Position numbers and translations under genes: made by a program
Source: Sphaerochaeta globosa str. Buddy
Lineage (GTDB): Bacteria; Spirochaetota; Spirochaetia; Sphaerochaetales; Sphaerochaetaceae
Direction of reading: 5' to 3'
DNA: 64,000 bases
Assembly (NCBI RefSeq): GCF_000190435.1
Contig: NC_015152.1
Coordinates: 564,458-628,457 of the forward strand
Notes under the pieces: generated by a model
Told to the model about the DNA's origin: nothing
Databases searched by the model: none
Seen by the model: the letters and a program-made list of their open reading frames with translations, nothing else
In this document: one piece after another, positions 1 through 64,000 of the stretch
Position numbering within the stretch: position 1 is the stretch's first letter
Layout: each line of letters opens with the position of its first letter

Positions 1-1541
1 GTCAGTTCGTAGAAGCAGGGCATGAAGATCAAGAACCAACCTGCAACCAGAGCGGGAGCAATGAGGGGCAGGGTGACATTCTTCATGCTTTTCAGCCACG
101 AGGCTCCCGATATCTGGGATGCCTCCTCCAAGGATGGGCTGATCTGCGTCAACGCACTCACCACCGTTCGCATACCCATCATCATATACTTGATCATGTA
201 GGCGATTACCATGATGGTCAGCGTATTGTAGATGTTGATGCCGAACTTGCCGCTCATTGTCATGATCAAGCCGAGCGCAATGACGACGGATGGAGTCCCA
301 CTTCCCACAGTAATCATGAAGTCGGGAAGCTTCTTTCCTTTGACGTTGGTACGTACCAACAGGTAGGCCATCATACAGGAGATCAGCAGTCCGAAGGTGG
401 CAGCCATCACAGCGGTAATCAAGCTGTTCTTCGTCGAATTGAGAATTGACTTGCGGGTGAAGATACGTTCCCAATACCTGAATGTGATATTGCCTTCGGA
501 GAATACCGACTCACCCAAGTTCACCGTAATGCTGGAAAGGGCTACGGTCACAAAGGGAATGATGACTACCACCAGAGCAAAGATCACCACCACGGCAGTA
601 ATGAGGATTCTCCACCTGCCCAGGTCAACGATGTTGGGTCTGGTCGATTTGCCGCTGACGGTGATGTATTGCTTCTTACCGATCGAGAACGTGGACAGAT
701 AGAGCACTACGTTGGCGATGATCATCAAGAAGACTGCCAGGGTTGTGGCATCGGTGAGCCCTTCCTGACTGCCAATATAGACGAAGTCAATGATTCTTGT
801 GGTAACCGTATGAATCTGGCCCGGTACTCCGATGATCGAGGGGATGCCGTAGCACGAGCCGGCTGCCACGAAAACTAAAAGGGCTGCTGCCACGATGGAG
901 GGCAGCATCATCGGAAGGGTGATGGTACGCAGTGTAGTGAGCGGGCTCGCCCCGCTGATTCGCGAGGCCTCCTCCAAGGAGGGATCCATTTTCTCCATCG
1001 CCCGGCTGATGGTGATGAAGGCATAGGGGTAATAGAATCCGGTGAGTACCCAGATCAGGCCACCCATCGTATAGATATTAAAAGGTGCCGATCCCAGATT
1101 AAAAATCTTCATGAAAAACATGTTCATGGAACCGACGGTGGGGTTAAGCAGCCGCATCCAAGCCATGGCTCCGACATACGGGGGAACCATATAGGTGGCG
1201 ACAAACAGGGTGCGGAAGAATTTCTTTCCATACAGGTTCGTCCGACCTACCAACCAAGCCAAGGGGAAGGCTATCAGGACGCCGAAGACCATGGAAAAGG
1301 TCGCAGCGACGATTGTATTGGTCAAAGCCGACCAGTTCAAGGGATAGGTATATACGCGCTTGAAGGCCTCAAGAGAGAACTTTCCCGTCGAAAAGAAGGC
1401 ACGGAATACCAGATAGAGAAGGGGGAAAACCTGAAAGACCAGAAGGAATCCGACAATGCCCAGAATGATAATCCACTTTGGGTCAAGAAACCATCGGTGT
1501 TTCCCTACTTGCTGAGGGGCACGGATTTTGAGCGATTGCAT
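1..1541 (-). CDS. ferric-iron-type ABC transporter permease, two fused permease domains (3' end outside window)
   Basis: Inner-membrane permease of the FbpB/AfuB type, which passes iron or a similar small solute from a periplasmic binding protein into the cell. The reading frame starts at an ATG ending at 1541, preceded by AAAGGAG, and stays open to the window edge, so the C-terminus is missing. Two copies of the EAA-type ATPase-contact loop are visible, EEASRISGAS in the first half and EEASQISGAS in the second, each inside a multi-spanning hydrophobic domain; this duplicated layout is typical of the family. The binding protein gene lies just upstream in the same operon. The ATPase is not in the window and is presumably the next gene. 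Specificity for iron is inferred from the family only. Confidence 0.88.
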   Translation of the reverse strand, partial: MQSLKIRAPQQVGKHRWFLDPKWIIILGIVGFLLVFQVFPLLYLVFRAFFSTGKFSLEAFKRVYTYPLNWSALTNTIVAATFSMVFGVLIAFPLAWLVGRTNLYGKKFFRTLFVATYMVPPYVGAMAWMRLLNPTVGSMNMFFMKIFNLGSAPFNIYTMGGLIWVLTGFYYPYAFITISRAMEKMDPSLEEASRISGASPLTTLRTITLPMMLPSIVAAALLVFVAAGSCYGIPSIIGVPGQIHTVTTRIIDFVYIGSQEGLTDATTLAVFLMIIANVVLYLSTFSIGKKQYITVSGKSTRPNIVDLGRWRILITAVVVIFALVVVIIPFVTVALSSITVNLGESVFSEGNITFRYWERIFTRKSILNSTKNSLITAVMAATFGLLISCMMAYLLVRTNVKGKKLPDFMITVGSGTPSVVIALGLIMTMSGKFGINIYNTLTIMVIAYMIKYMMMGMRTVVSALTQISPSLEEASQISGASWLKSMKNVTLPLIAPALVAGWFLIFMPCFYEL

Positions 1542-1612
1542 AGTGAGAGCTCCTTTGAACAAGAAAGCGGAAGCCCTCTTAAGAAGACTCCCGCCTCAAG
1601 ATGTTGAGGTAC

Positions 1613-2653
1613 TTATTTCTTGGCTACAGCTTCCTGGAACTTGGTGCGAAGTTCTTCGCGCAAGGTAAGGGTTGCCTGCCAGTCGACGGGAATGGTGTTC
1701 TTCAGGATTTCCTTGGTCGGAATGGCATCATAGGGAGGAGTGGGGTACTTGGCGGAAACAGAGTGCATCCAAGCCTTGACGATGTTGGCCTGTCCTTCAT
1801 CACTCATGAACCACTCGGTGACAGCCTTGGCGGCAGCACTGTTCTTGCTGGGACTCCATTGGTCGTTGATCGACATGATCGGTGAGGGAACAACGATGGT
1901 TCCATCGGTGGGGTAGATTACCTCAATCTTGGACTTGTCCATCTCACGCTTCTGCAGAACCGATTCCTCAAGAATCATGATGACTTTGCATTCGCCTGTC
2001 TCAAGCTTGGTCAGGGCGACCGAGCCGCTCTCAATCTTTACTTTCTGGTTGCCAAGGGCGGTGAAGTATTCGTAGCCATATTTGTCCTTCAGGGCGCTGA
2101 TGGTGTCCAGGGCGGTGCCGCTGGTCAAGGGGTTGGACATACTGACCATGCCTTCAACACGCTTGTCATTGGCAAAGTCATAGAAAGAGTTGGGGATATC
2201 GGTCTTGGCAAACTTAGCGGGATTGTAGGCCAGTACCATGTTGCTGATACGTACAGGATACCAATACCCTTCCTTATCATAATCGAATGCCAGATCGGCT
2301 GCGTTGTTGATCATGATCGGCTGAAGCACTCCCATTTTTTTTAGTTCAAGAGCGTAGGAGGGATCGGCGACCATAAGCATGTCACATCCGAGTTTGCCAG
2401 CTGCGAATTCTGCTGCAATCTTGGCCTGAAGGGTACCGGTTCCACCATAGAAGAATTCAATATCAACAGTTGGGAATACCTCTTCGAGGGTTTCATCAAT
2501 AGCTTCAATGACATCGTCATACATCGAGGTGTAAATCACCAGTTTTCCCGAAAGGCCTGCATCCCCTGCTTTCGGCTGTTCTGCAGCGCCTGCTGCAAAA
2601 AGCATAGAGCCTGCAACGAGCAAGACACAGAGAATTGAACACATTTTTTTCAT
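1613..2653 (-). CDS. ferric-iron-type ABC transporter substrate-binding protein
   Basis: Periplasmic binding protein of 346 residues, first gene of the operon with the permease downstream. It begins with a signal peptide (MKKMCSILCVLLVAG) ending in an AGAAE motif, then starts the mature domain with LVIYTSMYDD, the typical first strand of the FbpA/AfuA family. The motif FYGGTGTLQAKIAAE near residue 70 is also characteristic of COG1840 proteins. A GGAG ribosome site lies 9 bases before the ATG. The ligand could be iron, or another small anion such as a phosphonate, since the families overlap; no ligand-defining residues can be assigned with certainty. Confidence 0.85.
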   Translation of the reverse strand: MKKMCSILCVLLVAGSMLFAAGAAEQPKAGDAGLSGKLVIYTSMYDDVIEAIDETLEEVFPTVDIEFFYGGTGTLQAKIAAEFAAGKLGCDMLMVADPSYALELKKMGVLQPIMINNAADLAFDYDKEGYWYPVRISNMVLAYNPAKFAKTDIPNSFYDFANDKRVEGMVSMSNPLTSGTALDTISALKDKYGYEYFTALGNQKVKIESGSVALTKLETGECKVIMILEESVLQKREMDKSKIEVIYPTDGTIVVPSPIMSINDQWSPSKNSAAAKAVTEWFMSDEGQANIVKAWMHSVSAKYPTPPYDAIPTKEILKNTIPVDWQATLTLREELRTKFQEAVAKK

Positions 2654-2680
2654 AGCAACAATCTCCTTTTGTTACGGGCC

Positions 2681-2689
2681 AGTATACCA
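2681..2689 (-). promoter_or_regulatory. extended -10 promoter element of the iron-type ABC operon
   Basis: On the minus strand the sequence reads TGGTATACT, an extended -10 element, about 28 bases upstream of the binding-protein start. No good -35 hexamer is seen at 17 bases, which fits an extended -10 promoter. Sequence inspection only. Confidence 0.45.
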
Positions 2690-2871
2690 CGCAAAATTCC
2701 TTCGTGCTTGAAAATTGTCTGGATAATAACACGGGACAAGAGTCAGAGCGAGTGTTCTTCGGGCAGCAATGTGGAGGGATATTTGTCTGGATATGCATGG
2801 CATTTCTCATTGCCTTATGATTTGCAAAGCGTGAGTCTGTGTGCAATACTCAACGCTTAAGGGAGCACGTG

Positions 2872-3960
2872 ATGCAAAGGAATACCTATCAAAAAATACT
2901 GCAGTTATTGGTTATTGGAGCCGTATTGGCCTTGGTGGTCGTCTACTTTTCAACGGTCATGAACACTTGCTCTTTTGTGTTCAGCTTGTTCAAACCTCTG
3001 CTCCTTGGTTTGATAATTGCCTATCTGGTCGATATTCCCGCCAAAAAGCTGGAGGTTCGTTTTCGTAAGCGCATCAAGAGCCCGATGGTTGCCCGTTCTC
3101 TTGCCACCCTCATTTCACTGTGTCTCTTTCTCCTTATCATAGCAGGAGTGTTGGTTCTGCTGATCCCCCAACTTGGCTTTGCCATCAGGCAGTTCAGCAG
3201 CAACCTGCCTGTACTCTATGAAGAAAGTGCAGATTCACTAGAGCAGTTTGTGAGCCGCAGGCCTGAGCTTGCACAAGGCTTTGCAATGGTAGAGACCTAT
3301 GTGAATACCGCCATTGAGGAGTTCAAGGCATCCTCACCGAAGCTTGCCGACTATACCTTCTCGCTGTTGGGGGGAGCCATCAGTGGGATTGCAACCAGCG
3401 TGGTTGCTTTGATTTTCAGTTTGTACCTGCTCTTCGGCAAGCATCGGCTGGTACGCCAACTTGGCTATCTGGCCAAACGATTCATGCCGGAGCAACACTA
3501 TCAAAAGCTGTTTTCCACGATGCAGGTAGCAAACAAAACCTTCTCCAAGTTTTTTACCGGTCAGTTCCTTGAAGCCATCATTTTGGGATCACTGTGCACC
3601 TTGGGAATGCTGCTTTTTCGATTTCCCTATGCCCTTACCGTTGGTTCGGTAGTAGGCATGACCGCTCTCATCCCCTTGGTGGGAGCCTATCTCGGAGGGG
3701 CGATCGGCTTTGTGCTGATTTTCGGGCAAAGCCTGCGTCTTGCCCTCTTTTTTCTGCTCTTTTTGGTTATCCTACAGCAATTGGAAGGCAACCTCATCTA
3801 TCCCCGTGTTGTGGGTAGCTCGGTAGGCCTGCCGGGAGTCTGGGTCTTTGCCTCAGTTATTCTCGGTGCTGGACTGTTCGGAATTCCAGGAGTTCTTTTC
3901 GGCGTCCCGTTGGCTGCAACACTGTATCATCTGCTGAAACAAGACAGAGCTTCAGACTGA
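2872..3960 (+). CDS. AI-2E family transporter (PerM/UPF0118 type)
   Basis: Inner-membrane protein of about 362 residues. It has N-terminal membrane segments, a central soluble helical stretch (about residues 95-160) and a C-terminal block of several hydrophobic segments with many glycines, the layout of the AI-2E exporter/PerM family. ATG at 2872 is chosen because GGGAG lies 6 bases upstream; an in-frame start 11 codons earlier has no ribosome site. The substrate is unknown: members have been linked to autoinducer-2 export or sodium/proton exchange, and nothing here decides. It stands alone, divergent from the iron-type operon. Confidence 0.85.
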   Translation: MQRNTYQKILQLLVIGAVLALVVVYFSTVMNTCSFVFSLFKPLLLGLIIAYLVDIPAKKLEVRFRKRIKSPMVARSLATLISLCLFLLIIAGVLVLLIPQLGFAIRQFSSNLPVLYEESADSLEQFVSRRPELAQGFAMVETYVNTAIEEFKASSPKLADYTFSLLGGAISGIATSVVALIFSLYLLFGKHRLVRQLGYLAKRFMPEQHYQKLFSTMQVANKTFSKFFTGQFLEAIILGSLCTLGMLLFRFPYALTVGSVVGMTALIPLVGAYLGGAIGFVLIFGQSLRLALFFLLFLVILQQLEGNLIYPRVVGSSVGLPGVWVFASVILGAGLFGIPGVLFGVPLAATLYHLLKQDRASD

Positions 3961-3994
3961 GGATTTTGCATCTCTGTATCTGGGTATATCACGT

Positions 3995-4025
3995 TTGCGT
4001 AGAATAGAGAGTCTAATCTACGCAA
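3995..4025. promoter_or_regulatory. upstream inverted repeat of the fic gene (operator candidate 1)
   Basis: TTGCGTAGA at 3995-4003 is mirrored exactly by TCTACGCAA at 4017-4025. Extending inwards gives 14-base arms with one mismatch and a 3-base spacer. The half-site TGCGTAGAWTA recurs in the next repeat. Confidence 0.7.
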
Positions 4026-4038
4026 GAAATGCGACAAT

Positions 4039-4071
4039 TGTGCGTAGATTAGGTTGCTTATTCTACGCACA
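4039..4071. promoter_or_regulatory. downstream inverted repeat of the fic gene (operator candidate 2)
   Basis: TGTGCGTAGATTA from 4039 is mirrored by the complement of TTATTCTACGCACA ending at 4071, the same half-site as at 3995-4025. It overlaps the -35 and spacer of the proposed fic promoter, so binding here should repress. The wHTH-like C-terminus of the Fic protein is a plausible binder. Confidence 0.7.
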
Positions 4072-4082
4072 CAGGCTATGAT
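4054..4082 (+). promoter_or_regulatory. candidate fic promoter giving a leaderless transcript
   Basis: TTGCTT (4054-4059), a 17-base spacer, then TATGAT (4077-4082). The ATG of fic begins 7 bases after the -10 hexamer, where transcription should start, and no ribosome binding site precedes the ATG. Confidence 0.5.
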
Positions 4083-4088
4083 GCTACC

Positions 4089-5207
4089 ATGAGTAGTTAT
4101 ATTTGGCAGCATCCAGACTGGCCTCAATTCACCTATGATGCTTCTTCTCTGCTTACATGTATCGATGAGGTTTCTCATGCGCAAGGTACGGTGGAGACGT
4201 TGCTTGCCCAACTGGGAATTTCGGAAATCAGGGAGTTGGAAGCGCGAATATTCACGGATGAAATCTATCATTCACATGAAATTGAAGGCGAAGTTCTCGA
4301 ACAACTGAAAATTTATTCTTCACTCTGCCGCAGGTTGCAGGTTCCCAATGCATCGATGCACCTTTCAGGTCCCCATATAGAAGGTGTGGTTGAAACCTTA
4401 TTGGATGCCTTAAAAAGTTCTCTGCCGCTGACACATCAAAGGATCTTCTCTTGGCATCGGACATTATTCCCACAAAATCTGAGTGGGCCTTTCATTATTC
4501 ATGCGGGGGCATACAGGACCGAATCAATAGCTGTGGTTTCTGGATCTTTTAAGAATGAAGAAGTTCTGTTTGAAGCACCTCCTGCTGAAGTTGTGCATCA
4601 GCATATGGAGACATTCTTGACATGGATCAATGCGCCAAGTGCCATCCCTGATTCAATTCGTAGTTCTATAGCACATCTTTGGTTCCTCACCATCCATCCA
4701 TTCGAGGATGGGAATGGGAGATTGGCGAGAACCATAGGAGACTACGTACTGAATCAGCATCATGATAGCAACCAGGTATTGTTCAGCCTATCAACGCAAC
4801 TTAAGAAGCATCAGAGCGAGTACTATGAACAGCTTCGTCAAGCACAACAGGGGAATCTTGATTGCACCAACTGGATACGCTGGTATCTTGGACAAATACG
4901 AGAGGCTCAAGAGCGAGTGGTAGAGACTTGCAAACGAACCCTGCAAGTCAAACATATGTTTGAAAGGTTGTCTTTCAATGAACGTCAATGTTCCATGCTA
5001 GAGAGGTTGACTACCGATTTTTATGGATCCTTGACTACGCAGAAGTGGGCTAAACTCACGCATTGCAGTCATGATACCGCGATGCGGGACATCAAAGATC
5101 TGATTAATAAAGGTGTCCTCAAACAATCCGAAAGTGGTGGAAGAAGCACCAGGTATGAGCTGATGTTCCAGGAGAAAAACTTCCCTCATGGGTTCCTTGG
5201 TCAATAG
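4089..5207 (+). CDS. Fic family protein (class II, probable AMP transferase)
   Basis: Cytoplasmic Fic-domain protein of 372 residues that probably transfers AMP or a similar nucleotide group from ATP to a target protein. The Fic core motif HPFEDGNGRLAR is at residues 203-214, with catalytic His and the GNGR nucleotide loop intact. An inhibitory-helix motif SHEIEG at 62-67 matches the (S/T)xxxE(G/N) signature of class II Fic enzymes. The N-terminus resembles the DUF4172 Fic N-terminal domain. The last 90 residues look like a winged helix (WAKLTHCSHDTAMRDIKDL), suggesting DNA binding. Two tandem inverted repeats upstream suggest autoregulation. No separate antitoxin gene is adjacent. The target is unknown. 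The 3' end overlaps the next convergent gene by 7 bases. Confidence 0.92.
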   Translation: MSSYIWQHPDWPQFTYDASSLLTCIDEVSHAQGTVETLLAQLGISEIRELEARIFTDEIYHSHEIEGEVLEQLKIYSSLCRRLQVPNASMHLSGPHIEGVVETLLDALKSSLPLTHQRIFSWHRTLFPQNLSGPFIIHAGAYRTESIAVVSGSFKNEEVLFEAPPAEVVHQHMETFLTWINAPSAIPDSIRSSIAHLWFLTIHPFEDGNGRLARTIGDYVLNQHHDSNQVLFSLSTQLKKHQSEYYEQLRQAQQGNLDCTNWIRWYLGQIREAQERVVETCKRTLQVKHMFERLSFNERQCSMLERLTTDFYGSLTTQKWAKLTHCSHDTAMRDIKDLINKGVLKQSESGGRSTRYELMFQEKNFPHGFLGQ

Positions 5208-6274
5208 CGGATTGGCTTTCCCTCTTTCTGGCTGCGGTACATACCCTCGATGAGTTTTACCGTCTCTCTTCCTTCCTCACCCGAGCTGATCAGAACTTCG
5301 TTGCCAAGGATTGCTTGGGTGAAATGTTCCTGTTGGCGGGAAAAGAAGTAGACAATCGCATCGATGGATGCAAAGAATGCCGTGTCCTCTTCCTTGTAGC
5401 GGCTCAGGTTCTGCTGCTCGCCCTCAATCGTCCACAGGTCGTTTACCGGCGGCTCAAGGATACCGCTGCGTCCTGCAATGAACATCGCCCCTCCGTCTGT
5501 CTGCACTCCTACCGAATAGGCAGAAGAACCATGGACATGGACCTTGGCATGGATGCCGGGCTTTTGGGAGTTGGAGACCAGAATGGAGGCCATGGCACCG
5601 CTTTCAAATCTGACAACGGCCACTGCGCTATCCTCAACTTCAATATAGGGATGGTTGATGTTCTCCCATTGGGCATACACTTCCTTTACCGGACCAAGGA
5701 ACCAATGCAGCAGATCCAGCTGATGAGGGGCCTGGTTTATCAACACCCCACCACCTTCGAGACTCCAGCTGCCCCTCCACGGGTCACTCTTGTAGTACTC
5801 CTCGTCCCTCCATCCAAGCATGGTGACCTGGCCGAGCATCGGAACGCCTAGTTTCCCTTCTTCGATGGCCTTGTGGATGCGCAAGGTTGCTGGATACCAC
5901 CGTCTCTGGCTTATCACCGACAGTAGTTTCTTCTCTTCCTTAGCCGTTTCAATCATTGCATCGCAATCACTGACGGTCAGGGCCATCGGCTTTTCCACCA
6001 ATACATGGGCCCCTGCTTTCAATGCTGCAGTGGCATGTTCTTTGTGCAGTGGATGGGGGGTGGTGATGATCACCGCATCCACTTTGGCCTCTTTGACCAT
6101 CACCTTCATATCAGTATAAGCAAGAATGCCGAACTCAGTAGCAAAGGCTTGTGCCTTGCTCGCATCGCGCCCCCAAACGGCGACAAGCAGACTATCCTTG
6201 GCATCCTTGAGGGCCTTGGCATGGACTTTTGCCACTTTTCCATATCCTATCAAAGCATAGCGTATCGTACTCAC
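5201..6274 (-). CDS. Gfo/Idh/MocA family oxidoreductase
   Basis: NAD(P)-dependent sugar or inositol dehydrogenase-like enzyme of 357 residues. The Rossmann motif GYGKVAKVHAKAL is at the N-terminus and the family signature VEKPMAL is near residue 95. The start codon is GTG at 6274, with AGAGG a few bases upstream. It is the last gene of a minus-strand run with a zinc dehydrogenase, a PfkB kinase, gnd and an RpiR regulator, so a role in oxidising or epimerising a sugar or sugar acid is likely. The substrate cannot be read from the sequence. Confidence 0.88.
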   Translation of the reverse strand: MSTIRYALIGYGKVAKVHAKALKDAKDSLLVAVWGRDASKAQAFATEFGILAYTDMKVMVKEAKVDAVIITTPHPLHKEHATAALKAGAHVLVEKPMALTVSDCDAMIETAKEEKKLLSVISQRRWYPATLRIHKAIEEGKLGVPMLGQVTMLGWRDEEYYKSDPWRGSWSLEGGGVLINQAPHQLDLLHWFLGPVKEVYAQWENINHPYIEVEDSAVAVVRFESGAMASILVSNSQKPGIHAKVHVHGSSAYSVGVQTDGGAMFIAGRSGILEPPVNDLWTIEGEQQNLSRYKEEDTAFFASIDAIVYFFSRQQEHFTQAILGNEVLISSGEEGRETVKLIEGMYRSQKEGKPIRY

Positions 6275-6303
6275 TGCAAGCCTCTTTCTTAGTGTTTCTT
6301 GTG

Positions 6304-7341
6304 TCAGGGAACCAGAACAACCTTAAGTAGGTTATCCTCTCGGTTATAGAGTTTGTCAAACCAGATTTTTCCCTCATTCAGGGGAGCGACTTTGCTGATC
6401 AGGTCGGTAACATCCAGTTTTTTGTCAGCCATCATTTTCAGAACTGCCGGATACTCCCCGTTGATGGCACAAGAGCCCTGCAACCTGATCTGCCTGGTGA
6501 CCACACTTTGCAGCGGCAGCTCTATGGTTGGGGTGATATTTCCTACCAAAACTACCGTCCCGCCTTTGCGTACCAGCGAAATAGCCGTATTGATCGGGCT
6601 GCTTGCCCCGACCGCCTCATAGACGAGCGGCAGCATTTCACCCTTGGTAAGGGCTCTAATTTTTGCAATCAATTCAGGGTCGCGGGGATCGAGGACAACG
6701 TCAGAACCTATCTGAAGCGCTTTCTCTCTTCGTTGTTCATCCATCTCAATGGCGATGATGGTTCCGCTTGTCATGGTCCTGAGAAGCTTGATTACCAAGA
6801 GTCCGATCAAGCCGGCGCCCACCACCGCCACATCCTCTCCAAGCTTGGGACTTGCCAGGCTGATGGCATGAGCGGCAACCCCTGCAGGCTCGGCCATGGC
6901 AGCTTCCTCAAAGGAGAGTCCTTCGGGTAGGTGGAAAAGAACCCGTTCCTCAATGAGAGCATACTCTGCAAAAATGCCATCCTGATGGTAATCGGCACAA
7001 CTTACTCCCAGCACCCTGCGATTGTCGCACAGGTTGAACAAGCCTTGCTTGCAGAATGAACAGGTCCCGCAGTAGATGGTCGAGTCGAAGGTTACCCGAT
7101 CACCGACCTTGAAATTGGTTACCAGCGACCCCGCCTCTTCGATGATACCGCTTCCTTCGTGCCCCATAGTTATGGGAGGTCTGCGCCTTCCGGTCGATCC
7201 GTCATAACCGTGGACATCGCTGCCGCAAATCGAGGCGGCCTTGATGCGTACCAGCACCTGGGTAGGGGATAGCAAGGTAGGTTTTGGTACTTCCTGCATC
7301 TGAAGGTTCTTATAGTCGGTCAACACCAATGCTTGCATCAT
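6304..7341 (-). CDS. zinc-dependent polyol/sugar-acid dehydrogenase (MDR family)
   Basis: Medium-chain dehydrogenase of 345 residues. The catalytic zinc site is indicated by CGSDVHGYDG and GHEGSG. The structural zinc lobe CGTCSFCKQGLFNLC has its four cysteines. A cofactor motif VVGAGLIGLLVI follows near residue 170. Closest in style to sorbitol, threonine or L-idonate 5-dehydrogenases. Its ATG directly follows the stop codon of the upstream kinase (TAAATGATG), so the two are translationally coupled; a second ATG three bases later is also possible. Next to gnd and a ketodeoxygluconate-type kinase, oxidation of idonate or a related sugar acid is a reasonable guess. Confidence 0.87.
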   Translation of the reverse strand: MMQALVLTDYKNLQMQEVPKPTLLSPTQVLVRIKAASICGSDVHGYDGSTGRRRPPITMGHEGSGIIEEAGSLVTNFKVGDRVTFDSTIYCGTCSFCKQGLFNLCDNRRVLGVSCADYHQDGIFAEYALIEERVLFHLPEGLSFEEAAMAEPAGVAAHAISLASPKLGEDVAVVGAGLIGLLVIKLLRTMTSGTIIAIEMDEQRREKALQIGSDVVLDPRDPELIAKIRALTKGEMLPLVYEAVGASSPINTAISLVRKGGTVVLVGNITPTIELPLQSVVTRQIRLQGSCAINGEYPAVLKMMADKKLDVTDLISKVAPLNEGKIWFDKLYNREDNLLKVVLVP

Positions 7342-8433
7342 TTACCTCTGAATACGGGCACTGCCGCCTTGGGCGAGTGCTTCGACCTGGGAGAGGGTTG
7401 CCATGGTGGTGTCCCCGGGATAACTGGTCAGAAGTGCTCCATGAGCCCAACCAAGTCTGAGTGCCTGCTCAGGGTCCCTACCGTCCAAAAGTCCATAGAT
7501 CAGGCCGCTGGCAAATCCATCGCCGCCACCGACGCGGTCATAGACATCCAACTCACAGGTCGGTGCCTGATAGCCTTTCCCATCCAGATAGAGCACGGCA
7601 CTCCAGCGATGGCGATTGGTCGACTGCACCTCACGCATCGTTGTGGCGACTGCCTTGATCGAAGGAAACCGTTTCTGTACCGACTCCATCATACCGTAGA
7701 AGGAGGATGGGTCGAGCTTGTCGGCTTTCACCACCTCCGGTCCCTTCAGACCCAAACCAAGCTGAAGGTCTTCCTCGTTTCCAATGAGGACATCGACATG
7801 CTCGACGATGGAAGAAAGCACCTTCTGTGCATGTTCCTGGGGTTTGTCGGAAAGCGATTTCCAAAGCTTCTCGCGATAGTTCAGGTCAAAGGAAACCACA
7901 GCTCCCTGCTTCTTGGCTTGTTGCATCGCCTTGATGATCAAAGCCGGTGTGGAAGGGGAAAGAGCGGAGAAAATTCCCCCGCTGTGAAACCAACGGACTC
8001 CACCGCCGAGCAGTGCATCCCAGTCGAAACTCTTTTCATCCAGCAAGGCTGCCGCCTCATTGGCCCGATTATAGAATACTACCGGGGCTCTGAGCCCTTG
8101 GCCGCGATCGCTATAGACGTGGGCCATGTTCGGACCACGCACCCCGTCATGAGTAAAGCGCTTGTAGAAGCCAGAAACGCCCATTTTCCGTACTTCGGCT
8201 TCAATTTTCAAGCCGATAGGGTAGTCGACCATGGCGCTGGCGATGGCTGTACGCTGACCAAAAGCCCTGCTGAGGTTTGCCGCTACATTGAACTCACCGC
8301 CGCTAACGTGCAGGTCGAGCTGTGAAGCGTATTCAAAGGGGATGATGCCCGGGTCCAAGCGGACCACCAGAGCACCGAGAGAGAGCAGATCGAGATGGGC
8401 ATGCTCTTTTGGCATGAGTGAAAGCTGAGCCAT
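7342..8433 (-). CDS. PfkB family sugar-acid kinase (2-dehydro-3-deoxygluconokinase-like)
   Basis: Ribokinase-fold kinase of 363 residues. The N-terminus has a substrate-binding GGEFNVAANLSRAFG stretch, and the C-terminal signature GGGDGFASGL carries the catalytic Asp and anion hole. GGGD rather than GAGD is common in KdgK-like enzymes. The start is fixed by GAGGAGG 5 bases upstream of the ATG. It sits between gnd and a zinc dehydrogenase in one operon. The product could be 2-keto-3-deoxy-6-phosphogluconate or another phosphorylated ketogluconate. No Eda-type aldolase is nearby, so phosphorylation of a gluconate-like substrate feeding Gnd is an alternative. Confidence 0.82.
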   Translation of the reverse strand: MAQLSLMPKEHAHLDLLSLGALVVRLDPGIIPFEYASQLDLHVSGGEFNVAANLSRAFGQRTAIASAMVDYPIGLKIEAEVRKMGVSGFYKRFTHDGVRGPNMAHVYSDRGQGLRAPVVFYNRANEAAALLDEKSFDWDALLGGGVRWFHSGGIFSALSPSTPALIIKAMQQAKKQGAVVSFDLNYREKLWKSLSDKPQEHAQKVLSSIVEHVDVLIGNEEDLQLGLGLKGPEVVKADKLDPSSFYGMMESVQKRFPSIKAVATTMREVQSTNRHRWSAVLYLDGKGYQAPTCELDVYDRVGGGDGFASGLIYGLLDGRDPEQALRLGWAHGALLTSYPGDTTMATLSQVEALAQGGSARIQR

Positions 8434-8448
8434 ACAAACCTCCTCAGG

Positions 8449-9894
8449 TTAGATGCTGTACGTTGTAGATGCGGTATTGCCACCGCGGCCGGTCCAATTG
8501 GTATGAAAGAATTCTCCGCGATTGTGGTCAACCCGTTCATACGTGTGGGCTCCGAAGTAGTCTCGTTGTGCCTGCAAAAGATTGGCCGGGAGATTCTCAG
8601 TACGATAACTGTCAAACCAGGAGAGAGCAGCCCCAAGCGAGGGGGTGGGAATGCCGTTCAAGGCGGCAGCGGCTACCACTTCCCTTAGGCTCTGCTGCGC
8701 TTTGGTCAGAATTTTGGCGAAATGCGGGTCAAGAACAAGATTCTTCAGTGCAGGATCGGTAATGAAGGCTTGGCTGATTTTGTCCAGGAACGCTGAACGG
8801 ATAATGCAACCACCCCTCCACAGAAGCGCGATACCACCCAGATTCAAGTCCCATTTGTTCTCTTCCCCAACCGTCTTGATCAGGGAGAAGCCTTGGGCAT
8901 AGCTGATTATTTTTGCTGCATACAGTGCAGCGCGCAGGGTCTCGACGAAGGCCTCTTTATCAGCAACCGGCACAGAGGGCTTGAAACCAAAGACCTTGCT
9001 TGCTGCAATGCGCTCTTCCTTTTGGCTGGAGACACTTCGGGCAAAGACTGATTCTACGATCAGGGTGAGGGGAACCCCAGCATGCAGGGCGCTGATACCA
9101 GTCCATTTTCCGGTTCCCTTCTGTCCTGCGGTGTCCAAAATCTTGTCTACCAGTGCCGATCCATCCTCCTCACGGTAGCCGAGAATGTCAGCGGTGATTT
9201 CTATCAGATACGAATCAAGCTCGCCCTTGTTCCACTCTTCAAAGACAGCTTGCATTTCGTCATTGGAGAGCTTGAGCAGTCGTCTCATGAGATCATACAC
9301 CTCACCGATGAGCTGCATGTCCCCATACTCGATGCCGTTGTGCACCATCTTGACAAAGTGGCCGGCTCCGCCGCTTCCTATCCAGTCACAGCAAGGAGTT
9401 CCGTCCACATGAGCTGAAATACTTTGCAGGATCGGCTTTACCTGCTCCCAAGCCTGGGCTGAACCACCGGGCATGATGGAAGGGCCCTTCAATGCCCCCT
9501 CCTCTCCACCGGAGACACCGGTTCCGATATACAGAAGTCCTTGGTTCTCTACATAAGCCATTCTTCTTTGGCTGTCCTCATAGTTGGAGTTGCCTCCATC
9601 AATGATGATATCGCCCTTGTCCAAAAGGGGCAGCAGGGCTTCAATGGTGTCATCCACCGCTTGGCCCGCCTTTACCATCATCATTATCTTGCGGGGGGAT
9701 GCAACTGAATCGACAAGCTGGCGGAGGCTGTGGGTGCCGATGATCTGCTTATCCTTAGCACGCCCTGCGATAAAGGAATCTACTTTGTCGATGCTCCGAT
9801 TGTATACTGCAACGCTGAATCCCTTACTCTCAAGATTGAGTACCAGGTTCTCTCCCATTACTGCGAGGCCGATGAGGCCGATTGTCGCTTTCAT
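8449..9894 (-). CDS. gnd: 6-phosphogluconate dehydrogenase, decarboxylating
   Basis: Oxidises 6-phosphogluconate to ribulose 5-phosphate and CO2 with reduction of NAD(P)+. About 481 residues. Visible signatures are the Rossmann motif GLAVMGENLVLNLESKGF at the N-terminus, GTGVSGGEEGALKGPSIMPGG near residue 130, and KMVHNGIEYGDMQLI near 185. The start is the ATG at 9894, preceded by AGAGGAG; a longer frame of 13 extra codons has no ribosome site. It is clustered with sugar-acid dehydrogenases and a kinase rather than with glucose-6-phosphate dehydrogenase, so it probably serves gluconate or ketogluconate catabolism here. Confidence 0.96.
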   Translation of the reverse strand: MKATIGLIGLAVMGENLVLNLESKGFSVAVYNRSIDKVDSFIAGRAKDKQIIGTHSLRQLVDSVASPRKIMMMVKAGQAVDDTIEALLPLLDKGDIIIDGGNSNYEDSQRRMAYVENQGLLYIGTGVSGGEEGALKGPSIMPGGSAQAWEQVKPILQSISAHVDGTPCCDWIGSGGAGHFVKMVHNGIEYGDMQLIGEVYDLMRRLLKLSNDEMQAVFEEWNKGELDSYLIEITADILGYREEDGSALVDKILDTAGQKGTGKWTGISALHAGVPLTLIVESVFARSVSSQKEERIAASKVFGFKPSVPVADKEAFVETLRAALYAAKIISYAQGFSLIKTVGEENKWDLNLGGIALLWRGGCIIRSAFLDKISQAFITDPALKNLVLDPHFAKILTKAQQSLREVVAAAALNGIPTPSLGAALSWFDSYRTENLPANLLQAQRDYFGAHTYERVDHNRGEFFHTNWTGRGGNTASTTYSI

Positions 9895-9907
9895 AATGAT
9901 TCTCCTC

Positions 9908-10750
9908 TTAGATGCGTCGTTTAGCGATGACACTTCTCATTTTATTCAAACTTTCTACCCCAGGCTCTCCGATTTGCTCAAGGACTTCCACATACAGGAC
10001 ATCGATGAGTACGAGGCTGGTAATTCTTGCGGAAAAAGATTCTGCAACCACTGATGAGGTTGGATTGCTGACACTGAGTACCAAATTTCCCAGCTTGGAC
10101 AAGGGGGAACGGGTGTTGCTGGTCAGCACAATCAAAAAACAGCCATTATTGCGAAGCTCCTCGGCCAAGGCAAGTGTGTCGTGTCCCGCACCCGTGTGGG
10201 AGACGAGAAGGGCGACATCGCCTTCGGTTGCCTGGCTTGCAAGCATGAGCTGCATATGGAATTCCGAGGCATATTGGCAATTCAGCCCGGTCCTGATGAG
10301 TTTGTGGTAGGCATCCTGAGCCAAAATGTTCGACCCGCCCAAGCCCATCAAATAGAGAGCATGTGAGCCGGCAAACCGCTTGGCCGCCTCCTTGAGGACT
10401 TGCCGGTCAAGCTTGGCGTAGGTCTCTTCCAGGTTTTTCCTTGCATTGGCAAAGACCATGTCCGCTGCATCCTGTCCTTCTGAGACTTCTGTCTCGAACA
10501 GTTGTTCGCTGGAGGGAATGGTCTCGCGGGCAAGTGCGATTCGAAAGCGCTGATACCCACTGTAGCCGAGTTTGCGGGCAAAGCGGACCATCGTCGATTC
10601 ACTGATGCCGATTCGATCAGCGAGTTCCTCAATGCTGGGGTTCACGGAATCCTTTGGATGTTCGAGGATGAAGTCGGCAATTTTCTTTTCTTTGGCACTG
10701 AGCATTGCATACTTTGTGCGTATGGTATAGATGGCGCTGACTTCTTGCAT
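9908..10750 (-). CDS. MurR/RpiR family transcriptional regulator
   Basis: About 280 residues. An N-terminal helix-turn-helix (SIEELADRIGISESTMVRFARKLGYSGYQRF) is followed by a SIS sugar-phosphate-binding domain (about residues 110-270). ATG at 10750 is preferred, with AAGGGG upstream; the longer frame lacks a ribosome site. It is first in the minus-strand sugar-acid operon and diverges from a sugar ABC operon. The spacer between them holds AAATATTCA direct repeats, so it likely controls both directions in response to a phosphorylated sugar acid. Confidence 0.9.
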   Translation of the reverse strand: MQEVSAIYTIRTKYAMLSAKEKKIADFILEHPKDSVNPSIEELADRIGISESTMVRFARKLGYSGYQRFRIALARETIPSSEQLFETEVSEGQDAADMVFANARKNLEETYAKLDRQVLKEAAKRFAGSHALYLMGLGGSNILAQDAYHKLIRTGLNCQYASEFHMQLMLASQATEGDVALLVSHTGAGHDTLALAEELRNNGCFLIVLTSNTRSPLSKLGNLVLSVSNPTSSVVAESFSARITSLVLIDVLYVEVLEQIGEPGVESLNKMRSVIAKRRI

Positions 10751-10769
10751 TGGTGTCCCCTTGTAGATA

Positions 10770-10798
10770 AGTATAGTATGAAAAAAATATTCAGGCAA
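10770..10798 (-). promoter_or_regulatory. promoter of the rpiR-gnd operon
   Basis: Minus strand TTGCCT (10793-10798), 17-base spacer, TATACT (10770-10775). The first AAATATTCA repeat (10785-10793) overlaps its spacer and -35 edge. Confidence 0.6.
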
Positions 10799-10820
10799 TC
10801 AGAAATAAATATTCATTTAT
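10785..10820. promoter_or_regulatory. paired operator candidate for the RpiR regulator
   Basis: AAATATTCA occurs at 10785-10793 and again at 10807-10815, 22 bases apart, about two helical turns. The second copy is inside a perfect inverted repeat ATAAAT-attc-ATTTAT (10805-10820). The pair lies between the two divergent promoters. Confidence 0.5.
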
Positions 10821-10823
10821 CGC

Positions 10824-10851
10824 TTCACTTCTGGAAAAAACGGGGTATACT
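10824..10851 (+). promoter_or_regulatory. promoter of the sugar ABC operon
   Basis: TTCACT (10824-10829), 16-base spacer, TATACT (10846-10851), about 42 bases before the binding-protein ATG. The -35 match is weak, which suggests an activator or a regulated promoter. Confidence 0.45.
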
Positions 10852-10892
10852 ATGCAAAAGGTTGAACAAAATAAAAGGAGTGTAGTGTAATT

Positions 10893-12167
10893 ATGAAGAA
10901 AAGAAATGTACTGGTTGTCATGGCACTGGTATTCTGCTTGGCGTATCCCCTCTTTGCACAGGGAGCTGCTGAAGCGGCACCGAAACAGGAAATTCGTGTT
11001 CTTTTGGCAAACCATCCCTATGGCGAGCTGCTCAAGACCAAGATTCCCGAGTTCGAAGCAAAGACCGGCATCAAGGTAAACTATGAAAGTCTGCAGGAAA
11101 GCCAGCTGACCAACAAGCTCACCACTGAGTTTGCAACCAAGAGCTCGACTGTCGACGTATTCATGACCCGCCCCTTGCAGGAAGGGCTGATGTTCATCAA
11201 GAACGGTTGGTATGAGGGTTTAAACAGCTATGATTTTGCCGACTATCCAGCCAACTCGGTTGATATCGGAAGAAAGAATGGCACGGCCTTCATCGTACCG
11301 CTCGTGACCGAATGGCAGGTGCTGTATTATCGCAAGGACCTCTTCAAGAAAGCAGGACTTACCGTTCCTACCAATTTCACCGAACTTGAAGCTGCTGCAA
11401 AAGCTTTGAACAAGGATGGTGTTGCAGGTTTTGCTTCCCGTGGAAAGGGTGCTGCAGCTGTTACCCAGCTCTCCAGCTATGTCTACAACTATGGAGGCAG
11501 GTATCTTGACGGCGGCAAGGCTGTATTTGACAGTCCCGAAGCCCTTGAAGCCATCCGCTTCTATGGCAGACTTTTGGGCAACTATGGTCCTCAGGGCGTT
11601 ACGAGCATGTCGTGGGAGAATGTCATGCCAGTCTTCCAGGCCGGCAAACTTGCCATGTGGACTGATGCATCGGTCTTCTACGGCCAGATTGTCGATCCTA
11701 CCAAGACCCAGATTCCTGCAGATGACATCGGCATTGCACAGCTGCCCAAAGGTCCGAAGGGCGACAGTCCGTTCATCGTAGTTTCCTGGGGTATGGCAAT
11801 GTCCGCTGCTTCCCAGAACAAGAGTGCAGCAAAGCAGTTCCTCGATTGGGCAACCAGCAAGGAACTTGCCAAGCAGGGCATGCTTACCAACATCACCATG
11901 GCCCGCGACTCCGCTTGGGCTGATGCTGAAGTCAGAAAGATCATGAACCCTGGTTTGGTGGAGACCCAGGCCCATGCAGCCAAGAACGGCTTTCCGTATG
12001 ATCGTCCGTTCATGAGCTCGGTCGGCCAAGCCCGCGACCTTATCGGTGAAGTGATCATCGAGTCCATCAACACGAAGGGAACCTCTACAAAGCTTGCTGC
12101 TCTTGCACAAGAGAAGGTGAAGGCTGTGGATGCGTTGTTGAAGACCGACGGTGAATACGGTCTCTAA
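10893..12167 (+). CDS. sugar ABC transporter substrate-binding protein
   Basis: Periplasmic binding protein of 424 residues of the extracellular solute-binding family 1. The signal peptide MKKRNVLVVMALVFCLAYPLFA is followed by QGAAEAAP. The mature part has the usual start EIRVLLANHPYGELL and a FTELEAAAKAL segment. AAAGGAG precedes the ATG. Two MalF/MalG-type permeases follow, and a strong hairpin separates this gene from them. No ATPase is present in the operon, so a shared MsmK/UgpC-like ATPase encoded elsewhere is expected. Divergence from the gnd/KdgK-like operon and nearby kdgF suggest uronate or sugar-acid oligosaccharides as ligand; this is inference. Confidence 0.92.
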   Translation: MKKRNVLVVMALVFCLAYPLFAQGAAEAAPKQEIRVLLANHPYGELLKTKIPEFEAKTGIKVNYESLQESQLTNKLTTEFATKSSTVDVFMTRPLQEGLMFIKNGWYEGLNSYDFADYPANSVDIGRKNGTAFIVPLVTEWQVLYYRKDLFKKAGLTVPTNFTELEAAAKALNKDGVAGFASRGKGAAAVTQLSSYVYNYGGRYLDGGKAVFDSPEALEAIRFYGRLLGNYGPQGVTSMSWENVMPVFQAGKLAMWTDASVFYGQIVDPTKTQIPADDIGIAQLPKGPKGDSPFIVVSWGMAMSAASQNKSAAKQFLDWATSKELAKQGMLTNITMARDSAWADAEVRKIMNPGLVETQAHAAKNGFPYDRPFMSSVGQARDLIGEVIIESINTKGTSTKLAALAQEKVKAVDALLKTDGEYGL

Positions 12168-12184
12168 CCTTGAGTAAGAGATCC

Positions 12185-12213
12185 TTGGCCGACCGAGCTT
12201 ATCGGTCGGCCAA
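12185..12213 (+). terminator. intercistronic hairpin after the binding-protein gene
   Basis: TTGGCCGACCGA (12185-12196) pairs perfectly with TCGGTCGGCCAA (12202-12213) around a 5-base loop. No U-run follows, so it more likely protects the upstream mRNA or partly attenuates than fully terminates. Confidence 0.75.
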
Positions 12214-12234
12214 TTGCGTAACAAGGAGCTTTGC

Positions 12235-13113
12235 ATGATTCGACAAGGATTCTTTGAAAAAAACCTACGATATATCTTCCCGCTTCCTGCCGTCCTGTTC
12301 GTGGTTGTTCTGATGGTATTTCCCGTAGCGTATACCTTCTTCCTCAGCTTTACGGATTGGACGCTTACCAGTGGCAGGCCTTTGTCGGTCGTTGGCCTGA
12401 AGAGCTATCTGCAGGTTCTGAAGGAACCTCGATTCCTGGAAGCTTTGGGACGTACCTTTTATTTCACATTCGGATCGGTAATCGTAGAGATGTTGCTTGG
12501 CACCGCGTTGGCCCTCATCCTGAATCGCACATTCAAGGGAAAAGGTGTGGTGAAGACGTTGCTGTTGCTTCCCTTGGTAGCGACTCCGGTGGCAATCGGT
12601 ATTGTGTGGAATCTGTTCTATGATCCGACTATCGGCATTCTCAACTATGTTCTGAGTGTTCTCAAGCTCCCCCAAAGTGGGTGGGTTAGTGATGCTAAGA
12701 CTGTAATGCCATCCCTCATTATTGTTGATATCTGGCAGTGGACCCCGATGATTACCATCATCGTGCTGGCCGGCCTTGCCGGACTTTCCTCCGAGCCGTA
12801 CGAATCGGCCATGGTGGACGGGGCGAATGCCCGTCAGGTACTCTTTCAGATTACGCTTCCCATGCTGATGCCCACCATCCTCACCGCCGTCATTCTGAGG
12901 GCCATCGATGCCCTTAAGACGTACGACATCATCTATTCTATGACCGGAGGTGGACCGGGGTATGCCTCGGAGAACCTCAATGTGCTTGCGTTCAAGTACA
13001 GCTTTGAGTATTTCAGGATGGGACAGAGTGCTGTGATGCTCGTTTTCCTTTTCATCATCGTCCTTCTCTTCAGCCTCCTTGTCATGCGGCTGCGTAGAGC
13101 GTTTGAACAATAG
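12235..13113 (+). CDS. sugar ABC transporter permease (MalF/UgpA type)
   Basis: Inner-membrane permease of about 292 residues with six hydrophobic segments. The ATPase-contact loop is YESAMVDGANARQVLFQITLP. ATG at 12235 is chosen because AAGGAG lies upstream; the TTG seven codons earlier overlaps the preceding hairpin. Works with the binding protein upstream and the second permease 11 bases downstream. Confidence 0.93.
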   Translation: MIRQGFFEKNLRYIFPLPAVLFVVVLMVFPVAYTFFLSFTDWTLTSGRPLSVVGLKSYLQVLKEPRFLEALGRTFYFTFGSVIVEMLLGTALALILNRTFKGKGVVKTLLLLPLVATPVAIGIVWNLFYDPTIGILNYVLSVLKLPQSGWVSDAKTVMPSLIIVDIWQWTPMITIIVLAGLAGLSSEPYESAMVDGANARQVLFQITLPMLMPTILTAVILRAIDALKTYDIIYSMTGGGPGYASENLNVLAFKYSFEYFRMGQSAVMLVFLFIIVLLFSLLVMRLRRAFEQ

Positions 13114-13124
13114 GAGAGGTGAAT

Positions 13125-13940
13125 ATGAAAGAAAAGCGACTAACAACCATTTTGTACGGTGTCGTCCTTGCCGCAATAATCATCCCCATCCTCTTTCCCT
13201 TTATCTGGATGTTGATGAGTTCGTTCAAGACCCAAGTGGATATTATCAGCTGGCCTCCGAAGTTCATCTTCAAGCCGGTGATGCAGAATTACGAACGGGT
13301 TTTCGTTGAACAGAACTTTTTGCAGTATATGCAGAACTCCCTGATAGTCTCCACCGTCAGTGTATTCTTCTCCTTGCTGCTCGGTTTGCCGGCTGCGTAT
13401 TCCATCGCACGCTACAAACAGAAAAAGCTCTCCATTTTTATCCTGGTAGCACGTCTCATGCCCGGTATTTCCTTTTTGATGCCGTGGTATATTGTCTTTT
13501 CCCGCCTCAGATTGATGGACAGCTATGTTGCCTTGATTCTCAGCCACATGCTTATCGCCTTGCCGTTGGTAGTCTGGGTCATGTCCCCGTACTTCGACTC
13601 GGTGCCTCGCGAGCTTGAAGAGGCTGCCATGGTCGATGGACTTACCCAGCAAGCTGCTTTCGTGAAGATATTGCTTCCGCTTTCCGGTCCTGGAGTGGTT
13701 ACGGCTACCACACTGAGTTTCATTTTCAGTTGGAACAATTTCATGTTCAGCCAGGTCCTGAGCCAGCAGAAGACTCGTACACTGCCCATCGCCGTCTACA
13801 ACTTCCTCTCCTATGTCGAAGTTGACTGGGGTGCGGTCATGGCGGCGGCAGTAACCATAATGGCTCCCGCAATCATTCTGACTATGTTCTTCCAAAAGTA
13901 TGTGGTAAAAGGTCTTACTATGGGAGCTGTAAAAGGATAG
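13125..13940 (+). CDS. sugar ABC transporter permease (MalG/UgpE type)
   Basis: Second permease subunit, about 271 residues. It has a typical N-terminal membrane segment followed by MSSFKTQ, and the EAA loop is EEAAMVDGLTQQAAFVKILLP. A GTG two codons earlier is possible, but AGGAG spacing favours ATG 13125. The stop codon lies inside a hairpin that separates this gene from the convergent DUF89 gene. Confidence 0.93.
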   Translation: MKEKRLTTILYGVVLAAIIIPILFPFIWMLMSSFKTQVDIISWPPKFIFKPVMQNYERVFVEQNFLQYMQNSLIVSTVSVFFSLLLGLPAAYSIARYKQKKLSIFILVARLMPGISFLMPWYIVFSRLRLMDSYVALILSHMLIALPLVVWVMSPYFDSVPRELEEAAMVDGLTQQAAFVKILLPLSGPGVVTATTLSFIFSWNNFMFSQVLSQQKTRTLPIAVYNFLSYVEVDWGAVMAAAVTIMAPAIILTMFFQKYVVKGLTMGAVKG

Positions 13941-13963
13941 TGCAAGCTTCATGGCTATCCTTT
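13932..13963. terminator. hairpin between convergent permease and DUF89 genes
   Basis: AAAGGATAG (13932-13940) pairs with CTATCCTTT (13955-13963), overlapping the permease stop codon. There is no long U-tract, so termination is plausible but not certain. Confidence 0.5.
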
Positions 13964-13969
13964 GTCCGA

Positions 13970-14845
13970 TTAAAGGTTTCGCTTGAGTACCAACTCGCGC
14001 CTAGCCCCACCGAGCTGAGTCTCGATCACCTCGCATTTGATGATGAAAAGGAAGAAGATGGGTCCATTCTCTTCAGAGAGCGCTTCGAAGTTACCTTGGC
14101 CTTTACTGATGATCATATCTGCTTGGTGATACAGTTCCAGAAAAGCAGGGTCTGCCTGCGAGAGAACCAGTCCCGGGGTCCTGCTTCCGCTGGATACAAC
14201 CGTGGCAACGGAATCGAGTCCGCAGTCCAGGGCATCCTTGAGTAGTACATCGTTGAGTATCGGGAAGCCCCTGGTTACAAAGACAAGCTCAAGCAAGGGA
14301 TATTCCTTTGCAATTGTTTCCAACAAAACCCGGTCAAAGACTATTTCCCCGGCATTGTCTCCAACATACATCACACGTTTTGCCTGGCCCAGAGCCTCCT
14401 GGAAGGCCTCGAATGCAAAGAGGGATGAGTTTGTCTCTCCCAATTCCTGCTGCAGGATCTTGGTGATTTCCGCTTGTACATTGATACCGCTTGGAAATGC
14501 TCCGTAATCGATGATGTTTCCTGCGCATGCCAGTTTCACCGCTGTTTTCAGGGGGGAGGATGAACAGCGTACCATGCTGCGCAAATCGTCGATCACCGAC
14601 AGTGCTTCCCTGTTGCTCATGGTTTTGACCTCGAGGTAGGGATCCTGTTTGCCCGAATGTTCGACAAACATGCGTTGCATATGATAAGCCATTTGCGGCG
14701 GGCTCATGTCCAAGGGGAAATACTGTAGTTCATTCCCTATCGCATCCATGATCTTCTTGATCGATTCTTCGGGCAGACCCAACATTTTTCCGGCTTCGAG
14801 AACCTGCTTGAAAAAACAGGGTAGACACGTAAGTGAGGTTTTCAT
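13970..14845 (-). CDS. DUF89/ARMT1-like damage-control phosphatase family protein
   Basis: About 291 residues. The N-terminus MKTSLTCLPCFFKQ matches the bacterial DUF89 pattern with its CxxCF motif. The conserved core VMYVGDNAGEIVFDRVLLE near residue 155 carries the Asp-Asn pair that binds metal, and IISKGQGNFEAL near 245 is the other family motif. These metal-dependent phosphatases remove harmful phosphorylated sugars or metabolites. The start at 14845 is chosen by family similarity; ribosome-site evidence is weak, and upstream in-frame ATGs exist. Its place in a sugar-acid region fits clean-up of sugar phosphates. Confidence 0.82.
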   Translation of the reverse strand: MKTSLTCLPCFFKQVLEAGKMLGLPEESIKKIMDAIGNELQYFPLDMSPPQMAYHMQRMFVEHSGKQDPYLEVKTMSNREALSVIDDLRSMVRCSSSPLKTAVKLACAGNIIDYGAFPSGINVQAEITKILQQELGETNSSLFAFEAFQEALGQAKRVMYVGDNAGEIVFDRVLLETIAKEYPLLELVFVTRGFPILNDVLLKDALDCGLDSVATVVSSGSRTPGLVLSQADPAFLELYHQADMIISKGQGNFEALSEENGPIFFLFIIKCEVIETQLGGARRELVLKRNL

Positions 14846-14968
14846 GCGAACGAATATAGCATACTCATGCATCCTGTTTATAGCGGTACCCAGCAATTCC
14901 TTTGCACAGAAGAAAGGGTAGCGCCTGCCATCACCCTCTGGTATACTAAAGAAAAAGGTGGCAGCAGT

Positions 14969-15793
14969 ATGAGACTTGTCGGCATACACTACACCAGATG
15001 GGCTTCTCAGGCCGAAGCGGATATCGCTTCCTTGGTCCAGAAGGCCAAGCATCTGCTTTATGATCAACTCGAAGTAGATGGGATCCTGGTACACCAGATG
15101 AGCCCTTGGGGACGCAAGCGCCTTGGTTTTGAAGCAAAAACCCATCAGATAGACATTTCCTACAGTATCAAACCAACTTCGGCGTATGATCTTTCATCCC
15201 TTGACGAGGATGTGCGTAGGCATGCACTCTCCCAGTTTCAGGACCTTATTCGTACGATAGGGGAGATGGGGGGAGGAAGCCTCAACGGTCCGCTGTACAC
15301 CAGTTTCCCTGAACAGCAAGGAATGAAGCAGAAAAAACAGAGGCTGCTGGAGCAGAGCGTCAAAAGCTTGAGGTCACTCACGCCTCTTGCCCAGGACGAG
15401 GATGTTGTCCTGAATATCAGGCCGGTAAACCGATATGAACACTTCCTTATCCCTACTGCCGGTGAAGCCCTTGCCTTTGTGCATGCAGTCAACCATTCGA
15501 ATTGCGGCATCGACTTGGATACCTTTGAGATGAACCTTGAGGAAGATGACCTGGAGGCTGCCATTATGCAGGCAGGCATCTATCTGCACTGTCTGCATGT
15601 TCGGGAGAACAACCAAAAAATGGTCGGCTTGGGCGCTCTCGATTGGAAAGCTGTCCGTAAAGGGTTGGATGCCATCTATTACAAAGGCCCTGTGGTTCAT
15701 ATGCCTACCGTCATTCCCGATGAACGGGAAGAAGCCCAGGAGAGCCGGAGAATTCGAAACTTGCTCTGCAATGACTTTCCTCAGTTGCCGTAA
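14969..15793 (+). CDS. TIM-barrel sugar isomerase/epimerase-like protein
   Basis: About 274 residues of the AP-endonuclease-2/xylose-isomerase-like barrel family. Conserved acidic and histidine positions appear in CGIDLDTFEMNLE and YLHCLHVRENN. ATG 14969 follows AAAGGTGG; the longer frame upstream has no support. A TATACT element sits just before it. kdgF follows 29 bases downstream on the same strand, so the two may act together on uronates. Exact substrate unknown. Confidence 0.75.
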   Translation: MRLVGIHYTRWASQAEADIASLVQKAKHLLYDQLEVDGILVHQMSPWGRKRLGFEAKTHQIDISYSIKPTSAYDLSSLDEDVRRHALSQFQDLIRTIGEMGGGSLNGPLYTSFPEQQGMKQKKQRLLEQSVKSLRSLTPLAQDEDVVLNIRPVNRYEHFLIPTAGEALAFVHAVNHSNCGIDLDTFEMNLEEDDLEAAIMQAGIYLHCLHVRENNQKMVGLGALDWKAVRKGLDAIYYKGPVVHMPTVIPDEREEAQESRRIRNLLCNDFPQLP

Positions 15794-15822
15794 GGTGGCA
15801 TACTGGGTAACGGAGGCAAACA

Positions 15823-16146
15823 GTGAAACTACTCAAATATGCAGATGTACAAGTCAAGGATTTAGGGAACGGAGTCTCAAGAAAGGTTCTGGTCCATACC
15901 GAAGAAATGATGCTCGTAGAGGTCCGGTTTCCCACTGGCGGCGTGGGAGCGATGCACTCACATGTCCATCGCCAACTCTCGTATGTGCAGTCGGGGGTGT
16001 TTGAATTCGAGAGTGAAGGGAATAAGCAACGCGTCGTTGCAGGTGATACCCTTGCCTTTGAACCCAATCAGAAACACGGAGTAACCTGTTTGCAGGCCGG
16101 GGTGGTCCTGGACTTCTTTACTCCCGCTCGAGAGGATTTCCTGTAA
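15823..16146 (+). CDS. kdgF: KdgF-type cupin, unsaturated uronate linearising protein
   Basis: Small single-domain cupin of 107 residues. KdgF proteins help open 4,5-unsaturated galacturonate or related uronates to the linear keto form during pectin or alginate breakdown. The cupin metal motif AMHSHVHRQLSYVQSG is at about residues 44-59, AGDTLAFEPNQKHG follows, and the family ending FTPAREDFL is present. The start is GTG at 15823, with GGAGG 6 bases upstream. It ends before a terminator. Confidence 0.85.
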   Translation: MKLLKYADVQVKDLGNGVSRKVLVHTEEMMLVEVRFPTGGVGAMHSHVHRQLSYVQSGVFEFESEGNKQRVVAGDTLAFEPNQKHGVTCLQAGVVLDFFTPAREDFL

Positions 16147-16190
16147 GCAACGAAAAGGTGATGCCTTTTGCATGCGATATGATTCCTATG

Positions 16191-16223
16191 CCCTGTTACC
16201 CCTCCGGTAGCAGGGTTTTCTCT
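16191..16223 (+). terminator. rho-independent terminator after kdgF
   Basis: CCCTGTTACC pairs with GGTAGCAGGG (one G-U) around CCTCC, followed by TTTTCTCT. Confidence 0.8.
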
Positions 16224-16277
16224 ACTCTTGCCCATATCCACACTTCTTAGTACTTTACTATGTGATAGGAGACAGCA

Positions 16278-17447
16278 ATGCACAGTACATTTTTTCTTCC
16301 AACCAAAATTCTATTCGGCTCGCACTCGCTACAGAAGCTTTCTGAACAACAGCTTCCCGGCAAGCGGGCTTTGATCGTTATTTCCAGCGGGAAGTCCACC
16401 CGTTCGTTTGGATACCTCGACCAAGTTGAGGACCAGCTGAAAAAAGCAAACGTCTCCTACGAGGTTTTCGATAAGATTCTTCCCAACCCCATTCTTTCGC
16501 ATGTACGTGAAGGGGCCGCGTTTGCGAGAGAGAAAGGCTGTGACTTTGTCATCGGACTGGGGGGAGGTTCGGTCATCGACTCAGCCAAAGCCATTGCAAT
16601 CATGGCAACCAATGAGGGCAACCTTTGGGACTATATTCACGGGGGGAGTGGCAAGGGAAAGCCAATGCTGAAGAAACCCCTTCCCGTGGTTGCCATCACA
16701 ACCACCGCCGGCACCGGTACCGAAGCTGATCCTTGGCTGGTTATCACCAAAGAGGAAACCAACGAGAAAATTGGGTATGGCAATGACGAAACATTCCCTG
16801 TTTTAAGCATTGTTGACCCCACCCTTATGGTTTCGGTTCCTCCTCATCTTACCGCCTACCAAGGCTTCGATGCTCTGTTTCATAGTACCGAAGGGTATCT
16901 GAACAAGATTGCAAACACCTTCAGCGACCAGTACAGCCTTGAGGCGATCAGGCTCATCGGAAAGAGTCTTCCTGCTGCCGTCAAGGATGGCAAGGATTTG
17001 AAGGCGCGCGAAGATGTAGCAATGGCCAACACACTCGCAGGTATGGTAGAGACTTTCAGCGGTTGTATCAGCGAACACTCGCTTGAGCATGCCATGAGTG
17101 CCTATCACCCAGAGCTGCCTCATGGAGCGGGCTTGATTATGATCAGCAAAGCCTACTATACCCACATTGCAGAGAACCATATCGCCGATGATCGCATGAT
17201 TGCCATGGCAAAGGCTTTGGGGAAAGCAGACGCAAAAGATGCTATGGACTTTGTTCATGCGTTGGTAGCGCTACAGAAGGCCTGCGCTGTGGATGATCTG
17301 AAGATGAGCAAGTACGGCATTACAGAGGAAGAGCTTCCTCTGATGGTGCAAAACGCCCGTGAGAATATGGGCGGCCTCTTTGGCGTAGACCCGATGACCC
17401 TCACCGATGGGGATTGTCTGAAAATCTACCAGCAATCGTTTCGGTAA
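16278..17447 (+). CDS. iron-containing alcohol dehydrogenase
   Basis: Group III NAD(P)-dependent alcohol dehydrogenase of 389 residues. The cofactor motif GLGGGSVIDSAKAIA lies near residue 95. The metal-binding residues are found in GFDALFHSTEGYL and EHSLEHAMSAYHPELPHGAGL. It probably reduces an aldehyde produced by fermentation or sugar breakdown. It stands alone after the kdgF terminator and has its own terminator hidden inside the end of the convergent chrA gene. Confidence 0.93.
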   Translation: MHSTFFLPTKILFGSHSLQKLSEQQLPGKRALIVISSGKSTRSFGYLDQVEDQLKKANVSYEVFDKILPNPILSHVREGAAFAREKGCDFVIGLGGGSVIDSAKAIAIMATNEGNLWDYIHGGSGKGKPMLKKPLPVVAITTTAGTGTEADPWLVITKEETNEKIGYGNDETFPVLSIVDPTLMVSVPPHLTAYQGFDALFHSTEGYLNKIANTFSDQYSLEAIRLIGKSLPAAVKDGKDLKAREDVAMANTLAGMVETFSGCISEHSLEHAMSAYHPELPHGAGLIMISKAYYTHIAENHIADDRMIAMAKALGKADAKDAMDFVHALVALQKACAVDDLKMSKYGITEEELPLMVQNARENMGGLFGVDPMTLTDGDCLKIYQQSFR

Positions 17448-17456
17448 CTGGTAGAA

Positions 17457-18629
17457 TCAGAACGCAATACCCGCTCCCAAAACGGCAAGTACAACCAAGG
17501 GGGCGGGTATTTTTTTTGTAGCAAGCACTATGATGGTTCCAAGTGCTACAATACTATTTTCAACAGTAATGCCGCTCTTCTGCAATAACAGAATGGCTGC
17601 AGCCGTAATGAGCCCGCCGGCAACCGCGTTGATGCCTTTCAGTGAGACCTTTACTGCCTTGATTCTCTTCAGCTCTTCCCAAACGGGGTAGATGAAGAAT
17701 ATGAGAAGCGTACCCGGTAGAAAGATGCCTATTGCCGAGAGTAGTCCACCAAGTATCTGGATACCAACCCCTTCTCCTCTTGCAGCCATACCTCCGGCGT
17801 AGGCACTGAAACTGAACATCGGACCGGGAAGCCCCTGTACCAAACCATACCCGGTAAGAAACTGTTCACTGGTCATATAGGCCTTGGTTTCCACCAGTTC
17901 TGCGATCATGACCGGAACCACTACCTGCCCACCGCCGAAGACCAAATACCCATAGCGGTAGAAAGCCTCAAAGAGGGTGATCAAAAGGTTATGGGTTGCC
18001 AAGGAGAGAAGCAACGTTCCGATTGCAAAGGCGAGAAAGAGGACTAAATATTTCCATGGTGCTTTGACGGTGATTGTATTGAACAGCTCCGACTCTTTGC
18101 TTGAGAGTATGGAGACAACTCCCCCTAATACCAGTACGGTGGGGAAAATCCAGGGTGAACGGATGAAGTAGGTGGTGAGGAGGCCGAAGAGAAACAAGCC
18201 TATCGTCAATCCATCGGTAAGTACTTTTTTCCCAATTTTAAACGCAGCGAGAAAAATGAAGCCCACCGCCATGGGACCTATGAAGCGTAACATGTCTTCG
18301 GAAATCTGATGGTCCTTGAGAAATTGGTAGAGGAAGGAGAGGGTGGTCATCACCAGAATAGGCGGTAATGCCCAGACTAGCAGGGTGAGAAAGGCCAGAA
18401 GAGGCCCCCCCATCCGATACCCCACGGCGGTAATGGTCTGGGTACTCGTAGGACCGGGTAGAATACTGGTCAAGGCAAGCAATTCCACCAGCTCTTCTTC
18501 GGTAAGATAGTGCTTCTTGCTTACCAGATGGTCGAGAAACACGCCAAAGTGGGCTTCAGGTCCTCCATAGGATCCCAGTGAACAGATGAGAACATCCTTG
18601 AGGAAGTGTCTGTACGGTATGGTGTGCAT
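17457..18629 (-). CDS. chrA: chromate transporter family protein, two-domain
   Basis: Inner-membrane protein of 390 residues with two homologous halves and about ten hydrophobic segments. The first half has SYGGPEAH and LPGPTSTQT. The second has FGGGQVVVPV and GLPGPMFSFSAYAGG. These are the ChrA/CHR signatures. The family exports chromate, but many members are uncharacterised anion transporters. Convergent with the alcohol dehydrogenase; the last 50 bases also form a terminator for that gene. Confidence 0.92.
   Translation of the reverse strand: MHTIPYRHFLKDVLICSLGSYGGPEAHFGVFLDHLVSKKHYLTEEELVELLALTSILPGPTSTQTITAVGYRMGGPLLAFLTLLVWALPPILVMTTLSFLYQFLKDHQISEDMLRFIGPMAVGFIFLAAFKIGKKVLTDGLTIGLFLFGLLTTYFIRSPWIFPTVLVLGGVVSILSSKESELFNTITVKAPWKYLVLFLAFAIGTLLLSLATHNLLITLFEAFYRYGYLVFGGGQVVVPVMIAELVETKAYMTSEQFLTGYGLVQGLPGPMFSFSAYAGGMAARGEGVGIQILGGLLSAIGIFLPGTLLIFFIYPVWEELKRIKAVKVSLKGINAVAGGLITAAAILLLQKSGITVENSIVALGTIIVLATKKIPAPLVVLAVLGAGIAF
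17467..17517 (+). terminator. terminator of the alcohol dehydrogenase gene located inside chrA
   Basis: ATACCCGCTCCC (17467-17478) pairs with GGGGGCGGGTAT (17499-17510, one G-U), followed by a run of T to 17517. It is oriented for plus-strand transcripts and overlaps the last codons of chrA on the other strand. Confidence 0.75.
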
Positions 18630-18732
18630 GGCAGCTCCTATTCCTAGATGCTACCTATTTGTATGGTTTTACTCAAGAAGGCTGGGCTTTGCATGCAAGT
18701 AGCTATATGCTAGGCCAGTCGGAGGGAGTGTG

Positions 18733-19104
18733 ATGATACCAAAAGAAATCCTGCATGCTTGGCAGGAACGTGAAAAAGCTGTTGTTCTTACCACTGTTTC
18801 ATCAGAGGGGATGCCCAATAGTATTTGGGCAACGTGTGCTGATATCTACGATGAAAAAACGGTGGTGGTTGCAGACAACTACTTCAATAAAACCAAGCAG
18901 AACATCCAGAATGGAACGCTTGCATCAGTCCTGTTTCTCACCAAACAGAGAAAGTCCTACCAGTTTAAAGGAACGGTTAGTTATCATACCGAAGGACCCT
19001 ATTTCGACTTCATGAAAGCATTCAACCCCGCTCAGCTTCCCGGGCATGGGGCATTGGCCATCCATGTCCAAGAAGCATACAGCGGAGCCGACAAGCTTAT
19101 TTAG
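18733..19104 (+). CDS. pyridoxamine 5'-phosphate oxidase-like FMN-binding protein
   Basis: About 123 residues with a split-barrel flavin-binding fold. Visible features are KAVVLTTVSSEGMPNSIWAT at residues 14-33 and NYFNKTKQNI near 54. The family covers small flavin or F420 enzymes of mostly unknown substrate. ATG 18733 is placed 7 bases after GGAGG; a GTG one codon earlier is also open. The end overlaps the stop of the convergent nitronate monooxygenase by 4 bases. Confidence 0.75.
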   Translation: MIPKEILHAWQEREKAVVLTTVSSEGMPNSIWATCADIYDEKTVVVADNYFNKTKQNIQNGTLASVLFLTKQRKSYQFKGTVSYHTEGPYFDFMKAFNPAQLPGHGALAIHVQEAYSGADKLI

Positions 19105-20525
19105 GAAAGCATCAGCGAAGTTGAGGCAAGAGTCTCGGTCATTTTGAGCTTGAGGTTCTCCACCTGTAGTGCTGTACGGTTGTATTGTCTTTTTATCGCC
19201 TTCACTACCTCTGTCTTGAGCGGGAAGGCGAGCAATGCTTCCTCGTAATGTTTGGCTAACTCTTTCACGTGGCTTTCAGCTTTTACATATTCTGACTGCA
19301 GGGCAGTCAGCTTGGTGAGCGTGCGTTCAAGGTATGCCGCGACAGCCCGCTGATAGCCCCTTTCAAGTTCACAAACCAGAGCCTTTACCGGGACAATTTT
19401 CTTGATCCGATAGGCATTGGTGCCTACAAAAACAAATCCGCTTTGCAATAATCCCTTTCGTGCATTATTGAGGGCGATCGAGATGCAATAGTTTGCCTCC
19501 TGGGCTTTGCAGGAGGAAAGGCATTTCCATGCACAGCGGAAGGTAGGGCGCTTGCCCTCCTCGCTGTCGGTTATGAAGGTATTGCGGATTGCTCTTCCCG
19601 GCATGCCGACCGGGCTCTTGATCAAGCCGATCTGCTCTTTGGTGCAGGAGACATACGCCTGCTTGAACCGTATGTCGGCATCGCACTCATCGGTTGCCAC
19701 AAAGCGGGTTGCCATCTGGGCTGCAGAAGCTCCGAGGGAGAGGACTTTGTAAATATCCTTTCCACTGTACACACCACCGCCGGCGATGAGGGGGATTTTG
19801 CAACCCTTACTCTCTTCAAAGGGTTTGAGGGCTTCCACGATCTGGGGTACGATCGCTTCCAATTGGAAGGCGGGGTCTTCCAACTGCTCCTCGCTGAAAC
19901 CTAGGTGTCCCCCGGCTTTCGGGCCTTCGAAGACTACGGCATCGGGAGTATCGTTGTAGAGTTTCGTCCACATGCGGAAAATCATATCAACAGCACGGGC
20001 CGAGCTTACGATTGGGGCTACTTTCACATTGGCTTTACGAAGCGCCTGGACCGGCATGTTCTTAATCGGCAAACCGGCTCCCATGAAGACAATATCCACC
20101 TTTTCCTCAATGGCTACATCCAGCAATTGGTGGAAATCGTTGACTGCCACCATAATGTTTACTCCGATGACTCCTGAACTCAGTTCCCGTGCCTTGCGGA
20201 TTTCTCTTCTGAATGCCCTCAGGTTTGCCACCTGGCCGTCCTCATAGTAATCGGGTTCCAACAATCCTATGCCGTTGGCGGCAATGACTCCGATTCCTCC
20301 GTTGTTCGCCACCGCGCTGGCCAGCGAAGAGAGTGAGATTCCGACACCCATACCACCTTGGACGATGGGAGTGGTTGCTACAAGATCACCGATTCTCAAT
20401 GCCGGCCAGGTGGTTCTCGATCCGAGAATCTTTTGGATGGTCCGCTCGATGGGAAGGTATGCCTTACAGGCTTGTACTTCTTCTTTGATGCGGGTCAGTA
20501 TGGTAGAAAGTGATGCTGATTTCAT
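19101..20525 (-). CDS. nitronate monooxygenase/FabK-like FMN enzyme with long C-terminal extension
   Basis: 474 residues, clearly longer than the usual 310-360 of this family. The flavin barrel occupies about residues 40-350, with VQGGMGVGIS near 55, VIGVNIMVAV near 117, EGPKAGGHLGF near 200 (family His) and LIAGGGVYSGKDI near 245. Residues from about 375 onward are predicted helical and rich in Lys, Glu and Leu, not part of the standard fold. The family oxidises nitronates or reduces enoyl-ACP; the AGGH motif favours the nitronate monooxygenase side. Confidence 0.82.
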   Translation of the reverse strand: MKSASLSTILTRIKEEVQACKAYLPIERTIQKILGSRTTWPALRIGDLVATTPIVQGGMGVGISLSSLASAVANNGGIGVIAANGIGLLEPDYYEDGQVANLRAFRREIRKARELSSGVIGVNIMVAVNDFHQLLDVAIEEKVDIVFMGAGLPIKNMPVQALRKANVKVAPIVSSARAVDMIFRMWTKLYNDTPDAVVFEGPKAGGHLGFSEEQLEDPAFQLEAIVPQIVEALKPFEESKGCKIPLIAGGGVYSGKDIYKVLSLGASAAQMATRFVATDECDADIRFKQAYVSCTKEQIGLIKSPVGMPGRAIRNTFITDSEEGKRPTFRCAWKCLSSCKAQEANYCISIALNNARKGLLQSGFVFVGTNAYRIKKIVPVKALVCELERGYQRAVAAYLERTLTKLTALQSEYVKAESHVKELAKHYEEALLAFPLKTEVVKAIKRQYNRTALQVENLKLKMTETLASTSLMLS

Positions 20526-20842
20526 TGGTATTCCTTGGGGACGTGCAAGTCCTTGAACTTAATCTAACATATATACAGAAAATGTCAAAGTGTTCGATAT
20601 AGAATCTGCTTATCAAATCACCTTTCGTTGCGCTCTGGTTTAAATATGAAACATTTTTCTTTGAGCTACTCAGAAGAATGTTGTGAAATAGGGAGTATAT
20701 TAGGAAAAAATGTTGTAATAAATTACACTATGCACCATTAACACAACAACAAGTAAAGCGATAAGAATTTTTGTCCCCCTTGCATCGCATTGCTTTCATT
20801 CCGTACGCTTTAGGTACATAGCATATCTTCAAGGGGTCATAC
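20526..20842. other. divergent AT-rich intergenic region
   Basis: 317 bases between the nitronate monooxygenase and the purine permease-family gene. It is AT-rich with runs of A and T and no supported reading frame or tRNA. It contains a perfect palindrome (listed separately). No known purine riboswitch core could be recognised. Confidence 0.6.
20714..20727. promoter_or_regulatory. palindromic operator candidate TGTAATAAATTACA
   Basis: Perfect palindrome with 6-base arms and a 2-base centre, about 116 bases upstream of the purine permease-family gene. Regulator unknown. Confidence 0.4.
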
Positions 20843-21847
20843 ATGAAAAAATTGATGCGAATCACGATGGTACTTGCACTGTTGCTGCTTGTCGTTTCTC
20901 CTCTGGTTGCACAACCGGTATCAGAGAAGACACAGATCAAAGTGTTGGTATTGGGCATGTTCGAGGTAGGGGAGAACAAAGGGGACTTTGCCGGGGAATT
21001 CCAATATTTCTATGAAACATACTTTGACGGGGCATCGTCCTATACCTTGAATGCCATGCCTTTGAAACTGTATGTCAATGAGCAAGGGATAGCCGGAGCA
21101 ATTGCAGGCATGGGGAAGGCGCAATCGGGTGCTTCTCTTACGACCATTCTTCGCGATAGCCGCTTCGATTTCTCCGATACGTATATTGTCATCAGTGGAT
21201 GCTCGGGCATGAGTCCTGAACGGGGGACTCTTGGTGATGTAGTCATTGCTGATGCCTTGGTCGACTTCGAGCTGGGGCACGCATGGAAGCAGTCTGATAA
21301 TCCAAAAGGTTCCGAGACCACGTTCCTACGGTCTTCCGGGTATGATCGCGCAGGATACATCCCGTTGAATACCGACCTTGTCGACTGGGCATATGAGCTC
21401 ACCAAAACTACTGCATTGCTCGATGACAAGGCTGCCGCTGCCTATCGAGCCAAGTACTCGAGTCAGGAAGCAAGTGAGAAACCCTCTGTACAGCGGGGTG
21501 TTTCGGTTACGGGTGATAGTTATTGGCATGGGAAAGGATCGTCTGCCCATGCTGATGTGGTAACCGCAGTCTATGGTGCCGGTACTTACATGGTAACGCA
21601 GATGGAGGATAATGCGTTAGGAGTTGCTGCCATGAATGAGGGTAAACTCGATCGGCTTATCGTTGTCAGGGATGTCGTCAATTTTGATCAGCCGTATCCA
21701 AACCAGACGGTACTTGAGAGTCTTGATGCCTCTTCCGGGGCCTTCTCCATCGGCATGAAGAACGGATTTGCTGTATCCAGCAAGATCATCAACACATTGA
21801 TTGACAACTGGGATGTGTATCGCAGCACCGCACCGAGCGTGAAGTAA
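20843..21847 (+). CDS. purine nucleoside permease (NUP) family exported protein
   Basis: 334 residues with a signal peptide (about 1-25, ending VVSPLVAQP), so it acts in the periplasm or at the outer membrane. The body matches the NUP family, which has a nucleoside-phosphorylase-like fold. Motifs are VLGMFEVGENKGDFAGEF near 36, AGMGKAQSGASLTTI near 92, VISGCSGMSPERGTLGD near 117 and MEDNALGVA near 254. In other organisms NUP proteins assist purine nucleoside uptake. The start has AAGGGG upstream. The nearby xanthine dehydrogenase and nucleoside ABC importer support a purine role. Confidence 0.85.
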   Translation: MKKLMRITMVLALLLLVVSPLVAQPVSEKTQIKVLVLGMFEVGENKGDFAGEFQYFYETYFDGASSYTLNAMPLKLYVNEQGIAGAIAGMGKAQSGASLTTILRDSRFDFSDTYIVISGCSGMSPERGTLGDVVIADALVDFELGHAWKQSDNPKGSETTFLRSSGYDRAGYIPLNTDLVDWAYELTKTTALLDDKAAAAYRAKYSSQEASEKPSVQRGVSVTGDSYWHGKGSSAHADVVTAVYGAGTYMVTQMEDNALGVAAMNEGKLDRLIVVRDVVNFDQPYPNQTVLESLDASSGAFSIGMKNGFAVSSKIINTLIDNWDVYRSTAPSVK

Positions 21848-21871
21848 TTCATTCTAGCATATCGCAAGTCT

Positions 21872-21910
21872 AAACCGGCTTTCTTTGGGAAGTCGGTTTC
21901 TTGTCTGTTG
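21872..21910 (+). terminator. terminator after the NUP gene
   Basis: AAACCGGCTT pairs with AAGTCGGTTT (one G-U) around an 8-base loop, followed by CTTGTCTGTT, a moderate U-tract. Confidence 0.55.
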
Positions 21911-21946
21911 GCAGGCTAGCTCCTCTTCTGTACACTGGGAACAAGT

Positions 21947-22303
21947 ATGGAACACGTAGATGAACTGATACGAAAGCAATCGCTGGCTTCACTTGCCTCG
22001 AGCATCCGAAAGCTGGAGAGAGCCCTTGTGAGTGTACAGCAAAAAGATTCGTCGACTACGGTGATTGCAAAGAGGTTGAAGGCTCTTCAGATGGGACTTG
22101 CCGCTCTCAAGAGCGTGTGGGACAATCAAGTGTTCGCTTATACACCAAAAGAAACAGACGAAGCAAAGACTGTTCTTGCAAGTTTGTTTCCTTCACTGCA
22201 AGCGATGGCCTCCAAGTTCAAGCCAGGCAGCAGCCAGGCTACACTTCTCATAAGGCGTGTTCGTTCGCTTGAATTGGCTCTAGCGGCCTTAGGCGAGATG
22301 TGA
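21947..22303 (+). CDS. small helical protein with internal duplication, unknown function
   Basis: 118 residues, predicted almost entirely helical, without signal peptide or cysteine. The C-terminal halves of its two parts align: AKRLKALQMGLAAL (about 43-56) with IRRVRSLELALAAL (about 102-115), each preceded by SS and a short hydrophobic stretch. This suggests a tandem duplication of a helical hairpin of about 55 residues. I do not recognise the family. The start has no strong ribosome site. The last 15 bases overlap the end of the convergent amidohydrolase. Confidence 0.6.
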   Translation: MEHVDELIRKQSLASLASSIRKLERALVSVQQKDSSTTVIAKRLKALQMGLAALKSVWDNQVFAYTPKETDEAKTVLASLFPSLQAMASKFKPGSSQATLLIRRVRSLELALAALGEM

Positions 22304-23545
22304 GCCGTACACCCGTACAAGTATTTCAGAATAGGCTTGCTCAAGGGCTGTTTCATCAAGGGTGGTACATTTTTTCTCTCTGATAACAAACCTGCCATCG
22401 ACCATGACCGAATCGATGAGGTCGGCTCGGGTATGCATCAGGGTGTTGTAGGCAATGTTGGAGAAGCCTTCTGTCTGTAGCAGTGGTGATAGTACACTTG
22501 CATTTCGCACAAACAGCAAGTCGGCCCGCATTCCTGGTGCGATCATTCCTTGGTAGATTGAAGGGCAGGGTGAGGTGGTGGCAAGCTTCCAGACGGTTCT
22601 TGCATTATACCGATCGGGGTTTCCACTCTGCTTGAGCTCTGCATAGGTGGTCCGCATCACTTCCCATATATCGTGGGTAAGGTAGTCGGTGCCAAGTCCG
22701 ATGCGGGCTCCCTGATCCAACAGACTACTGAGTTTCATTTCATGGGCGCTGGAGATTCGATTGGAGATCGGGCAATGGACGAGCAGGGCCTTGCTTGCTG
22801 CAAGCAGGACACGGTCTGTTTCAGAAGTCTCAACACAATGAAAGAGGATGGTACGTTCATTGAGCAGGTTGTGGGAAGCGAGTAACTCAACGGTAGATAG
22901 ACCGAACTTACGCAGGCTTTCACTTCTTCTGAACTCTGTTTCCAGACAGTGGGTCATCAATGGCCAGCCAGTTTTGTGCACTCGTTTGATTGCTTCTTTC
23001 AGGCTGTCCTGCTCCAGTTCTTCTTCCTCGCTAAGGTGGGTTCCACGGGCAAGAGTATCACTTGCAAGCAATTCTTTTGGTGTTTCATCATACCAATCAA
23101 CCAAAGCCTTAAGGCCGATCTCTTGGGCACAGTCTTCGAGGGCTTGGCTGCTTTCATCGGCCTGACCTGTCTCCACAATGCAGGCAACCCCTGCCTTGAG
23201 GTACTGCAGGTAGGCATACAGCACCAGGATACGGAAATCAGGGGTGAGAACTGCGTTGTCGGTGTAGTCAAAGAGTTGTTGCTGCAACCTTCCTTGAGCG
23301 GTGTCGTCACACCAACTATGGAGGGGTTTATCACTGAACAAGCCCCTAAAGAGGGTGTCTGGAGTATGGGTATGGCTGTCTGCAAGGGCGGGGTAGAGCA
23401 AGAAATCCGAACAATCGATGACTTCTTCAGCAGATTTTCTTTGAATACTCTTCTCAATGGCTACTATCGTTCTACCCTCGATTCTGATATCTGAGCGATG
23501 CAGCTCATAGTCGTTTCCGAGGTAGCGGGTATTGGTTAATAACAT
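22289..23545 (-). CDS. amidohydrolase family protein (deaminase-like)
   Basis: 418 residues of the TRZ/ATZ-SsnA type metal-dependent hydrolases, which often deaminate purine or pyrimidine rings. The metal site HTHTPDTLFRG is near residue 58. Further ligands are in PLMTHCLETEF near 195, ILFHCVETSETD near 233 and GLGTDYLTHD near 285. The exact substrate cannot be assigned; a purine-related substrate would fit the neighbouring xanthine dehydrogenase and nucleoside importer. Two GAATGC palindromes lie 63-102 bases upstream of its start. Confidence 0.83.
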   Translation of the reverse strand: MLLTNTRYLGNDYELHRSDIRIEGRTIVAIEKSIQRKSAEEVIDCSDFLLYPALADSHTHTPDTLFRGLFSDKPLHSWCDDTAQGRLQQQLFDYTDNAVLTPDFRILVLYAYLQYLKAGVACIVETGQADESSQALEDCAQEIGLKALVDWYDETPKELLASDTLARGTHLSEEEELEQDSLKEAIKRVHKTGWPLMTHCLETEFRRSESLRKFGLSTVELLASHNLLNERTILFHCVETSETDRVLLAASKALLVHCPISNRISSAHEMKLSSLLDQGARIGLGTDYLTHDIWEVMRTTYAELKQSGNPDRYNARTVWKLATTSPCPSIYQGMIAPGMRADLLFVRNASVLSPLLQTEGFSNIAYNTLMHTRADLIDSVMVDGRFVIREKKCTTLDETALEQAYSEILVRVYGSHLA

Positions 23546-23607
23546 AGCGGTAGCATATCACGTTGCACACTCAATGCAAGCCAAAATGTTGGATGATCAT
23601 GCACATC

Positions 23608-23647
23608 GAATGCCTGCATTCCTGAAGTATCCTGAATGCAGGCATTC
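23608..23647. promoter_or_regulatory. nested palindrome pair GAATGCnnGCATTC
   Basis: GAATGCCTGCATTC (23608-23621) and GAATGCAGGCATTC (23634-23647) are each palindromic and are also exact reverse complements, so the 40 bases hold four GAATGC half-sites. They lie between the end of the AraC gene and the start of the amidohydrolase. They could be an operator pair or a terminator of the AraC gene. Confidence 0.65.
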
Positions 23648-23660
23648 ATCCATCACTGCC

Positions 23661-24509
23661 TTAACTTTTCTTAATCGGCATCCAAACCTCAAAACTTTGG
23701 TTTCTCGGATCATCGTCAAGATACACTTCCATATCCACCCCGTTGGCAAAATCATATCCGCTTGTGGGGAGCCAGTCGGTTACAATGCGTCGTTCCACTT
23801 CCTGGATGGTTTGAGGCATGGGACCGCGTCCAGGGAAGATCGCCCACATGTTTGCCTCGACGATTTGGCTCTCCAAGCCCTCGGGAGTTCCCTCTTCCAT
23901 GGCAACGCCGATGGTGTAGACCCAGTGATCCTTATCATCACCGTTGGTGCACAGGCCCAGCAGTCCCTGACCGGGTTTCATGTAGGAACAGATTCTGGCA
24001 ATCGAGCCATCCTGTGCCTTATTGCTCCAGAATACCGGAACCTCGCGCATATTCTGTTCTATGTCCTTCTGCAACTTCAGTGTTACACCCACCACCCGGA
24101 AAGCCTCTTTGCTCTCGATTCGATACTCCATTTCTTGATCTCCTTTGATAGTCAGGTGGAAACTGATCTTTGGGAATGCCTTCAGCACTGCTCCTTCCTT
24201 CTTCGCCTGTGATGGTGTCAAGCCGTGAAGAGCTTGGAACGCACGGGTGAAGGAGGTAGGGGAGTCATACCCGTACAGAAGTGCCACATCCAAGACTTTC
24301 TGCCCCTGCTGCAGGGCAAGGGCGGCCTTGGTAAGCCTTCGGCGGCGTATGTACTCTCCAAGAGGAATCCCTGCCACATAGGTGAACATCCTTTGGAAGT
24401 GGTAGGTTGAGCAGTTGGCCAACTGTCCCGCTTTCTCATAGGAAATAGTTCCTTCCAGGTTGTCCTCAATGTAGAGCAGTGCTTCATTCAAACGTTCAAT
24501 CCATTGCAT
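23661..24509 (-). CDS. AraC family regulator with C-terminal GyrI-like ligand domain
   Basis: About 282 residues. The DNA-binding part is N-terminal (residues 1-110) with two helix-turn-helix units: EKAGQLANCSTYHFQRMFTYV, and VLDVALLYGYDSPTSFTRAFQ before GLTPSQAKK. The rest is a GyrI-like/effector-binding domain of the Rob/BmrR type, which binds hydrophobic cations. ATG 24509 follows GAGGT; upstream in-frame ATGs have weaker sites. It may control the adjacent amidohydrolase or methyltransferase; targets unknown. Confidence 0.88.
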   Translation of the reverse strand: MQWIERLNEALLYIEDNLEGTISYEKAGQLANCSTYHFQRMFTYVAGIPLGEYIRRRRLTKAALALQQGQKVLDVALLYGYDSPTSFTRAFQALHGLTPSQAKKEGAVLKAFPKISFHLTIKGDQEMEYRIESKEAFRVVGVTLKLQKDIEQNMREVPVFWSNKAQDGSIARICSYMKPGQGLLGLCTNGDDKDHWVYTIGVAMEEGTPEGLESQIVEANMWAIFPGRGPMPQTIQEVERRIVTDWLPTSGYDFANGVDMEVYLDDDPRNQSFEVWMPIKKS

Positions 24510-24599
24510 TTCGTCTGACCTCATGTAGGAGTATGTATACAAATGTGTATTGTTTCCTCTCAATTGATGCACAATGCTGCGAGGTTTGCAAGAGTACGT

Positions 24600-25214
24600 T
24601 CAGATTTTTGGGGTGCAGATATACCAGTTCGCACGCTTGCCTACCTGCACTACTTCCACCTTCGAAAAGCAGTGTTGCAGATCAGAGACGCACTCCTGCA
24701 TTTCCTGGTGGGCATGCTTGATGAAGTGAAAGTAATCCCCCCCTTCCAGATATTCAATCAGGGAGGTAAGCGGTGAACGGTTGGCGTTGTAATCGTGGAT
24801 GATAACGTAATGCTTCGCCACCCGGCTCATCTGCTTATAGAGCATCGTGCGCATCTCTTTTTGCATGCCATGGGCAACATAACTTGCAATGGCAAGGTCA
24901 AACTGTTTGTCTGCAAAGGCAAGGGGCATTGTAGCATCAGCCTGGACAAAGGTGATGGGCTTGTCCTTATTCTTCCTCTTTGCAATAAAAAGCATCTTGG
25001 AAGCAGGATCTATGCCGGTGACTGCAAGGCCCCGATCAGAGAGAGCACTGCACAGGGCACCGGTTCCGCAGCCCACGTCAAGAATTGTTTCATCCTTGAG
25101 ATAGTGCTGCATTGCATCAAGTGTTTTTGCATACCTTCGTTTCTGGTAGGTAAAGAAAAGACCATAGAGGGGAGCAATGAAATTGAAGAGACCGGTACTG
25201 TCCTTATTTCTCAT
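24600..25214 (-). CDS. class I SAM-dependent methyltransferase
   Basis: 204 residues with the SAM-binding motif ILDVGCGTGALCSAL near residue 40, an acidic strand end GIDPASKML near 63 and FVQADATMPLAFADKQFDLAIASYV near 80. The acceptor is unknown. The N-terminus (FNFIAPLYGLFF) resembles UbiE-like small-molecule methyltransferases. GAGGAG lies 9 bases upstream of the ATG. It is 30 bases downstream of the xanthine dehydrogenase gene and probably co-transcribed. Confidence 0.85.
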   Translation of the reverse strand: MRNKDSTGLFNFIAPLYGLFFTYQKRRYAKTLDAMQHYLKDETILDVGCGTGALCSALSDRGLAVTGIDPASKMLFIAKRKNKDKPITFVQADATMPLAFADKQFDLAIASYVAHGMQKEMRTMLYKQMSRVAKHYVIIHDYNANRSPLTSLIEYLEGGDYFHFIKHAHQEMQECVSDLQHCFSKVEVVQVGKRANWYICTPKI

Positions 25215-25244
25215 TGCCCATCTCTCCTCAAATTACTGTTGCTT

Positions 25245-27797
25245 CTAACGGTACGCTGTATCTTCCAGTGGCAAAGAGGTGCGGAATTTACCGTCAAAGC
25301 GGTAATAGGCATTCTGGCATGCCGGGGCGGTGGGAATTGTGGTTAGTTCTCCAACTCCCTTGACCCCATAGGCGATGGAGTGCTTGTTAGGTCCTTCAAC
25401 AAGTTTGACCTCGATGGGAGGAACATCGGTAGCACGCAACAGTCCCAGCGTTCCATAACGAACCGCAAGCTGTCCTTCCTTGATCGGAAAGTCTTCGGTT
25501 AATCCAAACCCAAGCCCCATGACCACTCCACCCTCGATTTGGCCTGTGAGGGCCTGATGGTTCACTACCTGCCCTACATCACACGAGGCAACCACGTTCT
25601 CAAGCTTTCCCTGTTCGTCGAGCACGACTACCTGGGCTGAGTAGCTATAGGCAACATGGCTGACCGGATGTTCCTTCGTTGAATTGATCGGATCGGTAAT
25701 GGACGTATATTCACCATCGAAAGCCTGTCCTTCCAAATCAGCGAGCGTGTTGGTTTTCAACGCTTCCTTAAGCTTGAGGGCGGCTCGTCTGACCGCCTCT
25801 CCGGTGAATACCGATTGGCGGCTTGCCGTACTGGTTCCTGAGTCGGGGGTGCGCCTGGTATCGGGATCCTCGACCACAATCTGATCGGACTGCAGCGAGC
25901 AGGTCTGTCCGAGCATCTGCGTACAGACGGTTGCCACACCCTGACCCATGCATGCGGCACTGGTGCGGATATGCACCTTGCCCTGCTCCACAGAAAGAAT
26001 GCAGCGTCCGGTATCGGGAAAACCAACCCCAAGGCCGCTGTTCTTGAATCCGCAGGCGATACCGGCTCTCGGGGAGGAGTAATAGGCATCCTTTACCGCT
26101 TCAAGGCATTCAATAATACCTGTATCCTCTCCGGCGATCTGCCCATTGGGCATGGTATCACCAGGCTTGAGGGCATTGAGACGACGGATCTCATAGTAGT
26201 CCATGCCAAGTTCGTCGGCCAACAGGTTGAGGTTGGCCTCAACGGCAAAGCAACTCTGGGTGACACCAAAACCTCTGAAGGCTCCCGCCGGTACCAAGTT
26301 GGTATAGATGGCTCTTCCATAGACTTCAAAATTCTGAAAATTGTATGGACCTGATGCATGGGTGCACGCCCGCTGAAGCACCGGCCCTCCCAATGAAGCA
26401 TAAGCACCGGTATTTGCATCGATGATTGCCCGCATCGCGGTGATACGGCCGTTCTCATCACAGGCGGTGGTCAGCACCATTTCCATCGGATGACGCTTGG
26501 GATGGACACTCAAGCTCTCCTGGCGGCTGAGCTTGACCTTTACCGGTTGCTTGAGAACCCATGCTGCGAGTGCGGCATGATGCTGGACACTCATGTCCTC
26601 CTTGCCCCCGAAGCCACCCCCTACGAGCATGCTGTGACAATGTACCTTTTGGGGAGGAAGTTGGAGCATCAGGGAAATTTCATGCTGTTCGTCATAGATT
26701 GATTGCCCCGAGGTATGCACGAGTAAGCCGTCATCATCCTCGGGGAGTGCAACCGCACACTCCGGTTCCATGAAGGCATGCTCGGTATAGGGAGTGCTAT
26801 AGGTTCGGGTTACGACATGTTTCGCATGCCTCATGGCTTTTTCCACATCTCCACGCTTGATGTGCTCGGAACTGAGCACATTGCCCCCTTTGTGAAGCTG
26901 CGGGGCATCGTCCTTCAGAGCTTCCTGCATGGAGAGCACAGGCTTCAGAACCTCATAGGAGACCGCAACCAGGGAGGCAATTTTCTCAATGGTTTCGGGA
27001 TTCCTGCCTACTACCAGACAGATTGCGTCTCCGGTATAGCGGGTGATTTCACCCACCGGGATGAAGACCGGCCAATCTTGCTTGATATGGCCGATAATAT
27101 TGTGCGGTACATCGCTACTTGTCAGAATACGGATAAAGTCGGGGTGCTTCTCTGCTTCGCTGCTGTCGATGGAAAGAATTCGTGCCCTCGGATGGGCCGA
27201 GCGTACCGCTTTTCCATGCAGTAGAGCAGGTAGACGAAGATCATCGGCATACAGACCCTTGCCAAGGGCTTTGATCTTGGCATCGACACGCTGGTAGCGT
27301 ATATCGAGCCTTGGTTCCTCCTGTTGACCGGGGACACTGAGATGCTCACGAAAGTATGTGGCGGCCATGAGAATGGCTTCTTCAATTTTCTTATAGCCGG
27401 TACAACGACAGATATTGCCTTTGATCGCCTTTCTGACCTCTTCCAACGTAGGATCCAGATTCTTGTCCAACAGGCTTTTTGCACTGATGATCATGCCGGG
27501 TGTGCAGTAGCCGCACTGGACCGCTCCTGCTTCAGCAAAACAATAAGCATATACCTCGGCTTCCCGTTCGCTCAGTCCTTCAATGGTGGTTACTTCTTTG
27601 CCCTCAAGACGGGATAGGGGGATGGCACAGGCCTTCATCTTTACCCCATCGACGAGAATAGTGCAGGTACCGCAGGCACCCTCGCTGCATCCATCCTTGG
27701 TTCCGGTAAGGTTGAGGTCTTCACGAAGAAATCGGAGGAGCTTTTTGTCCTCTCCATCGAACTGAACGGGCTTTCCATTTACGCTGAATGCATACAT
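25245..27797 (-). CDS. xanthine dehydrogenase, fused iron-sulfur and molybdenum subunits, probably selenium-dependent
   Basis: About 850 residues. The N-terminal 160 residues hold two 2Fe-2S sites: GCSEGACGTCTILVDG, then CGYCTPGM with NICRCTGYKK. The remainder is the molybdopterin-binding xanthine dehydrogenase domain, with GGGFGGKED, GAFRGFGVTQ and a C-terminal GVKGVGELT containing the active-site Glu. There is no FAD domain or adjacent FAD subunit gene. This two-domain layout and length match the selenium-dependent xanthine dehydrogenases of clostridia and treponemes. In those, selenium is a labile ligand, not selenocysteine, so it is not visible in the sequence. ATG 27797 has GGAG 8 bases upstream. 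Transcribed toward the methyltransferase. Confidence 0.87.
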   Translation of the reverse strand: MYAFSVNGKPVQFDGEDKKLLRFLREDLNLTGTKDGCSEGACGTCTILVDGVKMKACAIPLSRLEGKEVTTIEGLSEREAEVYAYCFAEAGAVQCGYCTPGMIISAKSLLDKNLDPTLEEVRKAIKGNICRCTGYKKIEEAILMAATYFREHLSVPGQQEEPRLDIRYQRVDAKIKALGKGLYADDLRLPALLHGKAVRSAHPRARILSIDSSEAEKHPDFIRILTSSDVPHNIIGHIKQDWPVFIPVGEITRYTGDAICLVVGRNPETIEKIASLVAVSYEVLKPVLSMQEALKDDAPQLHKGGNVLSSEHIKRGDVEKAMRHAKHVVTRTYSTPYTEHAFMEPECAVALPEDDDGLLVHTSGQSIYDEQHEISLMLQLPPQKVHCHSMLVGGGFGGKEDMSVQHHAALAAWVLKQPVKVKLSRQESLSVHPKRHPMEMVLTTACDENGRITAMRAIIDANTGAYASLGGPVLQRACTHASGPYNFQNFEVYGRAIYTNLVPAGAFRGFGVTQSCFAVEANLNLLADELGMDYYEIRRLNALKPGDTMPNGQIAGEDTGIIECLEAVKDAYYSSPRAGIACGFKNSGLGVGFPDTGRCILSVEQGKVHIRTSAACMGQGVATVCTQMLGQTCSLQSDQIVVEDPDTRRTPDSGTSTASRQSVFTGEAVRRAALKLKEALKTNTLADLEGQAFDGEYTSITDPINSTKEHPVSHVAYSYSAQVVVLDEQGKLENVVASCDVGQVVNHQALTGQIEGGVVMGLGFGLTEDFPIKEGQLAVRYGTLGLLRATDVPPIEVKLVEGPNKHSIAYGVKGVGELTTIPTAPACQNAYYRFDGKFRTSLPLEDTAYR

Positions 27798-27897
27798 AGC
27801 GTGCTCTCCATTGTCTTGCAAGGGTGGGAACAGGTGCTAGCCGCTTAGCGTCAGCATCCAAGAGGGGATGCCACGGTCTGTGATGCTATACGTCCAC

Positions 27898-27926
27898 ATT
27901 GTTTCAATGTCATCAGTAAAAGTCAA
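27898..27926 (-). promoter_or_regulatory. candidate promoter of the xanthine dehydrogenase gene
   Basis: Minus strand TTGACT (27921-27926), 17-base spacer, AACAAT (27898-27903). A leader of about 90 bases follows; it can form a GCATCC/GGATGC hairpin (27854-27871). I could not match the leader to a known riboswitch. Confidence 0.45.
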
Positions 27927-27998
27927 TATCTTGTTGCAATATAAGACTTTTGTTGTATTTTTCTGTTGCATGAATTGTTCTTTTATTTCTAGGATGGT

Positions 27999-28037
27999 AC
28001 AAAGGCAGGAAAATGCAACAACCTTTCCTGCCTTTGT
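27999..28037 (-). terminator. long hairpin after the nucleoside ABC operon
   Basis: ACAAAGGCAGGAAA (27999-28012) and TTTCCTGCCTTTGT (28024-28037) form a perfect 14-base stem, just past the last permease gene. The U-tract is poor, but the position fits the operon end. Confidence 0.65.
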
Positions 28038-28045
28038 TTCAAAAC

Positions 28046-28990
28046 CTAAATACGCTTTTCCCGGTTGAAAGGCTGACCCAAGGCGGTTGGCCCAAGCAAC
28101 TGGCTTTCCCTGCTGAATGCAAGGACCACAATGACCATGACATAGGGAAGCATGACGGCAAACTCGTAGGGGAAGTTGATTCCTTGTCCCTGAATAGCCA
28201 GCTGTAATGCCTGTGCCAAGCTGAACAACAATGCTCCGCCCATAATCTTCACTGGATGCCAGTGCCCAAAGTAAACAAGTGCAACGGCGATGAAGCCGCG
28301 GCCGGCAATGATTTCATCACTGAACATCTTGGCCTGGCACAGGCTTAAGTAAGCACCGGCAAGCCCTGCAAGAGCTCCACCTACAGCGAGGGCCTGATAG
28401 CGAACCCTGTTTACCTGGATGCCGATCGAGTCGGCAGCTCTCGGGTTGGTTCCCACAGCCCGCACCCTGAGGCCCCAAGGAGTCTTGAAGAGGATATACC
28501 AGGCAGTAGGGACAAAAAGGAAGGCGAGGTAGACCAAAAGGTTATGGCTGAAGAAAATTGGTCCAAGAAGAGGAATCTTGGAAAGACCGGGGATCGGAAG
28601 ATTGTCGATGCCGGGGACCGATTGGGTTCCACCGATGAAATGGCGGAACAAGGTTCCAGCAGTTCCGACTCCGAACATCTGCAGGCCGATGCCTGCGATG
28701 CCCTGGGGGGCGCGGAACGTGACGACGACAAACCCGAAGAGCATGCCGAACAGTGCTCCCACTCCCATCGCCAAAGCAAGGCCCAAAAAGTTGTAAATGC
28801 CCGGTGTGGGGCCGCCTTGCCCGATGCTGTAGGGAATGAGCATGCCCAAGAAGGCGCCCATGGCCATTATTCCTTCACAACCAAGGTTGAAGATACCGGC
28901 ACGTTGGTTGAACATCTCCCCGAGGGAAGCAATAAGCAGGGCGACGGAGAAGGGAATACCCAAGCTTAGGATGTTTACGATGAAGTTCAT
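28046..28990 (-). CDS. nucleoside-type ABC transporter permease (second subunit)
   Basis: Inner-membrane permease of 314 residues with about eight hydrophobic segments, of the BPD_transp_2/YufQ type. The motif GCEGIMAMGAFLGML near residue 40 and GLAGAYLSLCQ near 215 are typical of permeases paired with BMP-type binding proteins. Its ATG overlaps the stop of the first permease by 4 bases. Confidence 0.9.
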   Translation of the reverse strand: MNFIVNILSLGIPFSVALLIASLGEMFNQRAGIFNLGCEGIMAMGAFLGMLIPYSIGQGGPTPGIYNFLGLALAMGVGALFGMLFGFVVVTFRAPQGIAGIGLQMFGVGTAGTLFRHFIGGTQSVPGIDNLPIPGLSKIPLLGPIFFSHNLLVYLAFLFVPTAWYILFKTPWGLRVRAVGTNPRAADSIGIQVNRVRYQALAVGGALAGLAGAYLSLCQAKMFSDEIIAGRGFIAVALVYFGHWHPVKIMGGALLFSLAQALQLAIQGQGINFPYEFAVMLPYVMVIVVLAFSRESQLLGPTALGQPFNREKRI

Positions 28991-30090
28991 GCTTCCACCT
29001 CCTTGGATTTGGTGCTTCTATTCTGCACCTTGCGCCAGACTTTCTCCATCAGATACGGGTCGGCAAGAATCATCTTGGTGGCAACGATGACCAGAATGAT
29101 GATACCCTGCAACACGTTTACCATGTTGGCAGGAACACCAACCATGCGTTGGGTCATATCGGCACCGACGATGAGAAGGCCGAAGAAGAACGAGGCGGGG
29201 ATAATACCCGCTGGATGCAGGCCTCCGAAAAGTGCTACGACGATGCCGGAGAAACCATACCCTCCGGTAATACCCTCAATGGCTCTGCGATGCACACCGG
29301 CGATTTCTATGGCGCCTGCCATACCGGCAAAAGCCCCACTGATGACCATGGCGATCACCAAATACCACGTGACGCTGATACCACCATACTTCGCAGCGCG
29401 GCTGCTGGCTCCTGCTGCACGCATCTTATAGCCATAGCTGGTTTTCCAGAGCAGGAAGTAGATAAGTAAGGCGAGAATCAGGGCAAAGAACAATCCGGTA
29501 TGGAGTCGTGTTCCCGGAAGGAATCGTCCCAGCCAGAGATTGCGGCTTAAGCGCATCGACTGCGGGGTACCGCCACCCATGGAAAGCTCAGCAGGGTCGA
29601 GCATCGGACCACGCAAAAAGAAGGTGTATAACTGAGCGGCGATGTAGTTGAGCATCACCGTGGAGAGCAGCTCGCTTACTTGCAGCTTTGCCTTGAGAAA
29701 GCCGGGAATAAAGCCCCACGCTCCACCGCTTATCGCCCCGGCCAGGACAGCCATCGGAAGCAGGACCGGCTTGGGGAGTTCTGGGAAGGCGAGCGCTACC
29801 GCCGTGGTTCCCAAAATTCCCATGGCCATCTGGCCTTCAGCCCCGATGTTGATGATGCCGCTGCGATAGGCAACCGAGATGCCCAGTGCGATGATGGTCA
29901 AGGGAATTGCCCTGAGCAGCACCTCACTGAGCTGCAAGGTCGTCTTCAGCGGCTCAAAGAGGATGACCATGTAGGTCTTGAATACATCGGCACCGATGGT
30001 CATCAAAATAATTGATCCGATTGTCATTGCTGCCAGGATGGCCAGAATGATGATGGAAACCTTGTAAAGTAGTTTAAACTGTTTGGTCAT
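28987..30090 (-). CDS. nucleoside-type ABC transporter permease (first subunit)
   Basis: 367 residues, YufP-like, with NIGAEGQMAMGILG near residue 77 and AGASSRAAKYGGISV near 225. It has about ten hydrophobic segments. The start overlaps the end of the ATPase gene by 17 bases, so the operon is translationally coupled. Confidence 0.9.
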   Translation of the reverse strand: MTKQFKLLYKVSIIILAILAAMTIGSIILMTIGADVFKTYMVILFEPLKTTLQLSEVLLRAIPLTIIALGISVAYRSGIINIGAEGQMAMGILGTTAVALAFPELPKPVLLPMAVLAGAISGGAWGFIPGFLKAKLQVSELLSTVMLNYIAAQLYTFFLRGPMLDPAELSMGGGTPQSMRLSRNLWLGRFLPGTRLHTGLFFALILALLIYFLLWKTSYGYKMRAAGASSRAAKYGGISVTWYLVIAMVISGAFAGMAGAIEIAGVHRRAIEGITGGYGFSGIVVALFGGLHPAGIIPASFFFGLLIVGADMTQRMVGVPANMVNVLQGIIILVIVATKMILADPYLMEKVWRKVQNRSTKSKEVEA

Positions 30091-31612
30091 CTTTCACTCC
30101 TGCCATCAAGATTCCCAGGCTGCGGCGGTTGGCATCCTTGCGGTTCAGAACCTTCTGAATCTGTCCCTTGAAAATGACTGCGACGCGGTCGGAGAGGTCG
30201 AGAATCTCATCGAGCTCCTCGCTGATGAGCAAAATCCCGATTCCTTCCCGCCGTTTCTCCAGAAGTTGCTTGTGGATGAATTCGGCTGCCCCGAGGTCCA
30301 AGCCTCGTATCGGATAAACGGCTATCAGGAACTTCGGCTTACGAGAGAGCTCACGGGCAAGAATTACCTTCTGGATATTTCCTCCCGAAAGTGAGCCTGC
30401 GGCTACAGCAACATTGGGACTGCGGATATCGAATTTCACCCGCAAATCATTGGCGTTCTTGTCGATCGCCTTGTTGTTGAGGAAGGAATGCTTGGAGAAC
30501 TCCTCACGCTCGGTATCCTTGAGGATGAGGTTTTCCTTCAGCGAGAAGGAGGGCACGATACCTTCGGTATTGCGTTCCTCGGGGATGTATCCCATACCGG
30601 CTTGTATGATGTAATGCGGGCTCTTGTTGGCGATGTTCTCGCCATAGAAAATAATCTCGCCACCCTCAACCTTGCGAAGTCCGTTTATTGCCTCGGCAAG
30701 TTCTCGCTGTCCGTTGCCCGACACACCGGCAAGACCGATGATCTCACCGCCGCGGATGTTCAGGTTCAAATCCTTGAGGGCCAAGAAACCCCGATCACTT
30801 TTGACGTTGAGGTTTCTGATATCCAAAACCGAAGTCCCCTCGCAGGGGGCTTCCTCATTGAGAGGAAGTTCAACTTCATGACCGGTCATCAAAGCTGCAA
30901 TATCAGAAGGGGAGTGCTCATTGGTGTTTCCCTCAAAAACCACCGCACCATGGCGCAGAATTGCAATCTTGTCTGAAAGATCCTTGACCTCCTGCAGCTT
31001 GTGGCTGATGAAGATGATGGACAGCTCGCTGCTCATACGCTTGAGCAGTACGATCAGATCATCGGTCTCCTGGGGAGTAAGGGCACTGGTCGGCTCATCC
31101 AGAATCAAAAAGCGGGCACCCAGGCATAAGGTCTTTACCAGTTCAACCCGCTGCTGCTCACCAACGGAGAGCTGCCAAATATAAGCATCGGGATCCACGA
31201 GGAGCCCGTATTTCTTCGAAACTTCATCGATGCGTTCTCGGACCATAGCGAGATCCAGCTTGACAAACGACCAAGCTTGCTTGTAGCCCAACGCTATGTT
31301 CTCAAGCACCGTCATGTTGGGAACCAGCATGTACTGCTGGTGCACCATGCCCAAGCCAGCTGCAAAGGCATCGTTGGGGGAGCGGAAATGTACTTCCTCC
31401 CCGTTTATGAGGATTCTTCCCTCATCAGGCTGGTACAGTCCCATCAGAATATTCATCAGGGTGGTCTTGCCAGCGCCATTTTCGCCTACCAGTGCCAAAA
31501 CTTCGCCTTCGCCGACGGTCATGGTGATGTCGTCACTCGCCAAAACACCGGGAAAGCGTTTGGTGATGTGTTCCATCTTGAGACTGGTGATTTTCTTTGT
31601 GGTGATTTCCAT
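30074..31612 (-). CDS. nucleoside-type ABC transporter ATP-binding protein (duplicated)
   Basis: 512 residues with two ATPase domains, YufO-like. The first has Walker A GENGAGKTT near 41, signature LSVGEQQRVEL near 147 and Walker B FLILDEPTSAL near 168. The second has a degenerate P-loop GVSGNGQRE near 295 and signature LSGGNIQKVILARE near 410, the usual asymmetry in this family. GGAGG lies 8 bases before the ATG. A true terminator-like hairpin lies between the binding-protein gene and this one. Confidence 0.93.
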   Translation of the reverse strand: MEITTKKITSLKMEHITKRFPGVLASDDITMTVGEGEVLALVGENGAGKTTLMNILMGLYQPDEGRILINGEEVHFRSPNDAFAAGLGMVHQQYMLVPNMTVLENIALGYKQAWSFVKLDLAMVRERIDEVSKKYGLLVDPDAYIWQLSVGEQQRVELVKTLCLGARFLILDEPTSALTPQETDDLIVLLKRMSSELSIIFISHKLQEVKDLSDKIAILRHGAVVFEGNTNEHSPSDIAALMTGHEVELPLNEEAPCEGTSVLDIRNLNVKSDRGFLALKDLNLNIRGGEIIGLAGVSGNGQRELAEAINGLRKVEGGEIIFYGENIANKSPHYIIQAGMGYIPEERNTEGIVPSFSLKENLILKDTEREEFSKHSFLNNKAIDKNANDLRVKFDIRSPNVAVAAGSLSGGNIQKVILARELSRKPKFLIAVYPIRGLDLGAAEFIHKQLLEKRREGIGILLISEELDEILDLSDRVAVIFKGQIQKVLNRKDANRRSLGILMAGVKDDQTV

Positions 31613-31635
31613 GGATTCAACCTCCGTGGGGACTT

Positions 31636-31676
31636 ACAAAAAACCAGTCATGAGGAACTATTCCGCATGACTGGTT
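31636..31676 (-). terminator. internal terminator/attenuator between binding protein and ATPase genes
   Basis: On the minus strand AACCAGTCATG pairs with CATGACTGGTT, with a near-continuous inner stem GGAA/TTCC, followed by TTTTTTGT. It should cut most transcripts after the binding-protein gene, giving excess binding protein over membrane subunits. Confidence 0.85.
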
Positions 31677-31687
31677 GGGATGCACGA

Positions 31688-32722
31688 TTAAAGCTTGGAG
31701 TAATCTACGGAAGTATAAGCGATGGTGCCGGCCTTGGCTCTGAAAGAAGCCATAGCTTCATTGACCTTGGTCTCGATGGCGCCGGTGTACTTGTCCTTCA
31801 GTGCGGCGTTGAACTCGAATACGAAACCGCCGTTGAAGAAGTTCATCGGGATGACTTCGCCGCCCTTCACACCTTTGTCCAACTTCTCAACCAAGCCGAC
31901 GATGACGGAGGCATAGTTGTAGGAAGAAGCTGCAATGACTTTGTAGCCTTCGGTAATGCGGATCTGGGCGATGTCCTGACCAACCCACCAGATGTCCTGG
32001 TCGCGGTAGTCGGCGACTGCGCGCAGTGCTCCGAGAGCCTGCTGGCTGGAACCGGTCAGTACGTCGGCACCGCTTCTGATCTGGGACTGGGCAATCTCAC
32101 CGGCCTTCACGAAATCGCTGAAGGAACCAGAGTGGGCGACCATGACCTTTGCTTTGGGATTGACAGCCTGTACACCAAGGACGAAACCGCGGTTGTAACG
32201 GGCAGCATCACCAGCGTCGACGGGGCCGACCAGACCAATGATGTTCTTCTTGGTGGTCATACCGGCGATGAGGCCGGAGAGGTAGCCGGTTTCTTCACTT
32301 TCGGGCATGTAGGTGAAGACATTCTTCGGTCCGATTTCTGCAGAAGTACCAAATGCAAAGGAGACTGCTGGATACTCTTCAGCCATCTCGAGGATAAGGT
32401 TTTTGTACTGTGCACCGTGAGCGATGATGATGTCATACCCCTGGGCGACATACTGGCGGGCGGCAGAACCTGCGTCGACCGGCTTCATCTTTTCGGTGTA
32501 GCTGTACTCAATGCGGCCGGGAAGCTGCTTCTGAGCTGCGATGATGCCGTCATGCATTGCCTGGCACCAACCCTTGTCGTCAATAGTGTTTTCAATGATC
32601 AGTGCAACCTTGACTGTGTTCGAGTCTTTTGCTGCTGCAGGGGCTGTTTCAGCCGCACCTGCTGCAAAGATTGCAGAACTAACGAGTGCGAGACAGAGCA
32701 CGATTGTCAGAATCTTTTTCAT
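31688..32722 (-). CDS. BMP family ABC transporter substrate-binding protein (nucleoside/purine importer)
   Basis: Periplasmic binding protein or lipoprotein-like protein of 344 residues. Signal peptide MKKILTIVLCLALVSSAIFAAGAAE, then VALIIENTIDDKGW, the typical first strand of the BMP/PnrA family. Later motifs are YDIIIAHGAQY near 98 and GLVGPVDAGDAARYNRGFVLG near 162. PnrA homologues in treponemes bind purine nucleosides. First gene of the operon, behind a strong promoter and an inverted repeat. Confidence 0.92.
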   Translation of the reverse strand: MKKILTIVLCLALVSSAIFAAGAAETAPAAAKDSNTVKVALIIENTIDDKGWCQAMHDGIIAAQKQLPGRIEYSYTEKMKPVDAGSAARQYVAQGYDIIIAHGAQYKNLILEMAEEYPAVSFAFGTSAEIGPKNVFTYMPESEETGYLSGLIAGMTTKKNIIGLVGPVDAGDAARYNRGFVLGVQAVNPKAKVMVAHSGSFSDFVKAGEIAQSQIRSGADVLTGSSQQALGALRAVADYRDQDIWWVGQDIAQIRITEGYKVIAASSYNYASVIVGLVEKLDKGVKGGEVIPMNFFNGGFVFEFNAALKDKYTGAIETKVNEAMASFRAKAGTIAYTSVDYSKL

Positions 32723-32746
32723 ACAAGTTCTCCTCTGTAAATATCT

Positions 32747-32764
32747 ATCCCATCAGGGTGGGAT
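32747..32764. promoter_or_regulatory. palindrome in the leader of the nucleoside importer operon
   Basis: ATCCCA-tcaggg-TGGGAT, perfect 6-base arms, between the promoter and the start codon of the binding-protein gene. Confidence 0.4.
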
Positions 32765-32778
32765 TTGAAGCTGAATCC

Positions 32779-32807
32779 AGTATAGGGTGAGAAAGATTGG
32801 CTGTCAA
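32779..32807 (-). promoter_or_regulatory. strong promoter of the nucleoside importer operon
   Basis: Minus strand TTGACA (32802-32807), 17-base spacer, TATACT (32779-32784), close to the sigma-70 consensus. Confidence 0.85.
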
Positions 32808-32821
32808 AAGAAATTGCTTAT

Positions 32822-32857
32822 CTTAGAGTAAATTACTATCGATTGAATTACGCTAAG
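32822..32857. promoter_or_regulatory. inverted repeat upstream of the nucleoside importer promoter
   Basis: CTTAGAGTAA (32822-32831) and TTACGCTAAG (32848-32857) are inverted copies with one mismatch, 15 bases from the -35 hexamer. Position suggests an activator or upstream operator. Confidence 0.45.
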
Positions 32858-32965
32858 TATGATTTTTTCCAGCAAATATTGCGAAAATTCATAATTTATT
32901 GTTGCAAATTTAGCGATTGCTCAATCTTGAAAAACTTCTTTGCACCAAAAAACTTGGCTGAAAAC

Positions 32966-33865
32966 CTAGAAAATCGTACCTGGTCGAATCGTTTTTGCGT
33001 TCTTTGTTGCGACCTTTGTTGCGTATTCTACGGCCTGTTGCAAATTTGTACCCTTGTATAGTGCCACGGTCAGAGCTGCGCTGAGGCTATCCCCGCATCC
33101 GATGGTATTGACTGCTTCGATGGGTTCGATGGGGACACAAAAGAAACTTTCTGCCTGTACCCACACTGCCTGGCTGCCTCGTGAGAGGACTGTCGTCGTG
33201 TGGTACGTTTGGTAGATTTCCTCCAATACCGGCTTGATCGCATCCTCTATTGTAGCAGTATCATCCTGCTCTCCGACAGCAAGGCCGAGGAATGTTTGGG
33301 CAGCTTCGCTGAGGTTCGGCTTGATGACATCGGGGTTATAGGCAAGGCAACGCTTCAGGTCATCCCCTTTCAGGTCCAAGAGGACGAAGAGGCCTCGCTC
33401 CTTCGCCTCCTTCACGAAGTCGGCATATAGGGAAGCGCTGTAGCCCGGGGCACGGGTACCACAGATGATTAAGGCATCACTTCTCTGTATCGCCTCACTG
33501 AAAAGTTTTCTGATGGGCCCTTCAGTGCAGCTGTCTACTGCATTCGGTTCTTCAACCAATTCGGTTGCTTTACCATCACAGAGGATGGTGGTGCACGTGC
33601 GGATTTCACTCTTGCTGTCCGCCCAGAGAATTTCTACCTTGTCTTTTCTGCATAAAGCCAACATCTCTTCGGATCTCTGTCCTCCAAGGTGGGTGAGCAG
33701 CAGGCTCTCCTCTCCCAGCTGGCTTACGATGCGCGCAGTATTCATGCCCTTACCCGAGGCATCGAGGTAGTGTTCCTGTGCACGGTTCACTTCCCCTAAT
33801 CGAAAGGAAGGGAAGAGGAGCGTGTTCTGGAAGGTGGGGTTCAGGCAGACAGTGAGGACTCTCAT
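32966..33865 (-). CDS. PfkB family hexose-phosphate kinase (1-phosphofructokinase/tagatose-6-phosphate kinase type)
   Basis: 299 residues. N-terminal [18 protein letters not shown] and [16 protein letters not shown] near 36 are typical of FruK/LacC. The catalytic signature is [16 protein letters not shown] near 255. GCGD instead of the usual GAGD keeps the Asp. The start overlaps the dCMP deaminase stop by 4 bases. No phosphotransferase-system genes are nearby, so a substrate made by another kinase or phosphorylase is likely. Confidence 0.85.
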
Positions 33866-34347
33866 TGCATTTGCACCAGAATGCTGCTATGAGCCGGCTC
33901 GAGTTTGCGATAGGTCACCCCCGTCTGGTCGAACATCCATTTGGACGCCTTGGTGTTCTCAGCCTCAGCGTACTTGTCCGAGAGATACACAACCTCGCGA
34001 ATACCGCTTTGGATGATTGCCTTCGCACACTCGTTGCAGGGAAAGAGCCCGACATAGAGGGAGCACCCCTTAAGGCTGCTGCTGATGGCATTGAGGATTG
34101 CATTGAGCTCGGCATGACAGACATAGGGGTACTTGGTATCGAGCCAGGCCCCTTCCCGTTCCCAAGGAACTTCGTCGTCATTCACACCGATGGGAAAGCC
34201 ATTGTACCCGACTCCCACGATTTTGTGATCGGCATTGATGATGCAGGCCCCCACCTGGGTGCTGGGATCCTTGCTTCGCATGGATGAGAGGACGGCTACG
34301 CCCATGAAATATTCGTCCCAGCTGATATAGTCCTTACGTTTGGGCAT
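33862..34347 (-). CDS. deoxycytidylate (dCMP) deaminase family protein
   Basis: 161 residues. Zinc-dependent deaminase that would convert dCMP to dUMP. The zinc motifs are CHAELNAI near residue 78 and PCNECAKAI near 105, with [13 protein letters not shown] near 25 as in ComEB-type enzymes. The gene overlaps both neighbours: 14 bases with the hydrolase upstream and 4 with the kinase downstream. Confidence 0.92.
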
Positions 34348-35266
34348 CGGAATTCTCCTTATTCTGCAAAAAATCCAAAATGGTATCGGTCAGTGATGCT
34401 TGGATCGAGTGATAGGAAAGCAGGGAATGACGACCATGGTTGAAGTCTCCCATAGTGGTGACAAGCGAGCGGAAATTGGGGCTTTTCTGTTCACGTTCAA
34501 TAATTTTCAGATTCTTGAAAGGAATAACACGGTCGTTGACATCGTGGATGGAGAAGAGGGGGCAGGTGATGCTGCCAAGATTTTTCCTGACACTGGGCAT
34601 GGCATGCACCAGGCTGAGACCTGGACGGATGAACGTGCCGCCATAGCCGTACCACTGGTCGCTGCCGTCTTCCCCCTTGCTATTTTCAGTGATGATACGG
34701 ACATTGATCGAGGGTTTGAAGAGGGCGAGGGTGCGGGCGATGTACTGCCGCTTATCGGTGAAAATTCCTTCTCTGAAGCTGTTGTAGACCACCGGGGCTG
34801 CAATGGTGACCAGCTTGTCGGGCTCTTTATCGGAATTGCAGTAGTGTTCACCAAGTTTGAGAGTCATCAGGCCTCCCATGCTGGTTCCCAGTACAAACAA
34901 GGTCTCATACTTGCTTCTCAAGTCTTCGTAATACCGGCAGATGAAGTCGAACCATTGGGTGAACGTAGTCTGTTCCAAATCCTTGGGATCGGTACCGAAG
35001 CCAGGCATCAGGGGAGAGTAGACATCGAATCCTGCATCGTGAAAACGCTTGGCACTGTACGTATACATAGCCGGGGTGGAAGGAAATCCATGGACAAGCA
35101 GAATTGCAGTGTTGCTGCCTTGCTTGTATGTTATGCTCCTTGCCATTTCACAAAACACCTTCGATTCATCGGTTTGCAACCTTTGGGTCTGCTTGTCCCT
35201 ATACCCGATGAGGGTGGTGTTCCAGAGAATGAATGCAATAAGCAACAGGAGTATGATAATCCACAT
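34334..35266 (-). CDS. membrane-anchored alpha/beta hydrolase (carboxylesterase-like)
   Basis: 310 residues with an N-terminal membrane segment (about 1-18), so probably anchored facing the periplasm. The hydrolase body has [14 protein letters not shown] near 56, the nucleophile elbow LGTSMGG near 123, the acid in [11 protein letters not shown] near 245 and the His in DFNHGRHSL near 278. It resembles Est30-type monoglyceride or carboxylesterases. First gene of an overlapping trio. Confidence 0.85.
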
Positions 35267-35361
35267 AGTCAGTACTATAGCCTACCATCGGGTTGAAGAA
35301 AAGTAGGAATTCCAAAGGGCGGGGCAAAGACAGGGAAAAGAAGTGGTGCTACTGTGTACCT

Positions 35362-35904
35362 ATGATAAGAAAAAGAGGTTCACTTACAGCTCTGGTGCTC
35401 CTTGTAACGGTATTGTCTCTTTCAGCAGAGAATATGGTATTCGACCAATACGACCAAGCCCTTGGGGTACAGGTTGGGCGGCTTGCCGGAATCGGAGCTG
35501 GTTATCAGAAATGGTATCCCAATGTAGGCTTTCAAATTGCTGGAGGGTTCTTCTTCCATCCGACTATGGAGCTGGGCCGGGACCGCTTTGCGTACAACAT
35601 CGGATTTGAAGTTCAGCTGCCCCTCATGAGCCATATCATCAACTCATTTCTTGCAGGCCGGGTATATATGGTGGCAGGGCTTCACCATCGGATGTATCAG
35701 GAAGCAGAGGGCGATGAACCCAACGGATACACAGCTGGACCGATTGTGACGCAATTCGGAGCGGGGGGAGGTATCGGGGTGGAGACAGTGCTGTTTGAGC
35801 ACTTTGCCTTGGGAACCGAGTTCGTCTACCTAGGACTATATTCGCTGGATGGTTCGCTTGATGTTGAAATGACTCCCCAGGTAAGCATACGTTATCGATT
35901 CTGA
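35362..35904 (+). CDS. small outer-membrane beta-barrel-like protein, unknown function
   Basis: About 180 residues from the ATG at 35362, which begins a signal peptide (MIRKRGSLTALVLLVTVLSLSA). The mature part alternates short strands rich in Gly and aromatic residues and ends in IRYRF, a typical outer-membrane barrel terminus with final Phe. Upstream in-frame start codons exist but would bury the signal peptide; no clear ribosome site precedes 35362. Not recognised beyond that. Confidence 0.6.
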   Translation: MIRKRGSLTALVLLVTVLSLSAENMVFDQYDQALGVQVGRLAGIGAGYQKWYPNVGFQIAGGFFFHPTMELGRDRFAYNIGFEVQLPLMSHIINSFLAGRVYMVAGLHHRMYQEAEGDEPNGYTAGPIVTQFGAGGGIGVETVLFEHFALGTEFVYLGLYSLDGSLDVEMTPQVSIRYRF

Positions 35905-35913
35905 GGTGGGGAT

Positions 35914-35956
35914 AAAGAAAAAGGCTGTCTCATACCTTGCAGTATGAAACAGCCTT
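35914..35956 (-). terminator. terminator of the sodium-pump operon
   Basis: AAGGCTGT and ACAGCCTT with inner TCATAC/GTATGA form a 15-base stem with one mismatch. On the minus strand it is followed by TTTTTCTTT. It may also serve the plus-strand barrel gene. Confidence 0.85.
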
Positions 35957-35977
35957 GATTGAATTGTTTGGTAGAAA

Positions 35978-37168
35978 CTAAGCCATCATGAACGGGACAA
36001 CTGCGAGCAACACACCTGCTGCTACAGCCGATCCAATAACACCAGCTACGTTCGGGCCCATGGCGTGCATGAGCAGGAAGTTCTGGGGATCGGATTCCTG
36101 ACCGACTTTGCTGGACACACGGGCTGCCATGGGAACTGCAGAAACACCTGCGCTTCCAATGAGCGGGTTGACGGGGTGCTTGGGGTCAAGCTTGTTCATG
36201 AGCTTGGCAAGAAGTACACCGCCAGCGGTGCCGAGACCGAATGCCACCATACCCAGGAACAGAATTCCAAGAGTATTGAGGTTGAGGAAGTGTGAAGCTT
36301 CCATCTTTGAACCGACGGAAAGACCGAGGAAAATCGTTACGATATTCATCAGGGCATTCTGCATGGTATCGGAAAGACGGTTGACTACACCACACTCCTT
36401 GGCCAGGTTGCCGAACATCAGGGAGCCGATGAGCGGGGTGGCAGAGGGAAGCAGGATGGCACAGGTGGTTAAAACCATAATCGGGAAAATAATCTTTTCG
36501 AACTTGGATACAGGTCTGAGCTGCTGCATCTTGATCATCCGCTCTTCCTTGGTGGTGAGAGCGCGCATGATCGGGGGTTGGATGATGGGTACCAAGGCCA
36601 TGTAACTGTAGGCAGCTACGGCAATCGGTCCCAAGAGATCCGGAGCCAGACGGCTGGTCACATAGATGGCCGTAGGACCGTCGGCGCCTCCGATGATGCC
36701 GATGGATGCGGCAGCAAACAGGTCAAAGTTGATCCCGGGGATGAAGCTCAGTGCCAGTGCGCCGATCAGGGCAACGAAAATGCCAAGCTGGGCTGCAGCA
36801 CCGAGCAACAGGGTCTTGGGGTTTGCAATGAGCGGACCGAAGTCGGTCATCGCACCAACACCCATGAAGATCAGAATCGGGAATAGACCGGAGTCGATAC
36901 CCATATCGAACAGCAGCTTGATGAAACCAGCAGCCCCTGTTGAGGGGTCAACACTGGCAATGAAGCCCATAGGGATGTTCGAGAGGATACAACCGAACCC
37001 AATCGGTACGAGCAAGAGGGGCTCAAAGCCCTTCTTGATGGCAAGATAGAGAAGGACGAAACCGACCAGTATCATAATAAGATTACCGATACCGAAGCCT
37101 TCCGCCATTCCCATGAATCCGAACAGTCCTGTGGACTGCCAGAGTTGATTAAACGCAGAACCAATCAT
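35978..37168 (-). CDS. oadB: sodium-translocating decarboxylase beta subunit
   Basis: 396 residues, about ten hydrophobic segments, inner membrane. This subunit releases CO2 from carboxybiotin and pumps sodium outward. The family motif [21 protein letters not shown] near residue 150 and [11 protein letters not shown] near 198 are present. A C-terminal [15 protein letters not shown] segment carries sodium-channel residues. Follows the alpha subunit by 13 bases. Confidence 0.95.
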
Positions 37169-37181
37169 TTCAGAGTCTCCT

Positions 37182-39008
37182 TTAGGCGATTACGAGCAAT
37201 TCGTCGTCGCTCTGCATCTGCTGGCCTTGGCTTACAGAAACCTTGGTTACTACGCCATCGCACGGTGCGAAGATTTCGTTCTCCATCTTCATGGCTTCCA
37301 TAATCATTACGACCTGGTTCTTGGTAATCTTCTGTCCTTCCTTCACCTCAATGCGGAGGATGAGGCCCGGCATCGGTGCCTTCACGGAGACAGCTTCGTG
37401 GGTGGATGCAGCAGCTGCCTGTGGGGCGGCGGTGGCAACAGCCTTGGAAGCTTCGATGGCTTTCTCGTCGATACCAAAGCCGACGTTCAGCGGATAGCTT
37501 GTGCCGTTGACGGTGGCATTGTCCTTACCGAGCTTGACGCCGTATGCCTTGCCGTTGACAGTAACAGTATACTCACCCTTCTTCTTGGCAGCTTCTTCGG
37601 TGCGGTTGATCTTGTACATACCATTCACCTGTGACTTACCGGTAAGGAAAAGGATTCCCTTCTCCTTGCAGGATGCTGCGATGAAGATGTTCTCATCGGT
37701 AATCGGCAGGCCTTCCTTCTCGAGCATGGCCTTTGCAGCAGCAATACCCTTCTTGGGGTCTTTTTCGTTGATGTCTACAACCTTTTCGGTAGTGGGTGCA
37801 AGACCCATTGCATCGGCACAAGCCTTTACAACAACCGGATCGGGAGCAACAGGGGTTTTGCCGAAATAGCCGAGAACCATCTTGCCGTAACCTTCAGCAA
37901 TCTTCTTCCAGGGTCCGAACATAACGTTGTTGAAAGCCTGTTGGAAGTAGAATTGGGAGACGGGGGTAACGGAAGTACCATATCCACCCTTTGCAACTGT
38001 TTCAGCCATGGCTTCAACAATGGCGGGATACTTGTCCATCAGGTTGTTGTCACGCAGCATCTGGGTGTTTGCAGTTAATGCACCACCGGGAAGCGGCGAG
38101 AATACGATCTCAGGAGTTACAGTCATTGCTTCGGGAGGAATGATGTAATCTTTCATGCAATCCTGGAATACGGCTTCGGCTTCACGAATCTTCTTGATGT
38201 CGATGCCAAGGTCGAAGTCCGTGTTGCGCAGTGCATGCCACATGGTAACGATGTCAGGCTGACAGGTTCCGCCGGAGACGGGCATCATGGAGAGGTCTAC
38301 CTGGTTGGCACCAGCTTCGAGGGCGCTCATATACTGCTGGATACAAACACCAGCGGTATCGTGGCTGTGGAATACGATGTTCATGTCCTTGCCCAACAGC
38401 TTGCGAGCACGCTTGATGGTCTCGTACACATAGGCGGGGGTGGAAGTGCCGCTGGCGTCCTTGAAACAGACGGAGTGGTACTCGATGCCGGCATCAAGAA
38501 TCTGCTTGAGGGTGGCTTCGTAGAAATCGGGGTCGTGGGCGCCCGTGGTGTTCGGGGGCAGGCTCATCATGGTGACAACCACTTCATGGCGGAGGCCTGC
38601 ATTGACAATGGACCGGCCGCTGTCGATGAGGTTGTTGACGTCGTTCAGTGCATCGAAGTTGCGGATGGTGGAAATGCCGTGCTTTTTGAAGAGCTTTGCA
38701 TGGAGGTCGATGATGTCCCTGGGATAGGAGTCAAGTCCTACAACGTTGACACCGCGAGAGAGGGTCTGCAGGTCTGCATCGGCTCCCGCAACTTTGCGGA
38801 ACTCGTCCATCATTTCAAAAGCGTCTTCGTTTGAGTAGAAGTACGGGGCCTGGAAACGGGCACCGCCGCCGGCTTCGAAGTGGGAGATGCCAGCCTCACG
38901 GGCTGCAGCTACTGCGGGCATGAAATCCTTGGTGAATACGCGTGCGCCATAGACAGACTGGAAGCCGTCACGGAACGCGGTGCACATGAACTTGACTTGT
39001 TTTTTCAT
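37182..39008 (-). CDS. oadA: oxaloacetate decarboxylase-type alpha subunit with biotin domain
   Basis: 608 residues. The N-terminal carboxyltransferase barrel begins [18 protein letters not shown] and includes the catalytic Lys region [13 protein letters not shown] near 185 and the metal site VFHSHDTAG near 217. The C-terminal biotinyl domain has EAMKMENEI near 573 with the biotinylated Lys. In this order it matches OadA or the homologous pyruvate carboxylase B chain. Together with beta and gamma subunits it turns decarboxylation energy into a sodium gradient. Oxaloacetate is the likely but not proven substrate. Confidence 0.93.
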
Positions 39009-39032
39009 TTGGAATTGTCCTCCGGGTTTTAC

Positions 39033-39311
39033 TTATTCTTTCGACTTGGCGAATGCGGCCACGATGGCTGCTGCAATGTCTGCATCACTGGCAGGACTTG
39101 CAGAAATGGTGGCGGCAGAGGGACTGATGACAGCGGCAGCGGGTTTCTTTGCAGGTGCTATTTTTCTTGCAATGGCGCTCATGCCTTTGGTAAGGAAAAC
39201 CAGCAACGTAAGAAACACAAACACCGTAGCAAGTCCCAGTATCATGAGGATAACCCCATTCTCGAGCTGGGTGACGAGCTGCTCTTTCGGTAGTTGCGCT
39301 AAGAATACCAT
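39033..39311 (-). CDS. oadG: sodium pump decarboxylase gamma subunit
   Basis: 92 residues. One membrane helix (about 17-43) is followed by a basic and Ala/Pro-rich cytoplasmic tail, the layout of OadG, which anchors the complex. First gene of the gamma-alpha-beta operon; TAGGAG lies 5 bases before the ATG. Confidence 0.85.
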   Translation of the reverse strand: MVFLAQLPKEQLVTQLENGVILMILGLATVFVFLTLLVFLTKGMSAIARKIAPAKKPAAAVISPSAATISASPASDADIAAAIVAAFAKSKE

Positions 39312-39374
39312 ACGAACTCCTAATAAGGTTTATAGTGACCGTAGCCAATGACTACGAGAAACGCACTAGTATTG

Positions 39375-39404
39375 AGTATATCGGAATCAGAGGGGGCGTT
39401 TCAA
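39375..39404 (-). promoter_or_regulatory. promoter of the sodium-pump operon
   Basis: Minus strand TTGAAA (39399-39404), 18-base spacer, TATACT (39375-39380). The leader can form a CGTAG/CTACG hairpin. Confidence 0.65.
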
Positions 39405-39708
39405 GTAAAGGTAGGATAAATGGTTAGGTTAATTCTTGAAAAACTGAAACAAAATTGCAATTACCCTCAGTTTTCACAAGAATCATCGCGGGCTACCTTC
39501 AAGTATTTCTCTAGTCCATGCAAGCAGTTGTTCGGATGCGGAGAATTGGGTGTTTTGGAATTTCTTATGATTTGGGCATCGTAAGTCTTGGGCAGAACGA
39601 AACTAGGTCTTGTACTCTGGGCCTTGTTGGAACGCGCTTCTCTTGTCTGTTTTCGCGGTTTATCGTAAGGTACAGAGGGCTTTACTGCCGAAGGAGAACG
39701 AATTAAGA
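39405..39708. other. intergenic region upstream of mrp
   Basis: About 300 bases between the sodium-pump promoter and mrp. Near 39436 the bases GAAAAACTGA and TCAGTTTTC can pair. Short frames exist on both strands, but none has a ribosome site, a recognisable domain or convincing composition. I see no RNA gene here. Confidence 0.5.
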
Positions 39709-40638
39709 ATGTCTGAAGGTGTGGATTTTGCACAGCGGATTGCCGAAGACAAAGCAATCAGAACTCATTTGGATAAAATTGGGCGAAAGATACTGATAAT
39801 GAGCGGGAAAGGTGGAGTGGGAAAGACCACGATTACGGTCAATCTCGCCAATGCCTTGGTCGATAGCGGCTGTACCGTAGGTATTTTGGATACCGACCTG
39901 CATGGACCGAATGTGGCAAAAATGTTGGGTTGCGAGGCTGGCATTCTGACCACTGAAGATGGGGGAGAGACCTTCTATCCGGTGGAGGCCCGTCCTGGTT
40001 TGAAGGTGATGAGCTTGGCTTTTGCCATCAGCGAACCAGATAGTCCCATTGTCTGGCGCGGTCCGATGAAGATTGCTGCCATCCGCCAGTTTCTTGCCCA
40101 GGCTGAATGGGGTGAATTGGATTACCTTCTTATTGATTCCCCTCCGGGAACCGGTGATGAACAGCTTACTGTATGTCAGACCATTCCTGAGCTTACGGGA
40201 ACCATCATTGTCACCACTCCCCAGGAAGTGGCTATTCTTGATGCAAGGCGCAGTGTGAACTTCTCCCGCAAGATGGGTGTTGCCATTTTGGGTGTTGTTG
40301 AAAATATGAGCGGTTTGATTTGTCCCGGATGCAAGACTGAGATTCCCATTTTCGGGATCGGCGGCGGCAAGAAGATGGCCGACCAGATGAGTGTCCCCTT
40401 CTTGGGAAGGGTTCCCTTGGAAGTTCCCCTCATGGAGGCCGAGGATGCCGGCAAGAGTTATTTGAGTCTCCAGCCGGAAAGCGTTTCTGCCAAGGCAATC
40501 AAGGATATCGCCCTTTTGATCAACAGCGGTACTGCTGTCTCTTCGCATCGCAGCACTGAGTTTGCAGGAACTGCCGCTTGTGCTCCCTCAGCTTGCTCAA
40601 GCTGCAGCAGCAACTGTTCTTCACGCAAAGGAGTGTAA
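39709..40638 (+). CDS. mrp: Mrp/NBP35 family iron-sulfur carrier ATPase
   Basis: About 309 residues. Cytoplasmic P-loop ATPase that holds and delivers 4Fe-4S clusters. The deviant Walker A SGKGGVGKTT is near 28, the ENMSGLICPGCKTE segment near 203 holds the CxxC cluster ligands, and IDSPPGTGDEQL near 143 is conserved. The C-terminus carries an extra cysteine-rich tail (CAPSACSSCSSNC). ATG 39709 is chosen by alignment; AAGGAG is about 13 bases upstream, rather far. Co-transcribed with the nudix gene 2 bases downstream. Confidence 0.92.
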   Translation: MSEGVDFAQRIAEDKAIRTHLDKIGRKILIMSGKGGVGKTTITVNLANALVDSGCTVGILDTDLHGPNVAKMLGCEAGILTTEDGGETFYPVEARPGLKVMSLAFAISEPDSPIVWRGPMKIAAIRQFLAQAEWGELDYLLIDSPPGTGDEQLTVCQTIPELTGTIIVTTPQEVAILDARRSVNFSRKMGVAILGVVENMSGLICPGCKTEIPIFGIGGGKKMADQMSVPFLGRVPLEVPLMEAEDAGKSYLSLQPESVSAKAIKDIALLINSGTAVSSHRSTEFAGTAACAPSACSSCSSNCSSRKGV

Positions 40639-40640
40639 CC

Positions 40641-41264
40641 ATGTTCGATCCGTTTACCCATGATGAGCAAAAGGAAACGAGCCAACTGATGTGGAAGTCC
40701 GGAAAGCGGGAGCTGGTATTCAAAGGTCCCATTTTCGATATCTGTACCGTCCAGAGGACCAGCAATGATGGCCGCTGTTCTACGTTTATCGAAGTTGACT
40801 GTCAAAAATGGGTAACGATTGTTCCTTGGTTTCGTAACGCAGACGGTGTGCCGATGTTTGTCATGGTGGATCAGTTCCGCCATGGCTCGGCTACCGTTAC
40901 CCGCGAGTTTCCCGCCGGAGTGGTGGAAAAGGGTGAAGATCCCATGGATGCAGGCCTCAGGGAACTGAAGGAAGAGACGGGATTGGAGGGTGAGAGGGTG
41001 ACTGCCTTAGGCAATGTCAGCCCCAACTCGGCTTTCATGAACAATCGTTCCTACTTCTATTTGGTTGAGGATGTGAAGCACACCAGTGGCCAGGAGCTCG
41101 ATCCGAATGAGCAACTCGAGGTACTCTCCGTTCCTGTACAGACCGTAATCGAGCTGATGGGAACAGGTATCTATGACAACGGAATTATGATGATTGCCTT
41201 GGGTTACTTCCTGAGGGAAGCAAATAAGAGGCCTGAGTTGGTGACATCCACCAGTAAGGAGTGA
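40641..41264 (+). CDS. NUDIX hydrolase (ADP-ribose pyrophosphatase-like)
   Basis: About 207 residues. The Nudix box GEDPMDAGLRELKEETGLEGE (split as GEDPMDAG and LRELKEETGLEGE) near residue 98 has the REx2EE core. The surrounding fold resembles nucleotide-sugar pyrophosphatases such as ADP-ribose pyrophosphatase. The start is fixed by AAAGGAG 7 bases upstream. Middle gene of mrp-nudix-SIMPL. Confidence 0.88.
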   Translation: MFDPFTHDEQKETSQLMWKSGKRELVFKGPIFDICTVQRTSNDGRCSTFIEVDCQKWVTIVPWFRNADGVPMFVMVDQFRHGSATVTREFPAGVVEKGEDPMDAGLRELKEETGLEGERVTALGNVSPNSAFMNNRSYFYLVEDVKHTSGQELDPNEQLEVLSVPVQTVIELMGTGIYDNGIMMIALGYFLREANKRPELVTSTSKE

Positions 41265-41268
41265 GTAC

Positions 41269-41979
41269 ATGAAACAGAAACGAATCGCGGTGTTTGGTTT
41301 GTTGGTTGCGGTGGTATTGCTGCTTACTTCCTGCATGTCCAGCAAGGACTTGGTACGAACCATAGAGGTGTCGGCAACCGGGGAAGTAATGCTTACTCCC
41401 GATATTGCTTCGTTCTCCATTCAGGTAAGCGAACTTGGCAAGACTACCAGCGAAGCACAAGCCTTTGCCAATGAGAAAATGGCTCAGCTTCTTTCTATCA
41501 TGCGAGAGAATGGTGTGGAGGAGAAAGATATCAAGACTACCATGCTCAACCTGAGGCCCAGCTACCAGTGGATCGAGGGCAAGCAATTTCTGGAGGGCCA
41601 AGTTGCCAGCCAGAGTCTTTCAGTGACGCTGCGCAATCTTGATAAGCTGGGAAGCATGATCGACCAGCTTGGAGAGGTGAGTGGCATATACCTGAACTCG
41701 GTTATGTTGGATAAAGAAGACAAGTCTATCGGTCTTGAACAGGCGCGTCAGCAGGCTGTCCAGAAGGCGTTGGCCAAGGCTGAGCTCTATGCCCAAGGTG
41801 CACAGATGCAGGTGGGGAAACCAATTACCATCAGTGAATACACCGCTGCCTCCAACCCGTACAATACCCGTATGAAGGTGGCGATGGCCAGCGAGTCAGC
41901 CTATGACATGGCTACGGAAATCCCCGCAGGCACCATGACGGTCACTTCCACGGTTTCCATGGTCCTTGAAATGTATTGA
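41269..41979 (+). CDS. SIMPL (DUF541) domain lipoprotein
   Basis: 236 residues. The signal sequence ends in a lipobox LLTSC, so the mature protein should be lipid-anchored at Cys22. The body matches the SIMPL family: TIEVSATGEVMLTPDIASFSI near 31, then KDIKTTMLNLRPSYQW near 86. The family is periplasmic or outer-membrane linked, with roles in stress tolerance suggested but unclear. Starts 4 bases after the nudix stop. Confidence 0.88.
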   Translation: MKQKRIAVFGLLVAVVLLLTSCMSSKDLVRTIEVSATGEVMLTPDIASFSIQVSELGKTTSEAQAFANEKMAQLLSIMRENGVEEKDIKTTMLNLRPSYQWIEGKQFLEGQVASQSLSVTLRNLDKLGSMIDQLGEVSGIYLNSVMLDKEDKSIGLEQARQQAVQKALAKAELYAQGAQMQVGKPITISEYTAASNPYNTRMKVAMASESAYDMATEIPAGTMTVTSTVSMVLEMY

Positions 41980-42034
41980 AAAACATGACTAATTGTTTTT
42001 TCTGGAAGATTTTATAATTTTATTGAAAAAGGAC

Positions 42035-42063
42035 TTAACAGAACCAGCAATTACTGGTATAGT
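42035..42063 (+). promoter_or_regulatory. strong promoter in the long intergenic region
   Basis: TTAACA (42035-42040), exact 17-base spacer, TATAGT (42058-42063). No gene follows within 300 bases; a structured RNA candidate with its own terminator does. Confidence 0.75.
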
Positions 42064-42069
42064 GTAAAT

Positions 42070-42220
42070 GTCCGAACGGCTGGGCGATTGACTTATGTCA
42101 TGAATTGCCCACCGTATGTCCTGTTGTTTTTTTCCCCCTCATACTCTGAGGTAACGGCAGGTACATTCCCGCGCTATAGCGGAACTCCTTCAAGGGTGCA
42201 AGCTTGAGGGAGTTTTTTTT
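42070..42220 (+). ncRNA. candidate structured non-coding RNA, about 150 nt, unknown class
   Basis: The segment runs from a near-consensus promoter to a strong terminator and contains no supported reading frame. Pairing seen by eye: hairpin 1 at 42076-42115 (ACGG with CCGT enclosing GGGCGATT with AATTGCCC); a second stem joining ATGTCCTGTTG (42116-42126) with CGGCAGGTACAT (42155-42166), enclosing CCTCA/TGAGG; hairpin 3 CCGC/GCGG (42169-42182); then the terminator. It does not match 6S, SRP, tmRNA, RNase P or a riboswitch I know. The 421-base region 41980-42400 otherwise holds only promoter-like AT-rich sequence. Confidence 0.65.
42183..42220 (+). terminator. rho-independent terminator of the RNA candidate
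   Basis: AACTCCTTCAAG pairs with CTTGAGGGAGTT (one G-U), followed by a run of T to 42220. Confidence 0.9.
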
Positions 42221-42365
42221 GGCTCAAAGACTGAATTCTTAGCAGCAACTTGTATTTGTAGTGGATAGTATTAAGATACAATACATAGTACTACACAACA
42301 AAACATGTGTATAATACCTCAAAGAAATTTACTATCCATATTTCTTTTAGTAATTTGCTAAACTC

Positions 42366-42394
42366 TTGACCCAGTGCACTTTGACTTCTATGGT
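42366..42394 (+). promoter_or_regulatory. candidate promoter of the interrupted exported-protein gene
   Basis: TTGACC (42366-42371), 17-base spacer, TATGGT (42389-42394). The ATG at 42401 starts 7 bases after the -10, with no ribosome binding site, so the transcript could be leaderless. Another TATAAT lies near 42310. Confidence 0.45.
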
Positions 42395-42400
42395 GTTACT

Positions 42401-43495
42401 ATGTTCAAAAGGAAAATATTGCTGTTGGTGATGATGCTATGTTGTGTTGCCACCGCCTACTCAGCAATTACTGCAACCTATACCCCTCAACCTTCCTTGG
42501 TGTTCAAATTGGGCCCTGATATCCAGACTGCAAATACTCCAGCAGGTTCGTTTGGGTCCGATAAATTGGTTGCACATATCGGTACTCTTTCAATTTCTTT
42601 TGAGGCAGAAGACCAATTCAGACGTCCCTATCTTGATACAAGTGGCTTCAGCCGTCCTTACTATTTCAGGGGCATATTCAATACCTGGGGTGGCGGGTAG
42701 CAGAACACGGAGTTTTATATCCATGCCAATACTTCTCTCAGCTCCAGTCCCTTTGCTTTGTGGTTGGAAAATGGATCGGAAGCTCTCGCAGGGGACAGCG
42801 AGTCAGTTCTTACCGTCAGCCCGTTTGTTGTCGATTTCTTTTTTGTCAGCCATCATGACGCTCAGTACTATCAGGTAGGAGCCAGCTATCAGATGGTAAG
42901 TGGGAGTCTTGGAACATTTCAGGTCACTCGGCTCATTGTCCCACCTGATAACGGGACGCGGACTACCATAGATGTGCCGGTATCGCATCCTGCAAATCTC
43001 TCGCCGAATGAGCCGATACCGATTATTGGAAATTCTACAGAAGTAGTAGTTCCGCCTTCCATCCCCTATGGTAGTACAACACCACCGCCCCCACCGCCTC
43101 CTGAGCACTATTTGTTTTCAATTGCGGATGAAAGAAGCTTTTCGATCGATGAAGCTTATGGGATCAAGCAAGTGGATATTGCAACCTGCCAGCTTACCTT
43201 GCAGAATGTGCATGGAAACAACAAGAAGGTCTACATCAAGTTCTCCAGTACTTCCTATGTAGATGGTTTCCGTCTGCACTTAACAAACCCCCCGGGCGTC
43301 TATGTCATTCCCTATTCACTCTACTTTCTTGGAGAGGAAGTCGTGAGCGGACAGGATATTCTTTGGACTCAATTAATCAATGGACTGAATCAGCAGCCCA
43401 TCAGTGTGGGCGCCATCAATTCGACGACTGCAGAAATGGCTCCATCCGGGGAGTATAAGGACATCATTACCGTAGAAGTCAGGCCATATCACTAA
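42401..43495 (+). pseudogene. exported protein of unknown function interrupted by one in-frame TAG
   Basis: Reading from ATG 42401 gives a signal peptide (MFKRKILLLVMMLCCVATAYS) and about 99 residues, then a TAG at 42698-42700. The same frame continues without any other stop to 43495, giving about 364 residues in total. The sequence on both sides reads as one protein (FNTWGGG, stop, QNTEFYIHANTSL). A proline-rich linker (TTPPPPPPPEHY) lies around 43080-43110, and strand-rich segments flank it. No family is recognised. One base change explains the break; sequencing error, recent pseudogenisation or stop readthrough cannot be told apart here. Confidence 0.75.
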
Positions 43496-43677
43496 ACCCT
43501 GCTTCGCTTGTAGGCATTGCGCTTGCGCCACAGGTGGGCGAACAGCAATTGAGGTATATATACAGCGATCATTCCAGCGTATTCATCTTCATGCCAATTG
43601 CGAGTCATTATGTATACTCAAACTCTGATTTTTCCCGGCCAATCGGAGGCTCATATAATTTGTAGCGAATAAATAGG

Positions 43678-43706
43678 TTGAATATATCCTAAAAATCAGG
43701 GATACT
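43678..43706 (+). promoter_or_regulatory. phd-doc promoter with operator candidate
   Basis: TTGAAT (43678-43683), 17-base spacer, GATACT (43701-43706). An inverted repeat TATCC (43685-43689) / GGATA (43700-43704) spans spacer and -10, where the antitoxin could bind to repress. Confidence 0.5.
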
Positions 43707-43734
43707 TGATTATACCCCCTGAGGAGGTGGTCAT

Positions 43735-43977
43735 ATGCTGATCGACATGAAAAACTTGATATCCATCACCGAAGCAAATCGAAATTTCTCGAAGGTGGCA
43801 AGAGCAGTGGATGAAAACGGCTCAGTGGTAATTTTGAAAAATAACGCTCCTCGTTATGTTTTGGTGTCATTCGAACAGATAATGGCAGCCGAGCATGTCG
43901 GGGATGATGAGTTATTGGAAATCTCCAGGCGTACATTCAACCTCCATGCGAAGGCGTATAAAGAACTCGCAAGATGA
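43735..43977 (+). CDS. phd: Phd/YefM family antitoxin
   Basis: 80 residues. The N-terminal DNA-binding part (ISITEANRNFSKVARAVDENGSVVI is split across residues 10-34) has the Phd fold with the usual ILKNNAPRYVLVS strand at 34-46. The C-terminal helix would neutralise Doc. GAGGAGG lies 7 bases before the ATG. Overlaps doc by 4 bases, the classical antitoxin-first layout. Confidence 0.9.
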   Translation: MLIDMKNLISITEANRNFSKVARAVDENGSVVILKNNAPRYVLVSFEQIMAAEHVGDDELLEISRRTFNLHAKAYKELAR

Positions 43978-44363
43978 GGCGAATCAGCGTAGGTCAGGTC
44001 CTGCTTATTCACAAGTATCTTATAGAAGTTTCGGGAGGGGTGGACGGCATCCGTGATTATCGGTTATTGGATTCTGCGGTACAGGCACCATTCCAGACAT
44101 TTGACGGTGAGGATTTATACCCCGGAAGCATGAGAAAAGCAGCTGCACTATGTTTCGGACTTATCCAGAACCATCCCTTTATTGACGGGAACAAAAGAAT
44201 CGGCGTTCATGTGTTGGATGTATTCCTTCAGATCAACGGGATTCATTTGCAATATTCGGATGAAGCTTTAGTTGAACTTGGATTTTCTGTAGCTGATGGT
44301 ATGTGGGGATTTGCGGAGATTCTTGCTTGGATTTCCAGGCATACATCAGATGCTGCTTTATAA
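43974..44363 (+). CDS. doc: Doc family toxin (Fic fold)
   Basis: 129 residues. The Doc motif HPFIDGNKRIG at about residues 65-75 has the catalytic His, Asp and Lys-Arg typical of Doc kinases, which phosphorylate elongation factor Tu and stop translation. VSGGVDGIRDYRLLDSAV near 20 is also characteristic. Translated from an ATG inside the phd stop region. It appears intact. Confidence 0.92.
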   Translation: MRRISVGQVLLIHKYLIEVSGGVDGIRDYRLLDSAVQAPFQTFDGEDLYPGSMRKAAALCFGLIQNHPFIDGNKRIGVHVLDVFLQINGIHLQYSDEALVELGFSVADGMWGFAEILAWISRHTSDAAL

Positions 44364-44403
44364 GTATGCTGTTCCGGTTTTGTTCTTCGTGCTCGAGAGA
44401 GCA

Positions 44404-45372
44404 TCAGGCAAATACCGCTGCCAAATAATCGTTCAGACTCTCTCCCTCGTACATCAGGCGATACAGTGCTTGTACCAGGGGGAACTCTTCCTGTACTCCT
44501 TTCTCTCGAGTTATCTCACCCATAAGCTTGACGGTTCGGCTGCCCTCTATGACGGTGGCGGAACTGCCGCTGTTGTCGATGGAGAAGCCCTTCCCCATCA
44601 AGAGGCCCAGGGTGCGGTTGCGTGATAAGTCGTTGAGGCTGGTAAGCCCAAGGTCTCCTATGCCGCAGTAACAGAAAATTGTATCGGTACTGCACTCAAA
44701 GAGGGCAAGGAACTTCCTCATCTCAGAGACAGCCTTGGTATAGACGAGAAAATCAACATTGGGAGAGTTGAATCGGCCGCTGACCAGGCCAATGGCAATG
44801 GCGTACATGTTCTTGAGGATGCTCATCAGCTCCACCGAGCGGATATCACTGGTGTAGTCCAGATATAAGCCCGTCCCCTTGAGAATATTCTCCTTGAGCA
44901 CCAAGTAATCCTCTTTTCGACCGCCGAAAGTAAATGAGGAGGGAAGGCCGTGCAGGACTTCAATAGCAAAAGTTGGTCCTTTCATGCTCGCCGTGCGGGT
45001 GAAGGGTATCTGCTCGGTGATGAAGGCTCCATCGTCGCTCATGCCCTTTGCGAGGTTGATCACCATGCAATCGTCCTTGGTCAGGGTTTTGATCTCCTCG
45101 GTAAAGGAAACGATAGCCTTGGAGGGAATTACCAAGAGAATGCAGTCGGCTGAGCCAAAAATCTGCTTGTCACTCGTTGCCCTTATGCTGGTATTCAGAA
45201 AATGTGTGGGAAAGTATTTCGTATTCCGATGGTTCTTGTTGATGTCCTCAACGACATCCTCCTCAATGGACCAAAGGATGACAGTATTTGTGGTATTCCA
45301 CGAAAGCCGTTCTGCCATGGCAGTGCCAAAGACGCCGGCTCCCGCGATTATGATGGTCTTGTGATGGTACAA
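44404..45372 (-). CDS. gpsA: NAD(P)H-dependent glycerol-3-phosphate dehydrogenase
   Basis: About 322 residues. Makes sn-glycerol 3-phosphate from dihydroxyacetone phosphate for phospholipids. Rossmann motif GAGVFGTAMAERL at the N-terminus, NLAKGMS near 107 and catalytic Lys in LKNMYAIAIGLVSG near 187. The best start is TTG at 45372, 7 bases after AAGGAG; a TTG nine codons earlier has no such site. It overlaps the acetyltransferase stop by 25 bases and ends the operon of the TIM-like, LarA-like and NagB-like genes. Could be housekeeping or devoted to that pathway. Confidence 0.9.
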   Translation of the reverse strand: MYHHKTIIIAGAGVFGTAMAERLSWNTTNTVILWSIEEDVVEDINKNHRNTKYFPTHFLNTSIRATSDKQIFGSADCILLVIPSKAIVSFTEEIKTLTKDDCMVINLAKGMSDDGAFITEQIPFTRTASMKGPTFAIEVLHGLPSSFTFGGRKEDYLVLKENILKGTGLYLDYTSDIRSVELMSILKNMYAIAIGLVSGRFNSPNVDFLVYTKAVSEMRKFLALFECSTDTIFCYCGIGDLGLTSLNDLSRNRTLGLLMGKGFSIDNSGSSATVIEGSRTVKLMGEITREKGVQEEFPLVQALYRLMYEGESLNDYLAAVFA

Positions 45373-45839
45373 GGCAAAGCTCCTTTTTCGTGTGGCCAAA
45401 TCATGGTTTTATGGGGAATGTCAGCTTCGTAGAATATCCGTTGGTCTTGGACGACAAAGCCCAGGCGTTGGTAAAAGCCTTCACTTTGTACTTGAGCATG
45501 GATGTACACCGGCCCCTCGGCCAAAGCCAGGGCGCAGCGTACCAAGAGTTCTCCCAAACCTTGCTTGCGGTACTCACGTACGATGGAGATCCGCTCAAGC
45601 TTGGTACCGTTCTCGGTCACTCTGATTCGAAGTGTTCCCACTGCATCGTCACCGAAGAGCAACAACAGGTGGGCACACAAGCCATCCTTGCCATCGAAAT
45701 CGATGGATTCGCTGACTCCCTGTTCTTTTACGAAGACAGAACGGCGTACCTGCTGACATAGAGCAAGATACGCTGCATTGGTTGGAAGCGAGGCGCTGCC
45801 TGCTTCCAGATATATGACAGTCTGTTCCATTCTGTCCAT
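45348..45839 (-). CDS. GNAT family N-acetyltransferase
   Basis: About 163 residues. The acetyl-CoA-binding motif IVREYRKQGLGELLVRCAL is near residue 87 and the substrate side QSEGFYQRLGF near 122. It is similar to ElaA/YjcF-type acetyltransferases that act on small molecules. The start is uncertain: ATG 45839 or ATG 45830, both with weak ribosome sites. Placed 33 bases after the NagB-like gene. Confidence 0.8.
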   Translation of the reverse strand: MDRMEQTVIYLEAGSASLPTNAAYLALCQQVRRSVFVKEQGVSESIDFDGKDGLCAHLLLLFGDDAVGTLRIRVTENGTKLERISIVREYRKQGLGELLVRCALALAEGPVYIHAQVQSEGFYQRLGFVVQDQRIFYEADIPHKTMIWPHEKGALPCTITRPS

Positions 45840-45872
45840 ATTACTGAGAAGAAGGAGCAACTGGCAAGAGCC

Positions 45873-46706
45873 TTATTCGTGTAGTAAACTTGGATAGGCC
45901 GGTTCTGCTACAGAAGCAGGAATCGTTATTGAAGCATTGGGATGTTGTTGGAGCAAGGTTACCGGAAACATTGCTGATACGGTACCGCATACAGCTTGCC
46001 TTACCACCGCACGATGCCAATCACGGAAACAAGCAAGGTAGACTCGTTTCGCAGACAGTATTTGCCGCATACCGATGGTAACACAGCGTTTGGGCATTGC
46101 TTCAATGGCCCCATTAAGGTCCCCAACGCTGTTGATCGTTCTCGTCTCGGGAGAAATGGTAAGAACCCGTGTCTGGCGCATACTGAATTCCTCTACCGAT
46201 ACCTTTTCCGGCTCATTGAAAGCTACATGTCCGGTTATCCCGATGCCTCCGTAGCAGACATCAATCTTACCCAGCTCATCCAATTTCTTGTCTAGGGCTG
46301 CGGGGTCTTTGGGATTAGGAAATAATCTTTGGGAAGGGGGCATGACCAGCTCGGGATCGATCATCGAGTAGACATTCTTCTCCATGAAGGAACGAAAGCT
46401 AAGCCGGTGGTTCAGAGGTAAATACGCATCACTCTCATCCAGATACTCATCCATGTTTACAAACCATACTTGTTTGAGGCTCAGCTTCTGCTGATTGACC
46501 AACTCCACAAAAATTGGATAGTGTCCCACCGGTCCCACAGGAACGACGAATACTGATCTTTCTTGGTTGGCATTATTCTTTGTAATGGTCGTGACCATGT
46601 CCATGGCCATTGCTTTGAACACATCCTGTGCCGTTTCCAGGATGGTGAGCCTCATGTGAGCATGCTTCACAAGTTCAGATGCATCATAGGTGAAATAATC
46701 GCTCAT
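45873..46706 (-). CDS. NagB-like sugar isomerase with altered active site
   Basis: About 277 residues, homologous to glucosamine-6-phosphate deaminase. Conserved parts are WFVNMDEY (84-88 region, with the catalytic Asp86) and GHVAFNEP (159-166). Three positions differ from true NagB. The phosphate loop is VPVGPVGHY instead of the usual TGGTP type. The Asp of DGHIAFNEP is Thr158. The NSRFF Arg that binds phosphate is replaced (NSVGD). It probably acts on a related but non-phosphorylated or differently substituted sugar. ATG 46706 follows GGAG. Downstream of the LarA-like gene by 14 bases. Confidence 0.82.
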   Translation of the reverse strand: MSDYFTYDASELVKHAHMRLTILETAQDVFKAMAMDMVTTITKNNANQERSVFVVPVGPVGHYPIFVELVNQQKLSLKQVWFVNMDEYLDESDAYLPLNHRLSFRSFMEKNVYSMIDPELVMPPSQRLFPNPKDPAALDKKLDELGKIDVCYGGIGITGHVAFNEPEKVSVEEFSMRQTRVLTISPETRTINSVGDLNGAIEAMPKRCVTIGMRQILSAKRVYLACFRDWHRAVVRQAVCGTVSAMFPVTLLQQHPNASITIPASVAEPAYPSLLHE

Positions 46707-46720
46707 CCTTCTCTCCTTCT

Positions 46721-48196
46721 TTAGTGGGTGGAGGGACAGCACATGTCTTCAGCTACAGTCGCTGTAGAACCTTTCATGCACAGATGTACACTAGCTGTCT
46801 TGAACGTCTTGGGAAGTGCAAGTATCGAGGGGTTTTCCCCTGTGTATTTCCTTGCATCGAGCAAAGCTTCCTCAAACGTGGCTCTGGTCTTCATTCCCAT
46901 GGCCCGCGCATACCCCGGTTCCTGGGCACCGACAATATAGATAGCTGCACATTGTTTCTCGGCAATATGTCCGCAGCTGATCATGGAGAAAGCGTGGAAG
47001 GGGTGGTATCCGTAGCCATATCTGTAGGCATCGATATACTCCTTGCGCATTGACATTGCCTCCCCGAAACGCTCGATTTCGGGAAGGGTATTGGCATAGT
47101 TTTTCTGGAACAACTCATAGGTTTCACGGTAGGAGGGGAACTCCTCGTCATGAAAATAGCCGTTGCAGGCAGAACTGCAGATGATCACCGGATTGTCACT
47201 AAGGATACGCTTATGCCTGATGATTTGGGCCGAAATTGCCTGAAGCATCAGAATGGGGTTTGTACCCATCCCATTACCGTAGTGAAATGACTGCGGCATC
47301 CCGAAAACCATGATGTCGTACTTTTTCTTTGCCCAGTGCACATAGGTACGCTTGTCGGCGACCTTCCATGAAGCTTGTTGTACCAAGTCAGCCTTACCTG
47401 CAAAAACCGCAATCTGGCGCTGGTAGGTGTCTAATACCGCATCGCAAACAAAGAAATCTTTTCCCATCATCCGTTCCATGTGTTTGCCGATGGCATCGAA
47501 TTTGGAGCGCATCAGGCTGTTGGTGCTTACGGGAACGAAGTCGCTGCGGTGCATGACGCTGGGATTGTGGTGGGCTCCAATACACTTCCAGTGAGTGATA
47601 CCGGTGGCACAGTGCTTGTAGCCGCCGGAGTAACCGCCATAGGGATTGCCTAGGGCATGCCCGACAAGAATGGCCACGTCGGCATCAAAGACATCCTTGT
47701 TCATGATGACACGTGCGTTGTACGCATCTTCATATCCGAGGTCGACCAGATTGTCCCAGTCTTCGCTGTCATGGTTGGCTATTTGCCCCAAGTCCCAGAA
47801 CCTGTTGAAAATCTCATCGCCAAGTATGGAACGAATCTCTTCCTTGGTATTTTTTCGGTGCAAGCCGTTGGAACAAATCAGCTTGATGTTGTGATCACTC
47901 ACCCCAGCCTTTGTACACTCCTCAATAAGGATGGGAATGGAGACTTTGCGGTGTGAATCAGCCTGGAATCCACCTTTTACACGGTCGGGGAAAATAATGA
48001 CTACCTTACTATCGGCGTTTACTTGTTCCCTCAGTCTTTTCATTCCCATCGGATGCTCGATGGCTTGTCTTGTAGCTGCTTCAATATTAGATAGGACAGG
48101 TGGGTCTTTGACCGTTTCCCCGGGGATAAAGACATCAGTGGTATCAGGCAGGGTTGCGTCCATCAAACCTTGGCCATATTCGAATGAAAGTTTCAT
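46721..48196 (-). CDS. LarA-like (DUF2088) nickel-pincer-type racemase/epimerase homologue
   Basis: 491 residues. LarA enzymes use a nickel-pincer nucleotide to racemise lactate or epimerise related 2-hydroxy acids by hydride transfer. Conserved here are FPDRVKG (69-75), NGLHRKNTKEE with His113, GGYSGGYK with Lys194 (the pincer attachment Lys), and AHHN near 208-211. The position of the catalytic His ten residues before the Lys is Asn184, so chemistry or substrate may differ from lactate racemase. Overlaps the TIM-like gene by 4 bases. No larB, larC or larE gene is in the window. Confidence 0.83.
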   Translation of the reverse strand: MKLSFEYGQGLMDATLPDTTDVFIPGETVKDPPVLSNIEAATRQAIEHPMGMKRLREQVNADSKVVIIFPDRVKGGFQADSHRKVSIPILIEECTKAGVSDHNIKLICSNGLHRKNTKEEIRSILGDEIFNRFWDLGQIANHDSEDWDNLVDLGYEDAYNARVIMNKDVFDADVAILVGHALGNPYGGYSGGYKHCATGITHWKCIGAHHNPSVMHRSDFVPVSTNSLMRSKFDAIGKHMERMMGKDFFVCDAVLDTYQRQIAVFAGKADLVQQASWKVADKRTYVHWAKKKYDIMVFGMPQSFHYGNGMGTNPILMLQAISAQIIRHKRILSDNPVIICSSACNGYFHDEEFPSYRETYELFQKNYANTLPEIERFGEAMSMRKEYIDAYRYGYGYHPFHAFSMISCGHIAEKQCAAIYIVGAQEPGYARAMGMKTRATFEEALLDARKYTGENPSILALPKTFKTASVHLCMKGSTATVAEDMCCPSTH

Positions 48197-49053
48197 AGGT
48201 TGTTTACTCCTTCACAATAGGTACGGACAATTTCCAAGTATTCATCAGGGTAGAATCCGATTTCACCGGAGAACCTTGTGAGGGCGATCAGCCCCCCGTC
48301 AAGTTCGGCAATCGCTCCAATGGAAGCGGCATTCTCTTTCTTCAAGCCCCCGCCATAGACAAGCGGCGCAGCATAGAGATTTTTGACTACTATGGCAATC
48401 TCACGAATTTTCTCGGCACTTGGTGGTGTTTTCCCAGGTCCGATCGCCCATATCGGCTCATAGGCGAGTACTATCTGGGAAGGATCGATATCCTTGAGTC
48501 CATGTCGTAGCTGTTCTGTAAGCACCTCTTTTGCTCTATCGACCTCATCAGTTTTCTCTCCAATGCAAAAGAGCACCTTCAATCCAGCCGCAATGGCTTG
48601 TCTGACTTGTTGATTAAGAATCTCGTGGATGAATTGACTGCCATCGCAGCCTGCAAGTTGATACATGGCTGCAAGCTTCGCACGTTGTTCGCTGTGTCCA
48701 ATCAACGTCCATGCACAACCGAGCTCTATTGCTGCATTGGCGGTAAGGCTCGTGGTGAAAGCTCCAAAGTTTCTTCCACTCTGCGTGTCGTGTGTATGTA
48801 CCGATTGACAACCGATTTCGACCGGGTGTGAAGCTTGAGGATTCTTTGCCTGACTGGCGGCAATCAAGTGTGCTTCAGGAAAGAAAATTGGGAATCCCAT
48901 GTCCTTCGGAAGATTTTCAACCTGAGCTAAGCCTTTTTCAAGTGCAGAAACAATGGTTGAAGCCCACCTCTGTATTGGAGCAAGTCTATTGACACCCGCA
49001 TGTGCCGTGGAGATGTCAAACCGTTTCAAATTTACAAATATGTATCTACTCAT
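48193..49053 (-). CDS. divergent triosephosphate isomerase-like protein
   Basis: About 286 residues, longer than the usual 250. Catalytic residues are kept: Asn and Lys in VNLKRF near residue 9, His in TLIGHSEQR near 120, Glu in AYEPIWAIGPGKTP near 203. The phosphate-binding ends differ: the YGGS loop is YGGG and the GGAS-type loop is replaced by DGGLIALTRFSG. So it likely isomerises a short sugar with a different group in place of phosphate. ATG 49053 follows GGTGG. First gene of the minus operon. Confidence 0.8.
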   Translation of the reverse strand: MSRYIFVNLKRFDISTAHAGVNRLAPIQRWASTIVSALEKGLAQVENLPKDMGFPIFFPEAHLIAASQAKNPQASHPVEIGCQSVHTHDTQSGRNFGAFTTSLTANAAIELGCAWTLIGHSEQRAKLAAMYQLAGCDGSQFIHEILNQQVRQAIAAGLKVLFCIGEKTDEVDRAKEVLTEQLRHGLKDIDPSQIVLAYEPIWAIGPGKTPPSAEKIREIAIVVKNLYAAPLVYGGGLKKENAASIGAIAELDGGLIALTRFSGEIGFYPDEYLEIVRTYCEGVNNL

Positions 49054-49068
49054 ATTTCCACCATAAGA

Positions 49069-49080
49069 AAATTTGGATAA
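49069..49080. promoter_or_regulatory. operator candidate in the leader of the TIM-like operon
   Basis: AAATTTGGATAA here, reading TTATCCAAATTT on the minus strand, matches one half of the palindrome at 49231-49246. It lies between the minus promoter and its first gene. Confidence 0.45.
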
Positions 49081-49107
49081 AAATTGCCTTTTGTGATAAC
49101 CAAGGAC

Positions 49108-49136
49108 AGTATAGAGCGACATTTGTTATGTGTCAA
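49108..49136 (-). promoter_or_regulatory. promoter of the TIM-like/LarA-like/NagB-like operon
   Basis: Minus strand TTGACA (49131-49136), 17-base spacer, TATACT (49108-49113), close to consensus. Confidence 0.8.
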
Positions 49137-49221
49137 AGAAATGTTTTAAAAGAAATAGGTATTCCCTTCGATTTTTCTTTACAAATATAAAATCTCAAGC
49201 AATAATTTCTTTAGAATTGGA

Positions 49222-49252
49222 TTGAAAGTTATCCAAAAATTTGGATTCATAT
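49222..49252 (+). promoter_or_regulatory. candidate promoter of the NitT/TauT ABC operon
   Basis: TTGAAA (49222-49227) and TCATAT (49247-49252) at 19 bases, a weak promoter. The palindrome 49231-49246 fills the spacer. Confidence 0.35.
49231..49246. promoter_or_regulatory. palindromic operator candidate ATCCAAA-aa-TTTGGAT
   Basis: Perfect 7-base arms in the spacer of the plus-strand promoter. A matching half-site lies at 49069-49080. The LacI-type regulator at 53534 is the natural candidate binder, though it lacks the central CG common in LacI operators. Confidence 0.55.
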
Positions 49253-49308
49253 TACACTTAGTTGGCAGGAATTTGCACAGCAAATGGTGCTAAAGAAAGG
49301 AAAACGGC

Positions 49309-50121
49309 ATGGATAATACTGCATCTGAACAGTCGAAACAGAAAGCGCGTAAGCTCAAGGACTTCTCCGATGGAACCAAGCGATTCCGATATACCTTGAT
49401 GGTCATTTCAATAATCGGAGGATTCCTGCTTTGGGCTGTCATCACACTCATTCCGACAATCAATACCTTTTTGGCCAGCCCGAAGCAGGTATTTGCCGCC
49501 TTGATTTCCGAAACTATGGCAAATGGCCGGTATTTCAAGGATATCAGCATTTCATTGCAGAGGGTGTTGATTGGTTTTGGGCTTGCATTCATCTGTTCAA
49601 TTCCCGTCTCTTTCTTGATGGGATGGTATCCGACGGTCCGCAACCTCGTGGAACCGTGGATTCAGTTTCTCAGGACCATTCCTCCGATCGCCCTCATTCC
49701 GCTGGTAATCCTGGCAATGGGTTTGGGGGAGTCCCCCAAGTACACCATTATCTTTGTTGCAGCCTTTCTGGTTATGGTGGTGACCATCTACCAAGGCGTC
49801 AAGGAAGTGGATAAAACCTTGATCAGGGCCGCCTATACCTTCGGCGCTTCGGACAAGGATTTATTCTTTGATATCGTTATTCCTGCATCCTTTCCCTACA
49901 TTCTGGTTGGTGCACGGCTGGGTATGGCTGCGAGCCTGACCACCCTTATTGCCGCCGAGTTGACTGGAACGACTTTTGGCCTTGGAGCCCGAATTCAGGG
50001 TGCACAGCAATTCATGGACACTTCAATAGTGCTTTTGGGAATCATAACCATCGGTATCATCGGATTTGTTCTGGACAAGATTCTCCTTCTCATCGAGAAG
50101 AAACTAACCAAGTGGAAGTAA
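49309..50121 (+). CDS. NitT/TauT-type ABC transporter permease
   Basis: 270 residues, six hydrophobic segments, inner membrane, SsuC/TauC-like. The characteristic stretch FLRTIPPIALIPLVILAMGLGE is split at about residues 123-144 and the ATPase-contact loop is IRAAYTFGASDKDLFFDIVIPA near 177. The family carries nitrate, sulfonates, taurine or pyrimidines rather than common sugars. AAAGG precedes the ATG. First gene of the operon. Confidence 0.9.
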   Translation: MDNTASEQSKQKARKLKDFSDGTKRFRYTLMVISIIGGFLLWAVITLIPTINTFLASPKQVFAALISETMANGRYFKDISISLQRVLIGFGLAFICSIPVSFLMGWYPTVRNLVEPWIQFLRTIPPIALIPLVILAMGLGESPKYTIIFVAAFLVMVVTIYQGVKEVDKTLIRAAYTFGASDKDLFFDIVIPASFPYILVGARLGMAASLTTLIAAELTGTTFGLGARIQGAQQFMDTSIVLLGIITIGIIGFVLDKILLLIEKKLTKWK

Positions 50122-50125
50122 GCAT

Positions 50126-50974
50126 ATGGCAGAAGTATTGATCAGCATCAAGGATGTCCATAAGGAATACAAAGTCGAGAAGGGTGCCAATGTCAACGCG
50201 CTCAACGGAGTGACACTCGACATCGAGAAGAATGAGTTTGTCTGTGTGGTCGGGCCGTCGGGCTGTGGCAAAACAACACTGCTGAACATTATTGCAGGTT
50301 TGGAAACCTTCGACAGCGGAAAAGTGACCATGCATGGTCAGCCCATCGTGGGTCCGGCTCCTGAACGCGGGGTTATTTTCCAACAATATGCGCTCTTTCC
50401 TTGGATGACAGTCCGAAAGAATATTGAATACGGATTGAAATTCATCCCCAAGCCTGTCCAAGTTGAGCAGACCGATGCTTCAGGAAAGAAGAAAACAACT
50501 ACGGTCATGCAGAAATTTACGGCCGAAGAGAAGCACAGACTATCCGACCACTACATCAAAATGGTCAACCTGACCGGTTTTGAGAATAGTTTTCCCAAGG
50601 CTCTGTCTGGTGGTATGAAACAGCGTGTTGCCATCGCCAGAGGCTATGCCCTGAATCCTGAGGTTCTTTTGATGGACGAGCCTTTTGGAGCATTGGATGC
50701 CCAGACCAGAGCTCAGTTGCAGGAGGACCTCCTTAAGACGTGGGAAAAGGAAAAGAAGACTGTTTTCTTCATTACTCACGATGTTGATGAGGCGGTTCTT
50801 CTTGCCAGTAAAGTTGTGATTATGAGTGCGCGGCCTGGTCAGATAAAGGAGATTGTCAATATTGATCTTCCCTATCCCCGGACACAGGCAACCAAATTGG
50901 AAGAAGGGTTCATGCGCTATAAAAACTATGTGTGGGATACCGTGTACAAGATGTATCTGGAGATTCCCAAATAA
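50126..50974 (+). CDS. NitT/TauT-type ABC transporter ATP-binding protein
   Basis: 282 residues, SsuB/TauB-like. Walker A GPSGCGKTT near 43, Q-loop FQQYALFPWM near 88, signature LSGGMKQRVAIARG near 167, Walker B VLLMDEPFGALD near 187, H-loop THDVDEA near 220. Between Q-loop and signature there is an insertion of roughly 30 residues (about 107-140, rich in Lys, Thr and Gln) not usual in this family. Starts 4 bases after the permease stop. Confidence 0.93.
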   Translation: MAEVLISIKDVHKEYKVEKGANVNALNGVTLDIEKNEFVCVVGPSGCGKTTLLNIIAGLETFDSGKVTMHGQPIVGPAPERGVIFQQYALFPWMTVRKNIEYGLKFIPKPVQVEQTDASGKKKTTTVMQKFTAEEKHRLSDHYIKMVNLTGFENSFPKALSGGMKQRVAIARGYALNPEVLLMDEPFGALDAQTRAQLQEDLLKTWEKEKKTVFFITHDVDEAVLLASKVVIMSARPGQIKEIVNIDLPYPRTQATKLEEGFMRYKNYVWDTVYKMYLEIPK

Positions 50975-51036
50975 GTGGCAGATGCTCCCCAATAAGAGGG
51001 GATGTCTATAGATATGTATGCAACTAGGAGGACGTT

Positions 51037-52173
51037 ATGAAAAAGACACTACTTGTGGCCCTTATGATCGTAGGTGTGGTCGCATCCGTATGGGCGGCTG
51101 CCACCCCCGAGCAGAATGCCAAAGAATTGACCACTGTCAGAATTGGGATCCATGCCAATGAAGGTGGAGCACCGCTGGCAGCAGTAGCAGAGGAACAGGG
51201 CTTCTTTAAAAAGCATGGAATCAAAGTGAACTTCACCGTTGTTGAAAGCGGTCCTGCTGAGATGACTGCCATGCGCGCCGACAACCGCACACTCGATGTC
51301 GGATACATTGGAGCCGGTGTTGCCTGGAATCCGATTGATGGAAATGGAAATGGCCTTTCCTTTGTCTTCCTCGATTGTCTGAGCAATGCTGAGATGTTCA
51401 TCGCCAAGAAAGGCCTTTTCACCGATGCAAACAAGAACGGCCGTTTTGACTTTGATGAAATCTACACTGGTCTGAAGGGCAAGAAGGTTTACATCGAAGT
51501 GGGGACTACACCTGGAGGTTGGTTTAAGGCACTGCTTGAGCTGATTAATGCTGATCGTCCTGCTGCTGAACAACTTTGGATCCACAGTGAGACCAGTTCC
51601 TACATGGCCGGGTATACTGCACCGAACAGTAATGCTGCTAACCGGATTGAGGTCATTAACACTCTGAATTCCAACTTGCCCGCTGGTATGGCTTCCAACG
51701 ATGGTATGGATGTCGTAGTCGGCTTCTCCCCTGCGACCAGTACTATTCTCAAGACCAATAAGAATGCTGAGTTGATCGCCACTACCGTCGGGCACTTCCC
51801 GCCAGAGAAGTCCTTCCCCTCCACCTGGGTTGCAAGCAACGCATGGCTGAAGGAGAGTCCCGAGGTCGCCCAGGCTTTCATCAATGCATTGTATGAAGCA
51901 GGTGTTTGGAGATCGGAGAACATCGATGAGGCTATGCGTGCGGGTGAACGGCTTTCTCAGAAACCGGTAGGAAGCTTCGACCCCACCAACTTGGTTGCAC
52001 CTACTAAAGCAATGTATCAAGAGTGGTTTGCTTCCAAGGACTCTTTGGGTTACCAGTATATGAAGGCTCTCTATCAAGTGAGAGTTCCCAATGTACCAGC
52101 CGGTAACAAGGTGAAGAGCTTTGAGGAGTCTTTCGACGATTCTTATCTGCTCAAGGCCCTCAAGACTTTCTAA
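51037..52173 (+). CDS. NitT/TauT-type ABC substrate-binding protein with EF-hand-like loop
   Basis: 378 residues. Signal peptide about 1-21 (MKKTLLVALMIVGVVASVWAA). The mature domain follows the NMT1/SsuA-like pattern: RIGIHANEGGAPLAAVAEEQGFF is split at about 35-57, then LDVGYIGAG near 87. At residues 130-141, DANKNGRFDFDE matches the 12-residue EF-hand calcium loop (acidic or polar residues at 1, 3, 5, 9 and 12, Gly at 6). Such loops stabilise a few periplasmic proteins. The ligand is unknown; the downstream enzymes imply a sugar derivative. A hairpin follows the gene. Confidence 0.88.
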   Translation: MKKTLLVALMIVGVVASVWAAATPEQNAKELTTVRIGIHANEGGAPLAAVAEEQGFFKKHGIKVNFTVVESGPAEMTAMRADNRTLDVGYIGAGVAWNPIDGNGNGLSFVFLDCLSNAEMFIAKKGLFTDANKNGRFDFDEIYTGLKGKKVYIEVGTTPGGWFKALLELINADRPAAEQLWIHSETSSYMAGYTAPNSNAANRIEVINTLNSNLPAGMASNDGMDVVVGFSPATSTILKTNKNAELIATTVGHFPPEKSFPSTWVASNAWLKESPEVAQAFINALYEAGVWRSENIDEAMRAGERLSQKPVGSFDPTNLVAPTKAMYQEWFASKDSLGYQYMKALYQVRVPNVPAGNKVKSFEESFDDSYLLKALKTF

Positions 52174-52191
52174 GAGCTGCTTATTTGATGT

Positions 52192-52214
52192 GAAGGGGCT
52201 CGTTGAGCCCCTTC
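52192..52214 (+). terminator. intercistronic hairpin after the binding-protein gene
   Basis: GAAGGGGCTC pairs perfectly with GAGCCCCTTC around GTT. No U-run, so it is more likely an mRNA stabiliser or partial attenuator, as at 12185-12213. Confidence 0.7.
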
Positions 52215-52235
52215 CGAGTTTACAAGGAGAATTCG

Positions 52236-53516
52236 ATGACTATCACCTGCACTATGCAGAGCGCCTCTTTTGTAGTAAGTGAGAGCGAGATTCGTACAAC
52301 CATTGAACAGAATCAATCTCTCATCTCGGACGTTCAGAGAGGAGAAGAGCAGTATAGCGGTTCCCTCGGTTGGCTGGACGTTAGGGCGCAAAAAATCGAC
52401 GAGCTTGTACGTGTGGCAAATCGGGTCAACCAAATTGCAGAGGTGATGATTGTCATCGGAATCGGGGGATCGAACCGGGGGGCGGTTGCCGCTCTACAGG
52501 TTCTCAAGCGGACCTCTTCAAGTCCCACGACTTTGTATTTTGCCGGAGATACGCTCAGCTCAACCTGCCTTGCTGATGCCCTTGCGGTTATTGAACACAA
52601 TTCGGTAGTGCTGAATGTAATCGCCAAGGATTTCAATACTGTCGAACCGGGCATTACCTTTCGCATGTTGCGTAGTGCTATGCAGGCCAAATATGGCACC
52701 GACTTTGAGCAACGCATTATTGTGACAGGCAGCAAGGGAAGCGGACAACTTTATGAACTTGCCCAGCAACATGGCTATACGTACCTCCCATTTCCTGCTG
52801 ATATTGGAGGCCGTTTCTCAATTCTTTCACCAGTGGGACTTTTCCCCCTAGCGGTTGCAGGTGTGGACATTCAGAACCTTCTTAAAGGTGCTTTTGCCAT
52901 GCAACAGAAGGTACGAACGATACAAGGAATTGGTAATCCTGCCATAGGATATGCCATTCTTCGTTCCTTGATTAGGAAGAAGGGTATTATTCTGGAAAGT
53001 TTGGTTACTTTTGAGCCTGATCTTCAGCACTTCACCAGATGGTGGATACAGCTGTTTGCAGAGACTGAAGGCAAGACCGACCAGGTACTCTTTCCCATTG
53101 GTTTTTCCTACTCCGAGGACCTGCATGCAGTCGGCCAGTATGTACAGCAGGGGCCAAGAATACTGCTGGAGACCTTTCTGGACCTGCACTATGCGGAAAC
53201 GAATTGTATGATTAAACCATCAAATGATGTGGTTGATGGCTTCTCCTATATGGACGGGAAACCCTTCTCCCTCCTCAATAAGGCTGTCTACCAAGCAGCC
53301 CTTGAAGCTCACTCAAAGGATGGTATTCCCTGCATCGAACTGAACAGTGATTGTTCTCTGAATGCAGAATCATTGGGAGGTTTATTTTACTTCTTTCTCT
53401 TCTCTGCCTACCTGTCGGCCCGCCTGCTTGGGGTGAATCCGTTTGATCAGGAGGGGGTGGAGCAGTACAAGCGAAATATGTATGCTGGATTGGGTAAATC
53501 AGGGTACACGAAGTAG
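52236..53516 (+). CDS. glucose-6-phosphate isomerase paralogue with altered phosphate loop
   Basis: About 426 residues. Kept: IGIGGSNRG (74-82), GGRFSILSPVGLFPLAVAG near 198, AETEGK and DLHAVGQY with catalytic Glu and His regions. The usual phosphate-binding loop, SKSGTTTEP in typical bacterial enzymes, reads AKDFNTVEP here (130-138), losing the Ser/Thr residues that bind the 6-phosphate. Aldose-ketose isomerisation of a sugar lacking or replacing that phosphate is likely. ATG 52236 follows AAGGAG. Confidence 0.87.
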   Translation: MTITCTMQSASFVVSESEIRTTIEQNQSLISDVQRGEEQYSGSLGWLDVRAQKIDELVRVANRVNQIAEVMIVIGIGGSNRGAVAALQVLKRTSSSPTTLYFAGDTLSSTCLADALAVIEHNSVVLNVIAKDFNTVEPGITFRMLRSAMQAKYGTDFEQRIIVTGSKGSGQLYELAQQHGYTYLPFPADIGGRFSILSPVGLFPLAVAGVDIQNLLKGAFAMQQKVRTIQGIGNPAIGYAILRSLIRKKGIILESLVTFEPDLQHFTRWWIQLFAETEGKTDQVLFPIGFSYSEDLHAVGQYVQQGPRILLETFLDLHYAETNCMIKPSNDVVDGFSYMDGKPFSLLNKAVYQAALEAHSKDGIPCIELNSDCSLNAESLGGLFYFFLFSAYLSARLLGVNPFDQEGVEQYKRNMYAGLGKSGYTK

Positions 53517-53533
53517 AGTTTAGGAGGCATGTA

Positions 53534-54574
53534 ATGGCAGTAAAATTGAAGGATATAGCCAACGATACGGGGGTTTCAATCTCCACAGTGTCACGGATTC
53601 TCAGTCACGATACCTCACGCAAGGCCAACGACCAGACTGTGGCCAAGGTATTTGAAGCAGCTGAACGCCTGGGATATTTCTCTGCCAAGCTTGCCAATGC
53701 ACGATATATGGATTATAAGGCTGGAGATAAAACATTCTCGGTTGCCTGCATCCTGACCAGCGAACATGAGACGTATGTTTCTCCCTTTTTCTCAGCACTT
53801 CTTGCTGGAATCCAACAGGAGGTGATCAACCAAGGTGCGAACTTTCCGCATAACTTTTTTGTGACCTACATCAAGGATCCTGGCTTCATGCATTTCATAC
53901 ACAATACACGCCTCGATTGTGCCATCATGCTCGGTCGTACAACTTTGGAAAACATTCAGATGCTCAAGAGTCTGATTCCTAATCTCGTCTATGCCGGTGT
54001 CAATGAAATTGGCAACGATATTGATGAAGTGACCTGTGATGCACATGCTGCGGTCATGAGCGGAGTGGAGTATCTCATCAGCCTCGGACACCGGGACATT
54101 GGTTTTATCGGACCGACACAGGTCAAGCACCAGGTGTTCAATGAACATCGATATCACGGATTTCTTGATGCGATGGAAGCACATGACATCCCAGTTCGCA
54201 AGGAATTGGTGGTCGACACCATCCTAACTGCCAATGACGGATACGAAAGCATGAAAGCACTCATAAGGCGCAAAACGCTCCCCTCAGCAGTTTTTTGCGG
54301 AAATGATACCGTTGCCATGGGAGTAATGAAAGCTCTCGATGAGCATGGCATTGGAGTTCCGAAGGATATTTCCGTGGTTGGATTTGACAATATTGAGACG
54401 GGAACGTATCTCAAGCCGGCACTCACTACCATAGATATTCCCAAGAAAGAGCTGGGAAGGCTTGCCGTGAAAGTCCTGCTCGATCGTCTACAAACCAACA
54501 GACCCTATAGCATCCGCGTGACACTTCCCTTCAGTTTGCTACAGCGGGAGAGTTGTAGAAGGATTGATTCATGA
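53534..54574 (+). CDS. LacI family transcriptional regulator
   Basis: 346 residues. N-terminal LacI helix-turn-helix VKLKDIANDTGVSISTVSRIL and hinge region to about 60, then a periplasmic-binding-protein-like sensor domain with GHRDIGFIGP near 183, FCGNDTVAMGVMKALDE near 254 and ISVVGFDNIETG near 280. AGGAGG precedes the ATG. Lying within the operon it probably regulates it through the TTATCCAAA sites at 49069-49246, responding to the imported sugar or an intermediate. Confidence 0.92.
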   Translation: MAVKLKDIANDTGVSISTVSRILSHDTSRKANDQTVAKVFEAAERLGYFSAKLANARYMDYKAGDKTFSVACILTSEHETYVSPFFSALLAGIQQEVINQGANFPHNFFVTYIKDPGFMHFIHNTRLDCAIMLGRTTLENIQMLKSLIPNLVYAGVNEIGNDIDEVTCDAHAAVMSGVEYLISLGHRDIGFIGPTQVKHQVFNEHRYHGFLDAMEAHDIPVRKELVVDTILTANDGYESMKALIRRKTLPSAVFCGNDTVAMGVMKALDEHGIGVPKDISVVGFDNIETGTYLKPALTTIDIPKKELGRLAVKVLLDRLQTNRPYSIRVTLPFSLLQRESCRRIDS

Positions 54575-55728
54575 CTATGCACATACGAGGAGCACACGTA
54601 CTTCATCAAGGGAGCTTCAAGCAATTGGATTTGCTCATTGAAAGTGGACGTATTGTCGCCATGGACAAGCAACTTCCTCCTGCGATGAACACTGCCACCT
54701 TTGATGCAACTGGCCTGTTTCTCGTTCCTGGGTTCATCGACATTCATACCCATGGAGCACTCAGTATTGATTTCAACCATGCCCTACCCGAAGATGTTGG
54801 ACGGATAAGCAGTTTTTTTGCTTCGCGGGGAGTCACCACGTATTTTCCAACCCTTCTTACCGATACTGTGGAGACGATGACCAAACAGCTCGACCTTCTG
54901 TCTTCGCCTCAGCTTTTGAAGGATAATCCAACTATTGCAGGCATCCATTTGGAAGGTCCATTTCTTTGTCCTGCCTACAAAGGGGCTATGCCGGGTCATT
55001 TGCTCAGGCAGTGCGATCTTTCCTTGTTTCGAGAGCTCTATGCTGCCTCAAGAAAGACTATGAAAGTCATTACACTCGCTCCTGAGCTGGAAGGTGCAAT
55101 TCCTTTGATAGAAGAGGCAACTTCGTTGGGAGTGAGAGTCTCCTTAGGTCATAGCAGTGCCAGTTATGAGCAGACTATTGCTGCCATCAAGGCTGGGGCA
55201 ACCGGTACTACGCATATTATGAATGCCATGAAGTTGCTGCACATGCATGACCCAGCCATTCTTACCGCTGTATTGGAACAGGATGTCTATGCGGAGATGA
55301 TCTGCGATGGATTTCACCTTCATGCTCCTATTATCAGACTTTTGCTCAAGATTAAAGGCTATGATCGTATGCTTGCTGTAACGGATAGCCTTAGTGCGAC
55401 CGGGTGCCCCGATGGTACTTACCAACTGGGCGTGAATACAATCATCGTCAAGGAAGGTGATGCCAAGGTGGTGGAAACCGGAGTGCGGGCCGGAAGCACT
55501 CTGACAATGGATCATGCGCTCAGAAATCTCATGAGCTACACCAATGAACATGTTGAGCGTATCTCTGCTTTGGTAAGCACGAATGCCGCCCGCATGCTGG
55601 GCCTACAGGATGTTGGGGAGTTGGAAATTGGCAAGCGTGCCGACCTTGTCGCCCTCGATTCTGATTCCCAGGTGCAGTGTACTCTTGCCAATGGCTCATT
55701 TATCTATGGAGGAGAGCGGTATGCATGA
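54571..55728 (+). CDS. NagA-like amidohydrolase (N-acetyl amino-sugar deacetylase paralogue)
   Basis: 385 residues. Catalytic features of N-acetylglucosamine-6-phosphate deacetylase are present: PGFIDIHTHG near 51, HLEGPFL near 129, LGHSSASYEQT near 192, ICDGFHLHAP near 248 and the catalytic Asp in VTDSLSATG near 270. The AMxxxHHRxPG segment, whose Arg contacts the 6-phosphate in E. coli NagA, reads AMKLLHMHDPA here, and the KGAH His is Met. The substrate probably carries something else at C6. Overlaps the LacI stop by 4 bases. Confidence 0.85.
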   Translation: MTMHIRGAHVLHQGSFKQLDLLIESGRIVAMDKQLPPAMNTATFDATGLFLVPGFIDIHTHGALSIDFNHALPEDVGRISSFFASRGVTTYFPTLLTDTVETMTKQLDLLSSPQLLKDNPTIAGIHLEGPFLCPAYKGAMPGHLLRQCDLSLFRELYAASRKTMKVITLAPELEGAIPLIEEATSLGVRVSLGHSSASYEQTIAAIKAGATGTTHIMNAMKLLHMHDPAILTAVLEQDVYAEMICDGFHLHAPIIRLLLKIKGYDRMLAVTDSLSATGCPDGTYQLGVNTIIVKEGDAKVVETGVRAGSTLTMDHALRNLMSYTNEHVERISALVSTNAARMLGLQDVGELEIGKRADLVALDSDSQVQCTLANGSFIYGGERYA

Positions 55729-56896
55729 GAATTTGTTGATAATTCATGGTGGGGCACCGACAGCGGTGATGAATGCCTCCTTGTATGGGGTAATCAAGCA
55801 GGCGAAGGATTCGGGAGTATGCCGGCATGTTTATGCTGCAAGAGGGGGGACGCAAGCCGTCCTTACAGAGGATTTCATCGATCTCTTGACCATCGATGAA
55901 CAGACTATTGCACAGTTGCCCCATACCCCTGCCTCATGGATCGGTACAAGCCGCTTTCACGTCAGTGACGATGACTATGCCAAGATGGTGGAAGTCTTGC
56001 TCGAATGCAATATCACCGGAGTATTCTTCAATGGAGGCAATGGTTCGATGGACGCCTGCGGCAAGCTGGCTAGAGCCATCAAAGCCCATCCGATAGCGAG
56101 AAGTAAAGGTATTCGGGTGGTGGGTATCCCCAAGACCATCGACAACGATTTGGCCATCACCGATCATGCTCCTGGTTTCGGCAGTGCTGCCCGTTACTTG
56201 GCCTCCTCGGTTCAGGAACTGAGCCAAGATGTGGCATCGCTTCCCATTCATGTCTGTATTATCGAGAGTATGGGTCGGAATGCAGGCTGGCTTACCGCCG
56301 CCGCAGCATTGGCAAAGACAGAAGAGCGTGTAGGTCCCCATCTCATCTACGTACCTGAAGTAGCCTTTGATGAAGAGCGTTTCCTCGATGAGGCGAGGAG
56401 CCTGTATGAGAAACATGGAGGCGTGGTAGTGGTAGCCTCTGAGGGGTTACGGACCACTGAAGGCTCTCCTATTGTGAAGCCAATCTTTCAAGTAGGGCGA
56501 TCGGTCTACTATGGAGATGTATCGGCACACCTGTGCAATCTGGTGATCCAGAAATTGGGAATCAAGGCACGTAGTGAGAAACCAGGCATCCTCGGGCGCT
56601 GTTCCATCGCCTTCCAATCGGAAGTCGACCGCGATGAGGCAATCCTGGCCGGTAGGGAAGCCGTCAAAGCCTTGTTGGAAGGTAAGAGTGAGGTAATGGT
56701 AGGCTTTGAGCGCATCAACAGTGAGCCCTATCTTTGCAAGACTATCCTCATCCCCCTTGAGCAAGTCATGTTGCACGAACGTACCTTGCCTATACAGTAT
56801 GTGAGGGATGCCGGAAAAATTGACGAAGCATATCTAGCTTGGTGCAAACCATTAATCGGCTCTCCACTTGCTTCTTTTCCTAAGCGTGAGGTGTAG
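55721..56896 (+). CDS. phosphofructokinase-family kinase with mixed ATP/PPi signature
   Basis: About 391 residues. GGNGSMDA near residue 107 has Gly where ATP enzymes do, while GIPKTIDNDL near 140 has the Lys found in PPi enzymes and in clade X ATP enzymes; ATP use is more likely. ESMGRNAGW near 184 is intact. In the fructose-6-phosphate site PGILGR replaces the usual PGYxQR. ATG 55721 lies in the NagA 3' end (8-base overlap), with GGAGG upstream. Expected to phosphorylate the ketose made by the isomerase. Confidence 0.85.
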   Translation: MHENLLIIHGGAPTAVMNASLYGVIKQAKDSGVCRHVYAARGGTQAVLTEDFIDLLTIDEQTIAQLPHTPASWIGTSRFHVSDDDYAKMVEVLLECNITGVFFNGGNGSMDACGKLARAIKAHPIARSKGIRVVGIPKTIDNDLAITDHAPGFGSAARYLASSVQELSQDVASLPIHVCIIESMGRNAGWLTAAAALAKTEERVGPHLIYVPEVAFDEERFLDEARSLYEKHGGVVVVASEGLRTTEGSPIVKPIFQVGRSVYYGDVSAHLCNLVIQKLGIKARSEKPGILGRCSIAFQSEVDRDEAILAGREAVKALLEGKSEVMVGFERINSEPYLCKTILIPLEQVMLHERTLPIQYVRDAGKIDEAYLAWCKPLIGSPLASFPKREV

Positions 56897-56899
56897 CGT

Positions 56900-58069
56900 A
56901 TGGATGCAGTGCGAATTAGTGCCCAGTTGAAGGATTTTCCCTGGGGAGGTCTCTCTTTCCTCCAGTCGTTGGTACAACGACCCGACCGATTGGGAGTCCC
57001 CATCGGGGAACTATGGATGGGAGTCCATCCAAATGCACCCTCGACGGTTTTGGAAACAGGAGAGGAACTCGCTTCCTTTCTTGCAGGCAATCCCCGTTTT
57101 CTCGGCAATTTGCAAGAATTCCCCTTTCTTTTCAAAGTTATGGCTATCGAACGGCCACTGTCCATTCAGTGTCATCCCGATAGCGCTCAGGCCAGAAGCG
57201 GGTGGGAGAAAGAAGCAGAAAAACGCACTGTTCTCGATCGGTCGGTTTGGAACTATCAGGATGCCAATCCCAAGGCTGAAATGCTGGTAGCTCTTACAAA
57301 GACTACAGCAATGTGCGGCTTTCTCTCGAAAGAGCAGATGCAGCATAACCTCAGGGAGGTGCTTCCTGAAAGCTATGAGAGGCTTCTCTCGTCCTGCGAA
57401 AACGAAGAAGACCCGGTACGCAGTTTTGTCCAAACACTCTATCGTCTGGACAAGCAAGAACTCCAAGTTGTAGTAACTGAGTATGCGCAAGCCCTTGCGA
57501 AGCAAAAAGTAATATCCTACCCGCCATTTGTTACCCCTTTGGAGATAGCCCGGCAAGCACTTGACCTCTACGGTGCTGACCCCGGGGTGTTTGCTCCCTA
57601 TCTTTTGCAGGTCATCAACCTGATGCCGGGTGAGGGTATTTTCCTCAAACCCGGAATAGTGCACGCCTATGTGAAAGGCAATGGTATTGAGTTGATGAAC
57701 AACTCAGACAATATCCTGCGTGCCGGACTTACCGATAAGCACGTGGATTATGAGGAACTGTTCTCAATCATGAATACTTCCTATGTAAAGGTACATCAAA
57801 TTCCCACCCTGCAACAGAAAGGTAAGTATTCCTATGAGACCGATGATCCCTTCTTTGAGCTCGCCCGATTCGAGAAAGGCAGGTACGAAGAAGAAAACGG
57901 TACTGTTTCTGTGCTGCTTTGCATCGAAGGAAACACCAAAGTAACCAACGGTGAGCAGAGTCGTTCGTTCAAAAAAGGTGAGTGCCTGCTCCTTGGCGCC
58001 AGCCTTGATACTTATCATCTGGAGGTCGACGGCTGTGTCTACCGTGCCTCCTATCCTACAAAGAGGTAG
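56900..58069 (+). CDS. manA: mannose-6-phosphate isomerase-type (type I) protein
   Basis: 389 residues. Zinc-dependent cupin isomerase. Metal and active-site motifs: GELWMGVHPNAPS near 37, LSIQCHPDSAQA near 91, YQDANPKAEM near 117 and NNSDNILRAGLTDKHVD near 264. The last reads TDK where most have TPK. Starts 3 bases after the kinase. May supply a second aldose-ketose interconversion (2-epimer) in the pathway. Confidence 0.88.
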   Translation: MDAVRISAQLKDFPWGGLSFLQSLVQRPDRLGVPIGELWMGVHPNAPSTVLETGEELASFLAGNPRFLGNLQEFPFLFKVMAIERPLSIQCHPDSAQARSGWEKEAEKRTVLDRSVWNYQDANPKAEMLVALTKTTAMCGFLSKEQMQHNLREVLPESYERLLSSCENEEDPVRSFVQTLYRLDKQELQVVVTEYAQALAKQKVISYPPFVTPLEIARQALDLYGADPGVFAPYLLQVINLMPGEGIFLKPGIVHAYVKGNGIELMNNSDNILRAGLTDKHVDYEELFSIMNTSYVKVHQIPTLQQKGKYSYETDDPFFELARFEKGRYEEENGTVSVLLCIEGNTKVTNGEQSRSFKKGECLLLGASLDTYHLEVDGCVYRASYPTKR

Positions 58070-58072
58070 ATT

Positions 58073-59230
58073 ATGTCCCTAATTCCTTTGCGCCCACTGT
58101 TGGAAACCACCGATCGCTATGGATATGCCCAAGGGGCATTCAATGTAAACATGGTTGCCCAAGCGGAGGCGGTGATACAGATTCATACTCTTTTTCGCGC
58201 TCCCGCGATTCTTCAGGGTGCAGACCTGGCAAATGGGTTTATGGGAGGTCGTACCGACTTTCTCAATGCAAATCTTGAAGACAAACAGAGAGGCGCTGTC
58301 AATATCGCCAAGGCAGTGAAGGCGGCAGCTGAACACGCCCCTATTCCCATCGCCCTGCATCTTGATCACGGCAAGGATATTGCATCCGTGAAGGCTGCTA
58401 TCGATGGAGGATATACCTCCGTTATGATCGATGGTTCCTCGCTTCCTCTTGAGGATAATATTGCACTGACTCGTGAAGTAGTGAAACTTGCCCATAGGGT
58501 AGGAGTGACAGTGGAAGGGGAACTGGGTGTCTTATCCGGAGTGGAGGACCATGTATTTTCCGAGCACAGTACCTATACAAACCCATTGGATGCCATTCGC
58601 TTCTTCCAGGAGACCAAAGTCGATGCCCTTGCGATCAGCTATGGCACCATGCATGGGGCAAATAAAGGGAAGAATGCCAAGGTTCGCAAGGAAATTGCCA
58701 TAGCAATCAAGGAGTGCCTCAGGCATGAGGGCATCTTCGGGGTGCTGGTCAGCCACGGTTCTTCTACTGTTCCCACCTATCTGGTGGAGGCGATCAACAA
58801 CCTGGGTGGGAATATCAGCAATGCTCATGGCATATCACTTGAGCAGCTGAAGGAAGTAGGAAAACTTGGTATCGGCAAGATCAATGTCGATACCGACATC
58901 CGTCTTGCGGTCACCCGAAACCTCCGTGAGCTTTTCCTTCAGAAGCCTGAGCTCACAGAAGATCCGCAACTGAACCAGATGCACCAACTGCTGAAGGCAA
59001 AGCCCGAAGCTTTTGATCCCCGAGTCTTCCTCCCTCCGATTATGGATACTGTCATGTATGGAACCATCCCCAATAAAGCTGTTGCGGATGTGGTGACTGC
59101 CATTAAGCAAGGTGTAATGGAAATGGTTGGCTCCCTGATTGTCGAATTCGGTTGTGTTGGAAAGGCAGGGCTTGTGGAACAGGTAAGTCTTGAGCAAATG
59201 GCTGATCGTTACGGTAAAGAAGGTTTTTAA
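58073..59230 (+). CDS. fba: class II fructose-bisphosphate aldolase-type protein
   Basis: 385 residues. Zinc aldolase: HLDHGKD near 97 with catalytic Asp and zinc His, TSVMIDGSSLPLEDNI near 114, VEGELGVLSG near 147, YGTMHGANKG near 195, SHGSSTVP near 228 and KINVDTDIRLA near 266. All catalytic motifs look intact. It would cleave the phosphorylated ketose from the preceding kinase into two three-carbon units, which the TIM-like protein could process. Confidence 0.92.
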   Translation: MSLIPLRPLLETTDRYGYAQGAFNVNMVAQAEAVIQIHTLFRAPAILQGADLANGFMGGRTDFLNANLEDKQRGAVNIAKAVKAAAEHAPIPIALHLDHGKDIASVKAAIDGGYTSVMIDGSSLPLEDNIALTREVVKLAHRVGVTVEGELGVLSGVEDHVFSEHSTYTNPLDAIRFFQETKVDALAISYGTMHGANKGKNAKVRKEIAIAIKECLRHEGIFGVLVSHGSSTVPTYLVEAINNLGGNISNAHGISLEQLKEVGKLGIGKINVDTDIRLAVTRNLRELFLQKPELTEDPQLNQMHQLLKAKPEAFDPRVFLPPIMDTVMYGTIPNKAVADVVTAIKQGVMEMVGSLIVEFGCVGKAGLVEQVSLEQMADRYGKEGF

Positions 59231-59291
59231 TTCATTCTGGACAGCCTGCCCCTTCTTGCGGTAGCCTCTGAAGCAAAGCAGGAGGTGCATC

Positions 59292-60413
59292 ATGCATGTA
59301 GTAATTATTGGAAACGGGGTGGCCGGGGCAACTGTTGCATCCAAGCTTGCAGCAAAAGGGGTCTCGGTTCAGCTTTTCAGCGAGGAACCCGTAGGCTTTT
59401 ATAGCCGCATCCTTCTTCCCCAGGCTCTCTGCGACAAAGACGCCTTGCAGGATTTAATCGCCAAGACCGACCCTCCCTACCTTCTTAAGCGTGCAGCTAC
59501 GGCAATTGATCCACAGAATAAGTTGGTCTACAGCGGCAGTGCATCCTTTCCATACGATAAACTGGTCATCGCAACCGGAAGCCGGTCGCGTATGCTCGAT
59601 ATTTTCTCGTGTACCGACGGAGCCTGTACACTCAGGACCTTCAGTGATGCACAGAGTATTGGGGAGACCATCGAAAACCCGGTTGTAGTTCTCGGAGGCG
59701 GCTTGCTCGGGCTGGAGACCGCCCTTTGGGTAAAGAGAAAAGGCTATGAAGTAACAGTCCTAGAAGTCGCTGATCGAATTTTGGTCCGTCAATTGGATAC
59801 ACAGGCAGCTTCCATTCTCAAATCCCACCTAGAGGGGCAGGGGTTGGTGATCAAGGAAGGGGTGAAAACGCAAGCTCAGAAACTCGATCTGGGTGGCCAC
59901 CTCAGAGCCTTGGTGACCGAAGGAGAGGAAGTACCTTGTCGTACCCTGTTGCTCTCCTTGGGAGTCTTGCCTGAGATTACCCTGGCTAAGAACGCCGGAC
60001 TGAAGACCAATCGCGGAATTGTGGTGGACCAGTATCTGAGGACCAGTGACAGCGATATTCTTGCCATCGGTGACTGCAGCGAGTACGAAGGCAGGGTTCC
60101 CGGCATTGTTCCTGTTGCCCTTGCCATGGCAGAGACGGCCGTAGCCAACCTGTTGGGAGAGCAGAAACCCTATCAGACCCCGGTGTTGTTCACCCGCTTC
60201 AAGGGTGACGGGCTTGACGTGGTAAGCGTAGGTGATATTGAAGGTATTGCACAGGCAAAACAAAACGGTAATCGCTATGAAGCCTACTTTGTCCAGGAAG
60301 GCAAGCTTGTCGGCGCCATACTGGTGGGAAGCACCACCCATTTGGGTTTTGTGCGTTCCCACTATCAGAAAGAGGTTACCCAGTCTGAAATACAGGACTT
60401 ACTTGCTTTCTAG
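59292..60413 (+). CDS. NAD(P)/FAD-dependent oxidoreductase (rubredoxin/nitrite reductase-like)
   Basis: 373 residues. FAD motif VIIGNGVAGATVA at the N-terminus, LVIATGSRS near 92, NAD motif VVVLGGGLLGLETALWVKRKG near 130 and the FAD-binding ILAIGDCSEY near 255. The family reduces rubredoxin, ferredoxin or acts as a NADH oxidase; the partner is unknown. GGAGG lies 6 bases before the ATG, 61 bases after the aldolase, so it may belong to the operon. Its end overlaps the alpha-galactosidase end by 15 bases. Confidence 0.88.
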   Translation: MHVVIIGNGVAGATVASKLAAKGVSVQLFSEEPVGFYSRILLPQALCDKDALQDLIAKTDPPYLLKRAATAIDPQNKLVYSGSASFPYDKLVIATGSRSRMLDIFSCTDGACTLRTFSDAQSIGETIENPVVVLGGGLLGLETALWVKRKGYEVTVLEVADRILVRQLDTQAASILKSHLEGQGLVIKEGVKTQAQKLDLGGHLRALVTEGEEVPCRTLLLSLGVLPEITLAKNAGLKTNRGIVVDQYLRTSDSDILAIGDCSEYEGRVPGIVPVALAMAETAVANLLGEQKPYQTPVLFTRFKGDGLDVVSVGDIEGIAQAKQNGNRYEAYFVQEGKLVGAILVGSTTHLGFVRSHYQKEVTQSEIQDLLAF

Positions 60414-62753
60414 GTTGATCTTCTTAAAAATGTAGATTCTGCTGCCGAAGTCACCCAATACGCGTGTCATGGCATCGTATCCGGTCCCTCCGAACTGCTG
60501 ATTCAGCTTTATGCCCCCAAAGGCAACCTGTTCTCCGCTGACCCGGTAGTGCTCGATTTCACTCTCAAGTGAGAGGGCCTTGCTGATGGTATCCTGGGCA
60601 AGGCCGCCTTCAGTGATGGAAACCGGGCTGACGCGGTTGAGTAAGTCACCGAACATCTTGATGTCGATTTTTTGCTGGCGGGGGAATACTTCATACACGG
60701 CATGCAAATCGACGGCTTCCACCCTCAACTTGTCTGAAGCAGGGTTGGGCAGGTTCAGCTTTTGGGCGAAGAGTACAAGCAACTCACTCTTATCTTGGCT
60801 TGCCACCGCCCAAACAATCTGATTGGAAGGGCTGTTGGCCAACTTGATGCGTGTGAAGATTCCATACTGAAGCAGGGAACGGTGGGCCTTATAGAAGGCG
60901 ATCTGGCTTCTGACCGCTTCTTTTTGCTGACGGTTGAGCTTGGTGATATCCAGTTCATACCCCAGCACTCCGAAGGCTGCCACATTGAAGCGAGCCTCCA
61001 AGTCGGTTCGACGCAGTGTTTGGTGGTTGGGGGAGGAACTGACATGACTTCCCATTGTTGAGAGCGGGTAGCCGCAGCTGGTTCCTTCCTGGATGTAGAG
61101 CCTGCAAAGTGCGTCGGTATTATCGCTGGTCCATGTCTGGCTCATATAGCACAGCATACCCAGGTCAAAGCGGTTTCCACCGCTTGCACACGACTCAAAA
61201 AGCACATTGGGGAATGCTTGGGTGAGCTTGCCTAGAAGGTCGTACAGGCCCAATACATAGCGATGGAAGAATTCCTGGTGGTTGTGTATCTCGGCATTTG
61301 CACTATATAAATCGCTGAACACCCGGTTCATATCCCACTTGATGTAATTCACATCGGCAAGGTGCCATGTCTCTGAGAGGCTCTTGAATAAATAGTCGCG
61401 TACATCCTGCCGGCTGAGGTCGAGGATGTATTGGTTGCGTCCGACACTCGGTCTGCGACCTGGGATGGCGATCATCCAATCGGGATGCTTCTTGTATAGT
61501 TGGCTCTCGATGCTGATCATTTCCGGTTCGACCCAGAGACCGAACATCATGCCAAGGCGGTGTACCTCAAGACTCAGCCATGCCAGACCTGAGGGAAGCT
61601 TTTTCGGGTTCACGGTCCAATCTCCGAGGCTTGTGGTATCGTCGTTGCGAAGTCCGAACCATCCATCGTCGAGCACGAAGAGTTCAATGCCCAAGTCGGC
61701 GCTCTCCTTGGCCAGGGTGAGCAACTTGTCCTCGGTGAAATTGAAGTAGGTGGCTTCCCAGTTATTGATAAGGATCGGTCGTTCGCGCAGTTTCCAAGTC
61801 CCCCGGACGATATGGTTGTTGATGAAATGATGGAAATTAGCACTTGCACCGTTCATACCCTGATGGGAGTAGGTAAGAACAGCTTCAGGGGACTGGAACC
61901 GGTCCTGGGCACTGAGCTCCCAGCTGAATGTTGCAGGGTTGATGCCGGTCATCACCCTGATTTTTCCATAGGGGGAGACCTCGACCAGTTCACGGTGGTT
62001 ACCGCTGTAGATCAGGTTCATTCCGATGCACTCCCCGTCATCCTTCTTCAGGAATATGCAGGGATTGTGATCGGCACTGGATACACCGGTTTTGCTGTCG
62101 TTGATGTAGATACCTGGAAGCAGCGCACGTTCATTCATGTACCGTTCACGCGCCCAAGTTCCGTCGAAGGTTACCAGATTCCAGTCATCGGCATCGAGGT
62201 CGAGCTGTGCCGAGGCAAGGTTCTTGATACGGACGCTGCTTGTGCTGTCGTTGTAGATGGTTGCCCTGCGAGTGATGACGTCGCTGTCCTCAAAGACGGT
62301 ATAGGTAAGGGTCATTCTGATCGGTAGGCAAGTCTCCTTCAGTGTTATCTCCAAGGTGGTGCAAGTACTTTTATCCCCGTAGGACTCGGGCAGTCCGCTG
62401 AACGTTCTCGGCTTGCCGGGAAGAATGCGGAAGCTTTTAACGATGAAATCGAGGGTTTGCATACCTTTGGTGTATTCAATAGTGACCGAACACTCTCGAT
62501 AGTCGCCCTTTCCCATGGTAGAATATTCCATACAGAGGTTTGTGAGAAACAAGGTGGGGTGGTCGCTGTCGTATGCAGTGCTCGTTCCGATGTTCAGGCT
62601 CCGCTTCTCAGAAAGGGCATCGACACTAATGGTTGGATTGGATAGGAACCTTCCATAGTAGAGGTGCTCCAAATGGCCCGTTTCGGTTATGGCAAACAGA
62701 TAGGAGGTATGCTTGGTCGAAAGGTTGAACAGTCGGTCCTTCTTGGAAATCAT
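60399..62753 (-). CDS. GH36 alpha-galactosidase
   Basis: 784 residues, slightly longer than usual for bacterial GH36 enzymes. N-terminal beta-sandwich to about 320, then the catalytic barrel with LDDGWFGLRNDD near 361, nucleophile Asp474 in YIKWDMNR, CASGGNRFD near 522 and acid/base Asp544 in WTSDNTDA. No signal peptide, so it acts in the cytoplasm on imported galactosides such as melibiose or raffinose, or on related alpha-linked sugars. Divergent from the partial gene at the right edge. Confidence 0.94.
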   Translation of the reverse strand: MISKKDRLFNLSTKHTSYLFAITETGHLEHLYYGRFLSNPTISVDALSEKRSLNIGTSTAYDSDHPTLFLTNLCMEYSTMGKGDYRECSVTIEYTKGMQTLDFIVKSFRILPGKPRTFSGLPESYGDKSTCTTLEITLKETCLPIRMTLTYTVFEDSDVITRRATIYNDSTSSVRIKNLASAQLDLDADDWNLVTFDGTWARERYMNERALLPGIYINDSKTGVSSADHNPCIFLKKDDGECIGMNLIYSGNHRELVEVSPYGKIRVMTGINPATFSWELSAQDRFQSPEAVLTYSHQGMNGASANFHHFINNHIVRGTWKLRERPILINNWEATYFNFTEDKLLTLAKESADLGIELFVLDDGWFGLRNDDTTSLGDWTVNPKKLPSGLAWLSLEVHRLGMMFGLWVEPEMISIESQLYKKHPDWMIAIPGRRPSVGRNQYILDLSRQDVRDYLFKSLSETWHLADVNYIKWDMNRVFSDLYSANAEIHNHQEFFHRYVLGLYDLLGKLTQAFPNVLFESCASGGNRFDLGMLCYMSQTWTSDNTDALCRLYIQEGTSCGYPLSTMGSHVSSSPNHQTLRRTDLEARFNVAAFGVLGYELDITKLNRQQKEAVRSQIAFYKAHRSLLQYGIFTRIKLANSPSNQIVWAVASQDKSELLVLFAQKLNLPNPASDKLRVEAVDLHAVYEVFPRQQKIDIKMFGDLLNRVSPVSITEGGLAQDTISKALSLESEIEHYRVSGEQVAFGGIKLNQQFGGTGYDAMTRVLGDFGSRIYIFKKINLESK

Positions 62754-62844
62754 GAATCTGCACTCCTTGCGTAAGTAAGCGGTATCGAGTAAGAGTATAC
62801 TGTCATTAGCGGCATTTTAACACCATGTAATGAGGAGAAACGAG

Positions 62845-64000
62845 ATGGATATCCGTCGTCTGAGATTGTGGGAGAGTCGCAATGCTACTGTGTTGTCGAA
62901 CGACCTGATCAGAGCATTAATCGAAGACCAAGGGGGGATGGTGCTGGAACTCAGTGCTGTTGCCCCTCAGGGCGGCAGGCTCAACGCGCATCTCATTCCC
63001 CATTATCGCGGGACCGGCACGTCGGTATTCAGTGATGAAAATGCCGATTACTGGAAAAACAGCCCCTATCTCTACCAGAAAGGGGGCTCATACTTCAGCT
63101 TTCCCAACTACGGTCCTGCCTATGAGTCCGATCAGGGTCCCCAAGAGCAAAGCGGCTTTACTGCATCCTCCTACTGGATGGTTGAACGCTATGGGACCGA
63201 TCCGGAGTTTGGCGGGGTATGGCTGATGAGTATGGTGCGCAACCGTAAGTCCCGTTGGACAGCGCGCAAGATTGACATGTTGCTGCCCAACCAACCTGTA
63301 CACTATACCGCAATATTCATCACCAACAATGCCCAGGAGGACCTCATCGCCAATACGGCGTGGAACAATGAGCTGGGCGCTCCGTTCTTGGAGTCAGGCT
63401 GTGTGCTCAATGCCAGTGCCAACCTCTGGGCTACAGGATCCGATGACCAGCTTATCGGGGCAACTTCGCGCCTCGTATCTGAAACCCAGTTTGAAGATTG
63501 GAAGAAAGCCCCGCTGAAAGAAGGGGGGACTGTCGACTTGACCGATGTTCCTCCTCCGATCGGAAAAACAGACTTCATCACCGGTGTTGTACCGAGAACC
63601 GCAAACCTTGGTTGGTCGAGTGTGATCAACCCGCGTCAACAGATGGTGTACTTCACCTTCTTCCCCGGACCTGCTGCCTTGGAGGAAGAAATGCTGCCGA
63701 TCAACTTCAATAATTTTCTCTTCGACTATGGCGGAAGAACTGAAACACCATGGGCTTTTTACAGTGGCGGCATGAGCCATCAGTACTCGCTGAACTGTGG
63801 TTCAGGGACCAACCACCTGTATAAAGGCCTCAAGGATGCCCAAAACAGCGATGCAATCCTGGGCGCAGAGACCACGGTGACGATAAAACCGGGAGAGACG
63901 CGAAGCCTTTACTATGCCACAGCCTTCGCCCCCTATGACAACAACCGCATCGGAGGCAACTTCTACTCGGTTGAGCAGGTGGTAGAGGGCATTGTGCTTA
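62845..64000 (+). CDS. conserved carbohydrate-related protein, 5' part only
   Basis: ATG 62845 with GAGGAG upstream opens a frame running past the window edge (385 codons seen). Visible stretches such as NAHLIPHYRGTGTSVFSDE and GGSYFSFPNYGP near the N-terminus, then many aromatic, Gly- and Asn-rich strands, suggest an all-beta galactose-mutarotase-like or related sugar-binding fold. No signal peptide. Not recognised with confidence. Divergent from the alpha-galactosidase with a shared 91-base promoter region containing AGTATACT. Confidence 0.6.
   Translation, partial: MDIRRLRLWESRNATVLSNDLIRALIEDQGGMVLELSAVAPQGGRLNAHLIPHYRGTGTSVFSDENADYWKNSPYLYQKGGSYFSFPNYGPAYESDQGPQEQSGFTASSYWMVERYGTDPEFGGVWLMSMVRNRKSRWTARKIDMLLPNQPVHYTAIFITNNAQEDLIANTAWNNELGAPFLESGCVLNASANLWATGSDDQLIGATSRLVSETQFEDWKKAPLKEGGTVDLTDVPPPIGKTDFITGVVPRTANLGWSSVINPRQQMVYFTFFPGPAALEEEMLPINFNNFLFDYGGRTETPWAFYSGGMSHQYSLNCGSGTNHLYKGLKDAQNSDAILGAETTVTIKPGETRSLYYATAFAPYDNNRIGGNFYSVEQVVEGIVL

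Follow-up and report, generated by a model that had tools for sequence, protein, structure and literature searches.

The window analysed here comprises 64,000 nucleotides of Sphaerochaeta globosa str. Buddy (positions 564458-628457 of the 3.316-Mb single-contig genome). A NUDIX hydrolase gene and a gene for a SIMPL (DUF541) protein are followed on the same strand by a predicted small RNA, which is preceded by a sigma-70-type promoter and ends in an intrinsic terminator (Table 1). The NUDIX and SIMPL genes (40641-41979) form a gene pair that is conserved at homologous loci in several Sphaerochaetaceae genera. The gene downstream of the RNA (42402-43495, forward strand) is split by an in-frame TAG at 42698-42700. 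Homologues in relatives (e.g., L004 and L018) span about 360-376 amino acids without such an interruption, so the gene appears to be a pseudogene for a secreted protein here. Further downstream, the segment 43735-44363 of the forward strand encodes a Phd/YefM antitoxin (PF02604) and then a Fic/Doc protein (PF02661), which together make up a typical phd-doc toxin-antitoxin pair.

Table 1 Predicted features of the small RNA locus, in window coordinates.
Feature	Position	Strand	Remarks
NUDIX hydrolase (PF00293)	40641-41264	+	Conserved upstream neighbour
SIMPL / DUF541 protein (PF04402)	41269-41979	+	Conserved upstream neighbour
Sigma-70-type promoter	42035-42063	+	TTAACA-N17-TATAGT; hexamers kept in nearly all genus members
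Small RNA, ~150 nt	42069-42220	+	Fold z -6.2, homologues, covariance models
5' single-stranded tail UGUCCGA	42069-42075	+	Conserved in genus; UGUCYG in several other genera
Hairpin 1	42076-42115	+	Sequence and size variable; pairs covary
Hairpin 2	42116-42166	+	13-pair stem, one bulged U, unpaired U/C tract on 5' side
Unpaired UUUUUCCC tract of hairpin 2	42129-42136	+	Flanked by CC; proposed main seed
Apical CCUC/GAGG small hairpin enclosed by hairpin 2	42137-42151	+	
Hairpin 3, CCGC/GCGG	42169-42182	+	Other paired sequences replace it in Pleomorphochaeta
Hairpin 4, intrinsic terminator	42183-42220	+	12-pair stem, 8-base loop (hairpin 42183-42214), U run
Terminator loop GGUGCAAG	42195-42202	+	UGCAAG in every homologue examined

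The promoter combines a -35 hexamer at 42035-42040 with a -10 hexamer at 42058-42063 across a spacer of 17 nucleotides, and a TG is found at 42055-42056, before the -10 hexamer. The predicted 5' end of the RNA falls at 42069-42071 and its 3' end within the U run that follows the terminator stem-loop (42181-42216). The region contains three promoter-like sites versus 1.7 expected by chance and two terminator-like sites versus 1.3 expected, so such consensus matches alone prove nothing. In the alignment across the genus, however, the promoter hexamers are conserved while the spacer varies, as does the sequence ahead of the promoter and beyond the U run. Conserved hexamers and a conserved RNA set between variable segments represent the pattern of an independent gene. 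The ORF list of the segment contains no frame of at least 40 amino acids inside the RNA. The initial annotation, which had proposed this promoter, a strong U-tract terminator and a segment of about 150 bases without coding potential, was borne out on each point at the sequence level, and its boundaries were right to within a few bases.

The folding energy of the RNA amounts to -64.6 kcal/mol, compared to -40.7 ± 3.8 kcal/mol for shuffled sequences (z = -6.2), and none of 200 shuffles was as stable. The computed fold consists of exactly four hairpins, the number claimed beforehand; a 13-pair stem with a bulge and a stem enclosing a hairpin, both part of the same claim, can each be read as hairpin 2. 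Minimum-energy folds of single homologues showed the same arrangement in nearly all cases. Because of their differing arm lengths, hairpins 1 and 2 were not predicted by RNAalifold from a plain MAFFT alignment, whereas folds computed per sequence recovered both. In Pleomorphochaeta-type genomes (L061-L064), hairpin 1 is enlarged by a U-rich insert, with CAGUGGG...CCCACUG enclosing UUUUUAGUUUUUUUGUUC.

The stems also passed the check for compensatory changes that had been suggested with the initial annotation. In an alignment of 17 sequences, 16 of the 44 pairs showed changes on both sides, as opposed to 6.6 ± 1.9 in shuffled controls (0/500) and to 2-7 pairs when the partners were slid against each other. 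Overall, 90.4% of the cells in this alignment pair versus 33-48% upon sliding, a percentage that is favoured by the structure having been chosen partly from the aligned sequences. A wider alignment of the core (21 sequences) contained 46 double-change cells in comparison to 13.6 ± 3.3. The double changes, taken together with the independent folds of single sequences, are stronger evidence than the percentage paired. Two marks of a trans-encoded sRNA are found here, namely a conserved structure with compensatory change and, at the sequence level, a discrete non-coding gene that has a promoter and an intrinsic terminator of its own.

By Blast, most of the genus genomes and one other genus were found to contain the segment. 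Both hexamers, the starting UGUCC, the U/C tract, GAGG, hairpin 3 and the terminator are all conserved among the aligned homologues. A covariance model built from 17 sequences matched 31 of 139 family genomes, including 20 of the 26 in the genus, and placed the RNA in genera g4, g11, g41 (Pleomorphochaeta) and g43 as well. Except for one apparent assembly duplicate, each genome carries a single locus. One additional g11 copy was recovered by a scan beside the NUDIX gene; within 1.5 kb of that gene, the RNA was not detected in about a dozen other family genera that have NUDIX. Six genus genomes gave no match. In three of these (81-86% complete), the adjacent NUDIX gene is missing as well; the remaining three have a contig that stops before the site. 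Judged from these assemblies, the RNA is seemingly kept in every Sphaerochaeta genome in which the site was assembled. A core model run over 393 genomes of the class returned the same set and, elsewhere, weak and chance-like matches alone; those in G361, G380 and G425 and at a second site in G132 lack the conserved motifs and were taken as chance. Named records with the same RNA belong to Sphaerochaeta, Pleomorphochaeta and unclassified spirochaete bins. Hits of the pattern UUUUCCCCCUC...UGCAAG outside the spirochaetes (Grimontia, Rhizobium and others) and in one spirochaete bin were dismissed on unconvincing model scores. The terminator-loop motif was also considered as a genome repeat and rejected, the genome holding only one exact copy.

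No family of Rfam 15 (4227 families) matched the window at gathering cut-offs, and 12 loci, most of them homologues from other genera, gave no match at E ≤ 1. The statement that the RNA belongs to no known family accordingly holds for the window and for distant homologues. A literature search found no publication on this RNA or on Sphaerochaeta sRNAs. With covarying stems, conserved hexamers and a silent Rfam, the proposal of an unannotated sRNA that has a promoter and a terminator of its own is supported at the sequence level by comparative analysis, and the RNA is a predicted new family in the Sphaerochaetaceae, though of a known kind, the sRNAs. A review lists 6 distinct annotated sRNAs for Spirochaetes as compared to 345 for Proteobacteria (PMC9029176, Table 1). 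The RNA described here extends that short list by one family, which is strongly supported by comparison and comes with a covariance model.

The order NUDIX - SIMPL - RNA on one strand is retained in most copies, also in other genera; the g11 copies adjoin NUDIX without SIMPL. This synteny would fit an RNA that is primarily the 3' UTR and terminator of a NUDIX-SIMPL operon, where it would protect the mRNA end and possibly be released as an sRNA, with the promoter being secondary. A scan from 41500 revealed no separate terminator between the end of the SIMPL gene (41979) and the RNA, so read-through into the RNA is likely, and the RNA may also serve as terminator or 3' UTR of the operon. As the primary role, however, we consider this improbable. 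Promoter hexamers are conserved directly before the RNA while conservation is lost between SIMPL and the promoter, and neither hairpins 1-3 nor a fixed loop would be needed for a mere terminator. Moreover, the Pleomorphochaeta copies are located among unrelated genes (GGDEF-like, AraC-like and oxidoreductase-like upon inspection of translations), some of them on the opposite strand, which points to the RNA being a gene of its own.

On its other side, the RNA has no neighbour that is widely shared among the copies. The terminator lies about 186 bases ahead of the next start codon, a spacing compatible with attenuation by a cis-acting leader or riboswitch-like element. Such an attenuator is very unlikely: it is largely refuted by the missing downstream synteny, the downstream gene being not conserved and often on the other strand, and neither a conserved alternative antiterminator pairing nor an Rfam riboswitch match was seen. 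The predicted 5' end could also be read as a short leaderless mini-gene (ATG TCC GAA CGG ...) or as part of a dual-function RNA, given that ATG, GTG or TTG is found there in most copies. We give this reading hardly any credence, since indels break the frame after 3-4 codons, the resulting lengths range from 6 to 18 codons with no preserved frame, one genus has CTG and another lacks the motif.

Within the conserved structure, two unpaired sequences stand out. The UUU-CCCC of hairpin 2 is retained in all homologues examined while the stems change, and in genus g11 it sits in a plain hairpin loop. Similarly, the UGCAAG loop of the terminator is unchanged in every homologue examined although its stem varies. 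Divergent copies use another terminator stem (CCUGUCG/UGACAGG), yet display the same UGCAAG and UUUUCCCC loops. Termination by itself does not call for a given loop sequence, and we infer that the UGCAAG loop is under selection for something else.

The promoter, the four-helix structure, the terminator, the compensatory changes and the independence of neighbouring genes can all be read from the compared genomes. For the function, the combination of a stand-alone gene, a C-rich tract held in a loop and a second fixed loop makes a base-pairing sRNA acting in trans the most likely choice. We therefore favour, with somewhat better than even confidence, a family of single-copy, independently transcribed, non-coding sRNAs of ~150 nt that act in trans through base pairing. 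In hairpin 2, the exposed U/C tract UUUUUCCC would pair with purine-rich, G-rich mRNA stretches resembling Shine-Dalgarno sequences and thereby keep ribosomes from binding. Additional pairing sites or protein contacts may be provided by the invariant UGCAAG loop of the terminator and by the 5' tail UGUCCGA.

Such pairing would probably be Hfq-free. Over the whole genome, no Hfq (PF17209) exceeded the Pfam cut-off; the best score was 14.8 bits, inside a 472-amino-acid frame, against a cut-off of 27, although a very divergent Hfq may escape this search. As a control, the same search detected Hfq in E. coli and B. subtilis. The Hfq gene expected alongside an Hfq-dependent sRNA was accordingly not found, and pairing would depend on structured seeds presented in loops. 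Through this RNA, sRNA regulation in spirochaetes apparently without Hfq becomes accessible to testing.

Comparable designs have been described in other bacteria. In S. aureus, unpaired C-rich motifs pair with ribosome-binding sites (PMC3861533). The Rsa-type sRNAs and RNAIII of this species (loop UCCC motifs) carry an unpaired C-rich motif in a conserved hairpin, suited to Shine-Dalgarno pairing (PMC3861533). These RNAs belong to another phylum, however, and share no Rfam sequence or structure match with the Sphaerochaeta RNA, which differs further in that its U tract is longer and lies in an asymmetric internal loop, and in that its terminator has the second fixed loop UGCAAG. RepG of H. pylori pairs with a G-rich mRNA leader via a C/U-rich loop, and its terminator loop is a working part (PMC8295292); in the Sphaerochaeta RNA, the equivalent use of the tract is putative. 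Whereas the C/U-rich loop of RepG is the terminator loop itself, the C/U tract of the Sphaerochaeta RNA lies in hairpin 2 and the terminator loop reads UGCAAG.

Candidate targets were sought by complementarity. The longest complement, the 11-base GAGGGGGAAAA, was not enriched over the backward control; it occurs at two other sites in the genome, both antisense inside genes. The sequence GGGGGAAA was present shortly before an ATG 18 times in the own genome, compared to 9 times for the backward control, and more often elsewhere, an excess to be expected from Shine-Dalgarno sequences alone. Sites of this kind recurred at the start of an ABC-transporter permease, at glgC and at one position that could not clearly be assigned to a gene start. 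The permease site overlaps the upstream coding frame, which may explain its conservation. At glgC, the best recurrent site, UAAGGGGGAAAU before the start is kept in about half of the genus; elsewhere in the genus the leader reads GGGAGAAA, AGGAGA or GGGGGGUUUU, including members that have the RNA, and for this reason we do not claim glgC as a target.

The main rival to base pairing is recognition of the fixed loops by protein. The RNA could bind protein or serve a housekeeping role, be it as a 6S-like or chaperone-like RNA or as a sponge for an RNA-binding protein; UUU-CCCC and UGCAAG would then represent protein contacts rather than seeds. Fixed loops on covarying stems, in a single copy that is near-universal in the genus, fit a structural RNA; such loops suit protein recognition as well as base pairing, and the target searches yielded nothing firm. 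On the other hand, the RNA has no Rfam match and, in contrast to housekeeping RNAs, is confined to some genera of a single family, and a 6S candidate and the SRP RNA are encoded elsewhere in the genome. Taken together, we regard this explanation as unlikely, if still credible. A further reading, a new class of structural RNA that is not a base-pairing regulator but a global RNA cofactor in Hfq-less spirochaetes, with an unknown RNA-binding protein recognizing UUU-CCCC and UGCAAG, appears doubtful to us.

Two known housekeeping RNAs were considered by name and rejected. The bacterial small SRP RNA (RF00169) scored 72.1 bits at C1:3286743-3286841 and not at the locus studied here. 6S RNA (RF00013) resembles the Sphaerochaeta RNA in being of similar length, stand-alone and broadly kept, but the latter does not match its covariance model, and 6S RNA forms one long rod with a central bubble instead of four hairpins. 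The sole 6S-like locus of the genome, G000:C1:2063545-2063733 (L032), reached 41.5 bits, just under the Rfam cut-off of 46.4, and may represent a divergent 6S RNA of spirochaetes that escapes the Rfam model.
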